Assembly: GCF_963678975.1 (NCBI RefSeq)
Contig: NC_089275.1
Coordinates: 48,941,883 to 49,005,882 of the forward strand
From: Dysidea avara
Taxonomy: Eukaryota; Porifera; Demospongiae; Dictyoceratida; Dysideidae
Direction: 5' to 3'
DNA length: 64,000 bases
Part shown: positions 1-64,000 of the stretch, one piece after another
Layout: every line of letters begins with the position of its first letter
How positions within the stretch are numbered: position 1 is the first letter of the stretch
Position numbers and translations under genes: made by a program
The notes under the pieces: generated by a model
The model's database searches: none
The model's input: only the letters and a program-made list of their open reading frames with translations
What the model was told of the DNA's origin: nothing

Positions 1-3000
1 TTGGAGAATACTCTAGAGGCTACACAGGCTACTGGTAACCATGGTAATGGTGATGATGGGAGTGATGATAGCTCTGAGGTCAGCTAACTAGTAAATATTG
101 AGGTAAACCAGTACATTTCAGTAAAGCTCATACCAGCATACTTAAAAAAAATTTTAACAAAATATACATGCTACAAAGGAATTATATGGAACTTTTTAAT
201 TGAGCCATTTCTCAGGGAAATATACTCAATACTATACATCATCTTATTCACCTGCTCATGAGGAGTTTGAATATTTTTGTATTGTTACTATAGCCCCAAT
301 GGTATACATGTGATGTGTGTTTATTATGTTGTAGACATTAACATAAAATATCTTAATACTTGTTTGTACTACTGAATTTCAGCCATAATTTCACTTGTAT
401 TAGTCTACAAAGTGGAATTAGGCTTAAAATGTTCACCATGAATTGGATTCCACCAAGGTATACTGTAGTTTTAGCCTTGTAGTCACTTGTGTTTTGCCAA
501 TCCAAGGTGAACACTTTAAGACAAATCCTAACCTTGTAGACTAATGCAAACGGAAGTTAAAATGTAAACAAAAACAAACACCACTAAACCCACCAATGTT
601 TATTTTCAGTAGAGTTGTTGTACAAAGTGATCTTCCTACTATCTAGTGCTATAGACCTAAGGCGTGGTCAGGCAAAAACGGGGGGAAAGTTGCTATGGCT
701 TCAAGTTTCACGATAGTTTGTGAGAAAAGTAAGGGCAAAAGCATCGAGTGTTCTGTTGCAAGAACCTTCCCTAAGCAGAATAATTTGTCATGCCGCAAGT
801 ATGTTATATACTTTTACCTAGTAACTTACTTTATACCAGTGCTACTCTATCTTTCAGTATGATTCCTTCGTATTAGCATTAAAAAGTTTCCTAGACATAG
901 AATGTATACTTATTTTGCCCTCAAAAATGGCTGATGCGTTATTTTGATGATGTAATAAAGTGTCACGCCTTAGTGTGCACATGGTCTATACCTGTCAGTA
1001 CACATGTCACACCATTAAACACTTCCCCACTACTGTTTTAGGAGGAGGATGGTTGGGAAGACCTCAATGATGACATCACTGAGTTATTAGCTCCTGCTAG
1101 CTCCTTCCCTGGTGAGGTCGTGTGGTATTACCTTCTGTAACTATGATGATGGTAGGGTTTGACATGTGTGATGATGACTATGATGATGATGATCAGTTTA
1201 AGGATGACCCCATAAGTCATATTGATGTTAAGGTGAACAATTGTCTCTGTAAATATACTTACACTGGGGAAATGTATACCTCTTTATGTATACCATAAAA
1301 ATGGTTTGTTGTCATGCCTACCAGGTAAACTATTTCAGACAAAGGCTCAGCTTGGCTTGGAGAAGGTTAATTACATTGGTTTACTTGTTATTGATGAACA
1401 ACAAGTCACATCTCCATGTTTAAAATTCTTGTTGTGTGTTTACTTTCGATTGTGGGTTTACTTGTGTGAGTCATATATAGATATGGCATGATAGAAACTT
1501 TAATGGAGGATCAAGGGAACTTGTTACAAGGTGATAAAAGCAGCCACCATTGAGTCATGAACCACTTTATAAACATTTGTGTGTTTCCTTACAAAATCGT
1601 ATTGACATGGCTAGTTTGGCCCCCACCATTTAGTGGGTAAAACCCTAGGTATCATTTTAATCCTTGTTGCATCACAAGTAGAATGACATAAATTGCGTAG
1701 CCTTAGGACAGATGCTTTTAAAGATACAGCGTTTTGTGCAAGGTGCACATATTTATAAGGTTAAAATCCAGTTTTATGGGTTATGCAGGTTTAAGGATTA
1801 AAACAAACTCTCATAGTATAAGAACTGTTGAAGCTACGTATCTAAAACCTACAGTTACCCCTTAACTCATCTTTAAATTTTGTCCCATTGTTCATCGCAT
1901 CCTTCCAACCCAGAGTTTCACACTGCCTTAGAATTACAAAAGTTTTCTACATCTTTCTTCTTCACACAACGATAGACAAAAGGCCACAACTTGGCCATCC
2001 CATGTACTTTCTCTTGACGTCATGTTGCTTGGTACGTGGTGGCAATTCAGTTGATATATTAAAATTGCTGACAAGAACATGCAGTAACGACACGAAGGTG
2101 AAAGAAAACAACACTTCATAGTGGGTGGGTTCTTGTATGTTAAAACTTTATACACAGATATCTTGCTCCTTGCCAATTAATAAAATCTGTATTTCTAAGG
2201 GACTGGATCAGATATGGCTGTTTGAAACCATTGGCATAAATTATTGTGTGTTGGTTTCATTAAAATCAAATCCTGGACTATGCAAGTTTCAGGGTTAATG
2301 GTGGTTTAGTTGAAATAGGATTAAAATTGTTGAGTAATAGTTCTAAAGTAGAAAGTATCAAGATACACTAATAAACATAAATAGTCTAATATGTATATAG
2401 AACATTCAGTTAGTTTACAGTGGTCATACAGTACAGTAGTACTGTATAGTAGGGGTCATGTAGAACTGGGGTGTTCCAGCCAATAATATCACCCTGCAGT
2501 GTGCAATATAACAGTTGATCATTAGCCAATATCTGACCAAAGCGGCACATTGGCCACTCAAAGCAGGTATTGATGGGCCATATCTACTGACCAGTTGTTG
2601 TTGTTGTTTTTTTTTTGTATGTATTTATTTTTATTAGTTATAAACACTAAGTATAGGTAATCACACACATTTGAGTGTAATTAGAGAATAATTGTACAAG
2701 TAACAGCCACAAGTACAATTATTCCCTAATTGCACGAAAATGTGTGTGATTACCTACTAATCGTATAGTGACCACCTTCCACGTTAGCAACTGTTACTCA
2801 GAAATTTGAAAATTAATCATGGCAAAAGGTACCCACACTTAGCAACAGTTACCTAGCAAATGTTGCTAAGCAATCACTCTGTTGTTATGGGAATTTATTA
2901 CTATGGCAATACCACTCGTCATTTGGTTCCAATAGAAGCACACCATACTGTCAGATTAACAGTGCAATTTTAGAAACTACCAGTGTGATTGGGATTAATT

Positions 3001-6000
3001 GCACTCCATAATAGACACCAAGACCAAGGGAACTAAACAATTTAGTAGCCTCGATGGCCTGAGGCTGTAACGTCCCAAGTGCAGTGAGGGCACTACTAAG
3101 GGCCTGAGGGCAGGGATGTGCCCACAATGGTCGGCAGTGGTCGGGACCAACCACCACTCAGATAAAATAGCCACCAATCAACCAAAAATAACCACCACTA
3201 TTACTCACCATTCAGTACAAATGCACCACTAACTTTTGTAATTATAGCCATCCTAAACCTCAAGTCTGTTTTATAGCCACCACTATTCTAAACCTGGGCA
3301 CATCCCTGTGAGGGGTTACTAAATCACTTAGTTTCCATTGGTCGCAGTGTCTAATTATTAGTATATGGTTTAAACTACGTACCTTAAAGCCAGAGCATGG
3401 GATGAAAGAGCAATGCAGAACAGCGGAACAGTTTCTTCTTGAAGTCCTTACACCATGCACAAAAAAATTATTCGACCAGTAAGCAGAGTAATGGCTAGAG
3501 GTATAGTAGATACGTTGCTTAGTCTACTATTTGTTCAGAATTATTCGCAGAACATGGAGAAGAAGAGTATTACAGTATTATCAAGTACTGTAGTGTGTAC
3601 TGTAATGGTTTTCCCGTTCTATTTTATGGACGTTTAACAACTTTAAAACAATGTTAAAGGCCTCAGGCTACTAGAGGTAGCGTATCCTTTGACTTAAAAG
3701 GGGACGTTACCCGTACTTATGTGGATGAAAATGAAGGGCAGCCTTGAGGCTTTCTCTATGCAATTCGCACGAGAAAACAATAGACACACTATAAAATACA
3801 GTAGTTGAGAAGATATTTCATGTGTGTAATTTGCAGTTTAAAGTGGTTTATTTTAATTGATGCTTCCTTAGCAGTGCATAGCAACTAGTGCTGTATACCT
3901 ACAAAATTTTTCTCACTGGTTGATTGCCTACCAATAATTGCCAATAACCTGTTAATTGGTTTGTTTGTATATTGGCAGACAATGTGACTCAACAAGCCTG
4001 CTGGAAGGTTTAGGGTGGTGCCAAAGGGGAGTGTATAAACAGTGGAGTGGAATGGAATACTGGAATGGTGGAATGGAATTTTTTAAAGTTCAATATTATT
4101 TTTTACATCCAAATAAGTACAACCAAGAGTTCATAATATATATAAGGAAGAGAGAGTGTCGAACGGGTATTGATTCCACCAAACACACTGGGTAAAGTAG
4201 ACGTTTAACACCTCTGACGTGTCGAATACACTTCACTGGAGCATCGGCAAATGACAATTCTATCGTAGCGCAGTAGGAGTGCGCTTAAAGCCAAAACTTG
4301 ATATCGATACTGATTGAATCACGAGACCATACTCATTCCCGTTGACAATGAGCGAAGTAACAGGGAGTGTGAAAACTAGAAAAACGAAGAGGAAAGCGCC
4401 TTCTACCACCACGGCCAGTAAGAAGAAAAAGCAAGCCAGAGTATCCGCGAAGACGGCCAAGACACAAGAAGTCCGAGCACAAGACAGAGTTGACAGTTGT
4501 GAAATGGCGCGAGGTGAAACGGCTCAAGAGACTGCAAATCATCAAGATAATAGTAAGGTTCGTCAGCGAAGAATCTTGACTAAAGCGGAAAAGTCGAACG
4601 TCGCAGAGAAAGTGAAAACTTACAGTAGTGGAACGCTTTCTGTCATTGCAATGACAGCAGTAGGACATCAGTTGCCACTCAACGCTAGTGAAGAACTCAA
4701 ACAGTTTTGTGCGTCCGTACCTTTGAGTTCACTACACTGTTTAGCAGACCAATTAAAGAAGCAATTTGTAAGAATGTACAGTGACTGTTCAACATTGGCA
4801 GACAAATATTTAAAATTTCAACTCCAATGGCACCAGCACTGCAGTTACTATCTCGTAGACTACAATCGTGAGTTATCACTGATCGGATTGCACCCAGATG
4901 ACCCCATTGCAGTTGATGTTGTGTTGTGTCAGTCCGCTCCCAGTGGCACCGTGTAGTGATGTTATATTCTTTGACAAAAGATGATGCAAAGAAATTTTTA
5001 ATTTTGTTTTGCAGCTGTGTTTATGATGAGCTTCTCCGTACTTGTCATTCAGCCATTGAAGTTCACCAGGAACCTACACCAACATGTTTCGAAGATAGTG
5101 ATGATGTTTATTATCGCTTTGGAGGGGCATCCCTATCAAGCATGTTGCACAACAGGTACTCACAAATAAAGTCTTGTGGATTATCACTAAAGGAAAGAGT
5201 ATCTCTAGAGATTAGTGTTCTGCAGAAATTAAGCATACACAAAATTGAGGAGAAAATTCACATTCCAAGCTACTTGAAATACAGGGATTGTGGATACATG
5301 TATTTTCCGTGTGAAGAGCTGATGCCATTTTTGAAAGCTGTTGACACTGCCACTACTAAGAGCTGTACAGATGAAATGTTTAGACGTGAAGGATCAAAAT
5401 TGTTAACCACACTGGCTGTATCTATTGAGAAAGATTCCAATCTTTGGTTGCTATTTGTAAATTCTGTGTTGTCAAAAGTGTCAGAGTTGAGAGATGTTAG
5501 CTCATCTTGCTTAGATGGAGTGTTTAAAGAACTGACTCGTAAATTGTGTCATATCAGAGTTCAAGAATATCTAGATAGTTTCAAACAAACAGAAGCTTCC
5601 AGTAAAGGAAGCGGTACTTTGGCAAGACAGAACTTACGAGACTTGTTGTTAAGCCATCATGTAAACCTTAAAACTAAAATAAAATAACTGATTTGTACTG
5701 AGGTGTTTTGTCTGTGTTATTTCTTACTGTATAGTTAAATTTTTATGAAAATTCACATGGGAAATATTTGGGGAATTGTGATAAATTTAGAAGTGCAATA
5801 TTACAATAATGAATGAATAAGAATTATTTGTCATTACGTTTGTACTTCTTTTTTTCCAGAATACACTCCGATAATTCCAATGGAACATCTCTGTACCCTT
5901 TTGATCCATCATGGAAGGTTACACAATGCTTCACAAGATGTGCAGCTCTTGCTGTAGAGTAGTTAGTGGCACTCAGTTTACCTCCACGTGTGTGTTTAAA

Positions 6001-9000
6001 TTGGCTGAAGAGAGTTTCAACAGCACTTCCTGACAATCTTACAGGGCTGACAAAGTGATCTGGATATTCCTCCAAAAACCAGGTTGTGTAGCCTATGAAC
6101 CCATAGACACAAACCCTGAGAAGATCAAATGCTGTATACATGATTAAAAACATGACACTAGCAAAACTTGATAAATCATGTGCTTACTTTGCCAGCTAAT
6201 AAACCTTCTGTCTTGTGCACTTAATTCACCTATATAACAGAAACCAATTGTATACATAACAGAAATGTTTCTTGTAGTTAATAGCACACTATGGCATTGC
6301 GTGCCCCTTTGCTAATAGTAAGGGTCTAACGAGACGTGCAAACACAATATCCAGTCACTCAACTACCATATGCTATGGTCACCAGATTTTAGCAAAGGGT
6401 GGGTGCTGCTAGACTAACACTATAGTTGCAATTATCATGAATACAAAAGCTTACCGTCCTTTGAGAGGTTAGTATGCCAGTTCACAAAGAATGAATACCC
6501 TTCTTTAATCGACTTCACTACCTTGCTGTCGATATCACAAACTTTCTCATGACTAAGTAGCCCCTTTTCAAACAACTTCTGACAGGCCTCCAAGTAATGC
6601 AATGTAGCTTTGACACTCTCAACATCAGCAGGTGGAGGGTCTTGAATTGTGTAACTGTATAATTCTGACAAAACATTCTCTTGCTAGAGGTTTGAGAATG
6701 ACAACCAAACAATTTTGCTTCGTGCTTACTTGCATAATCTTAGCAGGCATGACATTGAGCTTTGTCCATGAGTCACGAAGTATGTAAGCCTCACGTAACC
6801 TGGGTACCATTCGGGCATTTCCATTATCTCTTCTGGAACATTCTCGCGAGTACATGTCTAAAATGGTCTTCCAATCAAAATTAGTACCATTTTCATCGGT
6901 AAAACGCTTTGTTCCTCCATCTTGGGACGAGAACAGAGCGTTGATCATATTCTTCAACTAATATATGAAATATAAAACCATCACACAACTTTACTAAACA
7001 TACCTGGTGGCTAGGGCATATTAGCCAGTAGACGTTACGCAAAGGATCATATGGGTTGACAAACCAAGGCTTGATCATGTAAGTGTCTGGACCATCCCCG
7101 GTGCCATACATACCATAATGTCCATGTGTGGCTTTTAATGCTGACAGATTTGTAGCAGCTCCATCACAAATAAGGAGACCTGTCCGCAGCCCATGAACCT
7201 AGATTTAATATATACAGTACAAATATTATTATATGTCACCAACTTACATGGAAAAGCTTTATTGTTTCCAAAACACATGAACAAATGAACTTCCCATTCA
7301 TCGAATCTTCACTGGAAAAATATGGCCCCACAATATCAAAAGAAGATGTAACATCTCTCCACAAAAACTGGAGCATATATTTTGTTTGCTTAATCCGACG
7401 ATCCTTGTCGAATAACTGAAAAACATCATGTAGCGATGCTTGATCTTCCTCTGTCATAGCCAAGCCAATAATTTTGTGGTTTCGCGAGTTCCACATCAGT
7501 GAAGATACTACCTTGACTTCATCAAAGATTATTACTCCATCAGACTTTGGCAGCAACTTCCCTTCAGCCTTACAACTTTCCTTGAATATTCCGTACTTCT
7601 CTACTTGCTTTCCAATTGCCTCCCGGTATGCTCCTGCTTCATCTAAAAATGCCCCTGTGTATGATTGTAAAGTTGCTCTTGATGGAAGCTGCAAAATATT
7701 GAAACTCTTGAGAGCTTCATAGGCAGCAGGACTGCGAACAAATACAGCTAGAGCTACATATAAGAAGGTTTGCTAATAACATACACATGAGACAAGCAAC
7801 TACTTACCTACTCTAATTGTAACTAAACTCCATCGATTACAGCGCTTTCCATTTTCTACAATTTTCATCCACTAACAAAAATCAACAAAAAAAATCACCG
7901 AACTTACCATTCTTGTGTTGGTCCTTAAAAAAACTTTTTTTGCCATTTAGTTTGTCTGCTTCCCAAGAGTTGCGAACAAGATCACCCACTGCATGGTCAT
8001 CTCCTTCTTGAAATATCTTGTCCAATTCGTTTGGACATGTCTCTTCAATCCTTTTTATTACATCGCAAAGCTCATCAGACTGGTCATCATCTAGTGGTAC
8101 ATCCAACTCCTCATGCTTTGCTAATTTGGCCTTATCAGCTGAACGTTCTGTTTGAGCAGCCTTCTTCCTTGCAGCTGTACTTAGAGGAGATAGATATTTC
8201 AATTTGAAGTGAGATGATGACTGTTGCCGGGCAACTTTCCGGGCTGGGCTAACATCTGTTTGGCGCTTTCGATATTCCAAGTTGGTACAGAGACGCTTAC
8301 AGCTGCCACACAACACTTCTAGCGATTTCTTTTCTTCTTTACTCTGATTCTTTGAAAGCTGATGCCACATGGAACAATTCTTCGAGTCAATCCGGTTAAA
8401 AGGCTTTTCCCATATCCTCACACTTTTTATATGATAGCGAATAGTAGCAAAGAAAGTGTCATAATAGAACTTTTCATTTAAACCAGGACAGAATTTGTAC
8501 TGAGCATCGGTTGATAATTTGCTGCATACTGACATAAATTCGTCCAAATTAGCAACACTTCCAGTCTCTATTGATGAGAAGAGGACTTGTAAATCATAAG
8601 TAAATCCAGACGGCTCTACTTGATTGAATGTGATCCTGGCTACTGATATAAGACCACTTCCAGACACATGGTGCATTCTCTTGGGTGTCACTTCCAATTT
8701 AACTTTTCTGTTATAATCTTTCTTCAAGAAAAACAACTCTGGATAAGTGGCCTGGCCCTTGGTGACAGCACTCTCTAAACACAACAATTCTGTTGGTTCA
8801 TTCTCTGAAGCATCAGGTAACTGCATTGACTCCTCTAAGCTGGATTGATTGGCTACTAGTTCAGTGTCGTTCGATAAATGTGGAGGTTGGGTAGAAACTG
8901 ATGATGGGTCAGGCTGCAGACTACATGGTCCATACCCCAGACAACTTGAAGTACCATTCTGTAAAAGTTGTGGAAATTTTGTTATAACAGGCATTGACCA

Positions 9001-12000
9001 TGGCCATTGCTGTGGGGTTTCTGCAATACTTGGGGGAAGCAGAAATGTTGGTTGAACAGTGCTGAAAGTCTGTACATGAGCAGAAAAAATAATAGTAAAA
9101 ATGCGATGGCTGTGCATTAAAATCAATATTCATTACCTCTGTTGAATAAATCTGTTCAGCTTGTGGTCCAGTAAATCCGTGTAGATGCTGACTGGGTACT
9201 GAAGGCCGCCACTCGAATGGCTGTATCTGGGATTGACAACTCGACACCGCAGGATTTGACTGTTCGTGGTGCTGTGGAGCGGCAGAGAAGTCACGGCACG
9301 TGTCTCGGAGCTGTGTGATTAGAACAGAGCATACATTTCTTCTTCGATTACATTGATACTAACCCCAGCGTTGCTGTCTTGGTTACTGTTTACTAGGTCC
9401 TCCTTATCAGCCAAACGACGGCGCTTGCTGACCGAAGCAAACCGCCTAGGCGTCAGAGTTTCTTCACCACTCATATCGTAAAAAGGAATTCCACTGAATG
9501 CTGTATCGGCTATCGAAAGCCATACACTAGAGAAGGTCTTCAACGTTATCATCGCTTATCAACAGCCTTTGTCAAGTCTGTAAGGTGATAACAAAAAACG
9601 GGGTTTAACGATAATTTACGAGTTATATTTTACCCAGTGTGTTTGTATGGGGTCTATTGAGCGTTCGACACTCTCTCTTCCTTATATATATTATGAACTC
9701 TTGGTACAACTCCTCCCCTTAAGTAAGCAAATTAATAGGATTTCCCTTGAAGTCAGCTCTTTTAGCATAATTCACCTCATTATAGACAAAGTTTACCAAT
9801 GTAATGATGTAATGTCAGTTATGAACATGCACAATAGCAGTTTATTATGAATACCAAGAAGACTCCTGACTTAACCCTTGTTCCCAATAAATATTAGCTA
9901 GCTAGTTGATTACATGTGTGCATTGTAAAAGTACATGCACTATATAATGAAGTATTTGTTTATTTATTATCAACTTTACCAGTTAGGCACTGAGGGCGAA
10001 CACAAAGGGCAGAGCCTGTATGAGGTGTTTACCACTAACCTTGGAGCCTAAGTGAAAATCTTTGGGAAAAGTGAAACGGGACTATCTTGTAAGTGTTTAC
10101 AATGAGCCATTTCCACAATTATGTCAAAAAAAACAAAATTTAAGCCAAAGTTCATTGTGGTAGTGCCACGTTGTACACTGAACTGAACCTTCATTAAGAC
10201 AGTTAGTTTCAGACAAGTAATAAAGTATTGAGTTGTAAGTCATACAAGTGTTGTGGTGAGGAAAAGTATGCTAAAAGAGCTGACTTCAAAAGGAATCCTA
10301 TTTATTTGCTTACTTAAGGGGAGGAGTTGTACTTATTTGGATGTAAAAAACTTTTAAAAATTCTATTCCACCATTCCAGTATTCCACCATTTACACTCCC
10401 ATGCCAAATTAACCATCAACATCCTGTCTTGCAATAACAGTTATTACAATCACATATTTACACATACTTTGAGGTTATGTTATGATGTTAACACTTGTCA
10501 GCAGGGGTAATTTATGGTTTACCAAGTGGGTGGGCAATATCTGGTTTAAAGGTTTCTTCACCAGTTATTGGCTGACCTAGACAACACCAGTTAATAACTG
10601 GTTAATTGGACACTGGTTTACAGCACTAATAGCGATGTAATTACCAAATTGCAAAATAATTCATAAATTATGAAATATGCTGAATTACAGTAGTATTTAT
10701 TGCATGGGCGCCTGGTTTTTATAAGCAGCATAACATCAACTTGTGTTCAGTGTAGTCATCAATTACTTTGCTATTTCCTACTGTCTATGGTATAATTCCA
10801 AAACTAATTACAGTGGACCCTCAGTATGGTAGGTCATTTGTTTCAAAAATAAAATTTAACATTTGATATAAAAATTTTATTTAATATTTGATTTTGTACT
10901 ACATTTTAATATTCGATATTGAACATTTGTTATTTGATATTTAATATTTGATGTTAAATATTTGTTATTTGATTTTTATTATTTGATATTTGATACTTAA
11001 TATTTTGTTATTTGATTTTCCATATTTATTTGAATTTGATATCGTTATGGGTTATCAATATGGATACAGTATCAGTTTATATTATCGGGTTCTAGTAATC
11101 ACGAGATCCGTCCAGTTCTTAAGATGCAGGTCAGGTGATCCCGGCACGGCAGTTATTCGCGAGGTGCAGGTGTGAACATGAGCAGTGCGGATAATAATGA
11201 AGCTCTATCCGAGGTGAGAATTTAACAAGACTGTAATAGTGTTTGCTGTCAATCGAGGGTGATTAACACCCGGCGGTGGTCCAGTTGACTACACGTGCTT
11301 CCTGGCGAACAAATGCCGTGCCGGGATCACCTAACCTGCATCTTAAGAACTGGACGGATCTCGTGATTACTAGAAACCGATAATATAAACTGATACTGTA
11401 TCCATATCGATAACCCATAACGATATCAAATTCAAATAAATATGGAAAATCAAATAACAAATGTGACCGGATTTCACAAAACCAGGCTTCCACACACACA
11501 AAATCAAACTTACGATTTTACCAGAAATGGATTGCTGGTCTAATACACTATCATATTTCACACTGTACCTCCTTCAGCACTGACAAGTCTGGTTTCTGTA
11601 GCAGCTTTCTTCCGACCCTGTCAAAGCCACGAGTGTGAGATTGGCACCATTAAATGGCCATGGCTTTGTGATAATGGTGTGTAGTGAGCTGGGACTTCAC
11701 AGAGAGCTCGCCAATAGTGTTCTCAGTCAATTTGGAGTAATTTGAGGGCCATGGAGGGCCATGGAGAGCCCAAACTTGGCCTCTGGATTCCAATCGTCTT
11801 CTTACTCCATTTTATACCCGTATATTAAGACCACCATCCACCCCCACCCTCCCACCCTATTACTGCCATCTGTGATATTATTACCCGCTCGAAAAAAGCT
11901 GCTCAAAACAGGGCAAATTTTGGGTATCAGAAATGTATACACCCACTCAGTGATAGCTAGTGAACAGATGAACAATTGGTGCAAATTTTGTTTGCACAGC

Positions 12001-13141
12001 TGTAGGCACTGGGAAGTTATTACACAATGATTCCTTAAAATCGCCATATCTCCTAACAAAGCTTTGTGCGTCGAAGCCTTGTTTTGTCAAATTCAGTCAC
12101 AAATACATTCAATATCAAATAACAAAATATTAAATATCAAATAATAAAAATCAAATAACAAATGTTTAACATCAAATATTAAATAGTAAATATCAAATAA
12201 CAAATGTTCAATATCAAATATTACAATGTAGTACAAAATCAAATATTAAATAAAATTTTTATATCAAATGTTAAATTTTATTTTTGAAACAAATGACCTA
12301 TCATACCTCAGTTATCCAAACCTCAATGTATCTCAGAGAATGGTAAAGGTGTTCAGATAAGTGAATTGTTCAGATAACTGAAGCCCATACATTTATATAC
12401 AGAGCTCTGCTGTGGAATTCCTCCAGAGGAGGTTGGAAATGCTTCATAAGTGCTACTTAAAACTATTTCGTTAATTGCTTAGTTTGTATAGAGTTTCACG
12501 TGAGCCTCAGTAGTCGCAATGCAAAACTAGCTAATGGTGGGGATGGCAGGGGGTTGTTAGATATTCGGATTGTGCTTTGTGTCAGCAACATGGTGATGTA
12601 TTTTGTTTTGTAAAAGCACTTGGTTTTCTATGTGAAATCTATAAACAATTGTTCACGTATAATATTTTAACACTAGCCTGGTAACCATTCTTTAACTTAG
12701 CGATGATGCCATTCACATATTTTACCTCATTCCAGAAAACGACCATTTGCATAATTCATTTTAGTGGTGCTAATTCGTTCCCTTCCTCCTCTGGAATTAC
12801 TCTAACAGAGCATACACTTTTACTCAAAATACTCTAATAGAACAGTCATTTACAATTTTGGCTAAGCAAGGGTACGGATAAACGAGGGTCGGATAAGTGA
12901 GGGTCTACTGTACCACAATAGGCTGAAACTGGTCATATATTCCTTGGACACTAGAGATAATGCTAATAAAACAAAAACACAGCGAGGCAGTCACATTTTT
13001 ATTAGCTACTATCATTATTGTTGTCTACAGGTTCATTTGGAGCACTTCTTCCACCAACTCATTCTGGAGTACCAGTATAGACCTACCCAACTAACAACAC
13101 TGGAGCAGAAGACACTGATCACTATTGGCATTAACTGTTAA
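1..13141 (+). CDS. IPO9: importin-9 C-terminal exons (5' truncated by window)
   Basis: This is the 3' end of an importin-beta family nuclear import receptor that carries cargo such as histones through the pore under Ran control. Four exons are seen: 1-78, 1042-1111, 1156-1232 and 13031-13141. All have GT/AG borders and matching phases (0, 1, 0). They encode an acidic Asp/Glu-rich stretch (EEDGWEDLNDD, then YDDDDQFKDDPISHIDV) followed by a C-terminal helix ending TLEQKTLITIGINC and a stop. Known importin-9 proteins end the same way: an acidic loop, then DPLYQIDLQAYL-like residues and a terminal LQTIGI-like motif. Intron 1112-1155 is only 44 nt, while the last intron is 11.8 kb of nested transposons. 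No frame defect is visible in these four exons. The upstream exons lie outside the window. The importin-9 assignment is by recalled family similarity. Confidence 0.8.
381..562. mobile_element. short foldback MITE in an importin-9 intron
   Basis: An inverted repeat pairs TAGTCTACAAAG...GGCTTAAAATGTTCACC (left, from about 401) with GGTGAACACTTTAAG...CCTTGTAGACTA (right, to about 545). Weaker pairing extends outward. A related left-arm fragment occurs at about 42640-42725. No coding potential is seen. Confidence 0.6.
2655..2757. mobile_element. hairpin MITE
   Basis: The two halves are nearly complementary. TAGGTAATCACACACATTTG opens the left arm and its complement closes the right arm, with GAATAATTGTAC / GTACAATTATTC in the middle and a very short loop. 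No ORF is present. Confidence 0.65.
4348..5687 (+). CDS. accessory protein of the P-like transposon, unknown function
   Basis: I do not recognise the function. The start is the first ATG of the open frame (MSEVTGSVKTRK); the frame's upstream start is a TTG. Exon 1 is 4348-4952 and exon 2 is 5015-5687, joined by a short intron whose acceptor tttgcag ends at 5014. The donor is uncertain: 4953 or 4926 both keep the frame, giving about 425 or fewer residues. The N-terminal 75 residues are Lys/Arg/Thr-rich and probably disordered and nuclear. Exon 2 holds the most structured-looking part, including SSMLHNRYSQIK, HIPSYLKYRDCGYMYFP and a helical C-terminal third. The gene lies wholly inside the TIRs and converges on the transposase. 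It could regulate transposition, bind DNA, or be a captured host gene. No signal peptide or membrane segment is seen. Confidence 0.7.
5824..9552 (-). CDS. P-element-like transposase, 10 exons, about 1026 aa
   Basis: The exons in transcription order are 9552-9364, 9310-9137, 9069-7908, 7855-7808, 7753-7248, 7198-7004, 6957-6730, 6683-6455, 6229-6188 and 6131-5824. All have GT/AG borders and compatible phases, giving 3081 nt with no stop. Exon 3 has a Cys/His cluster (CSMWH...LCGSC) and a basic region. Exons 4-5 read NGKRCNRWSL...LPSRATLQSYTGA, then IIFDEVKVVSSLMW. Exon 6 has LICDGAATN and NPYDPLRNVYWLICPSHQ. The last exons have FISWQ, TFDLLRVCVYGF and SGSAVETLFSQFKHTRGG. This order matches the RNase H-like fold of P-element/THAP9 transposases. 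The likely catalytic acids are D of FDEV, D of CDG and E of VETLF (inference). I see no N-terminal THAP finger. The start at 9552 is the ORF start and could be internal to a longer first exon. Confidence 0.82.
9711..10401. repeat. continuation of the foldback element, non-coding
   Basis: This is the second part of the foldback left arm, its loop (about 9775-10260) and the intact right arm. The loop is AT-rich with no recognisable gene. The pairing CTCCTCCCCTTAAGTAAGC / GCTTACTTAAGGGGAGGAG is near-perfect. Confidence 0.65.
10825..12305. mobile_element. AT-rich foldback element inserted in the pogo-like MITE
   Basis: Both ends begin TATGRTAGGTCATTTGTTTC when read inward, and CCTCAG is duplicated at 10819-10824 and 12306-12311. 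The left arm (10825 to about 11165) consists of ATTTGATATT-type repeats followed by a GC-richer part ending near GGCACGGC. The right arm is split: about 11314-11461 and 12102-12305. The loop 11166-11313 contains a short start-exon-like stretch. Confidence 0.75.
11462..12101. mobile_element. TGTGACCGG-family element, innermost layer of the nest
   Basis: The left end TGTGACCGGATTTCACAAAA and the complement of the right end TGTGACTGAATTTGACAAAA form TIRs of about 36 bp. It splits the right arm of the foldback. Related elements at 22371-22621 and 62738-62945 share the TGTGACCGGATTTGCG terminus. No convincing ORF is found. Confidence 0.65.
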
Positions 13142-13986
13142 TATGTAGTGGAGATAATATTTTTAATTTTCTTTTTTGAATAATATATTATAATATTGTA
13201 CATAGTTAGACTACTATTAATTATAAACAAAACATTTCTTATATTTATGATGTTAGCTCCCATTGTTGGGTGTACAATAAAACCTCTCTTAACAAACTCC
13301 CTGAATTAAGGACACTAAAAATTAAAAAAACAATGGCAAAAATTTTGGTCCCAACAGGTCTGGTTAATATATTTTTTGCCTTTGAAGAGGAACACCTCTA
13401 TATTACAGCAAAAAGTGGCCAAAAATTCTGGATCCTAAAATGTCTGTGATAGAGAGGTTCACTATATACTATAAAAATTTTTGTTGTCACTTCATTTTCA
13501 ATTTCAAATATTAAATACAATATTACTGCTTAATTTCAGGTTCAAGGTCAGGTGACTTACTACCTTTAGTAGTCAGTACAACAAAGATTACTCTAATAGA
13601 ACAGTCACACAATATCTGGTAATGGAATGTTGATATAATACAACTTGTATAACCATGTTATCATTGATAGTCTGTATGATAATAATTGTGATAGAGCTAG
13701 TAATGTCTACTGAACACTGGAACTGACAATGTTTGGACCATTGGTACAAATTATGGTAATAAAATTGTTAATATGAACTTAACTGTAATTTGACCTGTGT
13801 ATGGAACATGTTTTTATAAATGAGAAACTTTCACAAGTAAAATTTGTATTAGATTATGATGGCTAACATGTATTAATAATAAAAATTTAATAATTGTGTG
13901 AAGAATAAAAATCTGTACAAGTGTAATATAACTTGTTAATGGTTACTATGGTGATGTGTTGATTTTGTAGAGCAGTTGGTACCTAG
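13142..13986 (+). other. importin-9 3' flank with a small TIR element
   Basis: An AATAAA sequence lies about 130 bp after the importin-9 stop codon (about 13276), but it sits inside a MITE-like unit. That unit (about 13272-13468) has TIRs of the type AACCTCTCT...AACA / AGAGAGGTT. A CTCTAATAGAACAGTC motif is at 13591-13606. The rest is AT-rich and unassigned. Confidence 0.4.
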
Positions 13987-14502
13987 CAGTGTTGGGCAAG
14001 TTACTTTGTAAAAGTAACTAGTTACATATTACTTGCAACAGAACTATTTAGTTACAGTTACATATTACCCATAAAATAAAGTAACTGTAATAATATTACA
14101 TATTATATTACTTTGTGTCCACAGCCTTAAGCTGTCGCGTGTGAAACTACCACCTTATCACGTGACATGATTGCATTGTTGGACAATGTACAAATCTTGG
14201 TTATAAGTAAGAAGCTAGTGAATAAGCTTCATTCAATAGGCCTCGTTACTCCATTGTGGTTAGGCGTTACTCAGAGGATAACTAACGAGACTAGTAACTT
14301 CGTTACTTCTAGTAATAATATTACGTCATATTAGACTCGTTACAGTAATTATATTACTTAGGTAACGCGTTACGTTTGTAAGTAAAGTATCTTGCGTTAT
14401 ATTACCTGTTTTCATAGCGTATTTCGTTATATTACTTTGTTACCACAAAAGTAATAATATTACGTAACACGTTACTTATGTAACGCGTTACTCCCAACAC
14501 TG
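13987..14502. mobile_element. hAT-type MITE copy 1 (at the NLR 3' end)
   Basis: The ends are CAGTGTTGGGCAAGTTAC and, on the other strand, CAGTGTTGGGAGTAACGCG. The 8-bp direct repeat GTACCTAG flanks at 13979-13986 and 14503-14510. The interior is rich in GTTACT/AGTAAC runs. Copies 2 and 3 are at 26221-26740 and 62164-62689. The 8-bp TSD and CAGTG ends fit the hAT superfamily. Confidence 0.85.
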
Positions 14503-17489
14503 GTACCTAGATTACAAATTAGAGCATAAATTAATAGTAATTCTTGTATATTACATTTCCTCCTTGTACTATTGATGTCTTCAATTTCTGTCTTCACGTT
14601 ATCATTTTCCACTAGTGTAAAAGGAAGCGACAGCATAGTGATAGAGTTGTTATGGTGTAGGCTCCTCATTATTATCATGGCTGACTGTTCATCTACTATA
14701 TCATCACCAAACAGTAACAGTTTCTTTAGTGTCTTGTTATTAGTAATGGCTTGAGTAATTGCTGTGGCTTCATCTTGACCTATAGCATTGTAATTCATGT
14801 TTAGTCCCTCCAGTGAGGTGTTGTGTAGTAAACTGTTTGCAATTGCTATAGCTCCTGTGGATGTGATGTTATCGTTCCTGATGTCCAATACTCTCAGTGT
14901 GTTGGTTTTTGTTATTCCTTTTGATATTATATCTGCTCCATCATCACCAAGTTTGTTGTTACTGATGTCCAACTCCTCCAAACAGGTCATCATATCAGAT
15001 ATTGCTGATGCTTCTTGTGCTGTGAGGTCATTACTCGTCATGTCTAACACTTTGACTGTGTTAGTGTTTTTTACTGCAGTGCAGATGTCCCTCACATTAG
15101 TAATATTGTTCTGATTTAACTTCAGAGTATGTGGTTGAAGGTGAGTGATGATGTCACCAATGAGAGGTGATGATGCTACAGTGAGGTTATTCCTACTAAG
15201 ATCAATTGTTGTTATTTCTTGTTTGTTTGTTTTATCTCCACAAAGGTAGTGATGTAGTAGGTTGATGCCATGATCTCCAATCAGACACTCATCCAGATTT
15301 AGTTCCTTCCATTTCCTGTGTGATCTTGATAGGAAGAATCCCAGGGACACCACCTGGTGTGGGAGGAGCCTGTAGTCATGGAGGTCAATCTTACCACTAT
15401 CAAATGATTTGGATAAGATGTCACATAACTTGTCACCCTGAGCCTCTTGGAAACACTGGAACAAGTAGAGGACCTTTACTGGGTCCTTCAGGATGTCTCT
15501 TGAGATAGTTAGAATGTTGGATATTTCCTGATCAGAAGTTGATCCTTGTTGGGATGGAGCAGCCATCTTTCCTGAGGCCACTTGTGTGTTAATATTAGTA
15601 GTAACATGTTCACTGTTGCTAGGATCATGATGACTGGATACAGGATGATACCCCAGTTGTTGTTGTTGGTAAGGATGATACACATTGTGGTGTTCCATTA
15701 ATGGTTGAGGGTAAGATGTGAAGTGTTGACCTCTTAATGATGTTAGTGGGTACCTGACTGGTTGGGTTGGAGGAGTCAGTGAAGGGGAACTAATGGATGA
15801 TATTTGTAGCGAATCACACCAGTGTGACATCACAGGTGTGATGGATGATGATGGATGATGTGTAGGAGTGATCTGATGGTCTGATGTAGTTGAGTTATCA
15901 TCACCAGATGATTGTGTTGTGTTTTCTTCAATACTATAATATTGGTCATTGTCTTCATAATCATTATCATGTAAGAAGTCGTAATTTCTATCGTTATATA
16001 ATAAACTATATCTATCAGTATAGTCATGATTACTTGACAGGTAGTGTCTTAAAGAATTACACTGTCCACTGGTTATACCACAATACATGATCCACATGTT
16101 GGAGAGGCGGACACTCTTACTATCAGGATCAGGGTCATAATTATCAGTAACAAGAAATGACTCCTTCATTAGTGTGTACACTGCATCCTCTGGTAAGGTT
16201 GCTACATATTTGGCAGCAAAATATTCTTGTATTCCCAAGTGTAGGAAGTTGAAGGATTTGGATGGAATACCAATTTCATCTGAACAATAACATTCAACAG
16301 ATTGTAATAGTCCATAACAAGTGGGATCATCCCTGCACATGTCAGGTAAGTCATCCATTGTGAATACTATTTTGTCCTCTACAAGACCATCAAATGCAAC
16401 TTTCTGTAGTTGTTGTAGTACTTGTTGGACTGGCTGTGGTAAGCGTTCCATTTTGTTGATGTGCGCATCTTCAGCAATCTTCCCTGTCCTCTTAAGATGA
16501 CGACAGACTGTGTGCAGGATGAAACTTGCAAACATTTCAGTGGCAGTTGGTGGCAGGGATCCTAGTAGACACAGGAATACTATGATTGTCATGTTTAATG
16601 GTATGTAACATATTGCATCAATGTTGGGATATTGTTGAAAATGTCTCTTTAATGTTTGTAGTTTAGAAGGAGAAGTCTTCAAAGCATCATCAATGTATTG
16701 TTCCTTGCTAGATTTCTCAAATCCAAGAACTTCTATTCTTCTGTCAACATGTTGATGTAGACAAGCTGAAGCAGATGGTCTTGATGTCACCACTACTCGG
16801 GCATTAGGTAGAGTGTCCCCTTCAATGAGTTTCCTAAAGAAAGATGTGTGGCGTAGTTTATTACTGAGTTCATCAAATCCATCAATGATGAAGGTTACTC
16901 CAGCTCCATTAGTGGTGTGTAAGTAGCTCAAAACAGGTTGTACCTGATCTGCAGGTAGTGTATATTTCACTAGCTCTTCTGTGCTAGTGATCTTCTGTAA
17001 ATTGGGGTCCCTTAACATCAGTAATAGTACCAGTTTATCTGATGTGAGCAGTTTATTGTTAGCCCATTGTAAACAGATCTCCTTAGCCAGTGTTGTCTTC
17101 CCAATTCCAGGGTGACCCTCTATTAGGATACTATTGAGACATTGATCATCTGAAGTGATAGGAGTGAATAGTTGATGGATATTTTCCAGTTTAATTGATG
17201 ATGTTAGTTCAGGTATTTTGTGTATGTCTCCCTTAGTACGTATCCTAGCTGCTATTGTTGTGTCTTGTTTAGTTTGTAACTGCAATATTTTCTGATGTAC
17301 TAGGGCTAAGTTGGTGAAGGATTTAGCATGAAATGGAGGCCATGGGTCTTGTTCTGCTGAAGATTTCACTAATCCTTTACGTCGGTACCTTGCCTTGATA
17401 TTGTCAGTAACCTGTTGTAACTGACCACCTCCTACAGGACCTATGCACGTACAGACATCATTAAGACGAAGTGTTATAGTACAGGACAT
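14472..17489 (-). CDS. NLR: NACHT NTPase with C-terminal leucine-rich repeats, 1005 aa
   Basis: This is a cytoplasmic pattern-recognition or signalling NTPase of the NLR family. The NACHT domain spans about residues 118-420. Walker A is GHPGIGKTT near residue 125, Walker B is FIIDGFDEL near 200, and the sensor motif VVVTSRPSA is near 232. The winged-helix region includes NFLHLGIQEYFAAKYV. A low-complexity Asp/Ser/His/Pro/Gln linker covers about 505-660. At least six ribonuclease-inhibitor-type LRRs follow (LDMTSNDL, LDISNNKL, LDIRNDNI, LNMNYNAI). The ORF is a single exon. An in-frame stop lies just upstream of the ATG, so any N-terminal Death or CARD domain would have to come by splicing. The final residues SVGSNALHK and the stop are encoded by the hAT-type MITE. 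Regulation is not visible. Confidence 0.88.
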   Translation of the reverse strand: MSCTITLRLNDVCTCIGPVGGGQLQQVTDNIKARYRRKGLVKSSAEQDPWPPFHAKSFTNLALVHQKILQLQTKQDTTIAARIRTKGDIHKIPELTSSIKLENIHQLFTPITSDDQCLNSILIEGHPGIGKTTLAKEICLQWANNKLLTSDKLVLLLMLRDPNLQKITSTEELVKYTLPADQVQPVLSYLHTTNGAGVTFIIDGFDELSNKLRHTSFFRKLIEGDTLPNARVVVTSRPSASACLHQHVDRRIEVLGFEKSSKEQYIDDALKTSPSKLQTLKRHFQQYPNIDAICYIPLNMTIIVFLCLLGSLPPTATEMFASFILHTVCRHLKRTGKIAEDAHINKMERLPQPVQQVLQQLQKVAFDGLVEDKIVFTMDDLPDMCRDDPTCYGLLQSVECYCSDEIGIPSKSFNFLHLGIQEYFAAKYVATLPEDAVYTLMKESFLVTDNYDPDPDSKSVRLSNMWIMYCGITSGQCNSLRHYLSSNHDYTDRYSLLYNDRNYDFLHDNDYEDNDQYYSIEENTTQSSGDDNSTTSDHQITPTHHPSSSITPVMSHWCDSLQISSISSPSLTPPTQPVRYPLTSLRGQHFTSYPQPLMEHHNVYHPYQQQQLGYHPVSSHHDPSNSEHVTTNINTQVASGKMAAPSQQGSTSDQEISNILTISRDILKDPVKVLYLFQCFQEAQGDKLCDILSKSFDSGKIDLHDYRLLPHQVVSLGFFLSRSHRKWKELNLDECLIGDHGINLLHHYLCGDKTNKQEITTIDLSRNNLTVASSPLIGDIITHLQPHTLKLNQNNITNVRDICTAVKNTNTVKVLDMTSNDLTAQEASAISDMMTCLEELDISNNKLGDDGADIISKGITKTNTLRVLDIRNDNITSTGAIAIANSLLHNTSLEGLNMNYNAIGQDEATAITQAITNNKTLKKLLLFGDDIVDEQSAMIIMRSLHHNNSITMLSLPFTLVENDNVKTEIEDINSTRRKCNIQELLLIYALICNLGTSVGSNALHK

Positions 17490-17642
17490 GTATTATGTAA
17501 TCTATACCAAAACAACTACTCTGTATAGAAATGATGCAGCCCCCAAAAAAGGCAAGATGAAAAAAGGTGTGAAATCCAATGTGGTGGCCAAGACATAGCT
17601 GTGTTGGTAGATTAGTGACAATACCTTTAATAACAACAATTT

Positions 17643-18018
17643 AGGCCACTCCAAATAAATTCTCTGTTTCCCGTCCACCGCCCGCATCTGGTACTCTCAG
17701 TTCTAAAATTAATTATTCCATCATTCCGTATTCTTCCATTATTTTCCGGTTATTTTTGCATACTGACAGACTCACTTGAAACAGTGTCAGCTTACTTGTC
17801 AGCAGAGTTATCACGTCTGCACAGACTTCACGTTTGTACTATTTTGCAACTTAAAAAGGAAAGAACAAGCTTTTATGCAGCTTTTTATGGTTTTTCCAGG
17901 CAAATAATGGTTTGAACAGCTGCAAATATTTATAATGAAATAATGGAAATGGACCGCCCGCTCGCATGCAAATATGCCTGAGTCCAGGACGGGAAACAGA
18001 GAATTTATTTGGAGTGGC
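17643..18018. mobile_element. MITE with GGCCACTCCAAAT termini and TTA target site
   Basis: The inverted ends read AGGCCACTCCAAATAAATTC and TCTCTGTTTCCCGTCC. TTA occurs at both borders, which suggests a Harbinger-like 3-bp TSD (inference). A truncated relative runs at about 29133-29285 in the opposite sense. It lies about 150 bp upstream of the NLR start codon and could hold the NLR promoter region. Confidence 0.6.
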
Positions 18019-18019
18019 C

Positions 18020-19447
18020 TTAGGTGAATTTGGTGCCAAGATCAAGTGACACCAAGTTCACCTTGTTAAGTTGAATTTGTGACAATTCACCTTGTTTGAA
18101 TTGTCACTAGTTAATATTTGTGTACAATTTTGTTTGTTGCAAGCTTTTAACTTTTGTGGTGGAATATTCATCAACAAACCAGGTGTTTGTTATGTACATA
18201 ACAGCTTTTTGATTATTCATAACAATTCAATCAGTTGCTCGTTCCCCTATACAACAAGTGTTTCTTCACTATACATCACTGAACAGTACAAAGCAACTAC
18301 CCTGCTACCCTATTTCTCTATGAGCTTCAGGTACCTGAATAAATACACGTCAACAGTTACAGGGAAACATGTCTATTTTCAAAAATTTCATTAGCTTTTC
18401 ATCTTGTAGTGAACACTTATTAGTACAAGTAATAAATGTGTAAGAGGAATTTAAACTTGTGAATTTATCACCTCATGAGATAAGTGTCATATAAGTTTAC
18501 TTTCGCACAAAAACTTGTCCACAAGACAATCCCACAATATGGTAGTATGTTTTGAGTTTAGTACTACATCATGTAGTGATGTGTGATATACCTGAAAGAG
18601 TGTAACAGCTGTGTATAGTTGCTGATATGATATGATTCATCTTTTAAGTGCCATTTAATGTGAGGGGCTGCTAACACATTTCCAAAGCTAAGTACTAGCT
18701 AGTACCCTATTCACGCCCATTGCACTGTTACAGGATAACAAGCTTAAAGAGTCCAGGAAAGTAGTAAGTAACCCAGCTACACTGTTATAATGTAGACCTT
18801 CATATTAGATGTGTTGTCATCCAATATTGTTTCATTGTTTAGTACTATAGTTATTGTTATAAGTAGCTTAAAGAGTCTAGGAAACTGGTAAACAACCAAG
18901 CTACACTGTTGTTCTACATGCACAAAAACAGACCTTTATACATTTCCATAATTACAAAATCAAAATTCAAGATGTGAGCATGCATATCAGTAATTGTGGT
19001 ATGATACAACTAGAGTATCACAATATTTCAGTGGAGGGTATAGAAATTTTCAGAGGAGGTTTGAGGTTCAGGAAGTTTTCAATAACTTGTGATCCCAGCT
19101 GGGGTGAATGTTAACTTGATTGCTCAGTGGTGTAAACTAGCTAGCAATGAATAAGTAAAAGTCACTCCACAACATTGTTTCACAGTTGAATCTTACCAAT
19201 CCAGGCATTCGGAGAAAGTTTTGAAGCGAAACAACGCTTTTACTTGTTAAATCGATAGTTATTTTTAGAGGCGCTTAACATGCGTAAACGCCATAATGGC
19301 ATTTTCAGTGATTTCAAAGGCAAAAGTATGAAGTTTGGCCAGTAGTATAAAAGTCCAATATAATACACAATGTAAAGCTCTTGGTAATTTTATTACCCAC
19401 ATGATCCATAAATAAATTTGAGGTGTGTGCACTGTTTACAGAGGGAG
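18020..19447. other. intergenic stretch with a diverged tandem repeat
   Basis: No gene is recognised. Two related segments, both containing GCTTAAAGAGTC...AGCTACACTGTT, start at about 18740 and 18867, an offset of roughly 127 bp. The remainder is AT-rich and unassigned. Confidence 0.4.
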
Positions 19448-19844
19448 TTCAGCTGAAATCATTACAACCATCCTGTACCCGCCACTGGTATCTCACATCA
19501 CTACACACATGAACAACAAGTAAAGTGATGTTAATGTTTACATGTTTATCAGTGAATACATGACAAGTGAGGTGTACCGGAAACTAGTATTGATGAGGAC
19601 TATTATGGCTTCCTAGTTGCTCATCACTTCATAACAAGTACGGAAGCCACTGTAGTTACAGTGTTCATTTACGTAACCTTCTCCAAGTAGCTTAGTGAAA
19701 CAGACTTATAATCAGTGTGTATTGTTAGGCCATGAGACCTAATGTTGCCATACATGCAACACATATTCCCTGAAAGTTCTTTGCAGGTTTAATGGTTAAA
19801 CTGAATCAGAGAGTACCAATATTTCTATTATAATATATTGTTAC

Positions 19845-19961
19845 CTGATTGATTTCTGACTGGTCTATTTTTCTTTCCCTTTTTAGACTTTGTCTTCTTC
19901 CTTCCTCTCTCAGTAGCTATTGGTTCATCAGTTGAGTCATCAGTAGATGATGAATGGTCAA
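19845..19961 (-). CDS. small exon, tandem unit A, Lys-rich, unknown gene
   Basis: On the minus strand the acceptor ctcaccag precedes 19961 and the donor gtaaca follows 19845. The 117-nt exon begins with two bases of a codon and ends with one, so it can be duplicated or skipped without changing the frame. It encodes an acidic/Ser-Thr start (DHSSSTDDSTDEP) and a basic end (GRKKTKSKKGKKNRP), resembling a disordered nuclear-localisation-like segment. The same exon occurs in unit C and, disrupted, in unit B. The parent gene is not recognised. Confidence 0.4.
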
Positions 19962-20689
19962 CTGGTGAGAATAAAAAAAAATTGAATTGTAGTAATAGAT
20001 CACCAACTACAAGTAATGTGTGTGTTTCCACTCTGATACATGCAATTAGCTAATGAGGTTGAATAATTTTTTAGCCAGGCAGGTGTGCAAGCTTTCTGAA
20101 ATTGTTAGCTGAAAAACCTGTGTGTATATTGTATTTTGTTTATCTTTCTACCCTCTTGAGGTGGCTTATTAAAAAATAGATCAAGTTAGTTCAATTGTAA
20201 AACAATGGGCTATACAAGTGTAAAGCAACCAAAACCTGGTCTTGTTTGCTACCAGGAATAACAAATGCCTTAGAGGTGAAAGGAGGCATTACTATATACC
20301 TAAAATAAAGAACAGTTACAACACCTTCACCTATAAAATTTATTGAGATACTCTATCACATAGTTATATTGTATTAAAACAGTCAGTTTTAGATGAAATG
20401 GTATAATTTCAACCTGTCAGTCACTACTAGAGGGTAATAGTCCATGAAGCCTTATGATTAGTTTGGTATGGCCTTACACAAAATCTGTCTCTGTACATGT
20501 AGTAGAGTATTTTTTAACATTTTGGACACTTTAAACAACGGACTACATCTAATTCCAGACACTGCTATACTCATACATACACCATAGCTGTGTTTGTATT
20601 TTCTTTCTCGGTGGGGGTGGTGTGGTCACAGGAGGTGACACCTAATTGTCTAGCGGAATAATCACATGTGATGAAACATGATTATGACG

Positions 20690-21730
20690 TTAAAAACTCA
20701 GTAAAAGTATCAGGCAGTACAGTAGTATTGTTTAAGTAGGGATTCCCGCGAAAATGACATGCGTCGCCTAAAATGTCACCTTTAAAATCATCCTACAGAC
20801 ATCTTACACCACGAAAATCATCTTTATAGAAAAATATTAGTCCATCTAACACGATAAACAAGAAAACACTAAAAACAAGAAAACACTTACTGGTGACCAG
20901 ATATAGAATTGTTTAAAAACCTCTAAAACTTTAAATTTCGTCTCACTCACTGACCACAGTTGCAAGCCTAGAGCCCAAACGAAGCAGTGCATAGTCACCG
21001 TTTTATACGACAACAAACTCACCAGTGGGATGTTCCTTTTGGGGTTCTAACACCTTCTGTGCCTTGTCTTTCCCTTATCTTCAATCAGGTTGGTTGTCAT
21101 CTTTTTCAAGCATTGAAACCATACCAAGGCATTAATTTTCTGTATCAACACTTTTCTGTAGACACCACAAAATTATTTCAGAAAGCGTTTATGCTGCTGA
21201 AAGAGCGGGGTGCTTAATCTGCTTATAATTTCAAGTGTTGCATGTGAAATCTATGGTGAAACATTAAGGCTGCTGAGTTGTCACTTCGACTTTTGCCACC
21301 GCCTGGACTGCAATCAACAAAGAGATATGTTGATGGACTGATACTCGATGGCTTGTTCCTCTGAACACACTGACTCAGCTGGATGGTGAGATCAGCAAGT
21401 GATTGGATAGTACTCAAGTGGAAATTGTATTACTTCATCCTGTTAGTCAAGACTAAGTTCCAGACAACTTAAAGGGCCTGTTCATTCGAACAACTTCCGG
21501 CCTGGGTGAATAGAACATGGACCATCGTACTAAGACAGGTCATAGATCTGAGTGCCACTGCTACTGCGATCAAAGGTAAACTATGCATGCTACTACAGGC
21601 CTATGTGCTTCCAATTTTGGCACAGTACATACTTTAATAAGCTGTACAGGAACTTAATAGCTAGCTCACAAGTTACACTGCAACAAGCTGTGCTACAACA
21701 AAAACTAAACAAACTAGTATTTAAAAAAAA
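20690..21730. other. second half of tandem unit A
   Basis: No confident gene is found. It includes a minus-oriented copy of dispersed repeat R2 (about 20935-21170; CTCACTCACTGACCAC...GGGATGTTCCTTTTGGGG) and an unassigned block containing GGGCCTGTTCATTCGAAC. It is repeated at 24590-25610. Confidence 0.45.
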
Positions 21731-21734
21731 TTGT

Positions 21735-21955
21735 TAATATAAAAATGAAGTAGGGGTCTATGCAATAAAAAGTAGTGATGAATGATGGAATAACAGCATA
21801 GCTCGATGGGAAAGTCCCTACTTTGGCACATTAGCTATAATTTTGCTCAATGCCAAAGTAGGGACTTTTCCACTGACCTATGCTGTAATACCATCATTCA
21901 TCTTTTGTTCCACTACTTTTTATTTCATAGATCCCTACTTCATTTTTAAATTAAC
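21735..21955. mobile_element. hairpin MITE (AATGAAGTAGGGATCTATG), unit A
   Basis: The left arm AATGAAGTAGGG...CTATGCAATAAAAAGTAGTG pairs with the right arm CACTACTTTTTATTTCATAG...CCCTACTTCATT. Inside is CCTACTTTGGCA / TGCCAAAGTAGG. A copy with a shortened right arm ends unit B (25609-25792), and a diverged copy is at 41184-41310. Confidence 0.65.
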
Positions 21956-22370
21956 ATAACTATTTAGGTTGTGTGATGGGGTTTCAGTTGAAACCATTGC
22001 AACCCCCCTGTATCCACCAGTGGTATCACACATCACTACACACATGAACAACAAGTAAAGTGATGTTAATGTTTACAGGTTCATCAGTGAATACATGACA
22101 AGTGATGTTTACTGGAAACTAGTATTGGTGAGGACTATTATGGCTTCCTAGTTGCTCATCACTTCGTAACAAGTACAGAAGCCACTGTAGTTACAGTGTT
22201 CATTTATGTAACCTTCTCCAAGTAGCTTAGTGAAACAGACTTATAATCAGTGTGTATTGTTAGGCTATGAGACCTAACGTTGTCATGTATACAACACATA
22301 TTCCCTGAAAGTTCTTTGCAGGTTTAATGGTTAAACTGAATCAGAGAGTACCAATATTTCTATTATAATA

Positions 22371-22621
22371 TGTGACCGGATTTGCGAAAAGGTACCTTTT
22401 CCACACATTTTACATGCCAGCAAACAAAATGATGTAATGCTTGACTCCTTATACTGATTAACTTGCTCTTAGTTTCAAAATGTAGCCAAATACTTTAGCT
22501 GCACTCATGGAAAATTTCCGGCAATTATATACAAATATACAATAGTTATGAAACTTCAAAGTTCAAAAAATGGGTCAAATTTTGTGTGTGAAAAAGGTAC
22601 CTTTTCGCAAATCCGGTCACA
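22371..22621. mobile_element. TGTGACCGG-family MITE in unit B
   Basis: The ends are TGTGACCGGATTTGCGAAAA and its exact complement, each followed by GGTACCTTTT. Comparison with units A and C, which lack it, gives a TA duplication at the insertion point. Confidence 0.75.
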
Positions 22622-22628
22622 TATATTG

Positions 22629-23606
22629 TTACCTGATTTAGCTCTGACTGGTCTGTTCTTCTTTTCCTTCTTCAGGCCCGTAGCCAGGAATTTTGAAAGG
22701 GGGGTTCTTTTTGACCAAAAGTGGACCTTTACTTGCATGATGATTAATAAAGGTACTGAATCTAGGGGGTCTGGGGGCATGCCCCCCCAGAAAATTTTTT
22801 GAAAACAGATACTAAAAGGTTGAATTTAGTGGCATTTCAGTCAATAAAAATAACAATTTTTTTTAGGTAAACTGAAGACCAGCTGTATGAATGATATCTG
22901 GAAAAATATCTCTACTGCTACTGTAATTATACCATCTGCACATGCATGTGTCTAAATATAATATATTGGAATGTCACAATGAATAAGAATGGGAAAGATT
23001 GAGCACTCTGCCATGATCAACAGGGGCAGTGTAGCAGAACAAAGGGTGTCTTAAACAATGAAATTTACACATTGCATGGAGTTGAAGCATGGATGCTATT
23101 CGTGGGCTCTGCATGGAGGGGCTTGTCCACCAAAATCTTATATTTTAATGAAAGCTCGGCTTAGACAATCTACATGTAAATTAAGTAGCTTTTAAAAGAA
23201 AATGTAATTGTGACTGTTCTATTAGAGTGGTTGTTCTATTAGAGTGGTTGACTGCTCTATTAGAGTATCTCGATCTTGCATTGCATTTAATGCAAGCACT
23301 GAATGAGTTACTCGGAGCACTTATTTTAGCCTCTTATTATAGTGGTATCTAGTAAACTGTAGCTAATGGGCTTTTGCTCCTGAAAATTTGGACTTGTATA
23401 CTAAAATTGTGGACCTTTTTGCTAAAATTGTGGACCTTTTACTGAAATTGTGGACCTTTTTTCCAAGAGGGCGGTTCTTCAGAACCCCCCGAACCCCCCC
23501 TGGCTACGGGCCTGTTCTTAGACTTTGTCTTCTTCCTTCCTCTCTCAGTAGCTACTGGTTCATTAGTTGAGTCATCAGTAGATGATGAATGGTCAACTGG
23601 TGAGAA
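22629..23606 (-). pseudogene. small exon of tandem unit B, split by a transposon
   Basis: The exon seen at 19845-19961 and 26774-26887 is present here as two parts, about 22635-22667 and 23520-23604. They are separated by the element at 22673-23514 and its 5-bp target duplication. The splice borders remain, but the reading frame is lost inside the insert. Confidence 0.6.
22673..23514. mobile_element. CAGGCCCGTAGCC-type MITE, 842 bp
   Basis: The TIRs are CAGGCCCGTAGCCAGG and its complement. TTCTT is duplicated at 22668-22672 and 23515-23519, and units A and C give the empty site. Inside are repeats of AAATTGTGGACCTTTT and a cluster of three CTCTATTAGAG-type motifs (23210-23276). The 5-bp TSD and similar termini link it to the element at 28032-28612. 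Confidence 0.75.
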
Positions 23607-23652
23607 TAAAAAAATTGAATTGTGGTAATAATTCAACTATAAGTAATGTGTG

Positions 23653-23920
23653 TCCGGGGTGATTTAGGGGGGGTTTCTGGGGTTTCCGGAAACCCCCTCT
23701 GAACTAGCGCGTGCCCCTTGGGTGATAAAAATTACAAAGTGTTATACATTTTATGGCTTTTTTTATTGGCAAAATTTTATACTTTTACCTTTGAAATCAC
23801 CTTCACAGCATTGAAAAGCATGTAGTGGCCTTTTTTTTTGGTCTTCAACTTGCAGCTAGGCTGAAGTTGCAATTCCTGAGAACCAGAAACCCATCTGAAA
23901 ATTTCTAGATCTGCCCCTGT
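23653..23920. mobile_element. MITE, G-rich termini, in unit B
   Basis: It is an insertion relative to units A and C. It starts near CCGGGGTGATTTAGGGGGG and ends GAAAATTTCTAGATCTGCCCC. The TIRs are imperfect, and TGTGTG occurs at both borders. No ORF is found. Confidence 0.5.
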
Positions 23921-26220
23921 GTGTGTTGCCACTCTGATACATGCAATTAGCTAATGAGGTTGAATACTTTTTTTAGCCAGGCAGGTGTGCAGGCTTTCTG
24001 AAATTGTTAGCAGAAAAACCTGTGTGTATATTGTTTATCTTTCCAGCCTTGAGGTGGCTTATTGAAGTTAGTCCAATTGTAAAACAATGGGCTATATAAG
24101 TGTAAAACAACGAAAATCTGGCCTTACTTGCTACCAGGAATAACAAATGCCTTTGAGGTGAAAGGAGGCAATCCTATATACTTAAAATGAAGAGCAGTTA
24201 CAACACCTTCACCTATAAAAATTGATTGAGATACTCTATCACATAATTATATTCTATTAAAACAGTCAGTTTTAGGTGAAATGGTATAATTTCAACCTGT
24301 CAGGTCACTACAAGAGGGTAATAGTCCATGAAGCCTTATGATTAGTTTGGTACGACCTTACACAAAATCTGCCACTGTACATGCAATAGAGTATTTTTTA
24401 CATTTTGGACACTTTAAACAACGGACTACATCTAATTCCAGACACTGCTATACTCATACATACACCATAACTGTGTTTGCATTTTCTTTCTCGGTGGGGG
24501 TGGTGTGGTCACAGGAGTTGACACCTAATTGTCTAGCGGAATAATCACGTGTGATGAAACATGATTATGATGTTAAAAACTCATTAAAAGTATCAGGCAG
24601 TACAGTAGTATTGTTTAAGTAGGGATTCCCGCGAAAATGACATGCGTCACCTAAAATACCACCTTTAAAATCATCCTACAGACATCTTACACCACGAAAA
24701 TCATCTTTATAGAAAAATATTAGTCCATCTAACACGATAAACAAGAAAACACTTACTGGTGAACAGATATAGAATTTTTTTTAAAAACCTCTAAAACTTT
24801 AAATTTCATCTCACTCACTGACCACAGTCACAAGCCTAGAGCCCAAATGAAGCAGCGCACAGTCACCGTTTTATGCCACAATAATAAACTCACTGGTGGG
24901 ATATGCCTTTTGGGGTTCTGACATGTGTACGCCCTGTGCGCCTTGTCTTTCCTTTTATCTTTAATCAGGTTGGTTGTCTTCTTCTTCGAGCATCGAAACC
25001 ATACCAAGGTGTTAATTTCCTGCATCAACACTTTTCTGTAGACACCACAAAATTATTTCAGAAAGCACTTATGCTGCTGAAAGAGCGGGCGCTTATAATT
25101 TCAAGTGCTGCATGTGAAATCTATGGTGAAACATTAAGGCTGCTGAGTTGTCACTTCAACTTTTGCCACTGCCTGGACTGCAATCGACAAAGAGATTTGT
25201 TGACGGACTGATACTCGATGGCTTGTTCCTCTGAACACACTGACTCAGCTGGGTGGTGAGATCAGCAAGTGATTAGATAGTACTCAAGTGGAAATTGTAT
25301 TACTTCATCCTGTTAGTCAAGACTAAGTTCCAGACAACTTAAAGGGCCTGTTCATTCGAACAACTTCCGGCCTGGGTGAATAGAACACAGACCATCGTAC
25401 TAAGACAGGTCATAGATCTGAGTGCCACTGCTACTACGATCAAAGGTAAACTATGCATGCTACTACAGGCCTATGTGTTTCCAATTTTGGCACAGTACAT
25501 ACTTTAATAAGTTGTACAGGAACTTAATAGCTAGCTCACAAGTTACACTGCAACAAGCTGTGCTACAACAAAAACTAAACAAACTAGTATTTAAAAAAAT
25601 TGTTAATATAAAAATGAAGTAGGGATCTATGCAATAAAAAGTAGTGATGAATGAAGGATTAACAGCATAGCTCAATGGGAAAATCCCTACTTTGGCACAT
25701 TAGCTATAATTTTGCTCAATGCCAAAGTAGGGACTTTCCCACCGAGCTATGCTGTAACACCATCATTCATCTCCTCCCTACTTCATTTTTAAATTAACAT
25801 AACTATTCCAGTTGTGTGATGGGGTTTCAGTTGAAACCATTGCAACCCCCCTGTATCCGCCAGTGGTATCACACATCACTACACACATGAACAACAAGTA
25901 AAGTGATGTTAATGTTTACAGGTTCATCAGTGAATACATGACAAGTGATGTTTACTGGAAACTAGTATTGGTGAGGACTATTATGGCTTCCTAGTTGCTA
26001 GTTGCTCATCACTTCATAACAAGTACGGAAGCCACTGTAGTTACAGTGTTCATTTATGTAACCTTCTCCAAGTAGCTTAGTGAAACAGACTTATAATCAG
26101 TGTGTATTGTTAGGCTATGAGACCTAATGTTGCCATGTATGCAAACACATATTCCCTGAAAGTTCGATTCTTTGCAGGATTAATGGTTATAAACTTGTGC
26201 ATGTTTGAAAACTGAATCAG

Positions 26221-26740
26221 CAATGTTGGGAGTAACGCGTTACATGTGTAACACGTTATGTAATATTATTACTTCTGTGGTAACTAAGTAATATAACGAA
26301 ATACGCTATAAAAACAGGTAATATAACTCAAGTTACTTTACTAACAAATGTAACGCGTTACCTAAGTAATATAGTTACTGTAACGAATCTAATATGTAAT
26401 GTTATTACTACAAGTGACGAAGTTACTAATCTCGTTAGAAATCCACTGAGTAATGCCTAGCCACAACAAAGTAATGAAGCCTACTGAATGAAGCTTATTC
26501 ACCAGCTTCTTACTTATAACCAAGATTTGCACATTGTCCAACGACGCAATCATATCACGTGATAAGGTGATAGTTTCACACGTGACAGCTTAAGGCTGTG
26601 GACACAAAGTAATATATTACGTAATATTATTATAGTTACTTTATTTTATGGGTAATATGTAACTGTAACTAAATAGTTCAGTTGCAAGTAATATGTAATA
26701 TGTAACTAGTTACTTTTAAAAAGTAACTTGCCTAACACTG
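26221..26740. mobile_element. hAT-type MITE copy 2, in unit C
   Basis: The ends are CAATGTTGGGAGTAACGCG and, complemented, CAGTGTTAGGCAAGTTAC. The 8-bp TSD TGAATCAG is at 26213-26220 and 26741-26748. Unit A has the uninterrupted sequence, confirming the insertion point. Confidence 0.85.
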
Positions 26741-26773
26741 TGAATCAGTGAGTACCAATATTTCTATTGTTAC

Positions 26774-26887
26774 CTGATTGAGTTCTGACTGGTCTTTTGT
26801 TCTTTTCCTTCTTTGACTTTGTCTTCTTCCTTCCTTTCTCGGTAGCTACTGGTTCATCAGTTGAGTCATCAGTAGATGAATGGTTAG
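26774..26887 (-). CDS. small exon, tandem unit C, Lys-rich, unknown gene
   Basis: This is the equivalent of the unit A exon, one codon shorter (114 nt), with the same acceptor and donor positions and the same 2/1 phase. It reads NHSSTDDSTDEPVATEKGRK and continues in a Lys-rich stretch. The frame is conserved between A and C despite substitutions, which weakly supports coding use. Confidence 0.4.
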
Positions 26888-28031
26888 CTGGTGAAAATAA
26901 TAAAATGGAATTGTAGTATTTGATCACCAACTACAAGTAATGTGTGTTGCCACTCTGATACATGCAATTAGCTAATGAGGTTGAATAATTTTTTAGCCAG
27001 GCTAGGTGTGCAGGCTTTCTGAAATTGTTAGCTGAAAAACCTGTGTGTATATTGTTTATCTTTCCAGCCTTGAGGTGGCTTATTGAAGTTAGTCCACTTG
27101 TAAAACAATGGGCTATACAAGTGTAAAACAACGAAAATCTGGCCTTGCTTGCTACCAGGAATAACAAATGCCTTTGAGGTGAAAGGAGGCAATCCTATAT
27201 ACTTAAAATGAAGAACAGTTACAACACCTTCACCTATAAAATTTATTGAGATACTCTATCACATAATTATATTCTATTAAAACAGTCAGTTTTAGGTGAA
27301 ATGGTATAATTTCAACCTGTCAGGTCACTACAAGAGGGAAAATAGTCCATGAAACCTTATGATTAGTTTGGTATGACCTTACACAAAATCTGCCACTGTA
27401 CATGTAGTAGAGTACTTTTTACATTCTGGACACTTTAAACAATGGAGGACTACATCTAATTCCAGACACTGCTATACTCATACATACACCATAGCTGTGT
27501 TTGTATTTTCTTTCTCGGTGGGGGTGGTGTGGTCACAGGAGGTGACACCCAATTGTCTAGCTGAATAATCATGTGACTGTGATGAAACATGATTATGACG
27601 TTAAAAACTCGGTGTAACTCATTAAACATATTTCAGTTGCGTGATGGAGCTTTACTGAAGGCAGTGTTTCATTGCTATATATCTAGGATAGTGGTGTAGC
27701 CAGGAAAAATTTTTACCATGGCAAAGTTTATACATTGACATAATTAAGAAGGTCTGACTCAACTGATTCACAAACACTCTCCAGTTTGGCATTTGCAGGT
27801 TGACTAGCTGGGTAGAAGAAACTGTTTCAGAAGACTCTGAGCGTTTTTCTACATGTCATAAGTAATGCTCCAGCTTAGTTAATGCTACAGTATACCATGC
27901 TTTTATAGCTTTAATTATTAGACTACTGAGTTTAATTTCACTCAGCACAAAAAGCTGACTTACTCCAGAGATATTTTTAGAGGTCAGGCCATCTATGGAC
28001 TGCAATGGAGGTCATAGTCATGCACATGCAC

Positions 28032-28612
28032 CAGGGGCGTAGGAATTGGTCCGGCTGGTCCGGTTTTGGCCGGACCACTTTTCACTGCTTTTAAAAAAAA
28101 ATGCATTCATAATCTAGCTACCCAGCCCAGCAACAAGCGCATGCGCATGACTTAATAATGAACTCACTTAATAATTACACGTTTTTAGGCATTAATATGG
28201 CGACTCAATCTGCGACTTTGTCGACAGCTGTCAGTGAACCTTTTAGAGCTTTGAACAAGCCTCATCAACCGAGAAGCTTTAACTACCCTACCAGAACGTT
28301 TGGTAATAAGAACCCAGTAAAACGAGCGTTTAGAGCTGCGTGGTTTGAAAGATGGAGCTGGCTGCATTACGACGAAGCTTCTGACCTGGCATTTTGTTTC
28401 TTATGTCGTAAAGCAGAGACAGAAGGAAAGCTAAAAGTTGCTAATAAGGATCTATCATTCATTAGCAAGGGTTTTTCGAACTGGAAAGATGCCACTGAAG
28501 CATTCAGAACGCACGAAAAGAGCAAATGAAAAGAGCATCCCTAGCATCCACCCTGTCCCAGGTCCCTCACAGGCAGAACCGGACCAGTAGCAAATAGCTT
28601 CCTACGCCCCTG
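28032..28612. mobile_element. short hAT-like element with CAGGGGCGTAGGAA termini
   Basis: The TIRs are CAGGGGCGTAGGAA and TTCCTACGCCCCTG. TGCAC is repeated at both borders. The only content is one TTF-type zinc-finger ORF, so this is an internally deleted derivative of a larger element whose catalytic part is gone. Confidence 0.7.
28158..28529 (+). pseudogene. TTF-type zinc-finger fragment (ZMYM1-like hAT transposase N-terminus)
   Basis: The ORF encodes up to 123 residues and has the pattern of TTF-type zinc fingers in ZMYM1-like and hAT transposase proteins. RAAWFERWSWLHYDEASDLA is followed by FCFLCRKAE, then a spacer, KGFSNWKDATEAF and HEKSK. The Cys pair in CFLC and the His of HEK fit the metal ligands. 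A more native start is MATQSATLS near 28197. The stop TGA at 28527-28529 comes straight after the finger, and no dimerisation or RNase H domain follows. It is a remnant rather than a functional transposase, though it could still bind DNA. Confidence 0.7.
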
Positions 28613-29285
28613 TGCACTATACTTTTTATTGATCTGATGTGATATTTAAGTCAGAGATCATCTCTTTCATGTGATATTAAGCTACATGTCAAACTAGAAG
28701 TATGAGGGTATGCTCCCTCAAGGAAAAGAAAATTATTTATGTTTTGTAATGGCATGTGGAAGCTATTTTTTTGATTTTAACTGCTAATGCATGATGTGAT
28801 CAATTCAGTAGCTCAATGCAATGCCATGCAGTTAACTCATTGGAAGTTTTGAAAAGTAATTAATTTAAAGACAATTAACATAAATGTAAATGATTTAGAC
28901 CAAGTAGTGTAATGAGAACAGTGGCTATAATCTGTACCGAATGCTCTATTAGAGTATATTACGATGACTACTCTGTCATCATTTTTTTACCGAGGCAGCT
29001 GCCTCGGTTGCCTCAATGGTAGCTATGCCACTGTAGGATCATTATTGGTGACATGGCCTTACACAATATTGAGCATTACTAACAACCTGTCACTGTAGTA
29101 TTTCATTTTGTAAATTAGTCCACTATTAATTCTTCCTGGACTCAGGCATTTGTATGTGGACGGGCAATTCATTTCCAATTGGCAGCTTTTCAAGGCATTA
29201 TAGCTATACCTGACACAACCATAAAAAGATAAAAGCATGTACTTTCCTTTTTAAGTTGCACAAACATGAATTTTACACTACCAGA

Positions 29286-29974
29286 CATAGGCGGATCTAG
29301 GAGGCATTGTCAGGAGGGGCCAAGGGGGGGCAAGAAGTTTTAGTGTACAACAGTGTGTATTCCACTAAGAGGAATTCTATTACACAAGTTATATTCAGTT
29401 GCATAACTTCATTCAGTATAGTTGGATGAATGATAGACATGCAGTTTTAAGGCTGTAGTTAGAGAAAAAAAATTAAAAAATTTTACCTCCTGGGTTTGAA
29501 TTTGGGAGCATTTTTGATAACATTTAGCTAATGAAGTGTATGCTTGCAATGCATATAAAGATTAGTGAGATAATACCTGTTTGATGGTAAAGTGTACTAA
29601 ATCAAGAATAAGGTGTAGATATTGTTGTTATAATGACATTAGAATTGTGACTGTTCTACTAGAGTAGTGACTGCTCTATTAGAGTAGTGACTGCTCTATT
29701 AGAGTATCTCGATCTTAGCACAAAAATTCAAACTTATTATTTGCTTCACTTTCTTTATAACATACAGTATAACTTTAAAGTACATTTATAACTGTTTTCT
29801 TCTATTTCAGTTTCCCATTGGCTTTTTATACTTCTGAATACAGTGTGAATGTATGATTCCAGTTTCTGGTATCAATATAGTACAGTGAGTCCAAGGGGGG
29901 CAAGAGAAGGGCCAGGGGGGGCACAGCACCCCTTGCCCCCCCCCCCCCCCCCCCCCCCCTCAGATCCGCCTATG
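29286..29974. mobile_element. hAT-like MITE with 8-bp TSD, 689 bp
   Basis: The ends are CATAGGCGGATCT and AGATCCGCCTATG. The TSD CTACCAGA is at 29278-29285 and 29975-29982. It carries three CTCTATTAGAG-type motifs (29647-29713), G-rich runs and an uninterrupted run of about 24 C (29936-29959). No ORF of note is found. Confidence 0.8.
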
Positions 29975-30083
29975 CTACCAGATGTGGGCAATGGACAGCC
30001 AGGAACAGCTAGATCTAGAGAATTTTATTTGTTCACAATTTAAGCCACACTGGAGAGTATCTGCACTTTACAAGTGCTTTCAT

Positions 30084-30458
30084 TTATAACTCACTTTCTC
30101 CTAGCAACTGTTGGATGTTACTGGCCACATTGTTCAGTCCAACAAGTGTAAGAGCTTCTATCACTTTATCCCAACTAGCTAGCTTATCAGTACTAGTGGT
30201 CAGCCATTTGTCAAACATTTTCCTACAACATGTTCTGGCATCATTCTTTGTATCTTTTTCAATTGTTTTAAGATCATTTTCATATTTCGGCTCTAGTAGT
30301 AGCAGTCCCAACTCGTACCACTGGTCTGCAGCGTTTGGTATCACGTGAATTAGTAAATCTTTCAATACAGGACGATCACAACCTACGGTATCATAGATAA
30401 TGTCTATATGACAGTGTCACACTTACTCACCACTTGCATTGATCCTCACTTCAGCCAT
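30084..30458 (-). CDS. Death-domain-only protein, 108 aa, two exons
   Basis: Exon 1 (30431-30458) encodes MAEVRINAS. A 48-nt intron (30383-30430, gtgagt...ccgtag) follows, then exon 2 (30084-30382). Together they give 327 nt including the stop. The protein is nearly all one Death domain: AADQWYELGLLLLEPKYEND, ARTCCRKMFDKWL, then SWDKVIEALTLVGLNNVASN. That matches the six-helix pattern with the conserved W and the final LGLNNVA-type helix. Death domains bind other Death domains in receptor and NLR signalling, so a cytoplasmic adaptor or decoy role is likely (inference). An AATAAA lies shortly after the stop (about 30027-30032 on the plus strand as TTTATT). A plus-strand gene may start 147 bp upstream in the opposite direction. 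Confidence 0.78.
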
Positions 30459-30604
30459 TCTAACATGTGAACAGTAATTCAATACGTTGTGTGCCAGGTG
30501 CCCCACCCTTCTTTACTGAAACAGTGCACGTGACGTACGGCGAAGATGTTTAATGCACACTGATATTCATCCTTGTTGTAAACGGTGCTTCCAGGTATAG
30601 TGTT
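30459..30604. promoter_or_regulatory. putative bidirectional promoter
   Basis: This 146-bp gap lies between the divergent start codons of the Death-domain gene (-) and the 30605 ORF (+). It is less AT-rich than its surroundings and holds GTGCACGTGACG-like sequence. The promoter role is inferred from position only. Confidence 0.35.
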
Positions 30605-30756
30605 ATGCGTTTGCTTTGTACCCAGGGTTTTGATGTGCATTATTTGGAAGTATGTGTCCTCTCGTCTCAGTCCCAGAAATTACAAGGTGTACAGTTAGAT
30701 CCAAAGAATGGTGATGACACATTGGTGTTCCTGCTATCGACCTCATCAGTCACACG
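30605..30756 (+). CDS. candidate first coding exon, unknown gene
   Basis: The ATG at 30605 opens 50 codons plus two bases and ends at a strong donor, gtacgt. The peptide begins MRLLCTQGFDVHYLEV and includes DPKNGDDTLVFLLS. Later plus-strand stretches could be further exons: about 32430-32500, reading RFASHDEDTTGLSPLSTP with a gtaata donor, and 32749-32814, reading SESPECSRVIVEGSSE with a gtgata donor. I could not link the phases. A LINE tail, a TTAA element and a BEL retrotransposon lie in the same interval. The function is unknown. Confidence 0.35.
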
Positions 30757-30764
30757 GTACGTAT

Positions 30765-31200
30765 TTATTTTATTTATTCGTTATCAATTTTTAATTGTCA
30801 ATGACAGGGGTCACACAAAAAGCATAAGCCTGTACAGGGTGCTTCCCCACAAAAATTACACACAACATACAACTATACGAAACAAACAGCTACAAAAACA
30901 AATACACACGCAAACAATAAGATGAAAGTTACAGAAAATTAATCAGAATTTAAAAAAAATGTTTCAGTTTTAGCTTAAAATGATTAACAGAAGTTTGTCA
31001 ACACATCAAAAGGGATCGAATTCCATATAAATGTCGAATTGACAAAAAATAAATGGCGGAAAGCATTGATAGAGGAGGGTAAACAACGAATTGTCAAAGG
31101 GTGAGACCGGGTTGGAAGACCATTTATTTGAAAATAATCAGAAAATTTGATTGGAGTAAGTTTATTTAAAATAGCGTATAACATTGTAACACAAACATAA
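30765..31200 (-). mobile_element. LINE 3' fragment (5'-truncated)
   Basis: On the minus strand, 31184-30984 encodes a reverse-transcriptase C-terminal signature: SSINAFRHLFFVNSTFIWNS followed by IPFDVL. A short 3' UTR follows (ACCCTGTACAGGCTTATGC), then an AATAAATAAAATAAATA tail near 30765. The insertion is 5'-truncated, as is common for LINEs. The clade cannot be assigned. Confidence 0.65.
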
Positions 31201-31263
31201 TTACATATGTATGAGTGATGGGTATTTTTCTGTGAATATAATGTTAGGCCACTGTGAGAAGGC

Positions 31264-31953
31264 TTAAGGTTACGGAAAAGTTTAAAATGCGTGGGCGGAA
31301 CAAACTACGAAACCTGCTTTAAACCAAGCAGGGATAAATAATTTCAACAACTGTGTTGTGTTAGTAATACAACTAATTGTGCTTGTTTGTTTTTACTACA
31401 GAACAACGACTGCCAAAAACCAGACTAACAGATTACTGAATCCTTATAATTTCAACACAGGTGACTAAACAACTAAAATATCTAGGTCCTGTGGAAGCGA
31501 TTTTTTAAGTTACTGGTTGTATAGACGTTTTATTGAACTTTTAGTCGTTTTTTGGAGTGAAACAAGCTCTTTGAAGGCTTGTATCTGAGTCCCTGGGAAG
31601 AAACACGCCAAAAACGCTTCCACAGGACCTAATAAATTTAAAATAAAGCATCACTATGCCTCAGAAATGCCAATAGAGCCTACAGCTTTTGCTGTATTTG
31701 GTGGCGGAAAAACATGGTAGTGACAGCTGGAGCTGAGCGATGTATGGGCTGGCTTACTTGTGTTACTACAACAAATTGTAGTGTTCCACCTGCCTCAAAC
31801 TACACTGTAGCTACATAAAAACATTAAATATGAAGGGCTTCACCTTCATTTAAAACTTTTCACGCTGCTAGACTGGTTTTATGGGCTTCTCAAAAAGTAT
31901 CGATAGGCATTCAAAATTTTGAATGATTGCCCGTGACTATACCGTAACCTTAA
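31264..31953. mobile_element. TTAA-flanked DNA element, copy 1
   Basis: It begins TTAAGGTTACGG and ends CCGTAACCTTAA, so TTAA flanks GGTTACGG termini as in piggyBac or Kolobok families (family assignment uncertain). The interior matches 49480-50200 closely. Neither copy holds a long ORF. Confidence 0.7.
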
Positions 31954-32819
31954 AGCCAGAATTTTCAACTGCTGAAAAACTTTGTGTGGATGAATCTACC
32001 CTCAGCTCCCTGTACTTAGCAAAGTGTATGCAGAGCCCACATTGATGAGGGCTCTAAAACAAGTATTCATACACAAATTGGTTGGCTAAAATGCATTGCC
32101 CCCAGAGTTTTTGATAAGTACGTATTTCAACTCTGAGCCAAACTGGCCCAACCCAGATATCTTTTGCTCCACCAGTAGTATACCACTGGGCCAATCAGCT
32201 TATGTTTGATGTGTATTAGTGACAAAGCTGGACTAGTGCTGAGAAAATTGGAGCAGTAGCCATGAGTTGTGTGGGTCATTTTGTGTTCACACTGGGCCAA
32301 TGGAGTACCGTATTGCCTTATCAAATACCCTGATTACCCCCAGTTAAACCTATACACTGCTGTTAACTGCAGCTGATTCACTACTGCACAACTTGACTAC
32401 AATCATTATACCCATTTTCCATCCTGCATGACGGTCCGGTTTGCATCACATGATGAAGATACAACTGGACTTTCACCTTTATCAACTCCCCTCACCAGGT
32501 AATATTCCAGCTATGCTTTTACACAAAGTGCTTCAGAGACTCTATAGTCATAGCTCACACCTGCACTTTCCTTTTTTTAGAATTCCTCTCAGTATTAATC
32601 CTTATTACACATTATCATGTACTGTGAACTGCCGAATATCTTCATCATAAACTACTCCCACCATCGGCATACTGTTTAAAATCTTTACAGGTGATTACAA
32701 TTTAAACCCACAATCATATAATAGTGTTTCACATGATATCTACTAGTTTCAGAAAGTCCTGAATGTTCTCGTGTTATAGTGGAAGGCTCTAGTGAGTTTC
32801 TGGCTGGCATACAGGTGAT
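31954..32819. other. mostly unassigned interval before the BEL element
   Basis: It holds the exon-like stretches noted for the 30605 gene and otherwise unassigned AT-rich sequence. No mobile-element termini are recognised. Confidence 0.3.
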
Positions 32820-32824
32820 AATAC

Positions 32825-33044
32825 TATTATGAGGGGTGGCCCGATAGTATAGACAGGTTCTGGGTTAATCTCGGGAAGGATTGCCTCGTCTCAGATGGAT
32901 ACAATCGGACCGCAAGGAACACGCTACGACTCCATCTTATTGTATAGTAAACACATGCTAGCAATTACCTCATACATTCTAAATAAGGCCTATATTACTA
33001 ATATTATTACATTATGTTACGCTATATACAGTCAGTCCATGACA
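32825..33044 (-). repeat. BEL/Pao 3' LTR
   Basis: This 220-bp repeat matches 39124-39342 with scattered substitutions and small indels. Both contain AAACACATGCTAGCAATTAC and CTATATACAGTCAGTCCATG. Confidence 0.9.
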
Positions 33045-33234
33045 TCTTCCGGGGGCCCGCCAAGCTGCTCTATCCAATTCTTGACCCTCTCTCTACTTCT
33101 CTGAGCAGCTGCCCTGTGTGGTCGTCTCTCCACTGTATCCCGGTGTCTCTTGCTGGGCAGTGCTGTTGGGTCCATGTGTTTCTGGAACAATTGGTGTTGA
33201 TACTTCCAATGGAATCAGCTTGGCTATGGGGTGG

Positions 33235-34428
33235 TTAGTCCCCCTGTGTTGTCTTGATCTTTGCTGCACGTACTAGTCCATCTTTCCCAGTCATCAGTTC
33301 TTCAACAATTGCTAACTTCCATGTGTTTCTTGGACTATCATCGTACACCAAAACAATGTCTCCTGGCTTGACTTGCTGGCTGTTGTTTCCAGTAGTTCTG
33401 TGATATTCTCTAAGGGAAGTTAGGTATTCAAATCTCCAACGTGCTTGAAACTGATTCCTGCAGTTGAGCTCTCTGGGTAACATCTGTCATACAACCATAG
33501 GTAGGATCATTCAAGTCCTGTTCATCCACTACTGTGTGGGACAATGATGTGACGCGGTGACCATGTAGAAGGTGTGCTGGTGTGAGTAGCTCGGCATCTT
33601 CTAGGTCTGAGGAAACATGTGTGAGAGGCCTGTCATTGAGGATGGCCTCTACCTCCACTACTAGTGTCTGCAACACAACTAAACTAATTCTTGATCTTCC
33701 CAGAACCTTCGTCAAGGACATCTTCGTTAAACCGATAAGATGTTCCCACCTTCCACCATACCAGGGGGGGGGGGGGGGGGGCGCTTTGGGATAAACTGCC
33801 ACTGTACTCCTTGCCTTCCCAGTGCCTCAGTAAGATGTTTTGATTGTAGAAGCCGCTGAAGTTCATCTGCAGCTGCCTGATAAGTAGTCGCATTATCTGA
33901 TACAATAATCTGTGGGAGTGACCTACGACTAGCAAATCTCCTGAATTCCAGAAGGAATGTGTCCACTGTTAAATCAGTAATGACCTCAAGGTGAATGGCA
34001 TGGCCTGTGGCACAAATAAACAAGCAAATGTACACTTTCTCCTCAGTGTGATTGTTGCATACGTAGAGAGCCCCAGTAAAATCAATGCCTGTAATGGTAA
34101 AGGGAATTGAAGCACAAGTGCAAATCAATGGTAGAGGTGGAGGATCTGGTATCTGGTACGGTTTTTTACTATGTTTACGGCAGATGACGCATTGGTGTAG
34201 TTGAGATCTGATCCGTTGTCTACCAGTAGGTATCCAAAACCTCTGTCTTGTTGCTGTTAACGTAGCATTGGTTCCAGCATGAAACAACCGTAGGTGTACA
34301 CTGTGAATGATCAGCGATGTCAGCGAATACTTGGGTGGAAGTAATAGTGGAAACTTAGCCATATCACTTAGGGGGGCATTGTGTATTCTTCCGCCGCAGC
34401 GTATTAGCTGGTCTGCATCCAAAAACAA
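33235..34428 (-). pseudogene. BEL/Pao integrase and C-terminal domain, frameshifted
   Basis: The N-terminal zinc-binding motif is visible as HSVHLRLFH...CVICRKH (HHCC). The core has an acidic residue in TGIDFTGAL and another in IVSDNATTY. The expected Glu motif lies just beyond a run of 18 G (33764-33781), where the frame changes, so the catalytic domain is split between frames. The C-terminal part (33235-33483; VKPGDIVLVYDD) is a DUF5641-like region in yet another frame. The enzyme would insert element cDNA into host DNA. This copy cannot encode it in one piece. Confidence 0.8.
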
Positions 34429-34751
34429 ACGTAGTTGGCGGACAAGTGGTAATCTGTTTGCAGACTTTGTATTACGATTAGTGATCTCGAGTAATCTCTT
34501 CTTGACACTGCCTCACCCAAATGATTAGAGTGTGGTGTTGCTCTGCTGGTGTTAGCGGTCCAGTTACCCATTCCTGCAATGGCTTCTTACAGTTGGTAAT
34601 GAATCTACACACATATGCAGTAACTGCCAAAAGTCTGGACAATCTGCTATAACTAGTTATGTCAATAATATTGTTGATGTGTATAGTACCTGAAGGTTGT
34701 TGGGTAGCTGATGGGGTAAAACTGGTTGTGGTGACGGCCAGTGCCTGCATT

Positions 34752-36600
34752 TCAATGGTTGGCGAGAAGCTCAGTGGGCCAATTGTCCTTGGATGGTAAC
34801 CATTGAGGTCCCTGCTTCCACAATGTAGATGACTTCAGTTGTGAAGAAGTAATGCCTCTGGTGAGAAGGTCTGCAGGGTTGTCCTGTGTTGGATAGTATT
34901 GCCAGTGATCTGGTCTTGAGAGGTTGAGGATCTCGGTGACACCATGAGTGACAAAGGTGCCAGTGCGTTTCTCTCCCTTAATCCAATGAAGAGTAATCTG
35001 GCTATCTGACCAGAAATGAGTGAGCAAAGTGAGAGGACGTAGAGCTTGAACAATGAAGTCACATAGTCTTGCTGCTGTGAGTGCACCCATCAGTTCGAGC
35101 TTCGGCAAGGTCAGTGGTTTGAGGGGTGCTACTCTGGACTTTGCCATAACAAAGGATGTATTGTTGCCACTACAAAGGAAGGCTACGGCACCATAAGCTG
35201 TGAGACTCGCATCAGCAAATATGTGTAACGTGTCAGGTTGTTCTGAAGCACTGACTATAGGGAAGTACTGTCTTGAAATCTGTAGACACCTGGCCTCTTG
35301 GATGTTCTCTGCTATACTGAGCCATTGTTGTTGGTCCTCATTAGATAACAGTTCATCCCAGTCTAGGTTACGTTGCCATAGTGACTGCATGAAGATCTTC
35401 GCCTTGACGGACACTGGAGAAAGTAGTCCCAGGGGGTCAAATACCTTGGATGATTCCTTCAAGACCTCTCTCTTGGTGATCAGTGAGGTGATACTGGGGA
35501 TGGAAGACTTAGATGTAAGTGACAATTTATCTGCCTTTGTGTTCCATTGTAGCCCTAAAACGTTGACTGGATTGTTGATATCTGAAATCTTGTCTCTGCT
35601 TGCTTGGTCCATAAGTTGAGAACTATTGGAGGCCCAACTTCTAAGGTTGAAGTGGGCACCATTCATTATGGAACGAGCCTCATTGTAATAACTGATAGCT
35701 TCAGATTCTGATGGACACCCAGATACTACATTGTCTACGTACAAGTGTAATGATGTAGCTATGTAGTGATGTAATAGATATATAAATACTATTAGTATTG
35801 TATGATGATCAACACCTCTTTTGTAAATAGCCACACATGCACATGTAAAAGTAGGTCACATGCTTTTGTCAGTCAGTTGAGTTGTGAGTTATTGGTATCA
35901 GCAACAATTGTTACACAAGTTTGCAAGCATGCTCTGTGCAGTTGGTGAATTGTATTGAGCTAGATGACAGTGTAAGGCAGTATTCAGCATAAAGGGGGAA
36001 CACACAGCACCAAACAAGACGACTCTAAATCTGTAAGTAGCAAACTCACTGTCTGGATCCTGTAGGTCACTTAACCAGAGGAATCTGGTGTAGTCCCTAT
36101 CATCTTCACGAAGTTGTATGTGCAGAAAAGCCTTCTCGATGTCTGTACAGATTCCAACAGGGTGTAGCCTAAATCTTAAAATGATACAGCACAGATCATT
36201 GAGTTGGGGTTGGCCTGTTAGTAAACAATTGTTCAGACTTGGTTGGTTCTTTGCTTGATGGGAACTACAGTCATACACGATGCGTACTGGGGTTGTAGGT
36301 GAGTCCTTATGGACAGCATGATGTGGAATGTAATGGCATCTTGTGGTACTAACTGGATCTTGCACTTGCTCAATGAAACCACGGTGTTCCTGATCCACCA
36401 AGATGTCACTGTACTTGGTGAGCAATGTAGGATTCAGTGCCAGTTTGCGAGCCAATGATCTGGTACGATGAGCACAGAAAAGTTCGTTGGTAGAGGAGGA
36501 TGACTGTCCTTCCATGGAAAATGGGCACAACAGGAACCATTACTTAAGCATTCGACACTCTGCATGATATAGGAGTCAAGAAAACTGTTTGTTGACTCAT
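34752..36600 (-). pseudogene. BEL/Pao reverse transcriptase and RNase H, interrupted
   Basis: Two open blocks are seen. The upstream one (36530-35898) includes IVYDCSSHQAKNQPSLN and GICTDIEKAFLHIQL. The downstream one (35834-34752) includes LYVDNVVSG, KVFDPLGLLSPV, IFADASLTAYGAVAFL and FWSDSQITLHWI, as in the A17/RNase H region of Pao elements. About 130 bp of unrelated sequence with stops separates them, just before the active-site YVDN motif. The variant YVDN in place of YVDD is known in this superfamily. Two upstream frames (36938-36434) continue the protease-to-RT linker, so further frameshifts exist. Confidence 0.85.
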
Positions 36601-37060
36601 CCTTGGATATGATTCCCACTGACTCCACATCCCAGAACTGTTCTAAATCAGGAGTTGGAGCCGGCTGGGCTGCTACATGAAACATGTTTGTGACCATCTT
36701 TCCTTGAGTGGGTGTATCTAGTGGACCTGAGAGTAAGTAACCAAGTTTTGATCCTACGGCAGTTGGACCATTGCCTCTGATCACATGGTCCTCTACTATC
36801 TTCCAATACTGATCTGCTCCATTCAGCAGGGTAATGGAGAACTGCTCTGCTGAAGAAAGTGGATGAGCCAGACGTAGTCCATTCAGATAGGGAGGTTAGT
36901 GATTGACCTCTGATCCACTGTATGTATCGGTGCAGCAATGGTTGGTACGATCAAAACAGTTAGCGGTATCAAATTGCCAGAAATAGTGTGAAGATTGATT
37001 GTGGCTACATCAAACTTGTCAGTATGACTAGTACCAGTGCCAAAGGTTGAGAGTGACAGT

Positions 37061-38963
37061 TCAATAGTACTGTATCATGTGGCTGCACTTGAACACAGTC
37101 TGCAAGTCCCTTGGCCAGGAAGGAACGTTGCGATCCCTCATCAAAAGAATGTTTGATTCCACATAGGTGCCACCAGCTGAAATAGTGGCTACTGCAGTCT
37201 TCAGTAGACAGGTCTGGTAACTCGCCAAGTGGAGTGAAGCTGTTGTCACTGGTTGGGAGACCACTGTACTTAAAGAGCCTTCCTGGGTGACTGGGGTTGT
37301 CTTTGCATTTTCCTCTTTCTTAGAAGAGGTGGCTTCACTACAAAGGCTGGCATGGTGTTTGCGATGGCACTTACAGCAGCGATGTTTTGATGAGCAGGTG
37401 TTGACCTTATGTTTTCCCAGACAATTGAAACAAAGTTGGTTCTTTCTAACAATCTCTAATCTTCGTTGGTGGTCAGTTGTGGTACACTGATTAGCTGAAT
37501 GGGATTCCTTACAAAACACACAAGATTGTGGTCCCTTGTCATGGAGTTTGTGATTTCCAGGTGGTTTGGAGTTCACCGTAAATGCAGCTGTAAATGGGGA
37601 TCTGTACGAGTTATTACTACCAGTTTCTAGGATTTCAATTTCTCTGAGGATAGCCGACATCAGTTGTGAGAACTCCCACTCTGCACTTGGGGAATATCTT
37701 GCCAGGTTCTGTTTGATATCCTTGGGTAGCTTGCCAAGAATAATCGGCACTAACAAGTCACCATAGGTCTGATCGGATTTCCCAAGGGAGGATAAACCAC
37801 GAGAATGACTCTCAATTGTGTTGTGGAATTTTCTCAAACTAGCTAGATTGTTTTTTGTGGTCAGTACCTCTAACAAAGCTTGCATGTGGGCAGCAACTAA
37901 CTTATGGGTTTGCCCAAATCGGTCTTGCAGTAAGGTGACTGCATGAAGGTAGTTGTGATCACTGAGTGGAATTCCGTCAATTGTTCGTGCAGCATCCTCC
38001 TGAAGTTGAGCCTTCAAATAGTTAAACTTTTGTACCCCACTGAGTGTAGGATTCAAGTGAATTGCAGCCTGAAATGAATCCCAGAAGGTTAACCAGGTGA
38101 GGGGGTTTCCAGAAAACGTTGGTAAGGTCAACTTTGGTAATCTGCTTGTGGCAAACTGATTGTGATCTGCGGTTCTAGTACCCAATAATGATGGAGAAGT
38201 TACTGCAGGTATTCTTGCAAGGCTCGGTGAACTGCTGACCCCCAAGATTCAGGCTTGATAATTGTGGGAACAGTATAGAGGTATCTGTAGAAGCTGGTAT
38301 CAATGGAGGAGGTCCCAAGCTGTGTAAATAGGTCACTAATGGATGAGAAATTGATGAGACTGAAAGTGGGGCCGACTCAAGCAATGTGGTTGTGAGTGAT
38401 GATGTACTAGGAACAACTGGTTCAAATGTTGTTGAAGTGATTGGAGCAGTGTTATGAACTGCTACAGCACTAGCACAAACTGCAGGTGTGTCACTGGGGG
38501 TTGTGTTAATTGATTGTGGTGTGCTTGTTGTGGTACTCGCATTCTCTTGGGAGGCTTCTGGGGTTACATCTTCCCCTGATTCGTGTTCTGATACGACTGG
38601 AGTAGTGTTAACACGAGGTTGTCTCGATAGTGTCTCCACTCGTTGGTTCAGCTCATTGATCTTCTCCAAAATCACGTCTTGTAGTTCCTCTGAGTCTAGG
38701 ATAGCTGTTTCTAGTTCATCAGCATCCTGTGTGAGTTCAATGATCCGTTGGTCAATGGCAGCGATTTGCTCTTTCTTCTTCTCCAGCTGAGTCATGGCGG
38801 TCTTCAGATAGGTCAGGGCCAGTTCATCAATATCGTTGGCTAGTGTCTCTTCTACTTTGTTCAGAATTCTAGTCACGTGCGAGCGGTATGCTTTCTGTGA
38901 GGTGCGTAGGCGAGCCGATTCTTCCATCGTGGCAGTCAATCCACTGAAAAATACAAACAGCAA
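37061..38963 (-). pseudogene. BEL/Pao gag with zinc knuckles and start of protease, frameshifted
   Basis: The first block (38963-38175) has a coiled-coil-like N-terminal region rich in Glu/Lys/Leu, then a Ser/Thr-rich linker. The second block (38245-37061, another frame) has the capsid-like region KLTLPTFSGNPLTWLTFWDS and three Cys/His clusters: CVFCKESHSANQC, CFNCLGKHKVNTC and CCKCHRKHHASLC. A protease-like end, TYVESNILL, breaks at a frameshift near 37145. The overlap of frames near 38200 is a frameshift, since BEL elements normally use one ORF. Confidence 0.85.
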
Positions 38964-39594
38964 ACAATTGTCTTAGTTACGCGGGTGCTTGCCTCTCTGG
39001 GTACCGTTAGTAGAAAGTCCAATGCCACGGTACCACAGCGTTTGCGTCTCAGTTTACAAATGTTGCTGAATGGGGTAACTCCTTCGCAGCACCAGTAATG
39101 GGATAACTCCTTCACAGCACCAGTATTATGAGGGGTGGCCCAATAGTATATACAGGTTCCGGGTTAATCTCAGGAAGGATCGTCTCGTCTCAGACGGATA
39201 CATCGGACCGCAAGGAACACACTACAACTCCATCTTATTGTATAGTAAACACATGCTAGCAATTACCTCATACATTCTAAATAAGGCCTATCTTACTAAT
39301 AATATTACATTACGTTACGCTATATACAGTCAGTCCATGACAAATACATTTGTGTGGGTGAGCGGGTGAAAAGCCCTAAATGTTGGTGAGTTGGAAGGTC
39401 TGTTAATACCGGCCTGTAGTCTGTAAATACAGGGAGCCAGAACATGTAACAAAACACATGAAGAATGCAGAAAAAAATCCCACACCCAGTGGTGATTTGA
39501 TCCCCTGCAACATGCAGTCTAGGCACACACCTAACGATCCACAACATGTGTACAGCTGGGATCTTGGATATTATGGCTTCTGCTATGTTTTCAG

Positions 39595-39985
39595 TGGAGC
39601 ATGGACACAAAGGAGGACACTGGTAAGTCCATGAAGGATGCATTGTGCGTACTGCGGTATGCCAAAAGGCACCTTTCAGGCTGAAGCGACATCGAACAGT
39701 GAAAAAATCAAGCCCATAGCCTTAGCCATTATCGAGTTATGCTTGTCTGAAGGCATCAGGCAGTCAGTATAAAATTCCATTGAATAAAAAAAATTTAAAT
39801 CCGTAGCAACTTGTTGAAAGCGTTTCGGGTCGATCTGAAAGCTTGTTTGGGCTTAGTTTTACCTAACCAATGCTGCCTCATCGTCATCTGGGAAAATTGA
39901 GGCTGTTTTTCTGGTGATGTTATTTTGTGGGCCACGCCTACTCCTTTGTGGTCCCTACTATACACTACTATTGTAGTGTATGATA
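39595..39985 (+). repeat. dispersed repeat R1, copy 1
   Basis: R1 is marked by GACACAAAGGAGGACA, a conserved GTAAGTCC, GCCAAAAGGCACCT, GAAGGCATCAG and TGGGCCACGCCTACTCC. Copies in either direction are at 40255-40690, 45365-45780, 48410-49440, 53720-54370, 56215-57430, 57900-58320 and 63440-64000. Ends and class are unknown. Confidence 0.6.
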
Positions 39986-40084
39986 TTTTACATGAAAATT
40001 TTTATCACAATTTTTTTCGTTTGTATGAAAATAAAGCGAACTACGGTACTATGGGGTGTACATTAATTTTAGTCTCTCTATAAT

Positions 40085-40230
40085 CATTAAATATGATCCC
40101 TTGATATCATGTGATCCCTTGATGTAATGTGATCCCTTGATATCATGTGATCCTTTGATGTAATGTGATCCCTTGACGTAATGTGATGCCTTGATGTAAT
40201 GTGATCCCTTGATGTCATGTAATCCCTTAA
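40085..40230. repeat. 18-bp minisatellite, about 8 units
   Basis: The unit is approximately TGATCCCTTGATGTAATG, with TATCATG/TGTAATG alternation. It lies between a plus-oriented and a minus-oriented R1 copy. Confidence 0.8.
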
Positions 40231-40254
40231 AATACATACAAGGGGGGGAGGGAA

Positions 40255-40690
40255 CTCCTATGCTTCACATCCTAAATGTTCTCCTCACATCCCATTCATC
40301 TTTGCTGACAGCAAAAGTGTTGATTTGGTGGTAACACGTGGTGGCTTCCCTTCGTAACGAAAATCATCCGTATTTTTCATAGTGGCTACTTCGATTGCAG
40401 AGGTGTTTTTAGAACAGTATTTGATTCGTACTGCTGTGTAACGGGTTGAACATAGCCAACAACGAAGCATAATGGATACCTCACTATTCAGATGATAATT
40501 TATATAACTGGGGTGCGCGGCACTAACCCTTTCAGTATGCGTGGGTTGCAGAGATGCTTTTCAAACAGTTCTTGATTCATACTGCTGTGTAACGGGTTGA
40601 ACATAGCTGACAATGAAGCGTAATGGATACTTCACTTTTCAGACGACATAGCTGGGGTGCATGGCGCCATTTCAAATGCAGTATGTGTCA
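40255..40690 (-). repeat. dispersed repeat R1, copy 2, internally duplicated
   Basis: The block GCTGTGTAACGGGTTGAACATAGC occurs twice (about 40433 and 40587), each time followed by a GAAGC(A/G)TAATGGATAC segment. Confidence 0.6.
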
Positions 40691-40734
40691 CCAATCATAA
40701 TATTATTTACAAAAAAGTTAACAAACAAGTATTT

Positions 40735-41035
40735 CAAAAAATTTTGGAATTTATAACTAGAGTAGGGACCATAGCACATTGATATTTTAAAGTACTGAAA
40801 TAAAAAGTACTGAAACAAGCTGGAGTAGTGCATGATGTTAAATCACAGTAAAACAATAAGAAGTGTTATATCCCTACTGTGCATTTCCATTATGGTATCT
40901 TGGAGCACAGTAGGGATATAACACTTCTTATTGTTTTACTGTGATTTAACGTTGTGCACTACTCCAGCTTGTTTCAGTACTTTTTATCGATGTGCTATGG
41001 TCTCTACTCTAGTTATAAATTCCAAATTTTTTGAA
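40735..41035. mobile_element. long hairpin MITE H2, copy 1
   Basis: The arms match over most of their length: CTAGAGTAGGGACCATAGC, CAAGCTGGAGTAGTGCAT, AAAACAATAAGAAGTGTTAT and their complements, meeting near TGCATTTCCATTATGG. Copies are at about 53440-53725 and 57470-57720. All three adjoin an R1 copy. Confidence 0.75.
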
Positions 41036-41439
41036 ATACTTGTTTTCATATGATTTACGTGAATGACTGTTCTATTAAAGTAGTTGAATCTTGTGTAAGA
41101 AATTTTCGTACAAGATTTGCATATGAAAATTATTTTACAACAAAAAAAAGAAGAAGCAAATTACGGTATATTTAATTAAGTAGGGATCCAAGCGACAAAA
41201 GTAGTGAAACAAGAGATGAATGATGGTACTACAGCTCTGTGAGAAAATCCTTACATTTGCATGTTATAGCAATTATGCCAAAGTAGGGATTTCCCACTGA
41301 GCTACTAAGCAAACTATTAGATGTAATTATTATTAATTTAAATGGATCCAAGCAATTAAAAGGTAGTGACACAAGAGAGCTAGCATACAACTGTACATGT
41401 GTGACTGTTCAGTTAGAATATCATACATGACTGTGTATT

Positions 41440-41950
41440 AGGGTGCGGTGTATGTTGAGTTAGCTTTTCGCCTACCAAGGGGTGAGGTCATCATGATCGA
41501 GTGATTAGATTGTTAAAAGGTGTGGTCTCCACTCTTGATTGTTAATAATCAGCCAAGGTTGTTAATGGACATGATCTTGAACCTGTTGTGAAGTTACAGG
41601 TATCTACTGGCTGTCCAGTACATGTATATACTCCTAATAGTAGTGTAAGTACTTTTAATAATTTTGAGGTGTCTAAATATGCTGAAAGTTTTATTATGGA
41701 AAGTTAATGTCTTGATATGATGTTGTTGTATGAAGAAGATGACCAGCCTGATTGAAGATAAAAGGAAAGACAAGGCACAGAGGGCACACATATCCCACTG
41801 TTAAGATCGTAAAACGGTGCCTGTGCATTCTTCGTTTAGCCTCTAGCCTTGCGACTGTGATTAGGCTGGCTGGCTGGCTGGCTGGCTGGCCCCGACCGAC
41901 CAACCAAAATTCCAGTTATGGTGATTTTAAAAAAAATTCTAGAACCCAAC
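41440..41950 (+). repeat. dispersed repeat R2, plus-oriented copy
   Basis: It shares GGTCATCATGATCGAGT, CAGCCTGATTGAAGATAAA and CCTTGCGACTGTG with 51600-52020. Minus-oriented relatives are at about 20935, 24810 and 44330. A (GGCT)n microsatellite is at 41866-41890. The class is unknown. Confidence 0.5.
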
Positions 41951-42498
41951 TGCATGTAATTGTTTTCTTATTAATTTTGATGTTAGATGGACTAATATTA
42001 TTCCATAAAGGTGATTATCGTTGTTACATAAGATGTCTCTAGGATGATTTTTAAGTGCAGCCTGTAAGGAGGTGCCTGTCACTTTAGGGGTGATCCCTAC
42101 TTCAGCAGTACTACCATACTGTTTGATACATACGGTGTCCTTTATCCAGAGGGTCCTTTATGTGAGGATGTTCCACTCTATTGTCTTGTGGAGCCATTTT
42201 ATTTGGTGAATCCCTTCCCATATAATCCTATGTTCACCAGATACTGAGAGTTACAAGTGTGGAAGTGTTAAAGCATCACAGTGTTATAATGGAGCTTGTG
42301 GTAGACATGAGGTGAGTTTTAACGATGATTCCTCATCCAAGAGATGAGGTTTTATAATAGCCTGTGGTTTAATATTAAAGCTGGAAATGATTATATCCCA
42401 TAACAACTTTAATTGCCTGATTGGGATGCATAGCAGCAAAAACCCGACTTGTTTACACAATTTCGATTTTTGTTTGATTTACTCGACATTATTTGCAG
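41951..42498. other. 5' flank of the downstream importin-9 exons
   Basis: No repeat termini are recognised. A stretch ending at a gtgag donor near 42312 (RVTSVEVLKHHSVIMELV) could be a diverged upstream importin-9 exon. The similarity is weak and I do not call it. Confidence 0.25.
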
Positions 42499-44132
42499 TG
42501 TCCAAGGAATGGATCACCAAAGTTTCAGTCTTCTGAGGTGAGTAGTTTTGGCTAGACAGTAGGAAGAACAAGATAATCCATTTGTACAGCAATTATGTAT
42601 ACTACTGAAAATAAACTACAAGTGCTTACATTTGCAGCCATAACTTCTGTAAGCATTAGTCTACAGCGTTGCAATTTGGCTTAAATTTTTCACCATGGAT
42701 TAGCACATCAGCCAAGGTACAGTGTTAGCCCTGTAGGCACTCACACATATGGGTATAAGGTGATGTAGTAGAAGAAATGATAACAATTTTGTTTACGTTT
42801 ACCGCATTGTAAACAAAATGCATGTGACACACATACCATTTGAGTTACAGAAACAAAACAAAGATTTTCAAACTCTCCATTAGCAGGTGAATAAGATGGT
42901 GTATAGTTTAATCAATTTGAGTCTTCCTTCTTCGAGTAATGGTCCAATAAAAACTTGCATTTTTTTCTTTGTAGGATGTGTAATTTTATGAATTATTTTT
43001 AAGTTTCATTTTTCTGCTTGTGTGAACAAGTTGGGATTTTGCCAAGACAATCACATATGCCTGTATGAAATACTAAGAATTTGGTTTAGAATTATGACAC
43101 TGTTCAATATTAACATTCTATACATTACTTACAGTTTATCCACCTTCATACTGTATAGAGAGGGTGCAAGTCAATGAATTAATCTATGTGACAACTTTTG
43201 TGTGTTTGTAGTGATAGTGCTGTTACCATGGTAATACCCCTATAGTTGACCTGTGTACTAAAACAATCTGTGGTGCAGCACTGGTATAAAGTGTCTAATA
43301 AACTCCAGCAGCAGAAGCCATACCTGTAGTAAGAATAACATCCTGTACAGGCTGTGATGTGGGAGGGGTATGGCAAGCCAAGTTTTGTGTAACCTCTGTA
43401 GACCACTTCCCTTTCATATTGAGTGGGGAGAACTCTTCTCACCCAAACACAGAAAACCATCCTGACCACACAAAACATACATTTCATGTTGGTAAATACA
43501 TGATCATTGTAAAGTATTGATGGAAAGGAGAGTAATGGCCGGACACAGTAGTTATCGTGGTTATGTTGTAGTGTCATATTGGACTGTATACATTTATCAC
43601 ATAATTTCTGTTCATTGTTTACTAACACAACAACATCACATGATGTAGTACACAGTGTAGCCTAAAAAATACTACATGTGTGCACTAAACTGTAGCCTAA
43701 GCCATACTAAACTAACACTATATACCTCTAGTCCATTACCTCTCATGATAATCAGTCCTTATGTCTCTAAGGAAGTTTAGAAGGTATGTATAAACATTCA
43801 TCCAATAAGGTCTATCTCCATGATTACCTTGTCCAGAGGAGGTAGGACATGTGTGCACACTGCGTACTATAATTGCTTAATTATTATTTGAATTTCATGT
43901 GTAGCTCTTCATAGCTTAGAATTATTTACTGAGTCTTCCTCTGTGAATTGTGTACACTTATTTGTTTCACAGGTGAAAGCACTAACATGTCAACTACTAC
44001 CTCAGGGGTTAGGTGATGAACAAAGTCATGTCAGTAACAATGGTAAGTAATTGTGTGTAATTATTATTGTTGTCATGGTAGTACTAACGAGTATCCATGG
44101 CAACAGTAGCATTATGTTGTTGGTCTCCTTAG

Positions 44133-44200
44133 CAACATTAGATATGTCTGTTGTGAGGTGAACGGTTTGATGGAGTCAGCTCAAATGGCGGACTCTGATG
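44133..44200 (+). pseudogene. stray third copy of an importin-9 exon
   Basis: This 68-nt exon (EVNGLMESAQMADSDG) and its upstream 42-nt intron match 46974-47041 and 52995-53062 but lie in the wrong place, before the IRTRSR exon. The preceding exon is cut to its last few bases. Confidence 0.65.
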
Positions 44201-44954
44201 GTCTGCGTGTGTGTGGGTATGTGCGCATGTGCCTGTGCCAACTGTCACAGTTCCTTGCCCGACCATCACCAACTTTTGTCCAACCATCATATAAGTAGTA
44301 GCTAGCTCAACACTATTTATTCATTGCACTCACCAAAACTTGAAATTTGGTCTGCCTGACTCACTCACTCACTCACTGCCTGACCACAAGGGCAAGCCTA
44401 GAGCCAAACAAAATAGCACGTGGCCACTATTTTACACCACAATAGCAAACTCACCAGTGGGATGTGCCTTTTGGGGTTCTGATGAGTGTAGGCCCTCTAA
44501 GCCTTGTTGTTTCGTTAATCTTCATTCAAGCTGCTTGTCTTCTTCATCCAACGAAACCATATCAAGGTATTAATTTTCTGTATCAATCCTTTCTTTCAGC
44601 AGCATATTTTAGATGTCACTGAATGTGAACTGGGACCTTGAGAGTTTGTGGAAAAATTTGCATGAAACTGATACGTAGATGCACAGAAAAGATGCAGTAT
44701 ACACAATATTGTTGATCACATGATGATCACATGATGATGGTTTACTACCAGGTGTATAGTATTCGTACAAGGAGCAGGGCTATCGCCATCTTTACAACTT
44801 GTGCTGAACTGATCTATACTATGAGTGATGTGTTCCCAGTAAGTGTGTATATGTAATATTTGTAACACGGACATGATGGTGTTGTCTGTATGTACATATG
44901 TACATATGTATGTATGCCTGACAGCCCGAGGGCTGAGGGCATACATATCATAAG

Positions 44955-45135
44955 GGTCAAAGGATAAAAAAAGTAGTGAAACAAGTTAGGTTGCCTTACC
45001 TGCAGACATACTAGTAGACATTTTATCCCTAGTCTAGTCTATATACATGAACTGAAGTAGGGATTATATGTCCACTAGTATGTCTGCAGGCATAGACAGC
45101 CTCTCTTGTTTCACTACTGTTTTTCTTTTGATTAG
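44955..45135. mobile_element. hairpin MITE in a beta-copy intron
   Basis: AAAAAGTAGTGAAACAAG...CTGCAGACATACTAGTAGAC pairs with GTCCACTAGTATGTCTGCAG...CTTGTTTCACTACTGTTTTT. Partial relatives are at 50215-50310 and 53165-53215. Confidence 0.65.
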
Positions 45136-45364
45136 CTTAAACTATAACCTAGTGATGACTGATGAACCTACACATACTGCTTTTAAAAAAGAATTTCATC
45201 AAGCACGTCAAAAAATTAATTGTGCATCTGAACATGTACCCCAACAATCAATTATTGATAAGTGAAGTGGTCATTACATTTCATTTTTGGCAGTGTTCCA
45301 CCTGTTACACAACATTACAAATGAAGAACACTATGAGAAGTGTCTCTACAATGGAAAATATGGG

Positions 45365-45780
45365 CATTTAGCATGATAGCTAGTCGATACAGACAGGAAG
45401 CCATATCACACTATCATAAATCGATACCTTCCAAAAGACCTGGAACACAAAGGAGGACAAAGGTAAGTCCGTGGTGTGTGTATTGTACGGGCTGAGGTTG
45501 AAAAAATGGATGTCTCAGGGCAAGCAACATCGAATAGTGAAGAAATCAAGTTTGTTTCCTTATCCTTTGTGGAGTATGTTTGACTGGAGGAGTCAGTTAG
45601 TCAGGCAGGCCATCAGTTAGTAGAAAATTCAGTTGAATTTTTTAAATAAAATTTATAGAAACTAGTTTTTTAGTTGGTCTGAAGACATTTTTAGGCTTGG
45701 TCATGCCTAACCATTACTGTCAAGCTGTCGTGAAGGAAAGTGCAAGATAGCCCTATCCTCAATGATCCCTAATGTATGCT
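45365..45780 (+). repeat. dispersed repeat R1, copy 3, in a beta-copy intron
   Basis: It retains GGACACAAAGGAGGACAAAG followed by GTAAGTCC. The same intron in copy gamma (52611-52722) is only 112 nt and lacks this repeat, so it inserted after the duplication or was lost from gamma. Confidence 0.6.
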
Positions 45781-46183
45781 ACGGTTACTGTTGTACTGTA
45801 CGATAATGCATACAGGTGTTTTTAAACCAGGCGCATGCCCACAGCCAGCCAAAGGCGGGCTGTGGGTACGTGCCTGGTTTACTGAAATTGTTTTTGTAAA
45901 AATGTGTGTACCTGTCTACCTATGTATATATATCTATCTACCTATCTATGTTTGTTTGTACACACCCACATGAGCAAATCCTTTTAGTGGTAAAAGCAGT
46001 CAGCCTATGAAAATTGTACGCTAGATGAAGCCCGTGTTATACTTGAGCATAGGCAAGGTTTGCACTGAGGCAGTTTCTTTTTGCCGGTTTGAAATACAAG
46101 TGTGGAGATTCTCTACAAACTTCATAAACTACCTTCCCATTGTGCTCTTCATGTATTTAACTACTGGCTCTTCATGTATTTAA

Positions 46184-46570
46184 CTACTGGCTCTTCATGT
46201 ATTTAACTACCATAAAACACCATAGCAGGTCTCTTAGGCTACTAGGAAATGTGTATCTCTTCGAATTGAAATGGAGCGTGTCCCTATATGTATGCATACG
46301 AAAATGAAGTGTAGCCTTGAGGTTTTGTAGAGAAAATTTGTGGGATAAAACACTATATGTATAAAATGGTTGAGGAGATACTTCTCTGTGTAATAAGTTG
46401 TTGAAAGTGGTTTGTTCGAAATTCGCTTCCTTTGCAATGCATAGTAATGTAATTAGAGAATTACAAAATAATTCACCAATTACGAAATCTGAAATTACAA
46501 AACTGCATAATTGCATTATTACAATATATTTCCAGTTATATATCTAGCACCGGTTTTTGAAAGTAGCACA
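46184..46570. repeat. diverged dispersed repeat shared with 3660-3900 and 10640-10745
   Basis: It has TAGGCTACTAG, GTAGCCTTGAG, TTGAGGAGATA and AACATCAACTTG in common with those intervals. It also has a short direct repeat, CTACTGGCTCTTCATGTATTT (46145-46207). Confidence 0.45.
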
Positions 46571-47045
46571 ACATCAACTTGTTTTAAAATACTCTAATTG
46601 AATGGTCATTTGAATTTCGATTTCAGATAGCCCTAAAGCCACTGTACATGTGTGCTGTTATGTTCATTCCTATACCCCATTCCCTGTTCCCATACTACAG
46701 GCTGCCCCCAAAGAACTACTCAACCCAGTAAATCCCCCAGTATGTGGAGACTTTTGCTGCGTTGATGAGCACACCCTCAGGGCAGCATGACGATGACATG
46801 GCTCATGTGATCCACAAGGAAGTCATTAGTTCATTGTCTACTCTACTAAGAGAATTCCCCAAAATGATGGCTGGTCACCTAGCAACTGTACTGCAACCCA
46901 TCTGGAATGTTGTGATTAGTAGTACTAACAAGTATCCATGGCAACAGTAGTGCTGTGTTGTTGGTCTCCTTAGCAACATTAGATATGTCCACTGTGAGGT
47001 GAACAGTTTGATGGGGTCAGCTCAAATGGTAGACTCTGATGGTCA

Positions 47046-47102
<57 letters not shown>

Positions 47103-47103
47103 G
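47046..47103. repeat. (TG)n microsatellite
   Basis: This is an uninterrupted TG/GT dinucleotide run of about 27 units just after the donor of exon 46974-47041. Confidence 0.9.
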
Positions 47104-48022
47104 TAGTTGTCAGAAGTGTGTGGTACTATTAATTATTATGAAATACAAATCAGTGTTCTTACGAAGTATAATATTTAGATAACTGTATTCATTTATCACA
47201 TAACAAGTCTAATAGCCCATACACCAGGAACATGGAGTCTTTGTTCTACACCACCTGGTCCCCAGTGTAGAGGTGTACCAATATGGGAATTGTCAATATT
47301 CTGATAACTGATAAATTGACTACAGAATTACTGATTCTGATATTTGTAGTAATGAGTTACATCTGAACATAAAAGGTTTTTAGTATGGACACTACAAAAA
47401 TGTAAAATATGGCTAAAAGCTTGAGTAAACAGGAAAAATAGACTTGAGTAAAAGTGGTGTTAAGGTTGTGTTCACAGGAAAATAGTCCCAACTTGATACT
47501 TGAACCCTTAACCACCATGATATGCTTTGAATTTGTTTTACAATTCTTGTTTTACCTACTGAACTGCACAGTCCACCAGAAGTAACACTGGACAACTGAG
47601 TTAAATGTCTGCTTTAAAAAGTAGCATTATCCAATATTACCATTATCACAATATCAATACTGATATATTTAACCTCAGTGGATTGTATGCAATATACATA
47701 TTTTAAATAACAATCTTGTGTTCACACTTCACACATGCAATCCCTGTTAGGAGAGTGTCTTGGGATGGAGCAAGTCTTATTTACTGTGTTTGAGTTTTTT
47801 GAGACACTGACCTGCTCTGAATATAAGAAACTACACAAACCGGTTGCCACGGTGATGAATGACTTCGTACACCTGCTGGCCAGGTACATGCACGCAACCA
47901 ACTGAACAACAGGTGATCATGTGATGTCTTGTGATCAGTGTGAAGTAATGTGATCCTGTGTGATGTCATGATTTCTGTCCATGTGTCACTTTGTCCACCA
48001 AACATAAGAAATGATCTGAAAC

Positions 48023-48366
48023 CAGAGGAAGATGGAAGTGGTTTAAGCGCCGTTAAAATGAATTATGCAAAACTGATCAGGTTCTGAGTGGACAATGTAA
48101 CAAAGTGTGGCATCATTGCTTGGTTTAAAATATAAATACCTTGCTAGTGCTAGTATTGTTATGCGTGAAATATTGTTCCATCAGTTTTGCCTAGAAAACT
48201 AAGCACTTTTACAAAGCAAAATACATCATTTTAATCCTCACACGAAACTCAACCAAAATATCTAGCAATCATCAGCGATTACCTACAATCACTAGACTAT
48301 TGAGGTTCACGTGATTAAACTATGCAATTAAGGTAATATTTTCAAGTAGCACCTGAGGCTCCTCTG
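48023..48366. mobile_element. 344-bp MITE with CAGAGG/CCTCTG ends
   Basis: The direct repeat ATCTGAAAC (9 bp) is at 48014-48022 and 48367-48375. The corresponding gamma intron near 61390 has a single ATCTGAAAA, giving an empty site. The class is uncertain; a 9-bp TSD is typical of Mutator-like elements. Confidence 0.6.
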
Positions 48367-48409
48367 ATCTGAAACTATTAAATGTTTATCATACAATGTG
48401 GAAGTACTG

Positions 48410-49440
48410 TATATTGGGGATCATGGAGATTTGAGTTTTTCTAGCCAAAAAGATCACCCAAAACCCATCTCTACAATACCATCATGATGATGCCTTAGCA
48501 TATTGGTTTGGTATAACCAAGCCCAAAAGTACCTTCAGTATGACCCTAAATGCTTCCAATAGGTAGCCACAAAATTAAAAAGACATATTTTTTAATGAAA
48601 TTTTCTACTGACTGACTACTGTATAGTTGTTACTACTCCATGTCTCAAAAATAAAGAGCATGCAGAGCGGCTAATCTTTCTCGTAATGTGCCCTATGATA
48701 ATTCTAGTTGTTACTGCCTTAACTGCAAATGGATCATACGCATTACCTGTCTCATGTTGGAAAGCCAGCATTTCATCTCATAGCAGTAACCATCTTCTGC
48801 CCTGATATACGTGGTGTCCTCTCACACAAGAACTAAATTAATTCTCCAGGTAAACTAGCCATTGTTAGAGCTGAATCCTGTTGGCATGGTAGTTCGTAGT
48901 GCTGAATCAATGAAACTCATGCGTAGTGATGGCAGCTGTGTATGAAATTGTTTCCTATGAAATATTTATGTACTACAATATCAATTTAACAAAAATTTTA
49001 TGGTACAAAAATTTCGTGCTATACAGTAACTGCCTGCCAGCCTGCCTGATGCCTTCAGACAAGCCTGTAGCTCAATAACAGCTAAGGGTAAAGGCTTGAT
49101 TTTTTCACTGTCCTAGATGTGCCTTTGGCATACTGCAGTACATAAAATGCACATATCATGGACTTACCTTTGTCCTTCTTTGTTTCTTTTTGTTGACTGT
49201 CCAAGGTGGTAGCAGGATGCATGGCTTCCCATTTTTAATGGGAATTGTCCAGACTGGCAGAAGCGTCTTTGTTTGTAACATTGTGTAACAGTCTGGACAT
49301 GGCTGAAAGTGGAGTGTAATGGCCACTTCACTTTTGAGTCAATAATTGATAGTTGGGGTGCGTGATCAGACGAAAACATTAACTTCAGTGCCATCCTTTC
49401 TTTTGATACAGTATGAGTGGGTTCAGTTATATACAAAATA
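48410..49440 (-). repeat. dispersed repeat R1, copy 4
   Basis: The complement carries the GTAAGTCC block (49161-49168 as GGACTTAC) and GAAGGCATCAGGCAGG. It is part of the extra 2.3 kb in the beta intron between exons 47751-47912 and 50827-50922. Confidence 0.6.
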
Positions 49441-49479
49441 AGTGAACAAACAAGTGTAGGGAAAGATTAGGAATTTATA

Positions 49480-50200
49480 TTCCAAGTTTAAAATGTGTGG
49501 GCGGAACAAACTACGAAACCTGCTTTAACCCAAGCAGGGATAAATAATTTCAACAACTGTGTTGTGTTAGCAATACAACTAATTGTGCTTGTTTGTTTTT
49601 ACTACAGAACAACGACTGTTCTTGGGTGTGTGGTCTACAATAGAGCGATGTTTTATAAAAACGCGCCGCCAAAAACCAGACTAACAGATTACTGAATCCT
49701 TATAATTTCAACACAAGTGGCTAAACAATTTAAATATCTAGGTCCTGTGGAAGCGATTTTTTAAGTTACTGGTTGTATAGACATTTTATTGAACTTTTAG
49801 TAGTTTTTTTCGAGTGAAACAAGCGCTTTGAAGGCTTGTATCTGAGTCACACACCAAAAACGCTTCCACAGGACCTAATAAATGTAATATACAGTATCAC
49901 TATGCCCCAGAAAAGCCAATAGAGCCTACAGCTTTTGCTGTATTTGGCGGCAGAAAATCATGGTAGTGACAGCTGGAGCTGAGCAGTGTAAGGGCTAGCT
50001 TACTTGTGTTACTACAACAAATTGTAGTGTTCCACCTGCCTCAAACTACACTGTAGCTACATAAAAACATTAAATATGAAGGGCTTCACCTTCATTTAAA
50101 ACTTTTCACGCTGCTAGACTGGTTTTATAGGCTTCTAAAAAAGAATCGATAGGCATCCAAAATTTTGAATGATTGCCCGTGACTATACCGTAACCTTAAG
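49480..50200. mobile_element. TTAA-flanked DNA element, copy 2, left end truncated
   Basis: The sequence from AAGTTTAAAATG at the left to CCGTAACCTTAA at the right matches 31278-31953. The left TIR is missing; the R1 copy abuts it. Confidence 0.7.
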
Positions 50201-51483
50201 GATTCATGAAAAAAAAAAGTTGGGATACCTACACCTTCAGATAACTAGTCCACTAGTATATCTGCAGGTGTAGGTGACCTCCCTTGCAAATTGTTTCCCT
50301 ACTGTTTTTCTATAATCTCTAATCAAAGAACACTTGTGTATACACATAGTACATTTAACCCTTTAACAGTCAATGTCAAATATAATAGATACAACTACAT
50401 ATAAACCCTTACAATTTATGATACTCACCATGAAATTCCTGACAAAATCATTGCTTCGTTTGGAGAAAATCTTTACTGCTAGGCCACCGGTGTACATTAT
50501 CATCTTTACTATCTGCATCTTGTTCTGGGTGTAGGATATGTGTGACTGGGTATACAAAAACAGGTCATGTGGGAACAAACTAATACCTCATTACAAAACA
50601 GATCATATATCAGTATTAGACTAGAATACTTCTGTAACTTATTACAAAGCCAGTTACCTAATAATTGTTGAAAATTACATAGCCATTAAATGATGGCACA
50701 AAAGGTTGTGAGTTATGAAAGTTACACAGCCACATGTCCTGTTTTCACAGGCTGTCACATATTGTGAATTGACAATATCCTGTTCTATGTTATTATGATG
50801 TAATATGACATCACATGACCTCACAGGTGGAGACATAGATTAGTGATGGCAATGATTTTGTATCAGATGAAGCTGATGACCTCAGCTATAGTGTATGTCT
50901 TGCTGTTCTTAACCTTATAATGGTGAGTATGGCTGTCCCATATATTTGTCTGTATGTGTGTCTGTCCCGTGTATGAGTCTGTCCTGTACGTGTGTGTTCC
51001 TTCTTGGTAGACCCGTGAAATGTAGTGTAGTAGTAATTGCTATAGCATTGTGTTGTCATGGTTACCTGTTGTAGAGTATGGTGGAGGAAAGGCTGACATC
51101 ACTATGCCTACAAGCCATCACCATGGCGATTAGTATATATCTACAAGAGACAGCTACTATAAGAGCCTCAGGAAATAATAACTGGTAAAGTGTACTACAT
51201 GTGTTAGTGAACTGTATGAATGTCACTTGTGTCAGTTATTGTGTGTAGTTCATGTGGTGATGGATGTATAGCAAGTATAAGTAAAAATTAGGAATTTCAA
51301 CAAAAGAAGCATATCCTTACTGTGTTGTGAAGATTGAAATGCGGGAACATTACACAATACTCTAATCCAGACTTTTTATTTGGATATTACATTGTCCCTA
51401 CTGCCCACTCTAGTTTAAAATTCCTATATGTTTTGTTTATAACCATGCGCACACCCTGCTGCAGGGTTTGTGCATAGTTAAGT

Positions 51484-51501
51484 ATGTGTGTGTGTGTGTG
51501 T

Positions 51502-51545
<44 letters not shown>

Positions 51546-51565
51546 TGAGTGTGTGTGTGTGTGTA
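51484..51565. repeat. interrupted (TG)n microsatellite
   Basis: TG repeats with TA and AG interruptions lie downstream of the last beta exon. Confidence 0.9.
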
Positions 51566-51599
51566 TGTGTTGCTATTTCTATGCTAGCATTATAAAATA

Positions 51600-52020
51600 C
51601 AGCTAGACCAACAATGAGGGGTGGGGTCATCATGATCGAGTAAATAGATTGCTAGGTCTCCGTACCCAATTGTTATTAGTCAACCAAGAGCGTAATCTCA
51701 AATGTATTGTGATGTTACAGTTAGTACTTGGTAAGTGCCTTAAATAATTTTGTGGCATCTGAATATGCTGCTCAAGGAAAGTGTTGATACAGAAAATTAA
51801 TGCCTTGGTATGGTTTCATTGGACAAAGAAGACAACGGACCAGCCTGATTGAAGATAAAGGAAAGACAATGTACGCACTGGTAAGGCACACACCACTGAT
51901 GAGTTTAATAAAATGGTGGCTTTGTGCTGCTTTGTTTGGCCTCCAGCCTTGCGACTGTGGTCAGGCAGGTAGGCTGGCAGACAAAAATTCAAGTTTTGAT
52001 GATTTTTTAAAAGAATACGG
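51600..52020 (+). repeat. dispersed repeat R2, plus-oriented copy
   Basis: It matches 41440-41950 (GGTCATCATGATCGAGT, CCAGCCTGATTGAAGATAAA, CCTTGCGACTGTGGTCAGGC). It lies close to the start of the duplicated importin block. Confidence 0.5.
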
Positions 52021-52523
52021 AAAATCTTAAGGTATGCAAAGTCATAGATGTGCAATATATTATTCATATTGCATTGTGCCTGTACTTTTTCCACTAAAGT
52101 GTTGTCTCCATTAGAAGTGTTTAGATTTACACCTGTATATTTTTAAAATGTTCATGCTATCAAACAAGATTCTTAATGTACTTGTATGGTTTCCTGATCA
52201 GCTAGAAATATTCTTATTTAAAAGTTCCTAATGTAATGATTTTGACGTGGCATGTGGCACCATATCTCAAATGATTTAGTATATCTTACTCAACGTCCAC
52301 AGAAAATTTGGTGCTGTTATCACAATGTGAACAATTTCATCAAAATTTATTACTTAGCCACTCTACTACTTAAACAGTACTCCCGTATTGATAAAGAAAA
52401 ATAGTCATGTTGCTATTATATTGACAAGATTTTAATTTAGCACATACACGTAATTTCATTTTATGACAGTATACATAACATTGTTAATCACATGATGATC
52501 ACATGATGATGGTTTACCAACAG

Positions 52524-55500
52524 GTGTATAGTAGTCGTACAAGGAGCAGGGCTATCACCATCTTTACAAGTTGTGCTGAACTGATCTATACTATGAGTGA
52601 TGTGTTCCCAGTAAGTGTGTTTTCAAAATATTCTAATTGAACAATTATTTGATTTTCAATTTCATACAACCACGTGCTGTTATATTCATTCCTATACTCC
52701 ATTCCCTGTTCCCATACTACAGGCTGCCCCTAAAGAACTACTCAACCCAGTAATCCCCCAGTATGTGGAGACTTTTGCTATGTTGTTGAGCACACCCTCA
52801 GGGCAACATGATGATGACACGGCTCATGTGATCCACAAGGAGGTTATTAGTTCATTGACCACTTTACTGAGGGAATTCCCCAAAATGATGGCTGGTCACC
52901 TAGCAACTGTGCTACAACCCATCTGGAATATTGTGATTAGTAGCACTAATGAGTATCCATGGCAACAGTAGTGTTGTGTTGTTGGTCTCCTTAGCAACAT
53001 TAGATATGTCTGTTGTGAGGTGAACAGTTTGATGGGGTCAGCTCAAATGGTGGACTCTGATGGTCAGTCTGTTTGTGTGTCTGTCTGTGTTGAACGTGAT
53101 TATCAGATGTATGTGGTACATGTATATCATTATTATTGTACAAGTATATATTAGGAATTTAAGTTCGGTTAGGGATTATAGAAAAAAGTAGGGGTCACCG
53201 ATATACTAGTGGACATTTAATCCCTAATTCAGTCATGGGTATTAGTGTTGTACCGATAATTATTGATCAGTAGGTACCAACCAATATTGGCTAATTTTTC
53301 GAATATCGGTATTGGTTACAAATTAGCCAATTAACCAAAACCCACAATCAATCAGTAAAGATGGTAATAAACATGTGACAGTAAAGAAACTGGTGAACAC
53401 AATAGTTAGTGGTAAAACATTTATTAGTTGTAATACAAGTACACAGAAAAATTTGGAATTTTCAACTAGAGTAAGGACCATAGCACATCGATATAAAGTA
53501 CTGAAACGAGTTGGAGTAGTGCCTGATATTAAACCACAGTAAAACAATAAGAAATGCTACATACCTACTGTGCATTTCCATTATGGTATCTTGAACACAG
53601 TAGGGGTATAACACTTCTTATTGTTTTACTGTAATTTAATATCATGCACTACTCCAGCTTGTTTCAGTACTTTTTATCGATGTGCTATAGTCCCTACTCT
53701 AGTTGAAAATTCCAAATTTTTCTGTGTACTTGTTTGTTCCCTTTTTTGTGACTGGTGAACCCTCGCATACCGCATCTGAAATGGGGCTGCGTGCCCCAGC
53801 TATATCAGTTATCGTCTGAAAAGTAAAATATCCATTAAGCTTTGTTGTCAGCTATGTTCAACCCGTTACACAGCATTTCGGATCTAGAACTGTTCAAAAA
53901 GCACCTCTGCAATCGAAATAGCCACTTTGAAAAATACGGACGATTTCTGTTACATGCTACCACCAGATCGACACTTTTTGCTGTCAGCAAAGATGAATGG
54001 GACACAAAGGAGGAGACTGGTAAGTCCATGAAGAATGCATTGTACGTACTGTGGTATATGCCAAAAGGCACCTCTCAGGCTGAAGCGACATTGAACAGTG
54101 AAAAAAATCAAGCCCGTAGCCTTAGCTGTTATCATATCAAGTTGCGCTTGTCTGAAGGCATCAGTCAGTCAGTAGAAAATTCCGTTAAGTGATTAATTTT
54201 TAAAATTCCGTAGCAACTTGTTGAAAGCATTTGGGACTATCTGAAAACTTATTTGGGCTTAGTTCTACCTAAACAATACTGCCTCATCATTGTCAGGGAA
54301 AATTGAGGCTGGTTTTTGGGTTATGTTATTTCGTGGGCCACGCCTACTCCTTTATGGTCGGATGTAACACTTCTAAATGACTACTAAGGCCACACCAAGT
54401 CAAACTTTAGTTTCTGGTCACCCAACCACATGGCAAACCTGGAACCCCAATTTATGAGGACTGTTATTAATACTACAGGTGATTAAGTGCACGTGACCTA
54501 GCAAGACACTGATTTTTTACTTCAAAAGATCGAGATACTCTAATAGAGCAGTCAGAGATTCTAATAGAGCAGTCGTACTATCCTGAATATTAGAAAACAG
54601 TTAGGTATTTAGGCCACACTAATAAAATGTTTCTGACTAGGTTTGTCCTTGATTACATAGCTTTTATTATTAATGCTTCTGTTACCAGTAGCAAAAGTAA
54701 TTTCAGTAGCATTAACCACTAGCCTAATAACATCAGATAGGCCATAGCTTTAACGTTCCTAACAGTAATGGTCCTCTAATGATCAGTTTAGTAACTCTGA
54801 CTTCTAAACTTTGACTTCCTTATCTGGTATAGAAAGTCGGTAATGTTTGGTGAGCTCAACCTTCAACTTTTCCATGACTAAATTTGTATGGTCCAAGATT
54901 GAATTGGCAAGTAGAAACCCTTACTTAAAACATTAACTTTCCCACGTCATGATCACTGAAGAACACTACTCAATAACCCAAAACTTTGACAGTTATGTTT
55001 ACTGAATAGAAGGCTGGAAACGTATAGTGGGCTAAGACTTCACATTTGAATGAAGAGTTTTTGATGTGTAGTTTAATTTCATTTTGGATCATTTGAACAA
55101 CTTAGCTAATTAATTATAGTAGCTAATACTTTCCTGATATAGCTATTGAGACATTTCACTTGGAAAACATGAGTAGCTATAGCTATGATGAGCAAGACAT
55201 TTCAGTGAGTACTTAGCTATACATCCTAATTGATTTAAATGACTTTGACTCATTCTCAGTTAATGTTTCTAATTATTGTAGTAATGTACATGTATGATTT
55301 TTCCCTGAGCACATCAGCAGTGCTAGCTGCTCAGTAATAATAATAAATTAACATCAGTTTTTTAAAGCAGTGTACGTAGCTAGCCATGATCCATCAACAA
55401 ATTTTTTAGCTATAGAGCATTTTTGTAGCCAGAAGCATAACTACTTGGTGCTGTTGGTTAACGGCTTGACTGAAAATATAATCAACATAAATTTTGCTAA

Positions 55501-58500
55501 ATTGAGTAAATCAATACAGTTTGGCATCACAGTATACAATACTGATGTATCTATAGTCCTGAACTCCTGATCATCCGCTCACCCACATCCATTTGTTGGC
55601 TAGGAAGTGACCAGAAACTATAGTATGTTCACGTTGAGCTGAATCCTCAAAAACATTTAATAACTCATGGGTGCAATTACACACGATCTTGAAATTTGGC
55701 TCATTTGTAGTACTGCTTGACCCACTAAAAATATTTCAAAATCTTTTTGTTCAAATGTTTGACATTATATTTACAGCCAATCAAAATTTTCACAATACAT
55801 TTCCTATGGGGAAGCCATATAAGTACAGTGTCCATTACGGCCCTTTCCTGAACTTGTAATGGAGCCAAACTGTACATGTCTGTTGTTGACAACTTTGCTG
55901 TTACTAATAATCATCTAGTTAGCTGAAATGTTAACTCTGTTGAGAAAAATCCATTTCTAATTTTTAGCTGTTTTTCAGGATTCAGCTCAACGTGAACATA
56001 CTATAAGATATGACTTGGAGTGGCCTAAAGTACAGTGCAGTTCTATTCATGAACCATATTCTTGTCTTGCAATGATTAGGTGTAAACAATGTCTAAATTA
56101 GTAAATTTGTTCACAAACTTCTCTAATGTACTATCAGCTAACTACTGATCTGTCATTTAGATACTATTGTGATACATATCGTTATCGTGATATCATACAC
56201 TATGATAGTACTGTATAGTAGGGACCACAAAGGAGTAGGCGTGGCCCATGTAATAAAATCACCCAAAAAACAGTCTCAAATTTTCCCTGACAACAATGAG
56301 GCAGTATTGGTTAGGTAAAACTAAGCCCAAAAAAGCTTTCAGATCGACCCGAAACGCTTTCAACAAGTTGCTATGGAATTTTAAAAATAATTTATTTAAC
56401 GGAATTTTCTACTGACTAAGTTAAGTAACTGACTGATGCCTTCAGACAAGCATAACTTGATAACGGCTATGCCTACAGGCTTGACTTTTTCACTGTTTGA
56501 CGTCGCTTCGGCCCGACAGGTGCCTTTTGGCATACCGCAGTACGCACAATGCATTCTTCATGGACTTACCAGTGTCCTCCTTTGTTCATTTTTGCTGGTG
56601 TCGATTTGGTAGGCCTGCGCCGATTATGCCAGCATAATTTGGGGCATAATAGGCAACCAAAAGCATCAGCATAATGCCAGCATAATGGGCAAAATTTTTG
56701 TGCATTGGTTATCAGAGAAGCTGAAAATCTGCCTATTTTGCATGATGCAGAATGGGATAGTGTGCAAACATGGTAAAAATCAGATTTACAGATACGTTGT
56801 GAAGAAAAGTTTAGTTAAAGATCAATATACTCTAATAGAACAGTCACCACATAATGAATATTCTAATAGAACGTTCACAGATGCATTTGGTACTCTAATA
56901 GAGCAGTCAAGACAAAATTTTATATGAGCATATTTGGAGCATAATGGAACACAACTGGGCATAATTGGAGCATAATAGGGGAAATTCTGGAGCAATGCTC
57001 AAAAGCATAATAGGCAATTTCAAAAGCATAATAGGCTCAGGCCTACGATTTGGTGGTAGCACGTGATGGCTTCCCTTTGTAATGGAAATCATCCGTATTT
57101 TTCATAGTGGTTACTTTGATTGCAGAGGTGCTTTTTGAACAGTTTTTGATTCATACTGCTGTGTAACAGGTTGAACATAGCCAACAACGAATCGTAATGC
57201 GTAATGGATGCTTTCCTTTCAGACGATAATTTATATAAGTGGGGTGCGCGTCACCAACACAACCCTTTCTTTTGGGTTGCAGAGGTGCTTTTTGAATACT
57301 GCTGTGTAACGGGTTGAACATAGCTGACAACAAAGCGTAATGGAAACTTCACTTTTCAGACGATATACGTAGCTGGGGCATGTGATGCCATTTCAAATGC
57401 AGTATGCATGGGTTCACTAATCATCATGATATTATTTACAAAAAGTTAACAAACAAGTATTTCAAAAAATTTGGAATTTTCAACTAGAGTAGGGACCATA
57501 GCACATCTATAAAAAGTACTGAAACAAGCTGGAGTAGTGCATGATATTAAATCACAGTAAAACAATAAGAAGTGTTATATCCCTACTGTGCATTTCCATT
57601 ATGGTACCTTGGAACACAGTAGGGATATAACGCTTTGTATTGTTTTACTGCGATTTAATATCATGCACTACTCCAGCTTGTTTCAGTACTTTTTATCGAT
57701 GTGCTATGGTCCCTAAAAATTCTAATTTTTTTTGAAATACTTGTATTCATTACTATCAATTGTCTTGTGAAAATTTTGCTATTGCCCATCTCTAGTTACA
57801 TACTGACAAAGCATGCAATTGATAGAGATCGCGTGATGTATTTAAGGGAAGTCCCTTTCGCAACTCCGGTAGATACACGTGAACACAGTTTGAATCTTTA
57901 AGATGGAGTCGAAGTATTGTGTGATAGTAAAACATCTGAGTCAATTGGATTGTATACAAACACAGTAAGTCATTGAGCTACTGCAAATCGACACATGAGC
58001 AAACAGAAATGGGATACAAAGGAGTAAATGATGACATACTGCGGTAGCTAAAAGGTATCTATTGGGCCAAAGCGATGTCAAATAGTGAAAAAAATCAAGC
58101 CTGTCCTTAGCCATTATTGAGTTACACTTGTCTGAAGGTATCAGTCAGTAGAAAGTTTCACTAAATTAAAACTTGTAGCAACTTTTTGGAAGTGTTTCAG
58201 ATCATACTGAAGGCACTTTTGGGCTTGGTTATGCCTAACCAATACTGCCAAGGTGTATTGTGAGGCTGGTTTTAGGGTGATAGTTTTGGCCAGAAAAGCC
58301 CAAACCTTCGTGATCCTAATATCAAGATTATATAATAGAAACCAAGAGTGTCGAACAGTGTATTAGCTCGTGATTAATGATTGCATAAAGTAACATGGAT
58401 ATTTCAGTAATTGTTCGTTTATGCGAAATGATAATTTGAAATGCGTACATGGCAACGGGTCTTTGTACACCAGTTTTTCCATCTTATTCAACAAAGTAAT

Positions 58501-61500
58501 CAACAGTTATTGTACAAGGAAAGTGTAGTAAGGACCCAAGATAACTCCAGCTCGCTAAAACAATGGTTGCACAAACAAGCGTGTTGCCACACCTTCAGAG
58601 ATCTGCTTGGCAGTGCCAGAACTTTAATATTAGCCAATTCCCTTTAACACTATCATGTTTCACTTGGTTTAGTGGCTGAATCACCCATTCGATACTCTTG
58701 GTTACTATTATACACTCTTGCTAATATACAGTACTATCATACTGTATGATAACAGGAACACATCGAATCCTATTGACAAGGGAGCATGTAACTCCGCACA
58801 CTACCAATAAATACTACAGGCGAAATTCAAACATGGCGTCCAGTGTTACTTTGTACATAATTGGTTACATCATTCTTACACGCAACAGGGATACACTGAA
58901 TGGGCTGCTGCTCCATCATCTAGTGTGAAGGTAGTAAAGCTGCTTTGATAGGAAGATCGTCAAGTCAAAAGTAAAGCTTGGAATAGTCAAGTGGAGTAAT
59001 TTTGCGTGATTATCGACTGTAGAAAGACTGTCCTGCCAAGCCTGTGCTACTATTCCTCCGTCATGCCATTGAACTTTGTTTCCATAACTTTGCTTCGTTG
59101 CAGCGGAGATGTGATGTATTTGAGCATGCTCCTTCACATAATATCCTAATTAGGAAATTTTAAAAGTTATTTATTATAGTATACGTCAGCCATGTTTGAA
59201 TTTTGTTCTTTACAAAGTTACATGCTCCCTTGTCCTTGTCCATCCCTTGTCCATCCCTTGTCCATCCCTGTAGGATTTGATGCACTCCTGATGATAACAA
59301 TAATATAAAATACAAACCAGTGTTCATTCAGATAAGTGTGTTTATTTTTCACATAACCCGTATGTTGTCTTTGGAACACCAAGTCTTTATTCTACACTGA
59401 GGTGTACCAATATGGAAATTTGTCAATATTCTGATAACTGATAATTGACTACACAATTACTGAGCCCGATATTTGTAGTAGTGAGTTACATCTGTCAGTG
59501 AATATAAAGGTTTTTTCACTTCCTGTGCACATGACCTTAATACCACTTTTGCACAAGTTTATTTTTCTGGCGTTCTCTTTTTAAAAATTGATACTTGAAC
59601 TAATTGAGTTAAATACAGTGTATCTGCTTTAAAAATCAACATTTCACCAATATCACAATATCAATACCAACACTTATATTACCCCATTGTGTATTGTCTT
59701 AATAGAGTTGTTAAAGAATTCACTGTGTTCACACTACACACATGTAATCCATATTAGGAGAGTGTCGTGGGATGGAGCAAGTCTTATTTGCTGTGTTTAA
59801 GTTTATTGAGACACTGGCCTGCTTTGAACATAAGAAACTACACAAGCTGGTTGCCACGGTGATGAATGACCTCATACACCTGCTGGTCAGCTACATGCAA
59901 CCAACTGAACAACAGGTGATCATGTGATGTCATGTGATCATTTGGGATATCATGTGATCCTGTATGATGTCATGTGATTTTGTGTGATGTCATGTGATGT
60001 CATGATTGTGTTTTCCATGTAACATTTTCACACCTCAGATCATAGGAGCCGCCTGGGCTACATGTTGTATGTAGCCTAGCTAGCCGGGCTACATACAAAA
60101 TGTAGATTGGGCACAACTGGGCAGTAATTATATAGACGTCGAGGCCGAAGCTGATTGTGGGGATCGATTAATACTCACATGATTAGGATGCACAACTTGG
60201 ATTTTGCCACTAAAACCATTCAGATGGAAAGCGTTTTGTTATCCTCGCCATCCTACGAGTTGAAAAATGGTGAAAACTAGTGATATAACTTATTTATTGA
60301 TTGTTTCCGCTCGTTTTCAAATACAGACATTCCCCCATTGCAAAGCATCTACTCTGCATGTAGTAACCACTCTAGAAGCTGTCTGGACCTTTAGTGAAGT
60401 TCTTAATTTTTCTATAAACGATTCGATAGCACTGCTTAAAGCTTTAAATTCGCGTAACTGAAATTTCTGTGATATCTCTAGGATATGTCCGTTTATCATA
60501 ACCAAACGTAACCAGAACGTACTAGCTGTTAACCCATAATCAAAAATTTTAGGTATGCATATATAATACATCCAGTGGCTGCATTTGTATTGGCTTGGGT
60601 GATTGATCACCCTGTACAGACTATCAGCCTAATAAGTGTTACATATTATATAGCTGTAACACAGTTACACGGACATTCATGCTTTGTCTGATGTGTGTGC
60701 CCTTTGCCCTCAGGCCTGCAGCCCTGGGCAGTTGGGCACAGGGGCATCAAAGTAAAAGTGAAAGTGGTATGGCTCACTCATTCTGGGGGCATGCCCCCAG
60801 GAAAATTTTAAAATTACACATTTTGAGATGCTATTTGGAGGCACTCTTTGGGCTGTAGTACTGTCACTACTGTATGCAAGTGTTAGTTAGCTAGCTAGCT
60901 ACGTAGCTACCTGATAGTTGTTCAATGATAAAATTGGAGACTGGCCAAAAAGTACCTCGAGTTAAAACCTTATCATTTGAGTTTATTAACTAAGAGATAG
61001 ACTCTAGGAATACTTCCAAAGCAGCTACAAAAAGAAACAAAGCCAAAGCTAGTACAATTGTAATTATTTCTAGAGGCGCTTAATGCAAACGAAGTCTATA
61101 TGAAGCTGTTTTAAGTGAAAGAGAGGTTAGATAAGTGTTGTTTTTGTCCATTGTTGCCATCACATGAATGCCAAGTATTGTTTGCTAACTACTGTACTTT
61201 TAGTTTTGGCTTCATCAAGTTTAAAAGTTTTTTTATATTTTTATTTCAGCCAAAAAGTGGTGAGGTTCTGGCCTCACTGGTCTCACCTACTCTGATGCCC
61301 TTGGTCAGGCATACATATCAGGCAAAGCCCTCATGCCTGTATTAAAACTATTACATGTACCACTTTGTCCACCAAACATAATAAATGATCTGAAAATATG
61401 TGTGTATATGCACAGTACATTTAGCCCTTTGAAATAATGGATGCAAACACATTGGCTTGTATAATCCTTATTACTTTGTAACTGTGCACAGAAAGAGTTC

Positions 61501-62118
61501 GCTAACACCATAATACTCATTACAAATTTCCACACTAAGAATTGCTTTGTTTGACTAGAATACTTGTCTTCTGTAACTTATATTATACAGCCAGTTACCT
61601 AATAATTGTTGAAAATTACATAGCCATTCAGTGATGTCACTAAAAGATTGTGAGTTATGAAAGTTTAACAAGTAGACAGCCACATGTCCTGTTTTCACAG
61701 GCTCTGTCAAGATAATAACCTACTATGTGTTATTGTGACATCATTTGATGTAATATGACATCACATAACCTCACAGGTGGAGACATGGATTAGTGATGTT
61801 AATGATTTTGTATCAGATGAAGCTGATGACCTCAGCTATAGTGTACATCTTGCTGCCCTTAACCTTATAATGGTGAGTATGGCTGTCCCATATATTTGTC
61901 TGTACGTCTGTCTGTCTCGCATGTGAGTCTGCCCTGTACATTATTGGTAGACCTGTGAAGTGTAGTGTAGTGATAATTGCTATAGTAATGTGTTGTCATG
62001 GTTACCTGTTGTAGAGTATGGTGATGGAGGAGGGGCTATGCTTACAAGTCATCACCATGGCAATTAGTAAACACCTACAAGAGGCAGCTACTATAAGAGC
62101 CTCAGGAAATAATAACTG
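52524..62118 (+). CDS. IPO9: importin-9 copy gamma, middle exons, open frame
   Basis: The exons are 52524-52610 (VYSSRTRSRAITIF), 52723-52952 (AAPKELLNPVIPQYVETFAM), 52995-53062 (YVCCEVNSLMGSAQMVDSDG), 59758-59915 (GMEQVLFAVFKFIETL), 61777-61872 (VETWISDVNDFVSDEADDLS) and 62015-62118 (GLCLQVITMAISKHLQEA). Phases run 0, 2, 1, 0, 0, 2 and join without a stop for about 247 residues. The series matches the HEAT-repeat middle of importin-9. It duplicates beta exons 44752-51184. No N-terminal exons are found between the two blocks, and the series leaves the window at its 3' end. It may be a partial duplicate, or it may be the block used by transcripts that skip the damaged beta exons. Intron 52953-52994 is only 42 nt. 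Confidence 0.7.
53440..53725. mobile_element. long hairpin MITE H2, copy 2
   Basis: It has the same arms as 40735-41035, with AAAACAATAAGAAATGCTAC and CACTACTCCAGCTTGTTTCA. It abuts an R1 copy. Confidence 0.75.
53720..54370 (+). repeat. dispersed repeat R1, copy 5, with the longest open frame
   Basis: An open frame (53842-54192) runs through the family's conserved blocks: FNPLHSISDLELFKKHLCNR, LFAVSKDEWDTKEETG and LYVLWYMPKG. A consensus GTAAGTCC donor sits in the middle, after GAGACTG. No known domain is recognised. Confidence 0.5.
54388..56025. mobile_element. GGCCACACC/GGAGTGGCC element with TAA target site, 1.6 kb
   Basis: The ends are GGCCACACCAAGTCA and TGACTTGGAGTGGCC. TAA is at 54385-54387 and 56026-56028. 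A second inverted block, TTTAGTTTCTGGTCAC / GTGACCAGAAACTA, lies inside. The terminus resembles that of 17643-18018. Two CTCTAATAGAGCAGTC motifs are at 54536-54572. No long ORF is found. Confidence 0.6.
55621..56003. mobile_element. foldback MITE nested in the right TIR of the 54388 element
   Basis: The arms TAGTATGTTCACGTTGAGC + TGAATCCT and their complement bound the insert. TA is repeated at both borders. Removing it restores the pairing of the outer right TIR with the left TIR. Confidence 0.65.
56215..57430 (-). repeat. dispersed repeat R1, copy 6, interrupted by a hAT-like MITE
   Basis: It carries GGACCACAAAGGAGTAGGCG, GGTGCCTTTTGGCATACC and GGACTTACCAGTGTCCTCC, then resumes at 57046 after the MITE at 56610-57045. 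Confidence 0.6.
56610..57045. mobile_element. hAT-like MITE, 436 bp, 8-bp TSD
   Basis: The termini are TAGGCCTGCGCC and CTCAGGCCTA. CGATTTGG is duplicated at 56602-56609 and 57046-57053. It is rich in GCATAATAGGC-type repeats and holds three CTCTAATAGAACAGTC-type motifs (56828-56910). Confidence 0.75.
57470..57720. mobile_element. long hairpin MITE H2, copy 3
   Basis: It matches 40735-41035 and 53440-53725 across both arms (CAAGCTGGAGTAGTGCATGA and its complement). Confidence 0.75.
57900..58320 (+). repeat. dispersed repeat R1, copy 7, diverged
   Basis: It has weakened blocks GGGATACAAAGGAG, AAAAAAATCAAGCC and TTGTCTGAAGGTATCAGTCA. The GTAAGTCC site is lost in this copy. Confidence 0.5.
58328..58715. 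mobile_element. MITE with P-like subterminal sequence (a)
   Basis: The ends read inward as ATAATAGAAACCAAGAGTGT + CGAAC (left) and ATAATAGTAACCAAGAGTAT + CGAAT (right). The GAGTGTCGAAC part also occurs in the P-like element's 42-bp TIR. No TSD is assigned. Confidence 0.5.
58777..59240. mobile_element. MITE with ACAAGGGAGCATGTAAC termini
   Basis: The left end ACAAGGGAGCATGTAAC is complemented at the right (about 59218-59238). Inner CAAACATGGC and GCCATGTTTG also pair. Short CCTTGTCCATCC tandem repeats follow the right border. Confidence 0.6.
59935..60005. repeat. TGATGTCATG minisatellite-like tract
   Basis: About six imperfect units of TGTGATGTCATG start 20 bp after the donor of exon 59758-59915. 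A shorter version is at 47918-47970 in copy beta. Confidence 0.6.
60040..61350. other. inserted, unassigned block in a gamma-copy intron
   Basis: Copy beta goes straight from CATGATT...CACTTTGTCCACCAAACAT, whereas gamma has about 1.3 kb here. It contains GGGCTACATG palindromes (60050-60105) and a fragment related to 22750-22800 (GGGGGCATGCCCCC, 60785). No gene is recognised. Confidence 0.4.
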
Positions 62119-62163
62119 GTAAAGTGTACTACATGTGTTAGTGAACTGTATGAATGTCACTTT

Positions 62164-62689
62164 CAGTGTTGGGAGTAACGCGCTACTTATGTAACGCGTT
62201 ACGTAAAAAGTATTACTTTTGTGGTGACTAAGTAATATAACGAAATACACTATAAAAACAGGTAATATAACTCAAGTTACTTTACCTACAAATGTAACGC
62301 GTTACCTAAGTAATATAGTTACTGTAACGAATCTAATATTATGTAATATTATTACAACAAGTAACGAAGTTACTAATCTCGTTAGTAATCCACTGAGTAA
62401 CGCCTAGCCACAACAAAGTAATGAAGCCTACTGAATGAAGCTTATTCACCAGCTTCTTACTTATAACCAAGATTTGCACGTTGTCCAACAATGCAATCAT
62501 GTCACGTGATAAAGTGGTAGTTTCACACATGACAGCTTAAGGCTGTGGACACAAAGTAATATAATATGTAATATTACTATAGTTACTTTATATTTTATGG
62601 GTAATATGTAACTGTAACTAAATAGTTCAGTTGAAAATAATATGTAATATGTAACTAGTTACTTTTAGAAAGTAACTTGCCCAACACTG
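62164..62689. mobile_element. hAT-type MITE copy 3, in a gamma-copy intron
   Basis: The ends are CAGTGTTGGGAGTAACGCG and, complemented, CAGTGTTGGGCAAGTTAC. The TSD GTCACTTT is at 62156-62163 and 62690-62697. The equivalent site in copy beta (about 51224) is empty. Confidence 0.88.
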
Positions 62690-62737
62690 GTCACTTTTGT
62701 CAGTTATTGTGTGTTGTAGTAAATATGTCATGAAATT

Positions 62738-62945
62738 TGTGGCCTGATTTGCGAAAAGGAGTCTTCCATACACATCCACTTTACAAACTTTGATTATTCA
62801 TAGCTTGAGATTGGAAAGTTATTGACATGAAATTTAGTCAGTAGTATGCAGTACCAGCATAGGTTAATGGATGGAGGTTTGTATCTTTCTTGAACACTAA
62901 GTTATGATCTTCCAAATTCATAACATTGGATGAAATCCGGTCACA
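62738..62945. mobile_element. TGTGACCGG-family MITE in a gamma-copy intron
   Basis: It begins TGTGGCCTGATTTGCGAAAA and ends GAAATCCGGTCACA. It is absent from the matching beta intron near 51255, so it too arrived after the duplication. Confidence 0.65.
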
Positions 62946-63160
62946 TTTGGTGATAGATGTATAGCAAGAATAAGTTAAAATTAGGAATTCCAACAAAGGA
63001 AGCATCTTGGTTCAAAATCTAGAGCCAAGGATGTGTTTGGATAATGTATTGTGAGCTTTTCCAGTAATTCAAATGAGCAATTATTAACACATCTACCATA
63101 ATGTAATAGAATTCCAGTTAAAGAACTAGTGTATCATACAGTATGGTAGTACTGTATACA

Positions 63161-63470
63161 GTATTAGCAAGAGTAAATAATAGAGAAGAGAGTATCCAAC
63201 TGCCATATACCATATCAAAAATGATCCTGTTAAGTCTTTCTGTATATTTCAGTAAAATTTAGGGTATCATATAAGTGTTCATATCCAGTAATCATCACCT
63301 TCAACACTTACACACAATACAAAGCCTGTGTGCATACCACTTGTTAATAGACTAATTTAACACCTTCTTTGAAAATGTTTTAACAAGCAGAGTGGACTTT
63401 ACAGGATCATTTTTGATATGGTATATGGCAGTTGGATACTCTCTTCTCTATTATTTACTCTTGGTATTAG
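63161..63470. mobile_element. MITE with long perfect TIRs, P-like (b)
   Basis: The left arm AAGAGTAAATAATAGAGAAG continues through GAGAGTATCCAACTGCCATA and CCATATCAAAAATGATCCTG. It is matched exactly by the right arm, over more than 60 bp. The order CAAGAGT-ATAATA-GAAGAGAGT-CCAAC parallels the P-like element's TIR. Confidence 0.65.
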
Positions 63471-64000
63471 GGATTGTGAAGATACTGGGCATTTTGGCTA
63501 AAAACAATCACCCTAAAACCATCCTTAATTTCCCTTCATCGCAGCTTGGCAGCATTGGCCCAAAAATATCTTCAGACCAACCCCAATGCCTTTCCAAAAA
63601 ATTTTCCTATTAACACAAAATTTTACGCTGACTCACTAACTAACTAACTGACTGATGCCTCCAGCCAAGCATAACTCGACAATGGATAAAGCTACAAGCT
63701 TGATTTCTTCACTGTTCAACGTCGCTTCTCCCAAGATGTGCCTTTTCGCCAACCGCAGTATATACAATAACCGCATCATGGACTTACCTTTGTCTTCTTT
63801 CTGTTCCAGTTCTTTTTGCTGACAATGCAAGGTGTTGATTTGCAATAGTGCAATACAGCTTCCCTGTGGCTGTGTTGGTATCTTACCTGCATTTTCTGTA
63901 GCGACCTACAGAGACGCTTCTTGTGCTGTTCTTCGTTTATAACACTGTGTAATAGGCTGAAATAGAAGCATAATAGCCACCATTCAATTTTGAGTAGTTG
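63440..64000 (-). repeat. dispersed repeat R1, copy 8, runs off the window
   Basis: It shows CACTGTTCAACGTCGCTTC, ATGTGCCTTTTCGCC and GGACTTACCTTTGTCTTC, the complement of the conserved donor block. Confidence 0.6.

Follow-up and report, generated by a model that had tools for sequence, protein, structure and literature searches.

Does the second gene enclosed by a P-like transposon of the sponge Dysidea avara belong to the transposition machinery of the element and, if so, as what? In the literature consulted, the P element is described as coding for a single transposase, and searches of open-licence PMC papers showed no two-gene P element among the papers listed. At positions 4124–9703 of the window (the whole stretch of 64 000 nucleotides that was analysed) lies a cut-and-paste transposon of the P superfamily whose two genes are convergent, an architecture that is well documented by the data below. 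A sequence-only reading had described this element as apparently intact and had left its second protein unassigned.

Ends, copies and transposase of the element

The outer bounds of the transposon are terminal inverted repeats (TIRs) of 42 bp at 4124–4165 (plus strand) and 9662–9703 (minus strand), the right being a perfect inverted copy of the left. In the left TIR, CAAGAGTTCATAAT lies on the outer side and a GAGAGTGTCGAAC box, at 4152–4164, on the inner side. The 7 bp target-site duplication (TSD) GTACAAC flanks the element at 4117–4123 and 9704–9710. An inverted-repeat search returned 44 nt rather than 42 because two TSD bases pair too. The same search gave a subterminal inverted repeat of 20 nt with a 95% match (4180–4199, plus strand; 9626–9645, minus strand, 95% complementary to the left copy); the left repeat holds the CAAACACACTG box, which is common to both ends in aligned relatives. 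The TIRs, TSD and subterminal repeats were thus all as the sequence-only reading had given them. An Rfam scan of the window produced no match.

A search for other copies with the same ends, which that reading had proposed, identified two sister copies (C12 and C15). Both are about 99% identical to the window copy, carry the second gene and have 7 bp TSDs of their own (CTACAAC and ATGTATT). Among 20 elements with both ends found, the 7 bp TSD was perfect in 17, had one mismatch in two and failed in one (L041). The pattern CAAGAGTWCATAAT occurs 3454 + 3446 times in the genome, compared with 7 + 6 times for the pattern read backwards, an abundance that exceeds chance. The thousands of TIR ends present in a single genome mark the system as clearly productive. 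The sister copies each carry a different insert (about 0.8 and 1.2 kb) in intron 1 of the transposase gene, at 9354–9358, where the window copy has none. Gene capture was considered for these inserts and dropped, as inspection by eye showed other elements lying outside the architecture described here: a TIR element with an 8 bp TSD in C12 and, in C15, a fragment whose reading frame looks like the C-terminal part of a non-LTR element.

The transposase gene (5824–9474, minus strand) was modelled from sequence with splice sites chosen by hand. Its ten exons are 9474–9364, 9310–9137, 9069–7908, 7855–7808, 7753–7248, 7198–7004, 6957–6730, 6683–6455, 6229–6188 and 6131–5824, the last including the stop codon. 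Ten unbroken exons had been predicted and were recovered in the window copy, and the same model is open in C15; the length is 1000 codons, not the earlier estimate of about 1026. With 34.5 bits (E = 2.9e-8), against a cut-off of 24.6, the spliced protein matches Pfam PF21787, the catalytic RNase H domain of P-type transposases, and this domain-profile check bears out the earlier assignment to the P superfamily. The catalytic signature consists of D576, D679, C728-x2-H731 and E937; the D, D, C, H and E residues are kept in 18, 16, 18, 14 and 18, respectively, of the 18 loci with coverage. Canonical P/THAP9 transposases have a GTP-binding insertion between the second D and E; here C(2)H and E are 206 residues apart, a spacing similar in size to that of fly P. 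The Cys/His set of the transposase is largely conserved.

The Pfam search of the spliced transposase found no THAP finger at E ≤ 10, as expected from the sequence-only reading, and no match to PF12596. The sequence-only reading had named the Cys/His region and the partner as possible sources of DNA binding. An AlphaFold2 (AF2) model of the N-terminal region, which holds the Cys/His set, was poor (pLDDT 55.7), so no DNA-binding domain can be named there. The chain stops 63 residues past the catalytic Glu. By hand count, six of the transposases read end 63–78 residues past this residue, and two others run on into a Ulp1-protease domain.

TSDs of 7 bp occur in some P-superfamily members. The element resembles Drosophila P and THAP9, as far as these are described in PMC7776569 and PMC8230255, in its multi-exon transposase, which has the RNase H domain PF21787 and the signature D-D-C(2)H-E, and in its TIRs, which are accompanied by a subterminal inverted repeat. 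It differs from canonical P/THAP9 in having a second, convergent gene rather than a single transposase gene, in lacking a THAP match and in a transposase chain that ends 63 residues after the Glu without a C-terminal domain (CTD). The TSD of fly P is given as 8 bp in PMC7776569, compared with 7 bp here.

Recurrence of the partner gene

The second gene, referred to here as the partner gene, lies on the plus strand at 4348–5687. In both sister copies it is a single intronless ORF of 444 or 442 amino acids. In the window copy it is split into two frames (4348–4956 and 4917–5687) by a 5 bp tandem duplication at 4917–4921 (plus strand), which neither of the other two copies compared shares. The convergent gene reported earlier is therefore real, but its two-exon model of about 425 residues was an artefact of the duplication and is ruled out by the sister copies, which show no intron. 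Since the partner frame is broken in the window copy, 'apparently intact' was wrong for that gene there.

A broken frame and the want of any named domain might suggest a chance reading frame or a host gene captured by a single element. The protein has 103 genomic matches, and its frame is open in many copies. At 75 of 87 merged loci a convergent transposase lies within 6 kb; no other orientation was seen, and at 12 loci no transposase was listed. Further loci extended this linkage. Both genes were present in all eight relatives picked by DNA similarity (one with a partner fragment only), a transposase was found at seven of eight diverged partner loci, and, on direct reading, four of five transposases without a listed partner do have one. 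Conservation of the second gene inside the TIRs, as the sequence-only reading had proposed, therefore holds; it has survived the refutation test that this reading set for itself, and extends to diverged families down to about 25% identity. Between families, pN for the partner is 0.22–0.47 and pS 0.74–0.81; pN is far below pS, which is saturated, and the partner thus shows signs of purifying selection. Across 13 loci, partner distances correlate with transposase distances (r = 0.77). The pN/pS values and the transposase linkage rule out the chance-frame and captured-gene readings, to which we attach next to no probability.

Among the matches listed, the partner is confined to this P lineage. 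Searches of viral contigs, prokaryote contigs and phages returned no relatives.

Constraint and linkage do not by themselves assign a role. The partner could be a regulator or an anti-silencing factor, dispensable for the cut-and-paste reaction. It is broken in the window copy and in L011, L013 and L028–L030, while their families have copies, and one element (L037) has a partner gene without a transposase. However, broken copies say little, since they can be mobilised in trans, and long-term constraint and tight linkage fit either role. We regard a dispensable regulator as unlikely.

Second genes of the other P lineage

A second set of P elements in the same genome (L044–L050, family I) scores far higher with PF21787 (45.9–93.8 bits among the 150 matches listed). 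Such elements had been intended as a one-gene control, but those read carry second genes too, and this changed the interpretation. A convergent second ORF of their own lies downstream of the transposase at three of three and three of four loci read. Family I thus shares with the window element a P transposase with a convergent downstream second gene; the TIRs of L046 differ from those of the window element.

Three of six family-I second ORFs match PF12596 (Tnp_P_element_C) at E = 0.097–0.14, below the curated cut-off, and three do not. An HMM of the family-I second gene finds the partner of L037 (E = 2.4e-5), and the partner HMM finds the second ORF of L046 (E = 3.1e-5), its only clear match among the six family-I ORFs. 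The similarity between the two second genes is remote but above shuffle; the hhalign probability is low (15% and 5% in two comparisons), and the partner searches miss the family-I second genes, with no overlapping loci.

The partner itself had no sequence match in Pfam or the PDB. Partner proteins gave no match to PF12596, so that direct similarity to the CTD was not found; the partner of L032 comes close to the threshold for PF24965, a different helical domain (E = 5.3e-5). The protein is mainly helical with a basic N-terminus. Its AF2 model is weak (pLDDT 62), and a fold search with this model gave no match at E ≤ 0.001. The fly CTD is smaller than the partner of about 444 residues.

A candidate split transposase

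Alternatively, the partner might be an accessory protein that arose independently, and not from the C-terminus of the transposase, and that would aid end binding, nuclear import or regulation. The missing Pfam and PDB matches and the weak resemblance between its profile and that of the family-I second gene are consistent with such a protein, and its basic N-terminus would suit DNA or RNA binding. Two-gene elements with accessory proteins are also described elsewhere (KolX in Kolobok, PMC9587614; RAG2L in RAGL, PMC7204232). Against this, the partner resembles the second gene of family I, remotely but beyond shuffle level, and that gene is itself near PF12596; moreover, the short transposase C-terminus leaves the CTD missing. 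We consider an independent origin possible but doubtful.

The reading that we prefer, with some confidence, is a split, two-polypeptide P transposase in which the plus-strand partner is the separately encoded counterpart of the CTD. The CTD of fly P is described in PMC7776569 as helical and DNA-contacting. The short end of the transposase corresponds to a CTD missing from the chain, and we count it in favour of the split. Identity of the partner as a P transposase CTD is a matter of remote homology only and is probable at best. In a split transposase, the RNase H (DDE) protein of the minus-strand gene would cut at the TIRs and join the ends to a 7 bp target. The partner would join it in trans, presumably by protein–protein contact, and would contact transposon-end and target DNA like the helical CTD of Drosophila P. 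It would then be needed for transposition, and its gene may have begun as part of the transposase before becoming independent.

For both main P lineages found in the genome to be split, with the C-terminal DNA-handling domain as a separate convergent gene, we see even chances. With a separate CTD gene in both, the split layout would be the ancient state and the fly element, with its one gene, the product of a fusion, or else the change ran the other way.

Other transposons combine a DDE transposase with a second protein. In RAGL (RAG1L–RAG2L) the transposase and its partner likewise lie tail to tail between TIRs (PMC7204232), but RAGL belongs to another superfamily, has a 5 bp TSD and has RAG2L as partner. 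None of the comparisons made indicated homology of the window element to RAGL, and PF21787 was the only domain in its transposase. Kolobok lineages also pair a DDE transposon with a second protein, encoded on the other strand in KolobokP; they too are of another superfamily, and their accessory proteins, compared by description only, are KolX or nucleases (PMC9587614).

The two-gene P layout parallels the convergent RAG1L–RAG2L arrangement. A conserved second gene, perhaps encoding the CTD as a protein of its own, would give a natural two-component P transposase. If the split is correct, experiments could ask which domain deals with the transposon ends and the target and whether the activity can be divided and put together again; a fusion origin of the one-gene P element would become testable as well.

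The element and its copies

The element lies at positions 4124-9703 of the window (G000:C4:48946006-48951585); the genome searched comprised 550.8 Mb in 108 contigs. The arms at 4122-4165 and 9662-9705 are 100% complementary, and because their outermost two bases belong to the target-site duplication (TSD), the terminal inverted repeats (TIRs) measure 42 bp. Subterminally, the two ends share a 20-nt inverted repeat with 95% complementarity, and GTACAAC flanks the element on either side. Two more full-length copies, on C15 and C12 (about 99% identity over the aligned parts), are flanked by CTACAAC and ATGTATT, respectively; since each copy has its own TSD, the three are independent insertions. 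In these sister copies (L009 and L010), transposase intron 1 is interrupted at nearly the same position (about window 9356), in each copy by a different insert (about 0.8 and 1.2 kb). The C12 insert is bounded by TIRs and an 8-bp TSD and contains, by eye, a PHD-finger-like reading frame.

Three motifs recur at both ends of seven aligned elements, with single-end exceptions: CAAGAGTWCATAAT, a box like GAGAGTGTCNAAC further in and a subterminal box resembling CAAA-n-CAC; the TIRs of the related element L042 differ from the rest (CAGGAGCTTATAAG...). Among 20 elements of the lineage for which both ends were located, the 7-bp TSD is perfect in 17, has one mismatch in each of L011 and L017 and fails in L041; its second base is T in 17/17 tabulated TSDs. 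Genome-wide, the outer TIR 14-mer has 3454 + 3446 exact copies (~6900) versus 7 + 6 for the reversed pattern used as a control. Many of the 100 listed places pair up in inverted orientation with under about 500 bases between them, the pattern expected of short non-autonomous copies and consistent with a large MITE-like population.

The transposase and its partner gene

The transposase was modelled with hand-chosen splice sites as ten predicted exons totalling 1000 codons; the frame is open in C15 and the window copy and is shifted in C12 by a 2-bp deletion in exon 10. The spliced C15 protein matches PF21787 (TNP-like_RNaseH_N) at 34.5 bits (cut-off 24.6). The P-superfamily signature, given as D, D, [C/D](2)H, E in PMC8230255, is complete in this transposase (D576, D679, C728-x2-H731 and E937), and D576, D679, C728, H731 and E937 are retained in 18, 16, 18, 14 and 18, respectively, of 18 loci with coverage, a count that takes in three near-identical copies. 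The domain match and the complete signature bear out the P-superfamily assignment made in the sequence-only reading. Its observation that no THAP finger is visible also held: a Pfam search with the spliced C15 protein gave no family besides PF21787 at E ≤ 10. A separate N-terminal Cys/His set (C277, C289, H308, C327, H331, C349 and C352) is largely conserved, H331 least so; the AF2 model of this region is poor (pLDDT 55.7).

The partner gene starts at 4348 on the plus strand and meets the minus-strand transposase tail to tail, with ~136 bp between them. It is a single ORF in the sister copies (444 aa in C15, 442 aa in C12) and is broken in the window by an extra 5 bp, a tandem duplication at 4917-4921. 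The element had been read as apparently intact and the partner as two exons; neither holds, and the supposed intron was recognized as this frame break, an artefact, once the sister copies were compared.

A PDB sequence search with the partner gave no match at E ≤ 0.05, and a Pfam search with partner proteins gave nothing above cut-off. Sub-cut-off matches were inconsistent among members and were treated as chance, although the best (TRS130_4HB, E = 5.3e-5, L032 only) could be otherwise. The AF2 partner model is mainly helical, at low confidence (pLDDT 62.4), and a fold search with it returned no match. Between families, the partner has pN of 0.22-0.47 and pS of 0.74-0.81, the latter saturated (Nei-Gojobori, custom script); the C15-C12 pair (pN 0.006, pS 0.007) is too close to be informative. 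Partner and transposase-core distances are correlated (r = 0.77, permutation p = 0.0001) over 13 loci, after exclusion of WIN (the window copy), L010, L012 and L017 (near-duplicates) and of L014 and L037 (coverage). The correlation shows shared descent of the two genes, not contact.

Recurrence of the gene pair

Joint recurrence of the two genes, proposed as a check in the sequence-only reading, was observed in all eight relatives picked by DNA similarity (L011-L018; the L014 partner is a fragment), and a partner, sometimes broken, was present at 12/12 further sites adjoining transposase matches. Genome-wide searches gave at least 103 partner matches (95 of 421 candidates scored) and at least 150 catalytic-region matches (150 of 394 scored). 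Among the matches listed, a convergent transposase lies 6 kb or less from 75 of 87 merged partner loci, no locus has one in another orientation and 12 are without one; conversely, a partner lies beside 75 of 150 transposases and 24 of the best 25. Five of the 75 transposases lacking a partner among the matches listed were read directly, and four have one. These four include the most distant, L042 (catalytic region 41%), with partner pieces at about 24-29% against other partners; direct reading of L043, a rearranged fragment, found no partner. A transposase was present at 7/8 partner loci sampled across the identity range, the exception being L037, where a 1.7-kb TIR- and TSD-flanked element (L037:746-2462) holds a partner gene and no transposase.

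L028, L029 and L030 are copies of one family with an identical partner frame break, as if amplified after the partner broke. By eye, the partner in the diverged clade of L031, L033, L034, L036 and L037 seems to be interrupted by a single intron, close to residue 350 in the numbering of the window family; in the other families read it has no intron.

A second P lineage and a possible split transposase

A PF21787 genome search, run as a control, gave at least 150 matches, those listed scoring 45.9-93.8 bits, all above the window transposase. A single one of the 150 listed has a partner locus 6.5 kb or less away, at which a transposase of the partner's own lineage is also present; thus, among the matches listed, the partner keeps to the window lineage. 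Elements of this other lineage, family I, carry their own convergent second ORF, found at the first three loci (L044-L046) and at three of four more; at the fourth, L047, the PF21787 match is followed some 8 kb downstream by a second-ORF match on the expected strand, beyond the stretch read. Among the matches listed, a convergent PF21787 match lies no more than 8.5 kb from 55 of 105 merged second-ORF loci, two loci have one in another orientation and 48 are without one. Two transposases of this other lineage, L045:5534-6052 (+) and L047:1246-1740 (+), run on downstream into a protease domain of the Ulp1 type (E = 3.9e-25 and 1.2e-32, respectively, to PF02902).

The two second genes were compared directly. 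The L046 second ORF matches the partner in one piece by blastp (E = 0.002) and is found by the partner HMM (E = 3.1e-5; best shuffle 6.7 bits); with this HMM the L044 match is weak (E = 0.87), and the second ORFs of L045 and of L048-L050 (0/3) were not matched. Reciprocally, the family-I HMM finds the L037 partner (E = 2.4e-5) and reaches at least 7 bits in 8/51 partner-family ORFs (L037 and seven others, six of them copies of one family) versus 0/248 other ORFs and 2/1020 shuffles. Comparison with hhalign gave weak similarity, at P 0.0017 and 0.0089 (probabilities of 15% and 5%). Common segments are W...LL...E..RY.GGY / RFGGA...L and RGG / RDxGY. Three of six family-I second ORFs match Tnp_P_element_C at E 0.097-0.14 against all 24,736 Pfam models, which falls short of the curated cut-off, and the model positions that they match overlap; those of L046, L049 and L050 gave no such match at E ≤ 1.

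The fly P transposase has 220 residues after the catalytic Glu, whereas six transposases here have 63-78: 63 in the window and 67, 68, 71, 74 and 78 in L046, L048, L050, L044 and L049, respectively (counted by hand, with the last open frame taken as the last exon). The fly C-terminal domain is described in PMC7776569 as entirely helical, joined by a disordered linker and contacting transposon and target DNA. The most economical reading of these sequences is that the second gene represents a split-off transposase C-terminal domain. The boxes of the inner TIR and the subterminal region would be bound by the transposase, which the partner would then join in trans, and the RNase H centre would cut and join at 7-bp spacing; short TIR copies may be mobilized in trans. 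The convergent order would hold both genes within the same TIRs, likewise the arrangement of RAGL elements (PMC7204232). The conserved two-gene P architecture is real, extends beyond what the sequence-only reading observed and is broken in the window copy; a split transposase possibly underlies it.
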